Source: Bacteroidales bacterium (lineage in GTDB: Bacteria; Bacteroidota; Bacteroidia; Bacteroidales; UBA12077). Taken from it: a DNA stretch of 32,564 nucleotides. How positions within the stretch are numbered: position 1 is the first letter of the stretch; each line of letters opens with the position of its first letter. The stretch spans positions 1-32,564 of the forward strand of contig JAIPAF010000005.1 of assembly GCA_021740225.1 (NCBI GenBank), in the 5' to 3' direction. Positions 1-32,564 of this stretch are shown one piece after another. The notes beneath the pieces were generated by a model, which saw nothing but the letters and a program-made list of their open reading frames with translations, was not told the DNA's origin and searched no databases. The translations under genes and the position numbers were made by a program.

Positions 1-2851
1 CAGAATCGTAATGACCCTCGCCAATGTAGGGATTAACCGTGAAATAGCCTACTCTGAAAGAGGTAAGATTATGAAAGAAATGGGTTCCCTGACTGGGATC
101 GATACGGTAGTTGTTTAGGCCGGATTCTACGATTACCCTCGCTTGCGAAATTTGGCCCCATTTTACCGGTATCCCCAGGGTATGATCGGCCGTACCCCAT
201 CTTCCGGGTCCGACCAGTAAATAATTTCTGTTTTCTTCACGGAACTGATCATTCAATTTACCCACTTCATCGGCTATTTCCTTGCTTTTTAGTGAGGAAA
301 AATTATCGGGTACCACATAAACAATATCATACAAATCGTCAATTTTGCCATTTCCCAGGGCTGCTTCCGAATAGATCAGCGTTTCATCTACATCGACTTC
401 TTCCAGATCAAAATGGTTTTCCTGGGCATTGTCAACGATCGGCCGAATCTGGAGGAAATTGAAGATAATGGGTTCATCATTGTTGACATTCAAATCTACG
501 GCAAATTCTATTTCTATTGGATTGTTAATTTCTTTTTCAAACACTTCCAGCAGGTCCTGGAGGATTTCATCGAGGGGGATGACCTTATGCTTTAATACGT
601 TGGCAAATGTAATGATTTTTTTGCCTTTGTGTATGGTTCCTTCCCTGAGCATGTTATTCTGGAAGTCATAAGTGGAGGTTGCATGTTTAAGCGACTTATC
701 CTTTTCGGCGTCTTTAATTCTCATTCTGAGAAGGTTTACTGCCTCATCGGTTGAAGAAACGAAATTTTCCGGGTTTAGATCGAGTGCATAAAAGTATTTT
801 TGTGTGTCCTTTATGGCCATATCCAGGGTAGAGAGTTGAATGATCTTGTTGGGATGTTTTGGGGAGAATCGCAGCGAAACCCCTCCATCAACGATTTGTT
901 TCCCCAGTCCGAAAGCGATGTTGGCTATTCCTTCATCTGATTTTTCTGGTTCTACGGGATAGAAATTAATCGAACGGGCCACACCCGACATGGTGGGATA
1001 AAATTTATCGTTGTACATTGAACCACAGACCTCCTGCAGTATAATCCCCATTTTTTCTTCATCAATAACATTTGAAGTGGCCGCCATGTAAGCTTTGCTA
1101 TTCTGAAAATATACCGAGGCATACACACTCTTGATCGCCTGAGAGAGCAGTTGGATCATTTTGGTATTGTCATCAACCCGGGGCACCATATATGTATTGT
1201 AAATACCAGCAAAAGGCTGATAATGTGAGTCCTCAAGTTTGCTTGAAGAGCGGACGGCAATAGGATTATTGACCACGGAAACAAAAGCATACAGATCCTG
1301 ATAAATCCGACTGGGTAAGCGGGCTTCCACAAAATGATCCAATATCTCCTTATCGGTTCTTTCTGACAAACCAATCTTGTAAAGATCGTTACCTTCCATG
1401 AATTCATCGAATATATCGGTGCTAAGAACCACTGTTCGGGGAATGGTGATAAGCAGGTTGGGATATTTCTCGAAAAGCTGATTTTTTTTGATCACAGAAT
1501 TGGCAAAAGCAAGTCCACGCGCTTTTCCGCCAATAGACCCTTCTCCTATTCTTGAGAATATGATATACTCATCAAAACTGTCTTTGTCGAATTTTGCAAT
1601 GATGCCCCTGCCTTTATTCATACGGTAGGTGGAAATGGCCTTCAAGATGTAATTTCTTGCTTCATCCAGTGAATTGAAATCATTGAGTCTTAAATATTTG
1701 AATAGCTGGGCGATTGGAAATATAGCCCTGGCGTTAAGCCATTTGGAAAAATCGTTTCGCGAGGCATGATATTCAAGCGAATCATTAGGGATTTTCATAA
1801 TCATTTCCTGCAAGGACTGCAGATCATAAGCACGGCCAATGGGCTCCGTGGTTTTTGGATTTCTGAATACGAATTCTCCGAATGCGAAGTGGTTGATGAT
1901 GTAATTTTTCAATTCAATGGTAAGGGTTTTGGAGTATTTATGCAGAAACCCTGCATTGTGTTTTTTAACCCGTTTCTCGTTTTTCCGGTCTGACGATTGT
2001 ATAAGAAAGGGTATGAACTCATCATGGCTTCTTACTTTTTCGCATAATTTAATACCGGCATATTTGTCTTTTATGCCGTTTCTTTTATAGCTCATGTCGG
2101 AGATAACCCCCATCAGGTTGTATTTGTATTTTTCGAATAGCTCTACCGCTTCTTCGTAGGTAGTGGCCAGAAGAATCTTCGGTCTTCCCCTTTTTCTGAG
2201 CATCCTTTGATGTTCATTTAAAGCTTCTCTTACATATTCCTTCGATTGCTTAAATATAATTTTGTATATATTGGGCAGATAAGAGGATATATACCGGATA
2301 GAATTTTCCACCAGCAGTATGGTCTGAACCCCGACCACTTCCACATCATATTCCACATTCATCTTATCTTCTATCAGCTTAATGATTGCCAGTAATAAAT
2401 CAGCATTTCCCAACCAGCAGAAAACATAGTCGATACCGCTCAAATCCTCATGCTGTATCCGCAACGATACTTCTCTTGAAAACGGAGTGAGCACTACAAT
2501 GGGTTTTCCCGGATATTCCCTTTTAATTTCGTTGGCCAGGCCGAACGTGTCGTATCCACCGATGGTAAGCATTGTGATCACCAAATCGATCTGGTCATTC
2601 CTTAATTTCTCAAAGGCTTCTTCTGCCGAATTGGCCATCACGAAAATGGGAGGATAACGCAGATTCAGTGAAACGTACTCGTTAAAGATCTGTTCGTCAA
2701 TTCGGCCATCCTCCTCAATCATAAATGCATCATAACTGCTCGCAATGAGTAAAACTTTATGAATGCGCTTTTGCATTAAAAGACTGAAAGAAGTATCACT
2801 AAAGTCTAGATTTAATGAGTTTTTATATTGGGTGTAAAATGACATAGACAT
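1..2851 (-). CDS. PEP/pyruvate-binding (PPDK N-terminal ATP-grasp) protein with two N-terminal receiver-like modules; partial, C-terminus beyond window start
   Basis: Continuous minus-strand frame from ATG at 2851 (MSMSFYTQYKNSLNLDFSDTSFSLLMQKRIHKVLLIASSYDAFMIEEDGR...) to the window edge; missing from the ORF track because it has no stop in the window. ATP-grasp-like motifs: SRIGEGSIGGKARGLAFA, AVRSSSKLEDSHYQPFAGIYNTYM, LQEVCGSMYNDKFYPTMSGVARS, NFLQIRPI. Frame checked at ~1558 and ~31. Confidence 0.85.
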   Translation of the reverse strand, partial: MSMSFYTQYKNSLNLDFSDTSFSLLMQKRIHKVLLIASSYDAFMIEEDGRIDEQIFNEYVSLNLRYPPIFVMANSAEEAFEKLRNDQIDLVITMLTIGGYDTFGLANEIKREYPGKPIVVLTPFSREVSLRIQHEDLSGIDYVFCWLGNADLLLAIIKLIEDKMNVEYDVEVVGVQTILLVENSIRYISSYLPNIYKIIFKQSKEYVREALNEHQRMLRKRGRPKILLATTYEEAVELFEKYKYNLMGVISDMSYKRNGIKDKYAGIKLCEKVRSHDEFIPFLIQSSDRKNEKRVKKHNAGFLHKYSKTLTIELKNYIINHFAFGEFVFRNPKTTEPIGRAYDLQSLQEMIMKIPNDSLEYHASRNDFSKWLNARAIFPIAQLFKYLRLNDFNSLDEARNYILKAISTYRMNKGRGIIAKFDKDSFDEYIIFSRIGEGSIGGKARGLAFANSVIKKNQLFEKYPNLLITIPRTVVLSTDIFDEFMEGNDLYKIGLSERTDKEILDHFVEARLPSRIYQDLYAFVSVVNNPIAVRSSSKLEDSHYQPFAGIYNTYMVPRVDDNTKMIQLLSQAIKSVYASVYFQNSKAYMAATSNVIDEEKMGIILQEVCGSMYNDKFYPTMSGVARSINFYPVEPEKSDEGIANIAFGLGKQIVDGGVSLRFSPKHPNKIIQLSTLDMAIKDTQKYFYALDLNPENFVSSTDEAVNLLRMRIKDAEKDKSLKHATSTYDFQNNMLREGTIHKGKKIITFANVLKHKVIPLDEILQDLLEVFEKEINNPIEIEFAVDLNVNNDEPIIFNFLQIRPIVDNAQENHFDLEEVDVDETLIYSEAALGNGKIDDLYDIVYVVPDNFSSLKSKEIADEVGKLNDQFREENRNYLLVGPGRWGTADHTLGIPVKWGQISQARVIVESGLNNYRIDPSQGTHFFHNLTSFRVGYFTVNPYIGEGHYDS

Positions 2852-3029
2852 AATCTCAATTGTGTTTATTATTATGTTGTTGGATTATATTATATATAAC
2901 TCGTTGTTTTTAACTTTATTTTCATAATTGTTTACAGTAAAAGTACGGTTTTCATTCGGATAATAGTTTATTAAAAGTTTGAATTTCAAATTAATTTATG
3001 TGCCAACTTCAAAAATTCTGCTTGTATCA

Positions 3030-3093
3030 CCATGGAACCCTCATGCTTATTCATGTTCTTGTTGTGTAAGTTATTAGATGAGGGTTTCATTGG
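3030..3093. repeat. Intergenic inverted repeat: CCATGGAACCCTCAT (3030-3044) / ATGAGGGTTTCATTGG (3078-3093), 33-nt spacer
   Basis: Arms are complementary apart from one bulge and one mismatch (possible G:U); located between divergent genes. Confidence 0.75.
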
Positions 3094-3206
3094 AATAACG
3101 AATATCTATATTGATTTTTCATGATGTTTATTAATAATAAGGATATTCAAAAGAAAAAGCATTATTTTTGTCTTCTTTAGAGGTGGTCAATCAAAAAGGG
3201 AGCCTA

Positions 3207-4304
3207 ATGGCATTAAGATGTGGAATTGTAGGATTGCCGAACGTTGGAAAATCAACCCTATTTAATAGTCTTTCGAGGGCAAAAGCTGAATCAGCCAACT
3301 ATCCTTTTTGTACCATTGATCCAAATGTGGGGACCATTCCGGTACCCGACAAAAGGTTATATAGGATTGCCGGGCTGGTTAAGCCTGAAAAAGTGGTGCC
3401 TGCGACTATAGAATTTGTTGATATTGCTGGTTTGGTGAAAGGTGCCAGCAAAGGAGAGGGGCTCGGGAACCAGTTTCTGGCCAATATCCGCGAAACCGAT
3501 GCGATAATCCATATCCTGCGATGTTTTGATGACGATAATGTGGCTCATGTGGATGCTTCTGTTGATCCGGTTCGTGATAAAGAAGTGGTAGACATTGAAC
3601 TTCAGTTAAAGGACCTCGAGACGGTACGTAACCGTATGCAAAAAATTGACAAACAGGCAAAATCGGGGGATAAGGATGCAAAAAAGCTGATGAAAATATT
3701 GCAAAAACATGAGGAATACCTGTCTCAGGGAAAGCCGGTGCGTGATCTGAAGCTGGATAAAGAAGAGAAGAGTATGGTAAAGGATCTTCATCTTTTAACT
3801 GATAAACCGGTTCTTTATGTATGCAATGTGGATGAGGCTTCTGCTATTAAAGGAAACCGCTATTCAGAGCAGATAAAAAAAGCAGTTGCCGGTGAAGAGG
3901 CAGAGGTCCTTGTTGTTGCGGCTTCTGTGGAAGCGGAAATAGCCGAATTGGAAACTGAAGAAGAGCGCCAAATGTTTCTGGAAGAGTTTGGTTTAAAAGA
4001 ATCTGGATTGAATAAGTTGATTCACGCAGCTTATAGGTTGCTTCATCTGGAGACTTTCTTTACTATCGGACCCAAAGAAGTGAGGGCTTGGACGGTCAAA
4101 ACAGGGACTCCTGCGTCTAAAGCCGGTGGGATGATCCATTCTGATTTTGAGCGCGGCTTTATCAAAGCTGAAGTAATCAAGTATCCTGATTTTATTGACA
4201 AGGGCTCTGAGTCGGCGTGCAGGGAGGCAGGGAAGATTTACCTTGAAGGTAAGGATTATATTGTAAAAGATGGTGATATCATTACTTTTAAATTCAATGT
4301 GTGA
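3207..4304 (+). CDS. ychF: Redox-regulated ATPase YchF (Obg-family GTPase fold)
   Basis: MALRCGIVGLPNVGKSTLFNSLSRAKAESANYPFCTIDPNVG, DIAGLVKGASKGEGLGNQFL, C-terminal TGS-like region. ATG at 3207 preferred over the TTG at 3168, which overlaps a TATTTTTG -7-like element (3163-3170). Confidence 0.97.
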   Translation: MALRCGIVGLPNVGKSTLFNSLSRAKAESANYPFCTIDPNVGTIPVPDKRLYRIAGLVKPEKVVPATIEFVDIAGLVKGASKGEGLGNQFLANIRETDAIIHILRCFDDDNVAHVDASVDPVRDKEVVDIELQLKDLETVRNRMQKIDKQAKSGDKDAKKLMKILQKHEEYLSQGKPVRDLKLDKEEKSMVKDLHLLTDKPVLYVCNVDEASAIKGNRYSEQIKKAVAGEEAEVLVVAASVEAEIAELETEEERQMFLEEFGLKESGLNKLIHAAYRLLHLETFFTIGPKEVRAWTVKTGTPASKAGGMIHSDFERGFIKAEVIKYPDFIDKGSESACREAGKIYLEGKDYIVKDGDIITFKFNV

Positions 4305-4324
4305 TGGATAGAAAATAAAGTAAA

Positions 4325-4642
4325 ATGGCTTGGATCTATTTGTTTATAGCTGGATTTTTTGAGATAGCATGGGCTGTGGGGATGAAATTCACCCGGGGAT
4401 TTACACGGCTATGGCCAACACTGGGGGTTTTGATTATTATGATTCTGAGTGTTTATTTTTTGTCTCTGGCTATAAAGTCTATTCCGGTGGGTACAGCTTA
4501 TGCCGTGTGGACGGGTATTGGTATTGCCGGCACTTCTGTAGTGGGCATGATGCTTTTTGATGAATCGACAAGTGTCATCAGAATCCTTTTAATATTGCTT
4601 ATTCTTATAGCCATTCTTGGTTTAAAGCTCTTGCCCAAATAA
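4325..4642 (+). CDS. gdx: Small multidrug resistance family protein, Gdx/SugE-like (guanidinium exporter subtype)
   Basis: 105 aa, four hydrophobic segments, MAWIYLFIAGFFEIAWAVGMKFTRGF and PVGTAYAVWTGIGIAG, closely resembling E. coli SugE/Gdx. Confidence 0.9.
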   Translation: MAWIYLFIAGFFEIAWAVGMKFTRGFTRLWPTLGVLIIMILSVYFLSLAIKSIPVGTAYAVWTGIGIAGTSVVGMMLFDESTSVIRILLILLILIAILGLKLLPK

Positions 4643-4855
4643 ATGATTGATGAGTCTGGTATAAAAAGGGGTAAGATAAATAACTCGCCACAATTCCAAT
4701 AAGTATGTTGGGAACTCCAACCCTTTTTAAACTGAACGCATTGATAGAAAGCATAAGCGAGGAAAAAATAGCAGAAGGGTCAGCTAAAAGTATTTTACCT
4801 CCTTGTATATTTTTGGCGCATTTTTCTTGATAATGAAAAAAATATTTTGGATTTG

Positions 4856-4885
4856 TTGAAATTATCCAAATTTATATTACATTTG
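4856..4885 (+). promoter_or_regulatory. Putative Bacteroidetes-type promoter for the RRM gene (TTG 4856-4858, N19, TACATTTG 4878-4885)
   Basis: Matches TAnnTTTG -7 with a -33 TTG at 19-nt spacing; ~40 nt upstream of ATG 4925. Confidence 0.5.
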
Positions 4886-4924
4886 TTATATATTAATATT
4901 TCTTTTTCTCAAAAATTTAAGTTT

Positions 4925-5185
4925 ATGAACATTTATGTAGGAAACCTGGATTATAATCTTCAGGAAAGTGAATTAGAAAAGATCTTCAGTGAGTATGGAG
5001 AAGTAGCCTCGGTGAAAATCATCAAGGATAAGTATACTGGTAAGGCAAAGGGATTTGGTTTTGTTGAAATGCCTGACGATGAAGAAGCCAATAATGCAAT
5101 AGAGGAATTGAACGGAACGGAAGTGAGTGGCAGACAAATGAAAGTAAACAAAGCAAGACCAAGGAGAGAAAACCCCAATCGTTAA
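4925..5185 (+). CDS. RRM-domain RNA-binding protein
   Basis: MNIYVGNLDYNLQESELEKIFSEYGEV (RNP2 IYVGNL) and KGFGFVEM (RNP1), Arg-rich tail RPRRENPNR. ATG 4925 chosen over TTG 4847, which lies upstream of the putative promoter. Confidence 0.95.
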   Translation: MNIYVGNLDYNLQESELEKIFSEYGEVASVKIIKDKYTGKAKGFGFVEMPDDEEANNAIEELNGTEVSGRQMKVNKARPRRENPNR

Positions 5186-5251
5186 AAGGGTATTGGATCA
5201 TTCTGTTAAGGGATGGATTGCAAATTCAGAGCGCTCTTAGATGAAGATATC

Positions 5252-5294
5252 AACCAGCACCATTAATGACAAAAATGCGTGCTGGTTTTATTTT
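5252..5294 (+). terminator. Rho-independent terminator downstream of the RRM gene
   Basis: AACCAGCAC (5252-5260) / GTGCTGGTT (5279-5287), perfect 9-bp stem followed by TTATTTTTAT. Confidence 0.75.
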
Positions 5295-5334
5295 TATGGC
5301 TTTCCACCGCTACCTGGCTTGATTGCATAAATAT

Positions 5335-6255
5335 TTATTGCAATCTGAAGAAATAGGTGATGGTGCCTTTTTGGTAGGCCGGAGCGTCGGATTTGCGGTC
5401 AAATTTGGCTTTTAGTGCGGCTTTTTTAGCTGCATTCAGCAGTTTATCATTCAGGGTAGTTGATCCTTTTACCCCGGAGACTGCTTTTGTGACATTACCG
5501 TATTTATCCACAGTAATTTCAACCACTACTTTGCCTTCAACCTGGTAATTATAATCAGGTTTGGGAAGCGATTCGGGATTTCGTCCCTGAAGACTAAAGT
5601 CAATCCCTCCCATGCCTTGGCTATCGATGTTGGCATGGTTATCGGATAAAGGCGATCCGGATTCCCTGCCCTGGTTTCCGGAACCTTCGGTTTCCCCTTC
5701 GCTTTCCCCGGATTCTTCAGTACTTTGACCGGGGTAAAGCGCATTTTCGTTGACCTCGCGTTCAGGTTGTGTCTCTTCTTCCTGCTGTTGACTCTCTTGC
5801 TGCTCTTCCTGCTCCGTATCTGTGGGTTGGGTTTCCTGTTCCTGTTGCTCCTCCTCTTTTTCGGTGGGTTGATTTTCTTTTTCCTGTTGTTTCTTTGTTT
5901 TCTCTTCTTTTTGATCCATAGCGGGTGCATCTTCAAAATCCTGTGTAGCTATATCCTCTTCTTTCTGGCTGGAGGTTTCTTCCTGGGAAGTTTGTTTTTC
6001 CCGGTTTGGGGATTGTGACTGTTCTTCACGGCTTTCTTGAGATTCGGTTTGTGAGGATTTTTGTATAGCGTTTTCTTGAAGCTCTTCAGCTCCCGAGGCA
6101 TCTCGGGTATTCCCAAAATTAATCATTATTCCTTTCTCAGCAGGGAGGGGCAATGGAGTGGAAAATCCAAAAAAAACAAATAAAAGGGCAAGTATACCAT
6201 GGAAAATGATGGTACCCAATATCCCAGTTTTATGTTTCTTTAGAAATTCCAGCAT
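5335..6255 (-). CDS. tonB: TonB-like energy transducer with Glu/Gln-rich linker
   Basis: N-terminal TM (TGILGTIIFHGILALLFVFFGF), long E/Q/S/T-rich spacer, C-terminal TonB-like domain VVVEITVDKYGNVTKAVSGVKGSTTLNDKLLNAAKKAALKAKF; directly after exbB/exbD. Confidence 0.85.
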   Translation of the reverse strand: MLEFLKKHKTGILGTIIFHGILALLFVFFGFSTPLPLPAEKGIMINFGNTRDASGAEELQENAIQKSSQTESQESREEQSQSPNREKQTSQEETSSQKEEDIATQDFEDAPAMDQKEEKTKKQQEKENQPTEKEEEQQEQETQPTDTEQEEQQESQQQEEETQPEREVNENALYPGQSTEESGESEGETEGSGNQGRESGSPLSDNHANIDSQGMGGIDFSLQGRNPESLPKPDYNYQVEGKVVVEITVDKYGNVTKAVSGVKGSTTLNDKLLNAAKKAALKAKFDRKSDAPAYQKGTITYFFRLQ

Positions 6256-6268
6256 TTCTAACGTTTAT

Positions 6269-6667
6269 TTATTTTGCTGTGGTGGCCAAAATTAATTTCC
6301 ATTCGTTACGATTCGCAATGTTCATTACTTTTACAACCTCTTCGATCGGAACCCTCCTGTCTGCGTTAAGTGAGATGGTGGGTTCTTCAACATTTTTTTG
6401 ACTGAATCTTTCTTTTAGAACGTATTCCATTTGTGAAAATTTTACCTGTTGCGATCCTACATAATATTCCAGATCACTGGTAATGGAGACCGTTTCCACA
6501 GGGGAGGCGGCAGTCTGGTTTGAACTTCTTGGAAGAAGGAGTTTTAGGGCGTTGGGATTGATAAGTGTGGAAGTTACCATAAAGAATATAAGTAACATGA
6601 ACACGATATCGGTCATTCCCGCCATACTGTAACTTGTGCTGATTTTATTTCTTGGTTTCAGATTCAT
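6269..6667 (-). CDS. exbD: ExbD/TolR family biopolymer transport protein
   Basis: 132 aa, MAGMTDIVFMLLIFFMVTSTLI single TM with conserved Asp. Confidence 0.93.
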   Translation of the reverse strand: MNLKPRNKISTSYSMAGMTDIVFMLLIFFMVTSTLINPNALKLLLPRSSNQTAASPVETVSITSDLEYYVGSQQVKFSQMEYVLKERFSQKNVEEPTISLNADRRVPIEEVVKVMNIANRNEWKLILATTAK

Positions 6668-6686
6668 AGTATTGAGATGGCATTAA

Positions 6687-7391
6687 TCATTCAACCGGTT
6701 CGTTCAATAAGTCCATAAATTCGGTGGTATTGGCCTCAAGCTGATAGACCACCTTTTCTACCTTTGTCACCAATACGTTATAAGCCAGATAGGCGATGAT
6801 TCCCACCATCAATCCCGCTACCGTAGTGACCATAGCGGTATAAATTCCGCTTGACAGCAGGGTAATGTCGATATTGCTGCCGGCGTTGGCCATATCATAA
6901 AATGCACGGATCATCCCCATTACCGTACCCAGAAATCCAATCATCGGTGCGGCGCCTGCTGCGGTTGCCAGGGTGGGAAGTCCTTTCTCAAGTTTGGAAA
7001 TTTCTAGTTTTCCTACGTTTTCAATAGCCGTATTGATGTCGTTAAGCGGTCTTCCTATTCGCTGGATCCCTTTTTCTATCATGCGGGCTACGGGATTATC
7101 CAAGGTCTGACAAAGTGTTAAGGCCGATTCTACTTTATCATCGTGAATGTAATCTTTGATCTTGTTCATGAAATTGATGTCTGTCTTGGCCGCGGCTGAT
7201 ATGGCGAAATACCGTTCAATAAAAATATAAATGGCTATGATGGATAAAATGACAATGGGAAGCATGACCCAGCCTCCTTTAAGAGCAAGTTCCCAGAAAG
7301 AAAGGGTTAGCTCCCCGTTAGCTTCTCCCTGAACGGCATTGGACAGAGTATCCTGTGTTTGGGCTTGTAAAAACATGAAAAAATGGCTCAT
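6687..7391 (-). CDS. exbB: MotA/TolQ/ExbB proton channel family protein
   Basis: ATG 7391 (track uses GTG 7400). GGWVMLPIVILSIIAIYIFIERYFAI, GLPTLATAAGAAPMIGFLGTVMGMIRAF, IYTAMVTTVAGLMVGIIAYLAYN. Confidence 0.95.
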   Translation of the reverse strand: MSHFFMFLQAQTQDTLSNAVQGEANGELTLSFWELALKGGWVMLPIVILSIIAIYIFIERYFAISAAAKTDINFMNKIKDYIHDDKVESALTLCQTLDNPVARMIEKGIQRIGRPLNDINTAIENVGKLEISKLEKGLPTLATAAGAAPMIGFLGTVMGMIRAFYDMANAGSNIDITLLSSGIYTAMVTTVAGLMVGIIAYLAYNVLVTKVEKVVYQLEANTTEFMDLLNEPVE

Positions 7392-7429
7392 ACGTATCAC
7401 TTTGTAAATTTTAAAACAAAAATAAAAAA

Positions 7430-10400
7430 CTAATTTTTCTTCTCTTTTTCTTTTTTCTCTTTAAATGATAATTTTTCTGCAATATCTTTGAATAGCTCTT
7501 TGAAGCTGTCAAATTCTTCCCTGTAAAACAGTCCAGCCCCCTGGATGTACCGGGTTTCCTCATAAATCAGCCGGTCGCTGTTCCTGTTGAAGAATTTTAA
7601 TCTGAGCTTTCCGTTAGGTGTTAGTTTCCAATCGACCCTAAAATCTCCTACGAATTCACTTGATTGGTGGTATTTATCGGAGGTGCCTACATTTCCGTTG
7701 ATTATCAGCCGATCGTTGAGCAGTTGTGTGGAAAGGGCTACTTCTACCTGATCTTTAGATATTTCATCTCCCGGTTGATAGTTAACCCCGATATCCCAGT
7801 TGGAGGATATTTTTGACAGCCACTGACTCAACTGGTTAGACAGCAGTTCACTGGTGATGAACGCAATACTTGATGCTCCCATATTGAAAGATTCAGGTTG
7901 GCCAGCCAGATATTGCTGGGCCGGCATAAATGTATTCAGAACAAGCAGGGAAAGAAATTGCTTGTTTAATTCCTCTTCAGTGTTTATAGCTCCTTTAACC
8001 CGGGCAATTGTGCTTTCATCAGCAGTAGGCAGATCAATTTCAAAATTGATGGTGGGGTTGACCAGTTTATTGGTTAGTTGAATCTTACAATCCACGGGAA
8101 TCGGTTTGTTGTAATATTCCGTAGTATCCATAAATAGATTGTTCAAGGAGGTACGAAGGCTATATACAGCGGTAATGTCAATATCTGCATCCTTAGGTTC
8201 TCCGTTCCATACGATCTGACTTCCCTGTTGGATCTCAAATTTTTTATTAATCATATTTTTAAGAGAAAACCGGTATGTTCCTTCTTCAATGATATAGTCT
8301 CCATAAATTCTAAAATTGCCATTATTATTAACTTCCATATTCAGATTACCTCGTCCCCGGGCTTCTATAAGGTCGCCGAAATCCGGGTCGAGTATCAGCC
8401 TGGTCTGGGCCTGTGGAGTTGCTTCAAGGTCAAAGTCCAGATCTAAATCAGATAGATTGCGGTTTAAGGATTCTTGTTCTGTTTCCTGATTATCCTTATT
8501 GTTGTCGTTGACAAAAGTCAGGAAACCGGTTTTCTCGCTGTTCCCTTTTTGACCTATGGGCAGGTTGATCAGGGTATTGTTTTCCGTTTTCAAGGAAGCA
8601 TCAATATTTAGATTTTTAGTTTGCGTGTTTCCCTGAATGCTTACCGGACCTGAGGTAAAGGCTTCTCCGTAATAGATGTTGTTGTCAAAACCGCTGGTAT
8701 TGAGTGATTTGAACTTGTTGGCATTGATGTTGAAATTGTAATCGATGTTCTTGAACGAGTGAAAATGGAGTTGACCGGTTACCTGTGCCTGATGGCCCGC
8801 ATCATCAGTTACGCTTAAGCTGTCGAAATTTATTCTGTTATCTGTAACATCGAGGTTAGAGGTGAAATGATAACGGGTTTGCAGATAGTCTATGAGGAAA
8901 GAACTCTTGTGAGAAAATAGCTTTCCGTTAAATATCGGCTTATTCAGTGTACCCGAGAGATTTAAATATCCACTTAATGCTCCGCTAAAGTCAGAAAATG
9001 ATTTTTGGAGAATGGGATTTAAAGCGGCCATACTGACTTTATCCAGATTGATGCCAAATTGTAAACTTTGATTGGAGGGAACATATTTACCATTTATATC
9101 CAATGTTTTAAGGTCGCCTCGTTTGCTTAATATGCTCACCCCGATTTCTTCTTTGTTATTGATCCATTTGCTGGTAATACGAGTATTTCCTATTTTGCTG
9201 TTGTTAAATACTAAGGTATCGATAGTGAAATCAGAGTGGAAGGTAGGTGCATCGTATAGATCGGCAAATTTAGCTTTTCCATTGATGATTCCGTTAAATT
9301 CGATGTTCCCTTTCGGGAAAAACAGATTCGCATATTCCAGATGAATATCGGAGAACTCCACCTGCAGCGTATCCTGCTTGTCTTTTGTTATCTGCCCGTC
9401 GATGGCCATACGTTGATTCTTATGATAGAAGTTAAGGTCATTGAATGATATACTAGTGGTGTCAATGGTAATGGAACTCTGGGAAAGTTGCCAGGTGTTG
9501 TTTTGTAGTTTTATATTACTGGGTAAAAAATAGATGTTGGTACGGATATTGTTTGTGGCCTTGGACCTGTCCATATTCAAAAGGGCCACTATTTCTCCTT
9601 TGTTGGAATGATCCTCCAGATCATTCCAATTGATTACGAGTTTTGATTTGTTATTACCTGTTAATGATTTGAGCTCAAAATCATGGAAATAGCTTGTTTC
9701 TTTGCCCGTAAGGGTTTGCAGTTTATTGAACCTGAAAACAAGAGAAAAGATGCTATCCTGAGAACGGCTACTCATTTTAATATTTTGTAAGTTATAATTT
9801 TTGTAGTTGAAGGATTTGCTTTCCGCCGTCAAATGGAAGGATTTTTTATTTCCATTATATTTCAGTTTTACCTTACTGCTGTCGTGAATACTATAACCGG
9901 GGAAAAAGATATCCGTAATTTTTTTGGTGTTATTCAGGTTAATATTCAATTCAAAATCAGATTTTGCCTTTACTGCAGTGGTGTCTTCCTTTTTATTGAT
10001 GAAAACAGGCATGTAAGAGAGTGCCATATTTTTGAGTGACTGATATACCGTGGTGGATTGATACTGACCCACAAGCTCTGCGTTAATGTGATCCGATGTT
10101 AGTTTTATCCTGTGGGTATCACTTCTGTGTTTTGCTTGGATATGAAGGTTCTCAAAATTCAGTTTCTGGTTGTTTTTTATCAGTTCTCCGTGGTTCATGG
10201 TAATTACTCCACTGGCATTGTCGAGATTGTCACCCCTGAAATTCGACATCAAACTGAATGACAATTGGGCTGAAGTATCCTTTTCCACCAGGTTCAATTT
10301 GTTGAGTCTGGCTTTTTCCAAGTCAGCATTGAAATCAAATACTGGCACGTCAGAGGTGAAATCAATACCTCCTTGAAAGTTAAATTTGATATTTGGATCT

Positions 10401-11896
10401 TCAATGGAAAGGGCGCCGTCATACATCTTTTCGGTTAAAAAACCGTTGAGCTTGATATTTTGGTAATTATACCGATTGATTTCCAGTTCATTTATTGTGC
10501 CGTTCGTTTGAGCCTGAAAGCCTTTATCAGGAAAGATGGACCCCTGAACCTGAATATCCATGCTCATATTGCCAAAATGTTCCTTATTTTCAAGTATTCT
10601 CCCAATATTAAAGTTTTGGGTTTTCAAATTCCCTTCAAGGGCCAATCCCCGGGTTTTCTTGGGACGGATCAATAAATCGGTGGAAAATTCTCCCAACTGA
10701 GTATTGAATTTTCCATAGGCTACAAAATCATCAATGAATCCTGTGAAATTTCCTCTGTATCTAATTCGCCCCATATTTTGAAAGATCTCGGGTATGTCAA
10801 TATGACCTTTATCTCCTAGAAGATTATTGATCAGCCCGAGGTCTTGTATCCCCGTATACAGGTGTTTAACATCGACATACATGAATGTTTTGGATATGTC
10901 GGGAAGTCCTGTGAGACTGAAATCGGTGAGTATCTCACTTTGTCTGCCGGTGCCTAAAAATATGCTATCTCCTTTCAGGTTGCTTACGGTGCCATCGATA
11001 TCTCCCGATATCACAAAATTTTGATTGGGAATATCCTGAAAAATATCCGAGAAATAAGCAAGATCATTGAATGCGAGGTTTGATTCGCCGAGGTTTACAT
11101 CCAAACGGAGTTTATTCAAGGGATTCTTAAAATTCTTATAGTGGTTATGATGCAGCACAACCGAATCGGTTTGGAAGAAAGAAGAAGGGGTGCGCATAGC
11201 AAGTTCTTTCAGGCTAAGCTTATTTTTATTCAGCCTTATTTTTGATTGAAGGTCCAACACTCTCATTCCGCTTTTTTCTGTAAATGAAAGATTTTGAAAG
11301 TCTACATAGATTTTCCCGCTGTCTATATTCAGGTTTTGGGCTTCAATATCAAAATTATAAAGGGTTAAATCATTGAAATCGATTCCATAATCGTTTTTTG
11401 ATGGAAGATTGGTTTTATAGGTAATCTTTGAATTGTTTATTTCCAAATTATTACATTGGATATGCATTTTGGGCTTAGTGGTATCCTTCCTTTTTAGCGC
11501 TTCGATCAGGAATTTAATGTTGATGTTTTTTGCCGTATCGTTTCTTATATGGATGGTAGCACTGTTCATGGAAAGCTTTTTGAAAAACAGTTCTCTGTTT
11601 TTCAGGCCAAGGAATTTAAGACGACCGGTTAAATTTTTTGAATAAAGCAGACTGTCACCACTTTGATCTTCCAGATACACATCTTCAAGCACCAGCTTAT
11701 TAAAAGGGGTATAATAAGCTGATTTAACTTCAAAGTGGGCATCCAGTTTCTTTGAAAACGCGTCGGATAGCTGCTGTACTATATAATTTTGGACGTTTTG
11801 ATTTCTTACCAAAAAATAACCTGTGGCTGGCAAGATCAAAATGACCAAAAGCACTATTAGTAATATTTTATATATATTTTTTATAGTTTTGCTCAT
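7430..11896 (-). CDS. tamB: TamB-like translocation/assembly module protein (DUF490/AsmA-like)
   Basis: ~1488 aa with N-terminal TM (MSKTIKNIYKILLIVLLVILILPATGYFLV), repetitive beta-rich sequence and C-terminal TamB-like region (GRGNLNMEVNNNGNFRIYGDYIIEEGTYRFSLKNMINKKFEIQQGSQIVWNG...). Confidence 0.9.
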   Translation of the reverse strand: MSKTIKNIYKILLIVLLVILILPATGYFLVRNQNVQNYIVQQLSDAFSKKLDAHFEVKSAYYTPFNKLVLEDVYLEDQSGDSLLYSKNLTGRLKFLGLKNRELFFKKLSMNSATIHIRNDTAKNINIKFLIEALKRKDTTKPKMHIQCNNLEINNSKITYKTNLPSKNDYGIDFNDLTLYNFDIEAQNLNIDSGKIYVDFQNLSFTEKSGMRVLDLQSKIRLNKNKLSLKELAMRTPSSFFQTDSVVLHHNHYKNFKNPLNKLRLDVNLGESNLAFNDLAYFSDIFQDIPNQNFVISGDIDGTVSNLKGDSIFLGTGRQSEILTDFSLTGLPDISKTFMYVDVKHLYTGIQDLGLINNLLGDKGHIDIPEIFQNMGRIRYRGNFTGFIDDFVAYGKFNTQLGEFSTDLLIRPKKTRGLALEGNLKTQNFNIGRILENKEHFGNMSMDIQVQGSIFPDKGFQAQTNGTINELEINRYNYQNIKLNGFLTEKMYDGALSIEDPNIKFNFQGGIDFTSDVPVFDFNADLEKARLNKLNLVEKDTSAQLSFSLMSNFRGDNLDNASGVITMNHGELIKNNQKLNFENLHIQAKHRSDTHRIKLTSDHINAELVGQYQSTTVYQSLKNMALSYMPVFINKKEDTTAVKAKSDFELNINLNNTKKITDIFFPGYSIHDSSKVKLKYNGNKKSFHLTAESKSFNYKNYNLQNIKMSSRSQDSIFSLVFRFNKLQTLTGKETSYFHDFELKSLTGNNKSKLVINWNDLEDHSNKGEIVALLNMDRSKATNNIRTNIYFLPSNIKLQNNTWQLSQSSITIDTTSISFNDLNFYHKNQRMAIDGQITKDKQDTLQVEFSDIHLEYANLFFPKGNIEFNGIINGKAKFADLYDAPTFHSDFTIDTLVFNNSKIGNTRITSKWINNKEEIGVSILSKRGDLKTLDINGKYVPSNQSLQFGINLDKVSMAALNPILQKSFSDFSGALSGYLNLSGTLNKPIFNGKLFSHKSSFLIDYLQTRYHFTSNLDVTDNRINFDSLSVTDDAGHQAQVTGQLHFHSFKNIDYNFNINANKFKSLNTSGFDNNIYYGEAFTSGPVSIQGNTQTKNLNIDASLKTENNTLINLPIGQKGNSEKTGFLTFVNDNNKDNQETEQESLNRNLSDLDLDFDLEATPQAQTRLILDPDFGDLIEARGRGNLNMEVNNNGNFRIYGDYIIEEGTYRFSLKNMINKKFEIQQGSQIVWNGEPKDADIDITAVYSLRTSLNNLFMDTTEYYNKPIPVDCKIQLTNKLVNPTINFEIDLPTADESTIARVKGAINTEEELNKQFLSLLVLNTFMPAQQYLAGQPESFNMGASSIAFITSELLSNQLSQWLSKISSNWDIGVNYQPGDEISKDQVEVALSTQLLNDRLIINGNVGTSDKYHQSSEFVGDFRVDWKLTPNGKLRLKFFNRNSDRLIYEETRYIQGAGLFYREEFDSFKELFKDIAEKLSFKEKKEKEKKN

Positions 11897-11965
11897 TTTC
11901 TTACATATAGTAACGCAAATAAACAAAAAATAGTTTTAAAGTAGTAACATAAAACCATTTCAACA

Positions 11966-12988
11966 ATGGGGCTAACGATATTAGGAATTGAATCTTCCTG
12001 TGACGATACATCTGCTGCTATACTGAAGGATACCTATATATATTCTAATGTGATCTCTGGCCAGGAGGTTCATAAAAATTACGGGGGCGTTGTACCGGAG
12101 CTGGCCTCGCGGGCTCATCAACAACACATCATTCCTGTTGTGGATCAGGCTTTCAAAAAAGCAGAAATAGCAAAAGATCAGGTGGATGCTATCGCTTTTA
12201 CCCAGGGCCCCGGGTTGCTGGGTTCACTGATGGTAGGTACTTCTTTTGCAAAAGCCTTTGCTTTGGCTAAAAATATTCCTCTGATTGGAGTGAACCATTT
12301 GCAGGCCCATATTCTTTCACATTTTATAAGAGATCCTGAAGAAAAGGAACACTCCGTGCCCCGTTTTCCTTTTCTGTGCTTACTGGTGAGCGGAGGTCAC
12401 ACTCAGTTAACCGTTGTAAGGGATTATCTGGAAATGGAGATTATTGGTGAAACCATTGACGATGCTGCGGGCGAGGCTTTTGACAAGGCCGGAAAAATCA
12501 TGAACCTTCCTTATCCCGCCGGACCTATAATTGATCAGAAAGCCAGAGAAGGAGATCCCCATGCTTTTAAGTTTACCCGTCCCAATATCAGTGATCTGAA
12601 TTATAGCTTTAGCGGCTTAAAGACGGCTTTTCTGTATTTTTTAAGAGACCGGGTAAAGGAAAATAAGAACTTTATTAACGAGCATTTCAGCGACCTTTGT
12701 GCTTCTCTTCAATATACCATAGTGGATATATTAATGGACAAACTCATCCGTGCTTATGAAATTACTGGCATAAAGGAGATTGCTATAGCCGGTGGAGTTG
12801 CTGCCAATTCGGGGTTGAAACAAGCTGTAAGTGATGCTGCCGGTAAATATGGCTGGAATGTTTACATACCCCGTTTTGAATACACCATGGATAATGCGGC
12901 CATGATTGCCATGGTGGGATATTATAAGTACCTGAGGGGTGACTTTGAAAATATGGATGCCGTACCCCATGCCCGTTTGAGATACTGA
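11966..12988 (+). CDS. tsaD: tRNA N6-adenosine threonylcarbamoyltransferase TsaD
   Basis: LGIESSCDDTSAA, GGVVPELASRAHQQHI, SGGHTQL, AIAGGVAANSGL, YTMDNAAMIA. Confidence 0.98.
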   Translation: MGLTILGIESSCDDTSAAILKDTYIYSNVISGQEVHKNYGGVVPELASRAHQQHIIPVVDQAFKKAEIAKDQVDAIAFTQGPGLLGSLMVGTSFAKAFALAKNIPLIGVNHLQAHILSHFIRDPEEKEHSVPRFPFLCLLVSGGHTQLTVVRDYLEMEIIGETIDDAAGEAFDKAGKIMNLPYPAGPIIDQKAREGDPHAFKFTRPNISDLNYSFSGLKTAFLYFLRDRVKENKNFINEHFSDLCASLQYTIVDILMDKLIRAYEITGIKEIAIAGGVAANSGLKQAVSDAAGKYGWNVYIPRFEYTMDNAAMIAMVGYYKYLRGDFENMDAVPHARLRY

Positions 12989-13222
12989 TTGATTCCTGTC
13001 CTGACTACCTTTTCCATTCACTCAGACAATCTCCCTCGGAGATTCCCCCGGTTTTCTGTCACTGATTTGTCCCTTGAAAGGTGAATGTTTTTCCCATATG
13101 TTATATAGCTTTGTTTTGTAACAAATAACAAAATTTAACTCTGAGCATGGTACTTATCATCAGGTTAAGAAAAATTTGTTTTCAGCTAAAGCTGCGGTAG
13201 GAATTATTCGGGTAGAAAATTC

Positions 13223-13230
13223 TATCTTTG
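13223..13230 (+). promoter_or_regulatory. Putative -7 element TATCTTTG upstream of hisS
   Basis: Fits TAnnTTTG, 25 nt before ATG 13255; no convincing -33 element seen. Confidence 0.35.
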
Positions 13231-13254
13231 CGAGGGATATCAATTTACTTTTTT

Positions 13255-14619
13255 ATGGCGAAACAAAAACCAACCATACCGAAGGGTACGAGAGACTTCT
13301 CGCCTGAAGTGATGGTCAAGCGAAATTATATATTTGATACCATCAGAGAAGTTTTCCAACGGTATGCTTATCAGCCGCTGGAAACCCCCTCAATGGAAAA
13401 TTTATCCACCTTACTTGGAAAATATGGGGAAGAAGGGGATAAACTTCTATTCAGGATTTTGAATTCAGGAGATTATCTTGCTAAAGTTAACGAGGAGGAT
13501 CTTCGGGCCCGGGATTCCCAAAAACTGGCTTCGGTGATTTCCGAAAAAGGTTTAAGATACGACCTCACTGTTCCTTTTGCCCGTTTTGTGGTTCAGCACA
13601 GGAATGAGATTAATTTTCCTTTTAAACGATACCAGATACAACCCGTTTGGCGGGCAGATAAGCCTCAAAGGGGACGTTACCGGGAGTTTTATCAATGCGA
13701 TGGCGATGTGATAGGCACAGATTCCTTGCTTAATGAAGTGGAACTGATCCAGATCATGGATGATGTGTTCATGAAATTGGGACTGAATGTAAGCATCAAG
13801 ATCAATAACCGAAAGATATTGAAAGGCTTGGCCAATTACATTCAAAATCCTGAAAAATTTATGGACCTCACCATGGCCATTGACAAGCTGGATAAGATAG
13901 GGCATGAAAAGGTTAAGGAGGAGTTGAAGCAAAGGGGCATAAATACTTCAGCAGTGGAAGAGCTGGACCCTTTTCTTAATTTGGAAGGAAAAAATTATGA
14001 AAAGGTTGAATATCTGGTTAACTGGCTTTCAGACGATGAGGGGAGTAAAGGCATTGGTGAAATCCGGGAAATACTTGATTATACCGGAGCTTTGGAATTG
14101 AACAATGAAGTGGAATTTGATCCCAAACTCGCCCGGGGTCTCGATTATTATACCGGGACCATTTTTGAAGTAAAGGCTCTGGATGAGGATATGGGCAGTA
14201 TATGCGGTGGTGGAAGATATGACGATCTTACCGGTGTTTTTGGCTTAAAGGATGTATCTGGTGTGGGAATTTCCTTTGGAGCAGAAAGAATCTACGATGT
14301 TATGGAAAAACTGAGGCGTTTTCCTTCAAAGATGTTACCCGCTGCAAAGATTATGTTTGTGAATTTCGGGAGGGAAGAGGCGAAACATGCCCTCAAGGTG
14401 CTCCGCGAACTTCATGAAGAGGGCATCAAATCGGAGATTTATCCCGATACCGCCAAAATGAAAAAACAGATGACTTATGCCAATAACAAAGGCATTGAGT
14501 ATGTCGGGCTAATGGGCGAAGATGAGATCAGCAAACAAGTGATCACTGTGAAAAATATGACTACAGGGGAACAGAAGAAAATGACACTGGAAGAATTGAA
14601 GGAATTGTTGGCAGAATAA
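13255..14619 (+). CDS. hisS: Histidine--tRNA ligase
   Basis: [73 protein letters not shown] 13255 chosen; TTG 13228 lies inside the -7-like element. Confidence 0.97.
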
Positions 14620-14670
14620 CCTGATTTTCAACAGATCCGGGGTTTAAGTACACCGTACGACCAATAATAT

Positions 14671-14817
14671 ATCAAACATCAAACACCAAATCACAAATAA
14701 TGATCAATTTCTCAGTCCCAATGTTCAAAACATTAGAACGATCAAATTTGCTGTTTGAAATTTTGATAATTGATATTTGGAAATTGTTTGTAATTTGAAA
14801 TTTGTAGTTTGGTGCTT
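14671..14817. repeat. Imperfect dyad repeat with heptad-phased CAAA (left arm) and TTTG (right arm)
   Basis: CAAA at 14673/14680/14687/14694 and TTTG at 14787/14794/14801/14808, symmetric about ~14742; outer 25-nt arms are complementary at 19/25 positions. Confidence 0.7.
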
Positions 14818-14887
14818 AACATGCTATTGTTCAATTGAAAATTTTCCGGATATCTACCTAATATTGAATTTTAATGTAGACTTTTAA

Positions 14888-16390
14888 ATGAAAGGAATCC
14901 ACTATATCTCTTCCGAAGAGCTTACATTAGAAAGAATAGAGGAAATACTCGACAAGGATTATAAGATTGAATTGTCAGAATCGGCCACTGACAGGATCGT
15001 TTACTGCCGGAATTATCTGGACGAAAAGCTGGAAGCATCTGAGAAGCCTATATACGGAATTAATACTGGATTCGGTTCTTTGTATAACCATTCCATTTCC
15101 ATGGATGATTTGGGAACTTTACAGGAAAATCTGGTGAAGAGCCATGCATGTGGCACGGGAAAAGAAATACCCCGGGTAATTGTCAGGCTGATGATCTTGT
15201 TGAAGGTTCAGGCACTCTCCTATGGATATTCCGGAGTACAATTGTCGACAGTACAGCGTCTTATAGAATTTTTCAATCATCATATTACTCCGGTTGTATA
15301 TGAATATGGGTCCCTGGGGGCTTCTGGTGATCTGGCACCTTTGGCTCATATGTCATTGCCCCTGATCGGAGAAGGGGAAGCTTGGTATAAAGGAAGCAAG
15401 CAATCCACAAAGGAGATTTACCGGAAGATGGGATGGGAATCTTTGCGTTTGAGATCTAAGGAAGGACTGGCTTTGTTGAACGGCAGTCAGTTTATGAGCG
15501 CTTACGGTGTCTATTGTATGATCAGAACCATGAAAATTTCAAAATGGGCCGATGTGATTGCCGCACTTTCTCTTGATGCCTTTAACGGAAGGATTGAACC
15601 TTTCCACCATTCGGTGAACCGGATTAGAAAACAAAAAGGGCAGATCGAAACCGCACGCCGGATCATCTCCGTTTTGAAGGACAGCGAACTGCTCCACGGG
15701 AAGAAAAAACATATTCAGGATCCCTATTCCTTCCGATGTGTTCCCCAGGTTCACGGAGCATCCAGGGATACATTCGCTTATGTAAAAGCGGTTCTTTCCC
15801 GTGAAATCAATGCGGTGACCGATAATCCCACTATTATTCCCGAAGAAGATATGATCGTTTCCGCTGGCAATTTTCATGGGCAGCCCCTGGCACTTGCCCT
15901 CGATTATTTAAGTATTGCACTTTCCGAATTGGGCAACATTTCTGAACGCAGAACCTATCAGCTTCTTTCCGGTAAGAGGGGATTACCTTCCTTTCTTATA
16001 GCCAATCCCGGATTGAACTCGGGTTTTATGATACCACAATATTCCGCAGCATCTATGGTGAGTAAAAACAAACAATTGTCGACGCCTGCTTCTGTCGATT
16101 CCATTGAGTCTTCCCAGGGACAGGAAGACCATGTAAGTATGGGAGCCAATGCTTCAGTCAAAGCTTACGAAGTAGTGGAAAATGTAGAACAGATATTGGC
16201 TATTGAATTGTTTAATGCTGCCCAGGCACTGGAATTCAGGAGACCCATGAAATCTTCTTCATATATTGAAGCCCTTGTTTCCCAATTCAGGCAACGCGTC
16301 CGTTTTATAGAAAACGATAAGGTGATGTATGGAGACATTCAGCGATCCATTGAATTTATAAGAGAGGTGGATATTCAATTGCCGGAATGA
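14888..16390 (+). CDS. hutH: Aromatic amino acid ammonia-lyase, histidine ammonia-lyase-like
   Basis: MIO-forming ASG in GSLGASGDLAPLAHMSLPLIGEG; YGINTGFGSL; NLVKSHACG (Ser-His as in HAL); NAVTDNPT; SSQGQEDHVSM. Confidence 0.88.
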   Translation: MKGIHYISSEELTLERIEEILDKDYKIELSESATDRIVYCRNYLDEKLEASEKPIYGINTGFGSLYNHSISMDDLGTLQENLVKSHACGTGKEIPRVIVRLMILLKVQALSYGYSGVQLSTVQRLIEFFNHHITPVVYEYGSLGASGDLAPLAHMSLPLIGEGEAWYKGSKQSTKEIYRKMGWESLRLRSKEGLALLNGSQFMSAYGVYCMIRTMKISKWADVIAALSLDAFNGRIEPFHHSVNRIRKQKGQIETARRIISVLKDSELLHGKKKHIQDPYSFRCVPQVHGASRDTFAYVKAVLSREINAVTDNPTIIPEEDMIVSAGNFHGQPLALALDYLSIALSELGNISERRTYQLLSGKRGLPSFLIANPGLNSGFMIPQYSAASMVSKNKQLSTPASVDSIESSQGQEDHVSMGANASVKAYEVVENVEQILAIELFNAAQALEFRRPMKSSSYIEALVSQFRQRVRFIENDKVMYGDIQRSIEFIREVDIQLPE

Positions 16391-16622
16391 AGAGAATGGC
16401 ATTATGGTATTTTTTTGCCGGCTTATATTTTTGCCCGTTTACCAGTTGTATTACATTTTTTTAAAGTTTTTAATAGCCCAATGCAGGGCGCTTTTCATGG
16501 ATTATGGGATCCACCTTCTTTAAGGATTGGGCGTATTAGTAAATGAGAACAAATGACGATTTGATATTCCTGCTGATTTTAGCCTTTCTTTGCTTGCCAA
16601 AATTTGCCAATAGGCCAATTAA

Positions 16623-19253
16623 TCAATGTATCTTTTCCCTCAACAGCTTCTTACCCTTGTCCAGGGCAGTGCCAAGCTTATCAGGGGCCTTGCCTCCTGC
16701 GGTAGCGAAGAAGGGTTGTCCCCCTCCGCCGCCTTTGATCTCTTTGGCTGCTTCTTTGATGATTTCATTGGCGTTCACATTTTTTTCCTTCACCAGATTC
16801 TCCGAGATCATCAGTGAAAGATTGGCCTTGCCTTTTATGTTGGCACCCAGCAGTAGCACCAGGTTATCCACTTCTTTTTTTAACTGAAAGGCCATGTCTT
16901 TCATGGCATCGGCAGAATCTATGTCAATAATGTCGGTAATGTAATTGACCCCGTTGATCTGCTCCATTTTGTTCAGCAGATCCCGCTTCAGGTTGTTTAC
17001 CTTGTCCTGTAACAGTGATTCAATTTGTTTGTTAAGATTGTAGTTCTCGTCGATAAGCTTTTCTACACTTTTGCTCAGGTTGCTTGGATGATTGAGTAAT
17101 TCGCTAACCTTTTCCAGGGCCAGTAGGTTTTTTCTTACGTATTCTTCAGCTTTATCGGCAGTGAGCGCTTCGATCCTCCTGATTCCTGCTGATATGGCCG
17201 TTTCCGAAGTGATTGTAAAGAAGCCGATTTGTCCGGTAGCTTCCACATGGGTACCCCCGCACAATTCTACAATATCTCCGAATTTGATCACTCTTACCAA
17301 ATCGCCATACTTCTCTCCAAAAAGGGCAGTTGCGCCCATGTCTCTGGCCTGCTCAAAAGGTACTTCTCTTTTTTCTTCCCGGGGGAGATTTCTCCGGATA
17401 TAATAATTGACGATTTTTTCGATTTTTTCGATCTCTTCCGGGGTCAGTTTCTGGAAATGCGAAAAGTCAAAACGGAGATAATCGGGATGCACCAGCGAAC
17501 CCTTCTGCTCAACGTGTTGCCCGAGCACTTCCTTCAGGGCATGATGCAGAAGGTGCGTAGCCGTATGATTGTTGGCCGTTTTTATTCTTTTCTGGCTGCT
17601 TACCACTGCTTTAAAAGTAGTATAAGGATCTTCCGGAAGCTTTTTGACATAATGTACGGTTTGGTTGTGCTCCTTTTTGGTATCGATGATGGAGATCTTT
17701 TCACCGTTGTATTCCAGGTATCCGGTATCTCCCACCTGACCGCCCGATTCGGCATAGAAAGGAGTATAATTGAATACCAACTGATACAATTCCTTTCCTT
17801 TCGACTTGATCTTCCTGTATTGTTTGATCTGAACCTTGGTTTCTGTATTATCGTATCCAATGAATTCTTCTCTTTCTTCATCACGCAATTTGACCCAATC
17901 GCCGGTTTCGATTTTGGCTGCCTGGCGTGAGCGTTCTTTCTGGGCTTCCAGTTCCTGGTTGAATTCCCTGCGGTTTACTGCCAGATCATGCTCTTTCAGA
18001 ATGAGTTCGGTCAGATCCAGCGGAAATCCATAGGTGTCATACAGTTCAAAGGCAGTCTTGCCGTCCACCACCTTATAATTGTTCTTTTTGGTTCTTTCAA
18101 TGACCCCGTTTAATAGTTTGATGCCGGTATCCAAAGTTTTCAGGAAAGTACTTTCCTCTTTCCTGATGACTTTTTCGATCAGCTCCCTTTGGGCATTGAG
18201 TTCGGGAAATGCATCCCCCATGACCTCTATCAATGATGGAAGAAGCTTGTAAATGAAAGGGTCTTTAAAATCAAGGTAGGTGTATCCATATCTCACAGCC
18301 CTTCTTAATATGCGTCGTATCACGTATCCGGCCTTTACATTGGATGGCAACTGCCCGTCAGCTATGGAGAATGATATGGCCCGCAGGTGGTCTGCAACTA
18401 CTCGCATGGCCACATCGGTCATCTCATTTTTGCCGTATTTTTTGCCTGTCATTTTGGACAACTCTTGAATAATGGGCTGGAAGAGATCGGTATCGTAATT
18501 GGAATATTTGTTCTGCATCACAAGGCAAAGCCTTTCAAAGCCCATTCCTGTATCCACATGCTTCTCGGGAAGTGCTTCCAGCTCTCCACTGGCTTTCTGG
18601 TTGAACTGAATGAAAACAAGGTTCCATAGTTCTATTACCATGGGGTGATCTTGGTTGACAAGTTCAACACCCGGCTTCTTTTTTCTTTCCTCATCATTTC
18701 TCAGGTCAACGTGTATCTCCGAACAAGGTCCGCAGGGACCGGTATCACCCATTTCCCAGAAATTATCTTCTTTGGAGCCAAATAATATCCGTTCTTCTGG
18801 CAGATAATTCTTCCAATGGGCCATGGCTTCATCATCCTTTTCCAGACCATTTTCCTTGTCTCCTTCAAATACCGTTGCATATAACCTATTTTTTGAAATG
18901 GCCATCTCCTCCACCAGAAATTCCCAAGCCCAGGCTATGGCCTCTTTTTTGAAATAATCACCGAATGACCAGTTCCCCAACATCTCGAACATAGTATGAT
19001 GGTAGGTGTCGTGTCCCACTTCTTCCAAGTCGTTATGTTTTCCCGATACACGCATACATTTCTGAGAATCTACTACTCGCTTGTTTTGGGGAGTTTCATT
19101 CCCCAGGAATATATCTTTGAACTGATTCATGCCCGCATTAATGAACATCAAGGTGGGATCATCCTTCACAACCATAGGTGCAGAAGGAAAAACAGCATGT
19201 CCCTTCCGTTTGAAAAAGTTTAAGTAAGCCTCCCTAATTTCTTTTGATTTCAT
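16623..19253 (-). CDS. alaS: Alanine--tRNA ligase
   Basis: 876 aa; MKSKEIREAYLNFFKRKGHAVFPSAPMVVKDDPTLMFINAGMNQFKDIFLG, HTATHLLHHALKEVLG, CGGTHVEATGQIG, GGGGGQPFFATAGG. Confidence 0.98.
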   Translation of the reverse strand: MKSKEIREAYLNFFKRKGHAVFPSAPMVVKDDPTLMFINAGMNQFKDIFLGNETPQNKRVVDSQKCMRVSGKHNDLEEVGHDTYHHTMFEMLGNWSFGDYFKKEAIAWAWEFLVEEMAISKNRLYATVFEGDKENGLEKDDEAMAHWKNYLPEERILFGSKEDNFWEMGDTGPCGPCSEIHVDLRNDEERKKKPGVELVNQDHPMVIELWNLVFIQFNQKASGELEALPEKHVDTGMGFERLCLVMQNKYSNYDTDLFQPIIQELSKMTGKKYGKNEMTDVAMRVVADHLRAISFSIADGQLPSNVKAGYVIRRILRRAVRYGYTYLDFKDPFIYKLLPSLIEVMGDAFPELNAQRELIEKVIRKEESTFLKTLDTGIKLLNGVIERTKKNNYKVVDGKTAFELYDTYGFPLDLTELILKEHDLAVNRREFNQELEAQKERSRQAAKIETGDWVKLRDEEREEFIGYDNTETKVQIKQYRKIKSKGKELYQLVFNYTPFYAESGGQVGDTGYLEYNGEKISIIDTKKEHNQTVHYVKKLPEDPYTTFKAVVSSQKRIKTANNHTATHLLHHALKEVLGQHVEQKGSLVHPDYLRFDFSHFQKLTPEEIEKIEKIVNYYIRRNLPREEKREVPFEQARDMGATALFGEKYGDLVRVIKFGDIVELCGGTHVEATGQIGFFTITSETAISAGIRRIEALTADKAEEYVRKNLLALEKVSELLNHPSNLSKSVEKLIDENYNLNKQIESLLQDKVNNLKRDLLNKMEQINGVNYITDIIDIDSADAMKDMAFQLKKEVDNLVLLLGANIKGKANLSLMISENLVKEKNVNANEIIKEAAKEIKGGGGGQPFFATAGGKAPDKLGTALDKGKKLLREKIH

Positions 19254-19326
19254 AAATTTCTAATTCATTTTTATTTAAAATAAATCACTTGATTTGACCA
19301 ATAAACCTTATTTTTGCCCAAAATGT

Positions 19327-19357
19327 TTTGTAAAGTTAAATAATTCCTTTAGATTTG
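19327..19357 (+). promoter_or_regulatory. Putative promoter TTTG-N19-TAGATTTG for the M23/PQQ gene run
   Basis: TTTG 19327-19330, 19-nt spacer, TAGATTTG 19350-19357; exact match to the Bacteroidetes consensus. Confidence 0.6.
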
Positions 19358-19409
19358 AAACATAATGAATGTTGATACGTAAAGATAAGAGCAAAACAAC
19401 CAAATTTTT

Positions 19410-20381
19410 ATGGCAAAAATAAAATATCGTTTTGACCCACATACACTTACCTACCAAAAAGTCAACAAGTCAATCAATAGAAAGTTACGTCAGGGACTGA
19501 TATATTTTGGTGTAACGATTGTGGCGGCTGTTGTGTTTAACATTATCTTTACAAAATACTATAATACCCCTAAAGAACATACTTTGAAAAGCGAGAACGA
19601 GGAGCTCGTTTTTAAATATAAAATGCTGTCGGATAAGCTTGATGAGGTAGAGAGGAAATTGAATAATATAGAACAACGAGATGACAACCTTTACAGGCCA
19701 ATTTTTGAGATGGAACCTATACCCTCGCAGGTGCGGGAGGCAGGTTTTGGTGGTACCAACCGGTATGACGAGTTAAGGAAATATTCTAATTCGGAGGTTA
19801 TGATTTCCACCACCAAGAAACTGGATAAAGTGGAGAATGAATTATATATTCAGTCGAAATCATTCGATTCGGTGATTAAAGAGGCCCGTAATAAGGAAAA
19901 GATGATTGCCCGTATTCCGGCGATACAGCCTATAAGTTTAAAAGATTATGGAAGGATAAGCGATTATTATGGAAGGAGGCGCGATCCCTTTACGGGAAAA
20001 ATAAGGATGCATCATGGAATGGATTTTACGGGTCCCATAGGTACTGATATTTATGCCACAGGGAAAGGAGTAATTGAAGGAGCCGGATATTCTGCTTATG
20101 GTTATGGTAAGGAAGTATTGATCAATCATGGATATGGGTTTAAAACCGTTTATGCGCACCTGCATCAAATCGATGTTGAAAAGGGCGATACAGTATCACG
20201 TGGTGAAGTGATCGGAGCATTGGGGAATTCCGGACGCTCAACCGGACCGCACCTTCATTATGAAGTCAGAAAAAACGGCCGACCAGTGAATCCATTTTAT
20301 TACTACTTTGATGACATCTCCGCCGAGCAATACGACAAGATGATCGCTGCTGCAGAAGAGAACAGGAGACCAATGGATTAA
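19410..20381 (+). CDS. M23/LytM family metallopeptidase with N-terminal TM and coiled coil (copy 1)
   Basis: HHGMDFTGPIGTDIYATGKG...VYAHLHQ...GNSGRSTGPHLHYEVRKNG; Zn-ligand motifs intact. Confidence 0.93.
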   Translation: MAKIKYRFDPHTLTYQKVNKSINRKLRQGLIYFGVTIVAAVVFNIIFTKYYNTPKEHTLKSENEELVFKYKMLSDKLDEVERKLNNIEQRDDNLYRPIFEMEPIPSQVREAGFGGTNRYDELRKYSNSEVMISTTKKLDKVENELYIQSKSFDSVIKEARNKEKMIARIPAIQPISLKDYGRISDYYGRRRDPFTGKIRMHHGMDFTGPIGTDIYATGKGVIEGAGYSAYGYGKEVLINHGYGFKTVYAHLHQIDVEKGDTVSRGEVIGALGNSGRSTGPHLHYEVRKNGRPVNPFYYYFDDISAEQYDKMIAAAEENRRPMD

Positions 20382-20389
20382 TATATTCT

Positions 20390-21361
20390 ATGGAAAGATA
20401 TAAGTATAAATATAATCCCCGGACAGTAAGCTATGAAAAGGTGAAGCTTACGTGGAAGGATAAATTTATGCGTTTCCTCACCTATTTTGCCGCTACATTG
20501 GTATTGGCCGTTCTGTACAATCTAATATTTGGTGCTTTTTTTGATACCCCTAGAGAAAAGGAGCTGATACGGGAGAATAATCAACTCCAACTGCAATATG
20601 AAATATTAAACGAGAAGTTCGATCGGGTTGAAAACGTCTTAAAAGATCTTCAGGAAAGAGACAACAACATTTATAGAGTGATCTTTGAAACCGATCCTAT
20701 TCCTAGTTCGGTAAGAGAAGCAGGATATGGCGGTTCAGAAAATTATGAAGAGCTAAGAAGATATGAAAACTCCGATTTGATCATTAGAACCGCTACTAAA
20801 CTGGATAAATTATCTAAACAGCTTTATGTCCAGTCAAAATCCTATGATGAGCTCATCAGTTTGGCCAAGAACAAGGAAGAGATGCTTTCATCTGTTCCTG
20901 CCATTATGCCGGTTTCAAATGAAGATCTTACACGTACGGCTTCAGGTTTTGGTTGGAGGATCCATCCCATTTACAAGATAAGGAAGTTGCATGAAGGCAT
21001 GGATTTCACAGCACCTGTCGGCACAAAAATTTATGCCACGGGTGATGGTATAGTGGAAACGGTTAAAAATTCCAAGCGGGGTTATGGCAAAAGAGTGATT
21101 ATTAACCATGGATTTGGTTATAAAACTCGTTATGCCCACCTGAATGAATTTAATGTGCGCAGGGGTGAAGAGGTTCAAAGAGGCGATGTTATTGGGTATG
21201 TAGGTAACTCGGGATTATCGGTTGCTCCCCATCTGCATTATGAAGTGGAAAAAGATAACGAGAAAGTGAATCCGGTGCATTACTATTTCAATGATCTCAC
21301 TCCCGAACAGTATGAAAAAATGATATTCATCTCCAGCAACAGTGGACAATCATTGGATTAA
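20390..21361 (+). CDS. M23/LytM family metallopeptidase with N-terminal TM and coiled coil (copy 2)
   Basis: HEGMDFTAPVGTKIYATGDG...RYAHLNE...GNSGLSVAPHLHYEVEKD; 323 aa, same length as copy 1. Confidence 0.93.
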   Translation: MERYKYKYNPRTVSYEKVKLTWKDKFMRFLTYFAATLVLAVLYNLIFGAFFDTPREKELIRENNQLQLQYEILNEKFDRVENVLKDLQERDNNIYRVIFETDPIPSSVREAGYGGSENYEELRRYENSDLIIRTATKLDKLSKQLYVQSKSYDELISLAKNKEEMLSSVPAIMPVSNEDLTRTASGFGWRIHPIYKIRKLHEGMDFTAPVGTKIYATGDGIVETVKNSKRGYGKRVIINHGFGYKTRYAHLNEFNVRRGEEVQRGDVIGYVGNSGLSVAPHLHYEVEKDNEKVNPVHYYFNDLTPEQYEKMIFISSNSGQSLD

Positions 21362-21364
21362 TTT

Positions 21365-22885
21365 ATGGGGACTATAATAAAAGATTTTTCGAGAAGATTC
21401 CTGTATTTGGTACCTTTCCTATGTGCTTTTTTTTTCTCTTCCGCCCAGATAGATTCTGTATCAAGTTTTAATGATTCCATTAATGACGAAGAAGTTGGAC
21501 ATAAAACGGCCGATTCTGTCGAAGTGGTCATACCTACTTTTTTGGGCAATAAACAAAGGAATTTTTATGGTTCCGATCCACCCGATGTTCTGGAAGTCAA
21601 GTGGAGGAAATACCTGGGCAAGGGAAAAACCGTTATTTCCAGGAAAATAGGAGAAAAAGCATGGAAAGGAGCAGGATGGACCGGTCAGCCTTTGCTTGTA
21701 AGAGAAGAGGATGATTTATACCTCATTCAGGGCGCTTATGACCACAATCTTAAAAAGATTAATGCTGGAAATGGAGAGCTCGTATGGGAACATTCATTTG
21801 ACGATGTGATCAAAGGGACCGGTACCATATTGCATGAACCCGATTATCCCGAACCGGAAAACCGGCTGGTTATTTTACAGGGCAGCCGGTTGGGAGTGGG
21901 CAATTTTCTCGATAGTGATCATATACCCAGTTACCGTGCTGTATCTTACTTCACCGGTCGTGAATTGTGGAGGCATGATGTCAAATGGACTCACAGTTAC
22001 AGCCGGGATGTCGATGGTTCTGCTCTGATTATTGGAGATACGGCTTATATTGGACTGGAAAATTCCCGGTTTACCGTATTTAATCCCGATTACCAAAATG
22101 CCGGGGTAAAGGACAGTATGCTGCAACCCCAAATTCATAGGCAAGTACGATTATATGACATGCCGGATGTAAAAAAACACGATCACAATGTGGTTACCGA
22201 ATCGTCTCCTTCTCTCTTGGATGATCACATTTATGTGACTTCAGGTGCAGGCCATGTTTACGGATACAATCTGAAAACCCATGAACTGGACTGGGATTTT
22301 TATATTGGGTCCGATATAGATGGCTCGGCCGTTGTATCTTCCGACAGTTGCCTTATGGTTTCGGTTGAAAAGCAGTATATTAAAGGTAAGGGAGGTGCTT
22401 TTAAGCTGGATCCTTCAAAATCTCCTGATGAATCCGTTGTTTGGTATTTTCCAACCGACAGTACTGACCTTCTTAGCTGGGAAGGTGGGATTATTGGGTC
22501 AACAGGGATTAATGACAATTATGTAGGGGCGGAAGAGGTGAAACTCGCAGCATTCAACGGCCTCGACGGATATCTTTATGTGGTAAGCCATCAAAGGCTT
22601 CAGGCCGGTAAAAAAGTTCTGGGCCCGGATAGTTTGACTCGTTATCCTACTCCTCAACTGGTTTATAAGAAAAAGGTCGGTCCCTCGATTTCGACTCCCG
22701 TTTTTTATGAGAATAAACTCTTGGTGGCCTCTTATGAGGGGCTGTACCTTTTTGAATATGACAAACAGCAGAATTTTGTGCTTAAGGACAAGTTTGATGC
22801 TCCATTTGAATCTACCCCTATAGCTTATAACGGCTGTATTTACATAGCGTCACGCAACGGTTATCTTTACTGCTTTTCCGGATGA
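21365..22885 (+). CDS. Secreted PQQ-type beta-propeller repeat protein
   Basis: Signal-peptide-like N-terminus (RRFLYLVPFLCAFFFSSAQ); PQQ-like blades (GELVWEHSFDDV, TGRELWRHDVKWTH, LYVVSHQ, GCIYIASRNGYLYCFSG). Confidence 0.8.
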   Translation: MGTIIKDFSRRFLYLVPFLCAFFFSSAQIDSVSSFNDSINDEEVGHKTADSVEVVIPTFLGNKQRNFYGSDPPDVLEVKWRKYLGKGKTVISRKIGEKAWKGAGWTGQPLLVREEDDLYLIQGAYDHNLKKINAGNGELVWEHSFDDVIKGTGTILHEPDYPEPENRLVILQGSRLGVGNFLDSDHIPSYRAVSYFTGRELWRHDVKWTHSYSRDVDGSALIIGDTAYIGLENSRFTVFNPDYQNAGVKDSMLQPQIHRQVRLYDMPDVKKHDHNVVTESSPSLLDDHIYVTSGAGHVYGYNLKTHELDWDFYIGSDIDGSAVVSSDSCLMVSVEKQYIKGKGGAFKLDPSKSPDESVVWYFPTDSTDLLSWEGGIIGSTGINDNYVGAEEVKLAAFNGLDGYLYVVSHQRLQAGKKVLGPDSLTRYPTPQLVYKKKVGPSISTPVFYENKLLVASYEGLYLFEYDKQQNFVLKDKFDAPFESTPIAYNGCIYIASRNGYLYCFSG

Positions 22886-22946
22886 AGGGTTTGAGTATTT
22901 CAGATATTTTATTAACTTGGAATCATATAACAAAACTTTGGAAAAC

Positions 22947-23291
22947 ATGCCCTATAAAGAACAGAAAGTCGATAAGTTATATTACAGCATCGGTGAAGTA
23001 GCCGAAATGTTTGGTGTTAATAACTCCCTGATCAGATACTGGGAAAAAGAGTTTGATATCATCAAACCCAAAAAAAATAAAAAAGGGAATCGATATTTTA
23101 CCAAAGAAGATATTGAAAATTTTCATATCATTTATTATCTGGTTAAAGATTTGGGAATGACCCTGAAAGGCGCCAAGAAAAAACTGAAAGAAAACAAAGA
23201 AGGGACCATCTATAATTTTAAGGTGATCGAATCCCTTAAGAATATCCGTTCAATGCTTTTAGAACTTCGTGAAGATATGGAGGATGTCTGA
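22947..23291 (+). CDS. MerR-family HTH transcriptional regulator
   Basis: YYSIGEVAEMFGVNNSLIRYWEKEFDIIKPKKNKKGNRYFTKEDIENFHIIYYLVKDLGMTLKGAKKKL. ATG 22947 preferred over TTG 22917. Confidence 0.9.
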   Translation: MPYKEQKVDKLYYSIGEVAEMFGVNNSLIRYWEKEFDIIKPKKNKKGNRYFTKEDIENFHIIYYLVKDLGMTLKGAKKKLKENKEGTIYNFKVIESLKNIRSMLLELREDMEDV

Positions 23292-23337
23292 CTGATTTCA
23301 ATACCCATCTATTGCTGTTTAGAATAAAAATAAACCT

Positions 23338-24432
23338 ATGCAAATCAGGGAACTTGTTAATTATCTGAATACAACTATTCCTTTAGGATTGCAGGAAGCG
23401 TATGATAATTCGGGATTGCTCGTAGGTAACCCGGGAAGTGAATTGTCTGGGGTTCTGGTTTCGGTAGATGTAACAGAAGAGGTTATAGAAGAAGCCAGGC
23501 AGAAAGGAGCCAATTTCATCCTTTCGCATCATCCTTTAATATTTTCAGGTCTGAAAAGTATCACCGGCAAAGATCATGTGGAACGCTCGCTTATCAAAGC
23601 CATCCAAAATGATATAGCCTTATATGCCGCCCATACCAACTTGGATAATCTAAAGAGCGGCATTAATTTTATGATGGCCGACAGACTGGGGTTAAAGGAT
23701 CAGCAGATCCTCCGGCCCAAGCAGGATCAGCTCATTAAAATGGTGTTCTTTGTTCCCAGTGATCATATGGACCAGGTGAGAAAAGCGGTTTTCGACGCTG
23801 GAGCGGGCATTATCGGAGATTATGATCAATGCAGTTATAATCTTCAAGGTCAGGGCACCTTTAGACCCGGCGAAGGATCGGATCCCTATTCCGGCAAAAA
23901 AGGAGAGATGCATTTTGAAGAAGAAATACGGGTGGAAACTTTCTTTCCTTCCTATAAAACGGCTGAAGTGATTAATGCAATGAATCAGGCCCATCCCTAT
24001 GAAGAGATGGTTTATGATCTTTACCCGCTGAAAAACGCTGATCATGATAGTGGTGCCGGTGTGATCGGGATCCTTGAAGAGAGGATGCCCGAGAAAGATT
24101 TCCTGGATTGGGTCAAAAAACAATTAAAAACAGAATGCATCAGGCATACTAATCTCCTTTATTCATTCGTTTCTCGGGTTGCCATTTCTGGAGGAAGTGG
24201 AAGTTTTTTACTGAATGATGCCATTTCTCAAAAAGCCGATGTTTTTATTTCTGCTGATTTTAAATATCATAACTTTTTCGAGGCGGACGAAAAAATATTA
24301 ATTGCCGATATTGGGCATTTTGAAAGCGAACAAATTAGTAAAGAATTCTTTTATGAATTATTAACAAAAAAATTTCATAATTTCGCCACCCATTTATCCG
24401 AAATTAATACTAATCCCATAAACTATTATTAA
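23338..24432 (+). CDS. Nif3-like dinuclear metal centre protein
   Basis: YDNSGLLVG, SHHPLIFSGLKSITG, YAAHTNLDNLKSGIN, middle insert with HPYEEMVYDLYPL, C-terminal ADIGHFESEQ. Confidence 0.93.
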   Translation: MQIRELVNYLNTTIPLGLQEAYDNSGLLVGNPGSELSGVLVSVDVTEEVIEEARQKGANFILSHHPLIFSGLKSITGKDHVERSLIKAIQNDIALYAAHTNLDNLKSGINFMMADRLGLKDQQILRPKQDQLIKMVFFVPSDHMDQVRKAVFDAGAGIIGDYDQCSYNLQGQGTFRPGEGSDPYSGKKGEMHFEEEIRVETFFPSYKTAEVINAMNQAHPYEEMVYDLYPLKNADHDSGAGVIGILEERMPEKDFLDWVKKQLKTECIRHTNLLYSFVSRVAISGGSGSFLLNDAISQKADVFISADFKYHNFFEADEKILIADIGHFESEQISKEFFYELLTKKFHNFATHLSEINTNPINYY

Positions 24433-24433
24433 T

Positions 24434-25231
24434 ATGGCAGCCGTAAAGAAACAAAAAACTGAAACAACTGAATATTCTGTAGAAGATAAGCTTAAGGCAC
24501 TATACGAACTTCAAACCGTGGATTCATCAATTGATAATATTCAGAGACTGAGGGGAGAACTTCCATTGGAAGTACAGGATCTGGAAGATGAAATTGCCGG
24601 TTTGGAAACACGGGTTAAGAACTATGAGAATGAGGTGAAGGAACTTGAAGAAAGCATTAGTAAGAAGAAAAATGAAATAGAAGAATCGAAGCAGTTAATA
24701 GAAAAGTATAAGAAACAACAGAATAATGTTCGAAATAACAGGGAATATGAAGCCCTTTCCAAAGAAATAGAATTTCAGAGTCTGGAGATTGAATTGCGGG
24801 AGAAACATATCAGGGAGAACAATGAGAAAATTCAACAAAGAAATCAGGATATTGAAGAATCCAGGAAAGAACTGGAAGAGAGACAGAAAGATCTGAAGAA
24901 CAAAAAGGAGGAATTGGATTCTATTATAGCAGAAACCCAAAAAGAAGAAGAAGATCTGAATGCCCGATCCGAGAAAATCAGAGAGATCATTGAACCCCGA
25001 TTATTAAATGCCTATAAGAAAATCAGAAATAGTGCCAGAAATGGACTGGCTGTGGTAACAGTTGAAAGGGATGCATGTGGTGGATGTTTCAATAAAATTC
25101 CTCCTCAAAGGCAATTGGATATCCGTTCAAGGAAAAAGATCATTGTATGTGAATACTGTGGTAGAATCCTTGTAGATCCGGAATTGGCAGAAGAGATCTC
25201 AGCAAAGGTCAAACCCAGAAAAGCGGAATAA
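24434..25231 (+). CDS. Coiled-coil C4-type zinc ribbon protein
   Basis: Long coiled coil followed by CGGCFNKIPPQRQLDIRSRKKIIVCEYCGRILV; 1 bp after the nif3-like stop. Confidence 0.92.
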   Translation: MAAVKKQKTETTEYSVEDKLKALYELQTVDSSIDNIQRLRGELPLEVQDLEDEIAGLETRVKNYENEVKELEESISKKKNEIEESKQLIEKYKKQQNNVRNNREYEALSKEIEFQSLEIELREKHIRENNEKIQQRNQDIEESRKELEERQKDLKNKKEELDSIIAETQKEEEDLNARSEKIREIIEPRLLNAYKKIRNSARNGLAVVTVERDACGGCFNKIPPQRQLDIRSRKKIIVCEYCGRILVDPELAEEISAKVKPRKAE

Positions 25232-25258
25232 GTATAATAAGTATAAATTTCGTAATAA

Positions 25259-25290
25259 TAAAAAGGATCTCCTGAAAGGAGATCCTTTTT
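25259..25290. terminator. Bidirectional rho-independent terminator between the zinc-ribbon gene and def
   Basis: A-tract, GGATCTCCT (25265-25273), loop GAA, AGGAGATCC (25277-25285), T-tract. Confidence 0.88.
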
Positions 25291-25843
25291 ATTTGGCTAT
25301 CTTTACCTTGTATTTAACCTCGAATTTACCCTTTGCAATGGCATTCAGTTTGCCCCTAAGCATGCGTCTTTTGAGCGGTGCTACTTTGTCAGTGAACAGT
25401 ATGCCTTGCAAATGGTCATATTCATGCTGGATGATTCTGGCACCGATTCCCCCGAATTCCTCTTCATGATAGTTGAAATCGGCATCATACCAGCGTATCA
25501 AGATTTTTTCGGGCCTTATAATTTCTTCCCTGATCTCCGGTATGCTGAGACAACCTTCTTCATAAGTTTTTTCATCGCCGTATCTGTCGATGATTTCCGG
25601 ATTAATGAAAGTCATCTTAAATTCCTTAAGCGCGGGATCATCATTTTCAAGTTGAGTGCCGTCAACAACGAAAATCTGAATGGATTTTCCTAATTGTGGT
25701 GCCGCTAATCCCACACCATCCGAATGATACATGGTATCCCACAGGTTTTGAATGAACTGATCAAGCCCCTTTTCATCTTGTTCAATTTGTCTTGCCACCT
25801 TCCTCAATACAGGTGAACCGTATATATATACCGGCAATATCAT
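25289..25843 (-). CDS. def: Peptide deformylase
   Basis: MILPVYIYGSPVLRKVARQ, GVGLAAPQLGKSIQIFV, EEGCLSIPEI, IIQHEYDHLQGILFTD. ATG 25843 preferred; the track start at 25894 would overlap ruvX. Confidence 0.96.
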   Translation of the reverse strand: MILPVYIYGSPVLRKVARQIEQDEKGLDQFIQNLWDTMYHSDGVGLAAPQLGKSIQIFVVDGTQLENDDPALKEFKMTFINPEIIDRYGDEKTYEEGCLSIPEIREEIIRPEKILIRWYDADFNYHEEEFGGIGARIIQHEYDHLQGILFTDKVAPLKRRMLRGKLNAIAKGKFEVKYKVKIAK

Positions 25844-25847
25844 GGCT

Positions 25848-26270
25848 TTACGAAATTTTTCGTTCCAAAAATGACTGTAATATAATGGTTGCACTTATTT
25901 TATCAACGTTTGCCTTGTTTTGTCTTTGTTTCTTTTTCATACCTCCCTGTAACATAGCATCTTGTGCCATCCTGGAGGTAAACCTTTCATCCTCCAGTTC
26001 AACAGGCATATTTGGAAATTGTTCTTTCAATTTTTTTAAAAATGGTTTAATATATTGTACACTTTCTGAATCATGATTGTTCATTTGTTTGGGATAACCT
26101 ACAACAATGATCTCCACCTGTTCTTTATCTAAGTATTTGCATAAATAATCCAACAGTTCGTTGGGGTGCACAGTAGTTAATCCGTTAGCGATCATTTTCA
26201 TCGGATCGCTTACAGCCAGGCCGGCTCTTTTCTTTCCATAATCTATAGCCAATATTCTTCCCACAATCAT
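25848..26270 (-). CDS. ruvX: RuvX/YqgF family putative pre-16S rRNA nuclease
   Basis: GRILAIDYGKKRAGLAVSDP, IIVVGYPKQMN, LEDERFTSRMAQ. Confidence 0.93.
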   Translation of the reverse strand: MIVGRILAIDYGKKRAGLAVSDPMKMIANGLTTVHPNELLDYLCKYLDKEQVEIIVVGYPKQMNNHDSESVQYIKPFLKKLKEQFPNMPVELEDERFTSRMAQDAMLQGGMKKKQRQNKANVDKISATIILQSFLERKIS

Positions 26271-26313
26271 CGGGTTTTAAACAACATTTTCCGACCAAGC
26301 AAATATATAAAAT

Positions 26314-26347
26314 AAAAAAAGCCGATGGCATACATCAGCTTTTTTTA
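26314..26347 (-). terminator. Rho-independent terminator downstream of the thioredoxin gene
   Basis: A7-GCCGATG-GCATA-CATCAGC-T7, stem with one mismatch and A/T tracts on both sides. Confidence 0.7.
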
Positions 26348-26371
26348 TATAAATCATTGCACTGAGGATAA

Positions 26372-26737
26372 TTAGTTATTGTTCTCCACTTTCAGTACGT
26401 CCTTAATGGCTTTTTCTAAAGTATCTTTCGGTAAAGCACCCTGAGCCATCTGTGGTTGTTCTTCCTGTGGAATAAACAAAATTGATGGAATGCTCCTTAT
26501 GCCAAACATTGCTGCAAGTTCCTGCTGATCTTCCGTGTCTATACGAAAGACGTCAATTTTCCCTTCGTATTCCTGAGAAATTTCTTCCAGCACCGGTTCT
26601 ACTATTTTACAAGGTTGACACCAGTCCGCATAAAAATCAATGATGGCCGGTTTATCTCCTTCAAATTTCCATTCCTGGTTTTCTTCGAAGTTAAATACCT
26701 TTTCTTTGAATGTTTCTTTTGTTAAATTTTCAATCAT
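26372..26737 (-). CDS. Thioredoxin-family protein with CQPC active site
   Basis: DKPAIIDFYADWCQPCKIVEPVLEEISQEY, RSIPSILFI (cis-Pro). Confidence 0.92.
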   Translation of the reverse strand: MIENLTKETFKEKVFNFEENQEWKFEGDKPAIIDFYADWCQPCKIVEPVLEEISQEYEGKIDVFRIDTEDQQELAAMFGIRSIPSILFIPQEEQPQMAQGALPKDTLEKAIKDVLKVENNN

Positions 26738-26945
26738 TACGCTTTTGTTTTTTCTATTTACACAATTTTAAGTAACCAACAATTTATAGTTTTAAATGTT
26801 CGTCAACATAAACACAAACCCTATACCAAATTTTATGAGGCTTATTATAAGAAGTGGATTTTATGAAAAAAATATTTATTTTGCCCTATTTTATTTTAAT
26901 GGAGAAATTTTGACATAAAACTTGAACAAATTGTCATATTTAGAT

Positions 26946-28391
26946 ATGAAGAAAAGTCTTAATCATCCTATATTTCAAGTTGTGTCAGATATGGTCGAGG
27001 CTGATGACTTAACAGCCTTTGCTATAGGAGGATATGTTCGGGATATTTTTCTGGGCCGTCCTTCAAAAGATATTGATATAGTGGTATTGGGAAGTGGTAT
27101 TGAATTGGCCAAAAGAGTTGCTCATAAATTGAATATTAAGGATATCGCTGTTTACAAGAATTTTGGCACGGCGATGTTACATTATAAAGATGTTGAGGTA
27201 GAATTTGTCGGTGCACGCAGGGAATCTTACAGGAGTGACAGCAGAAAACCTGTTGTGGAAAATGGCACATTGGAAGATGATCAAAAAAGGAGAGATTTTA
27301 CCATCAATGCCATGGCGCTTTGTTTGAATAAAAAGCATTACGGAGAATTAACAGATCCTTTTAATGGTTTAAAAGATTTGAAGAATAGAACACTTCGTAC
27401 GCCCCTGGACCCTCAACAGACTTTCTCGGATGATCCGTTGAGAATGATACGGGCAGTGAGGTTTGCATCGCAACTTAATTTCAGGATCGGAGATAAGACC
27501 TATCAGGCTATTGTAGCCAATGCCAAACGCATTCAGATTGTTTCCAATGAACGTATCATGGATGAAGTGCACAAGATACTTCTTTCACCTAAGCCATCGG
27601 TTGGTTTGATACATATGGAGAAAACAGGCCTTTTGAAGGAGTTTTTACCTGAAGTGGCCAGTTTAAAAGGGGTTGAAGTCAGAGAGGATTTCAAACACAA
27701 GGATAATTTTCTTCATACCGCAAAAGTTGTGGATAATGTAGGCAAAATGAGTGATAAACTATGGCTTCGATGGGCAGCATTGTTGCATGATATTGGAAAG
27801 CCTCCCACCAAAAGATTTTCAAAGGAACAGGGCTGGACTTTTCACGGTCATGATTATGTGGGGCAGAAAATGGTTCCGGAGATTTTTAGAAGGCTCCGGC
27901 TGCCTATGAATGAAAAGATGAAATATGTCAGGAAGTTGGTGGCTCTGCATTTAAGACCTATCGCCCTGGTAGATGAGGAGGTTACGGATTCTGCCATACG
28001 AAGGCTGTTATTTGATGCCGGAAGCGATGTAGAGGATTTGATGTTGCTTTGTGAAGCCGATATTACCTCGAAAAATGATAAGAAGGTGCGTAGGTATATC
28101 AATAATTTCCGCCGCGTAAGAAAAAAAATGAAAGAAATTGAAGAAAAGGACCGCATCAGAAACTTTCAGCCTCCTATAAAAGGAGAAACCATTATGAATA
28201 CCTTTAATATCCAACCCGGAAAGAATGTGGGTATCATTAAAAATGCCATTAAAGAGGCCATTCTTGACGGAAAGATTTCAAATAATTACAATGAGGCTTA
28301 TGGTTTTATGCTTGAAAAGGGTAAAGAGCTTGGGCTTACGCCGGTTAATAACCGAGATCGCCAGGCTGACACCAGTGAAAGTCAAGAATGA
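26946..28391 (+). CDS. tRNA nucleotidyltransferase/poly(A) polymerase family protein with HD domain (CCA-adding-like)
   Basis: AIGGYVRDIFLGRPSKDIDIVVLG, RRDFTINAMAL, DPLRMIRAVRFASQL, WAALLHDIGKPPTKRF (HD). ATG 26946 chosen over TTG 26922. Confidence 0.92.
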   Translation: MKKSLNHPIFQVVSDMVEADDLTAFAIGGYVRDIFLGRPSKDIDIVVLGSGIELAKRVAHKLNIKDIAVYKNFGTAMLHYKDVEVEFVGARRESYRSDSRKPVVENGTLEDDQKRRDFTINAMALCLNKKHYGELTDPFNGLKDLKNRTLRTPLDPQQTFSDDPLRMIRAVRFASQLNFRIGDKTYQAIVANAKRIQIVSNERIMDEVHKILLSPKPSVGLIHMEKTGLLKEFLPEVASLKGVEVREDFKHKDNFLHTAKVVDNVGKMSDKLWLRWAALLHDIGKPPTKRFSKEQGWTFHGHDYVGQKMVPEIFRRLRLPMNEKMKYVRKLVALHLRPIALVDEEVTDSAIRRLLFDAGSDVEDLMLLCEADITSKNDKKVRRYINNFRRVRKKMKEIEEKDRIRNFQPPIKGETIMNTFNIQPGKNVGIIKNAIKEAILDGKISNNYNEAYGFMLEKGKELGLTPVNNRDRQADTSESQE

Positions 28392-29433
28392 CCGGTAAGT
28401 GATCGCTGAATCCTCCTTGATACCGGTAACCCGAATAGGTACGAAAGGGCTTTGTACCGGTGTATTTCTCATCTTCTGTAATCAAAAACGGAGTCAGCAT
28501 AATATGCGCATCATTTTGGGAGGTCTTCAAACCTGCGTTTTTGGTCAGCAGGCTACCCGATACATGATACTGATCAAAAATCTGCCAGAAACCCTGGTAT
28601 TTATATGATCCATAGGGAAGTTTTTTCCAGTGACTGGAGAGATTATACATTTTATCGGTTTGTACTGAATCAAGATTGTTTTGTGTCTTAAGATACTTTG
28701 TTAAACTTTCGGCTTCCGGTAGTTCATTGAAATCGCCGGCAGCCACTATGGAAGATTCAGGGTTGTTTTTGAAAAGGGAATCAATATGGTGGCGCAGTAC
28801 CTGGGCGGCTATTATGCGTTTGGGGCGGCTTTGCAATTCTCCCTGCCATTTGGAGGGCCAGTGGTTGAAAAAGATGTGGAGGGTATCGGAAGCTTGAACT
28901 GTTCCTTTGATGTACAGTATATCTCTTGTTCTTTCAAATTGCTCGGGAAGGGGTACGGAAATATACCGGAACGACACAGGCTGAAACTTTTCTTCCCGGT
29001 AGATTGCAGCAACATCTATTCCTCTGAAGTCGGGCGATTCGTTATGTATTATTTTGTATTGATATTTGGAAAAGGGCGTACGGTGAAGCAGGTCCTCCAG
29101 GACTTTTCTGTTTTCGATCTCACAAAAGCCTACCAGTCCGGGAGGCCCCCATCCGCCTGCTGAAACAATGACCTTATAGATATTTTCAATTTTATTGCGG
29201 TATCTATACCCATTCCACCGTCTTATTCCTGAGGGTGTGAATTCCTCGTCTCCGGTCAACGGATCGTTGACTGTGTCGAATACATTTTCGACATTATAGA
29301 ACATTACCCGCAGGGTCCGGTTTTTCTCCGGATCGAACGAAGGAGCTTGCTCCTGCGCAAAGAGGGAGGGAAGACAAATCGTATTTATCCAGAATAACAC
29401 AATCCATATCCGCAAAGAGTTTATCATGCTCAT
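28345..29433 (-). CDS. Secreted endonuclease/exonuclease/phosphatase (EEP) family protein
   Basis: Signal-like N-terminus; LRVMFYNVENVFDT, GFCEIENRKVL, FFNHWPSKWQG, VAAGDFNELPE, FSDHLPVILDFHW. Confidence 0.92.
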   Translation of the reverse strand: MSMINSLRIWIVLFWINTICLPSLFAQEQAPSFDPEKNRTLRVMFYNVENVFDTVNDPLTGDEEFTPSGIRRWNGYRYRNKIENIYKVIVSAGGWGPPGLVGFCEIENRKVLEDLLHRTPFSKYQYKIIHNESPDFRGIDVAAIYREEKFQPVSFRYISVPLPEQFERTRDILYIKGTVQASDTLHIFFNHWPSKWQGELQSRPKRIIAAQVLRHHIDSLFKNNPESSIVAAGDFNELPEAESLTKYLKTQNNLDSVQTDKMYNLSSHWKKLPYGSYKYQGFWQIFDQYHVSGSLLTKNAGLKTSQNDAHIMLTPFLITEDEKYTGTKPFRTYSGYRYQGGFSDHLPVILDFHWCQPGDLGY

Positions 29434-30851
29434 TCTTTTTTTGTTCCCGTTCCCGGGATGTATTCGTAGGCTCCGAGGTCGGGTGCTTCATCCGAATTTC
29501 TCCTGTTGTTCATTATATCCTTGGAATAAATTTCTCCGGTTTCCACGTCTCCTGTATCTATTGCAGGTGATAAAGTATCAAGCCTGAAATTATAATCCTC
29601 TATGGAAATGAAGCCGGGGTCTTCATTTTCAATAATGTGCTCATAATTTCTGTTCGTGGTTTGGATTTCCTCTCCGGTTTTGATCAGACAATGCTCAAAC
29701 CTGTAATTTAATACTCCAGAAGATTTTAAAGAATCGAATCCTATTTCATATCCATTGTTGCCGTAAATGATGCAGTTGTTAAACCGGGCTTTTTTGAGGG
29801 CTCTTCCCTGTTTTTCTTCATTATAGTTGTTTAGAAGCAACGATGGGGTATGCCTTGTTGCACTTGTCCAATAATTTGCGATGGTGGTGTGGTAAAATTC
29901 GTATGATCCTCCTAAAGTGAGCGCTACCGCGTATTCCCCACAGTCACTGATAACATTGTTGTAGGCTTTGATGGTGGTTCCTTGTGCATAGATACCGGCA
30001 TAGGTCATGTGTTCAATCTTTGAATTTGATAGTGTTAAGGTGGGGGATGCAGTACTGCCCAAGGTATCCACCTGTATCCCGATAATGGCATTTTTGATAT
30101 TGGTGTAGTTGATAACGTTGTTGTGGCTCCCAGGCATAAGCCAAACCCCATCCCATTGTCCGGGGGTATCGCTGTACTCCTCTTCCAGCCGATCACTGGT
30201 AAAAAGCACGGGATCCTCTTTGGTGCCATCGCTGATTAGGCTGCCTGCCACATAAAATCGGGAATTCCTGTGGAAATGGACTTTGGTGCCTGGTTTAATG
30301 GTAAGGGTATGTTGGGTGTCCACCAATGCTGAATTATAAACCAAATAAGGTTTGTCAGCTTGCCAGGTCTGTGTTTTAAGCACTTCCCCGTTTATCAGAT
30401 GGACATCCTGTCCCCAGGCTACCAGTTTGATATCCTGTGTATTTCCATTGGTGTTGAGGATCACTGAATCCTTAACCACCAAAGGATTATTGTCGTTGTT
30501 TGGTTCAATGGTAACTTCTACAAAAATGTACAGGCTGTCATTGGCATTGAGCTCTATGTTGGACATACCGGATGTTTGGGTGCCATCAATGTTGAGCCGG
30601 TAATCGGAGTCTTTACCCCCGGCAAGTTTTATGGTATTTATGTTGATCTTTTTATTATACGGATTCTTTACAGTGAACTTTTTGGTCGTTGAGCCAATGG
30701 TTGTGAATACCGTATCAAACATAACTGTATCCGTGGAAAAACTCAGCTTCACGGAAGGGTCGTCAACAAATCCCTCTTCTTCGCAAGAGATTAAAAGTCC
30801 ACAAAAAACGGATATAATGGTCAGCAGAATGAAAGTCTTTCTTTCGTACAC
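29430..30851 (-). CDS. Predicted surface lipoprotein, right-handed parallel beta-helix type
   Basis: GTG start; FILLTIISVFCGLLISC lipobox followed by EEEG; KPGTKVHFHRNSRFYVAGSLISDGTKEDPVLFTS, repeated N..I..C-type rungs, DTGDVETGEI...APDLGAYEY. Confidence 0.8.
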   Translation of the reverse strand: MYERKTFILLTIISVFCGLLISCEEEGFVDDPSVKLSFSTDTVMFDTVFTTIGSTTKKFTVKNPYNKKININTIKLAGGKDSDYRLNIDGTQTSGMSNIELNANDSLYIFVEVTIEPNNDNNPLVVKDSVILNTNGNTQDIKLVAWGQDVHLINGEVLKTQTWQADKPYLVYNSALVDTQHTLTIKPGTKVHFHRNSRFYVAGSLISDGTKEDPVLFTSDRLEEEYSDTPGQWDGVWLMPGSHNNVINYTNIKNAIIGIQVDTLGSTASPTLTLSNSKIEHMTYAGIYAQGTTIKAYNNVISDCGEYAVALTLGGSYEFYHTTIANYWTSATRHTPSLLLNNYNEEKQGRALKKARFNNCIIYGNNGYEIGFDSLKSSGVLNYRFEHCLIKTGEEIQTTNRNYEHIIENEDPGFISIEDYNFRLDTLSPAIDTGDVETGEIYSKDIMNNRRNSDEAPDLGAYEYIPGTGTKKE

Positions 30852-30941
30852 CTGTAAATATCCTGTTGGTTTAAAAAATAACGAATTTCTCTAACAAATA
30901 TTAGATGAAATTTCAGAAAAGGAAATCCCCGTGCCTCGATG

Positions 30942-31337
30942 TTATTTTACCTTGATTTCTTTGGAGTTTTCCCACAGTCCGTGTATGTTGCAGTACGAGG
31001 TAGCGATCAATGTCCCTGCCTTGTTGGTTTTGAATTCACTAACCACCGAGTGGTTGGTATAAACCGGGCCCTGGTTGGCTCCGTCAACCGATTCCCCGTG
31101 AGCCGTAAATTCAAAATTACCGATGTGGTAGGCAAATTTATCTCCTTCGGGTTTGAAATAAAGTTGTATCCAGCGAATGTGGTGTTCAGTAGTATTCGGG
31201 TGGGCAATTTCTTTTCCCAGGGAAACCTTTACCTGGAATATTTCGCCGGCATTCACTTGATCTGCGCATTCAATAGCCGGCACATGCTTTTCTTCTTTCC
31301 AGTTTGCGCTTTGGAACATTTTACCTATTGTTGTCAT
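30942..31337 (-). CDS. Superoxide reductase (desulfoferrodoxin/neelaredoxin family)
   Basis: EEKHVPAIECADQVNAGE, HPNTTEHHIRWIQLYF, ATSYCNIHGLWENSKEI: His/Cys Fe-ligand motifs. ATG 31337 preferred; the track start 31382 lies upstream of a TACCTTTG -7-like site. Confidence 0.93.
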   Translation of the reverse strand: MTTIGKMFQSANWKEEKHVPAIECADQVNAGEIFQVKVSLGKEIAHPNTTEHHIRWIQLYFKPEGDKFAYHIGNFEFTAHGESVDGANQGPVYTNHSVVSEFKTNKAGTLIATSYCNIHGLWENSKEIKVK

Positions 31338-31369
31338 AGTTGAGAGGTTTTTGTTAAACAATCTACTAT

Positions 31370-31377
31370 CAAAGGTA
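31370..31377 (-). promoter_or_regulatory. Putative -7 element (TACCTTTG on minus strand) for the superoxide reductase gene
   Basis: Plus-strand CAAAGGTA; matches TAnnTTTG 33 nt upstream of ATG 31337; -33 not clear. Confidence 0.35.
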
Positions 31378-31462
31378 TACAAATTTTAAGACAAATTGAA
31401 GGCTTGTAAAATTTTAGTATATTAAATTTCGTTACTTTCAAAAAACCGATTGTTCTTTTGTC

Positions 31463-32564
31463 ATGGTGTTTTTGATAAACGATATCTCTTCCCGCAGAAA
31501 ATTCCTCAAACGGTTCACTGGCTTGTTGTTTTTTCTTTTGCCCATTAGCCACTTGTTCTCCTGGGCTTTTTCAACTACAAAAGGATCCCGTCGATTTATG
31601 GATTCTTTTGGCAATACTGCCAGCCCGGTGACGAAGCAGCCGGGGAACAAATCCTTTGAGCCTCGCTATCTGGAGCTGCACCGCTCCGGAGAACTGAAGC
31701 GCAGGGGCAATATCTTGTGGGAGATGATGAACATTTGTGACCTATGTCCCCGGGAATGTGAGAATAATAGGCTGGATGGCCAGAAAGGCGATTGCGGTTC
31801 CACTTCCCGGTTGATGATCTCTTCATTCAACCCCCATTTTGGAGAAGAAGAATCTCTGGTAGGTGACGGTGGGTCGGGTACCATTTTCATGACCCACTGC
31901 AGTCTGCGGTGTGTATACTGCATCAACTGGCAGATAAGTAGGGAAGGAAGGGGAGAGAATCGGAACATTGATGAACTGGCTTCCATGATGCTGCGTTTGC
32001 AGAACATCGGATGCAAAAATATCAATGTGGTTACCCCTACGCATTACTCTCCCCATATTTTGCTGGCATTGGATAAAGCGGCGAAGCAAGGATTAAGAAT
32101 TCCCCTTGTGTACAATACAAGCGGATATGAGAAGGTGGAAGTGCTGAAACTTCTTGATGGGGTAGTAGACATTTATCTCCCCGATTTCAAATATTTTCAG
32201 AGCAGCATGGCTGCCAAATATTCTTCGGGAGCCCGTGAATATCCTGAAATGGCAAAAGCAGCCCTGCTGGAAATGCATCGCCAGGTTGGTGTAGCCAGAC
32301 CTGCAGACAACGGCCTGATGTACAAGGGTCTGATGATTCGGCATCTTGTTCTCCCCAACGGAGTGAGCGGAACAAAGGATGTTATTGAATGGGTGGCCAG
32401 AATTCTGCCTAAAGATACCTATTTCCACCTCATGGCACAGTATCAGCCTGCCTATGAGGCAGATCAATATTCTCAGATCAACCGGCGAATTACACGCAGG
32501 GAGTATCAGGAGGCTGTCAGTCATGCCCAAAAAATGGGTTTGGCCAATTTGGATGTGCAGGGAA
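31463..32564 (+). CDS. Radical SAM protein of the PflA/PflX-like (COG1313) type with Tat-like N-terminus; partial at window end
   Basis: Open plus frame from ATG 31463 to the window end, absent from the ORF track. MVFLINDISSRRKFLKRFTGLLFFLLPISHLFSWAFS; NICDLCPRECENNRLDGQKGDCGS; CX3CX2C in THCSLRCVYCINWQ. Confidence 0.9.
   Translation, partial: MVFLINDISSRRKFLKRFTGLLFFLLPISHLFSWAFSTTKGSRRFMDSFGNTASPVTKQPGNKSFEPRYLELHRSGELKRRGNILWEMMNICDLCPRECENNRLDGQKGDCGSTSRLMISSFNPHFGEEESLVGDGGSGTIFMTHCSLRCVYCINWQISREGRGENRNIDELASMMLRLQNIGCKNINVVTPTHYSPHILLALDKAAKQGLRIPLVYNTSGYEKVEVLKLLDGVVDIYLPDFKYFQSSMAAKYSSGAREYPEMAKAALLEMHRQVGVARPADNGLMYKGLMIRHLVLPNGVSGTKDVIEWVARILPKDTYFHLMAQYQPAYEADQYSQINRRITRREYQEAVSHAQKMGLANLDVQG

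Follow-up and report, generated by a model that had tools for sequence, protein, structure and literature searches.

Predicted export of a widespread clade of radical SAM enzymes, with a candidate membrane partner

Background

Since SAM and low-potential electrons are located in the cytoplasm, radical SAM enzymes have, to our knowledge, been described only from that compartment or as facing it. The literature that we searched, most of it outside subscription journals, contained no report of such an enzyme being exported. A radical SAM family with conserved export signals, such as the one considered here, would seem to relocate a normally cytoplasmic and oxygen-sensitive chemistry to the outside of the membrane.

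The nearest cytosolic homologues of the protein are what we take to be the PflX-like proteins of COG1313. These share 34–38% identity with it in the body and have the same CX3CX2C motif and N-terminal four-cysteine cluster, but they lack a leader and are split from the exported clade at an SH-aLRT value of 100. A similar N-terminal cysteine cluster is found in the radical SAM protein of the AmmeMemoRadiSam system (TIGR04335/04336/04337), exported versions of which adjoin a membrane protein, SPE, that is described below. However, our protein scores only 19.9 bits against TIGR04337 (cut-off 220), and its gene has no adjacent Memo or AMMECR1 gene. The best solved fold is that of pyruvate formate-lyase (PFL) activating enzyme (3c8f; TM 0.70 by target length, E 1.7e-8). 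That enzyme is cytosolic, however, and only 14% identical to our protein, which falls far below the cut-off of its family model (TIGR02493, 20.1 bits against 231.75).

Results and discussion

A radical SAM gene at the end of the contig

The window, by which we mean the whole stretch of 32,564 bases that was analysed, is the entire contig C111. An ATG at 31463 starts a frame of 367 codons that is free of stops up to the window end. The gene is thus truncated solely by the end of the contig, and complete homologues terminate 0–4 residues beyond the truncated protein. Its features are as follows.

31463..32564, + strand: radical SAM protein, PflX-like and predicted to be exported, truncated at its 3' end where the contig stops (PF04055, 43.7 bits, cut-off 29.5)
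31490..31510, + strand: twin-arginine motif SRRKFLK (residues 10–16), read from the sequence and conserved in the genus and most of the clade
31511..31573, + strand: hydrophobic, uncharged h-region of the leader (residues 17–37), read from the sequence, possibly an uncleaved anchor
31574..31654, + strand: variable linker (residues 38–64) that includes an internal ATG at 31598, 19% identical to the nearest relative
31736..31795, + strand: N-terminal four-cysteine cluster C92-X2-C95-X3-C99-X11-C111, a putative auxiliary cluster, invariant in 41 sequences
31898..31921, + strand: radical SAM motif C146-X3-C150-X2-C153 (PF04055), invariant in 41 relatives

With a PF04055 match above the gathering score and a CX3CX2C motif, the protein belongs to the radical SAM superfamily, as a first-pass annotation had proposed. 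That annotation had also pointed out both cysteine clusters, in the segments CDLCPREC...GDC (C92, C95, C99 and C111) and HCSLRCVYC (C146, C150 and C153), and in an alignment of 41 relatives all seven cysteines are unchanged. The window protein looks like an intact radical SAM enzyme, for which [4Fe-4S] binding and SAM cleavage are predicted. Its description as PflX-like stood as far as the nearest cytosolic relatives and the nearest solved fold are concerned; among family models, it reached the cut-off of Radical_SAM only. No NCBIfam model was matched at its cut-off, and a sequence profile search of the PDB returned nothing at 1e-5.

The N-terminal leader and the start codon

The motif SRRKFLK is followed by a moderately hydrophobic h-region (value 1.99), as in Tat substrates, and the genome encodes the translocase component TatC (contig C108, E 4.9e-66). 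No clear lipobox or AxA site is present, so that the leader may be an uncleaved anchor. An AF2 model places a helix at residues 10–24 with low confidence.

The first-pass annotation had read this segment as a Tat-type leader, with the caveat that the internal ATG at 31598 (M46) could be the true start, in which case the leader would be an artefact and the protein an ordinary cytosolic enzyme. Two relatives (L008 and L011) do begin near the body. However, identity to the nearest relative is 52% in the leader, 19% in the linker around the internal ATG and 85% in the body, so the leader is better conserved than the linker, and Met46 is not conserved among relatives. Moreover, a twin-arginine motif with an h-region was present in 64 of 96 upstream regions of the clade, where shuffling gave an expectation of 1.3 and a maximum of 7 in 1000. 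Judged from this conservation, the leader is no start-codon artefact, and a start at the internal ATG is highly improbable.

Extent of the predicted exported clade

The same layout was present in four genomes of the same genus, and in a genome from another family with KR replacing RR. At least 80 relatives were found among the matches listed in species-representative genomes, from sources that include Bacteroidetes, Desulfobacterales, Nitrospira, Chloroflexi, Acidobacteria, Omnitrophota, Planctomycetaceae and others. In a tree of 109 rows, which is a quick tree calculated without bootstraps, the 95 rows of the clade separate from the cytosolic rows. The 95 members come from about 20 phyla, and their leaders comprise 72 of the Tat type and 15 of the Sec or lipoprotein type; 8 members are without a leader. 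The latter, which include L008, L010, L011, L089, L098, L122 and L134, count against export. On the tree, Sec-type leaders imply at least four changes on starred branches and nine by parsimony, with Tat and Sec labels assigned by eye (KR and RK as Tat; L065, L085 and L109 as Sec). A lipobox-like site occurs in 24 of 89 leaders of the clade, in both Tat- and Sec-type examples.

The alignment of homologues thus retains the leader in the genus and most of the clade, and the earlier proposal of a Tat-exported radical SAM enzyme is supported. It underestimated the scale: a whole clade appears to be exported, and the members with Sec or lipoprotein leaders are mostly those from genomes in which TatC was not found. 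Export of the clade members is strongly supported by comparison of their sequences, in which what is conserved appears to be export and not the motif itself.

The genome that carries the window is a MAG of 57% completeness with 17 further PF04055 matches. No twin-arginine leader was seen in the N-termini of these that were read (L160 is not among these, and the frames of L165 and L166 are incomplete). One of them, L166 on contig C12, is a leaderless paralogue, incomplete in frame, with 44% identity to the window gene.

Leader type and the Tat translocase

Of 66 genomes from relatives, 50 contain TatC; in the other 16 it was not found, a negative drawn from partly incomplete MAGs. Among leader-bearing sequences, RR was present in 37 of 42 with TatC and absent in 12 of 16 without it (Fisher p 8e-6, counting related sequences as independent). 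The 37 include L052, L091, L107 and L131, which were reassigned to RR by eye since the automatic classification under-called Tat leaders of weak hydrophobicity; the p value beforehand was 2e-5. Tat signals are known to be less hydrophobic than those of the Sec type, and in this comparison h-region hydrophobicity was 1.8 versus 2.6 (p 2e-6). Two sequences for which no TatC was found (L085 and L109) have RR with a strongly hydrophobic, Sec-like h-region, while two others (L083 and L116) have an ordinary RR leader, which counts against export. A phylogeny-controlled test yielded four independent pairs, of which about three agree and none disagrees (p 0.25). Leader type thus appears to follow the machinery of the genome, Tat-type with TatC and mostly Sec-like without it, in a trend that is weak once phylogeny is controlled.

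These observations bear on whether the leader is a mere N-terminal membrane anchor, with the catalytic body in the cytoplasm and the enzyme not exported. Viperin, which sits on the ER membrane facing the cytosol, offers a model for such an arrangement. It would satisfy the requirement for SAM and electrons in the cytoplasm, and the window sequence has no clear cleavage site or lipobox. However, an anchor alone would not require the twin arginine that is retained, the lipobox-like sites of relatives imply a body outside, and leader type tracks TatC presence. In addition, two further components considered below are predicted to be outside as well: the SpeE-like domain of SPE and the Memo-AMMECR1 protein that partners the sister family. 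We consider a simple anchor unlikely.

A membrane protein encoded upstream of clade members

In 13 loci from about eight phyla, a gene for a membrane protein of about 765 amino acids with a PF01564 domain, here called SPE, lies directly upstream of the radical SAM gene on the same strand. The gaps range from -37 to +237 bases, often with overlap; L095, where the start call overlaps further, was left aside. In an AF2 model of SPE (mean pLDDT 80.6), seven helices precede a domain with the SpeE fold, and at least six more follow it. By a crude hydropathy count, 9 of 13 proteins have seven helices ahead of the domain, and L083, L087, L119 and L120 have six or eight. In eight clear cases, the N-terminal side is richer in Lys and Arg (17–28 versus 8–11), which places the N-terminus inside and the SpeE domain outside; the spermidine-synthase-like domain is accordingly predicted by this modelled topology to be extracytoplasmic.

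SPE resembles the membrane-fused spermidine synthases (NF037959, MFS_SpdSyn), whose model gave 55.7 and 45 bits with the two SPE proteins tested (cut-off 40). In contrast to these, its SpeE domain is located between seven and at least six helices and is predicted to be outside, and the Asp that we take to be the catalytic residue of SpeE is replaced (VDSTEP to IGLSNP).

SPE homologues were found in 43 of 52 genomes that carry the exported family. However, SPE is common in the window's order regardless (81 of 393 genomes), and there its co-occurrence with the family is not significant (6/16 versus 75/377, p 0.11). A comparison of neighbourhoods found no conserved partner adjoining the window gene or its same-genus counterparts. 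The assembly that carries the window, which is 57% complete, yielded no SPE, Memo or AmrS.

A second radical SAM family with export signals, and NapH/NapG-like neighbours

SPE also adjoins a second radical SAM family with [K/R]R leaders, whose members score 345–365 bits against TIGR04337 (cut-off 220). In the window's genus, SPE paralogues are flanked on one side by a Memo-AMMECR1 fusion whose N-terminus is signal-like and on the other by an AmmeMemo-type radical SAM enzyme with a KR leader. Among 20 further SPE loci from the window's order, a radical SAM gene is adjacent in 14, and each of these genes encodes a [K/R]R leader. In a Nitrospira sp. (L195), a Tat-type AmrS, SPE and a relative of the window gene with a Tat leader follow one another in one locus.

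A NapH-NapG-like protein, below the curated cut-offs of the models, is encoded directly downstream of the clade gene in four loci (L094, L116, L118 and L123). Separately, a Chloroflexi locus (L183, 1047-8350) contains a cluster of three AmmeMemo-type radical SAM genes with Tat leaders, a NapH-NapG fusion lying amid them, and SPE. In L113 and L126, the exported radical SAM gene is located beside a second, leaderless gene that looks AmmeMemo-like by eye, and L113 also has a leaderless Memo-like gene, likewise judged by eye.

The neighbours raise the alternative that the protein is exported by Tat, as many redox proteins are, but serves in electron transfer or metal binding as an Fe-S protein that has retained the fold and performs no SAM radical chemistry. 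The NapH/NapG-like electron carriers beside some members would suit such a role, as would the lack of a known SAM source outside. However, the CX3CX2C motif and the core around it show the invariance expected of an active enzyme, the fold matches that of PFL-activating enzyme, and the recurring partner SPE has a SAM-nucleotide-type (SpeE) fold. A carrier of this kind seems quite improbable to us.

A possible mechanism

The best explanation, to which we assign a probability of roughly 0.7, is a Tat-exported, membrane-tethered radical SAM enzyme with SPE as the early partner of the clade. What can be read from the sequences is the leader, its conservation, its swap to Sec-type leaders, the intact cysteines and the SPE operon in about eight phyla. 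The exported clade would have diverged from cytosolic PflX-like enzymes, and its early partner was probably SPE, a polytopic protein whose spermidine-synthase domain is catalytically altered and predicted to be extracytoplasmic. Tat would carry the window enzyme, folded and loaded with its clusters, across the cytoplasmic membrane. The body would reside on the outer face, tethered by an uncleaved signal in the window lineage and by a lipid anchor in many relatives. There it may perform SAM radical chemistry on an envelope protein, peptide or lipid. The neighbours and their folds suggest that SPE could bind or supply a SAM-type nucleotide, and that the NapH/NapG-like proteins next to some members could supply electrons. 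Our proposal that SAM radical chemistry occurs outside the membrane, with SPE binding or moving a SAM nucleotide for two exported families, one of them an exported AmmeMemoRadiSam, is tentative, and we rate it at somewhat below even odds.

Several considerations count against export. We know of no route that brings SAM outside. Quinol-fed donors of the NapGH type do not, by ordinary reckoning, have a potential that is low enough. In addition, Sec delivers proteins unfolded, and Fe-S clusters would consequently need to be formed outside. A clade exported by two routes in about 20 phyla makes the existence of SAM and reducing power outside the membrane testable, as well as the way in which a protein exported by Sec acquires its Fe-S cluster. 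It also bears on the role of the Memo-AMMECR1-radical SAM trio, which has human homologues and a function that is a long-standing unknown.

Other genes in the window

A gene for a neelaredoxin-type superoxide reductase (TIGR00332; 30942-31382, - strand) is divergent from the radical SAM gene, and a gene of this type is also near the radical SAM gene in one of the same-genus genomes (G001, locus L033). The region 29430-30851 (- strand) encodes a lipoprotein-like protein with a choice-of-anchor Q domain. Two tandem paralogous genes of 323 amino acids each, with the appearance of M23-type peptidases by eye, are located at 19410-21361.
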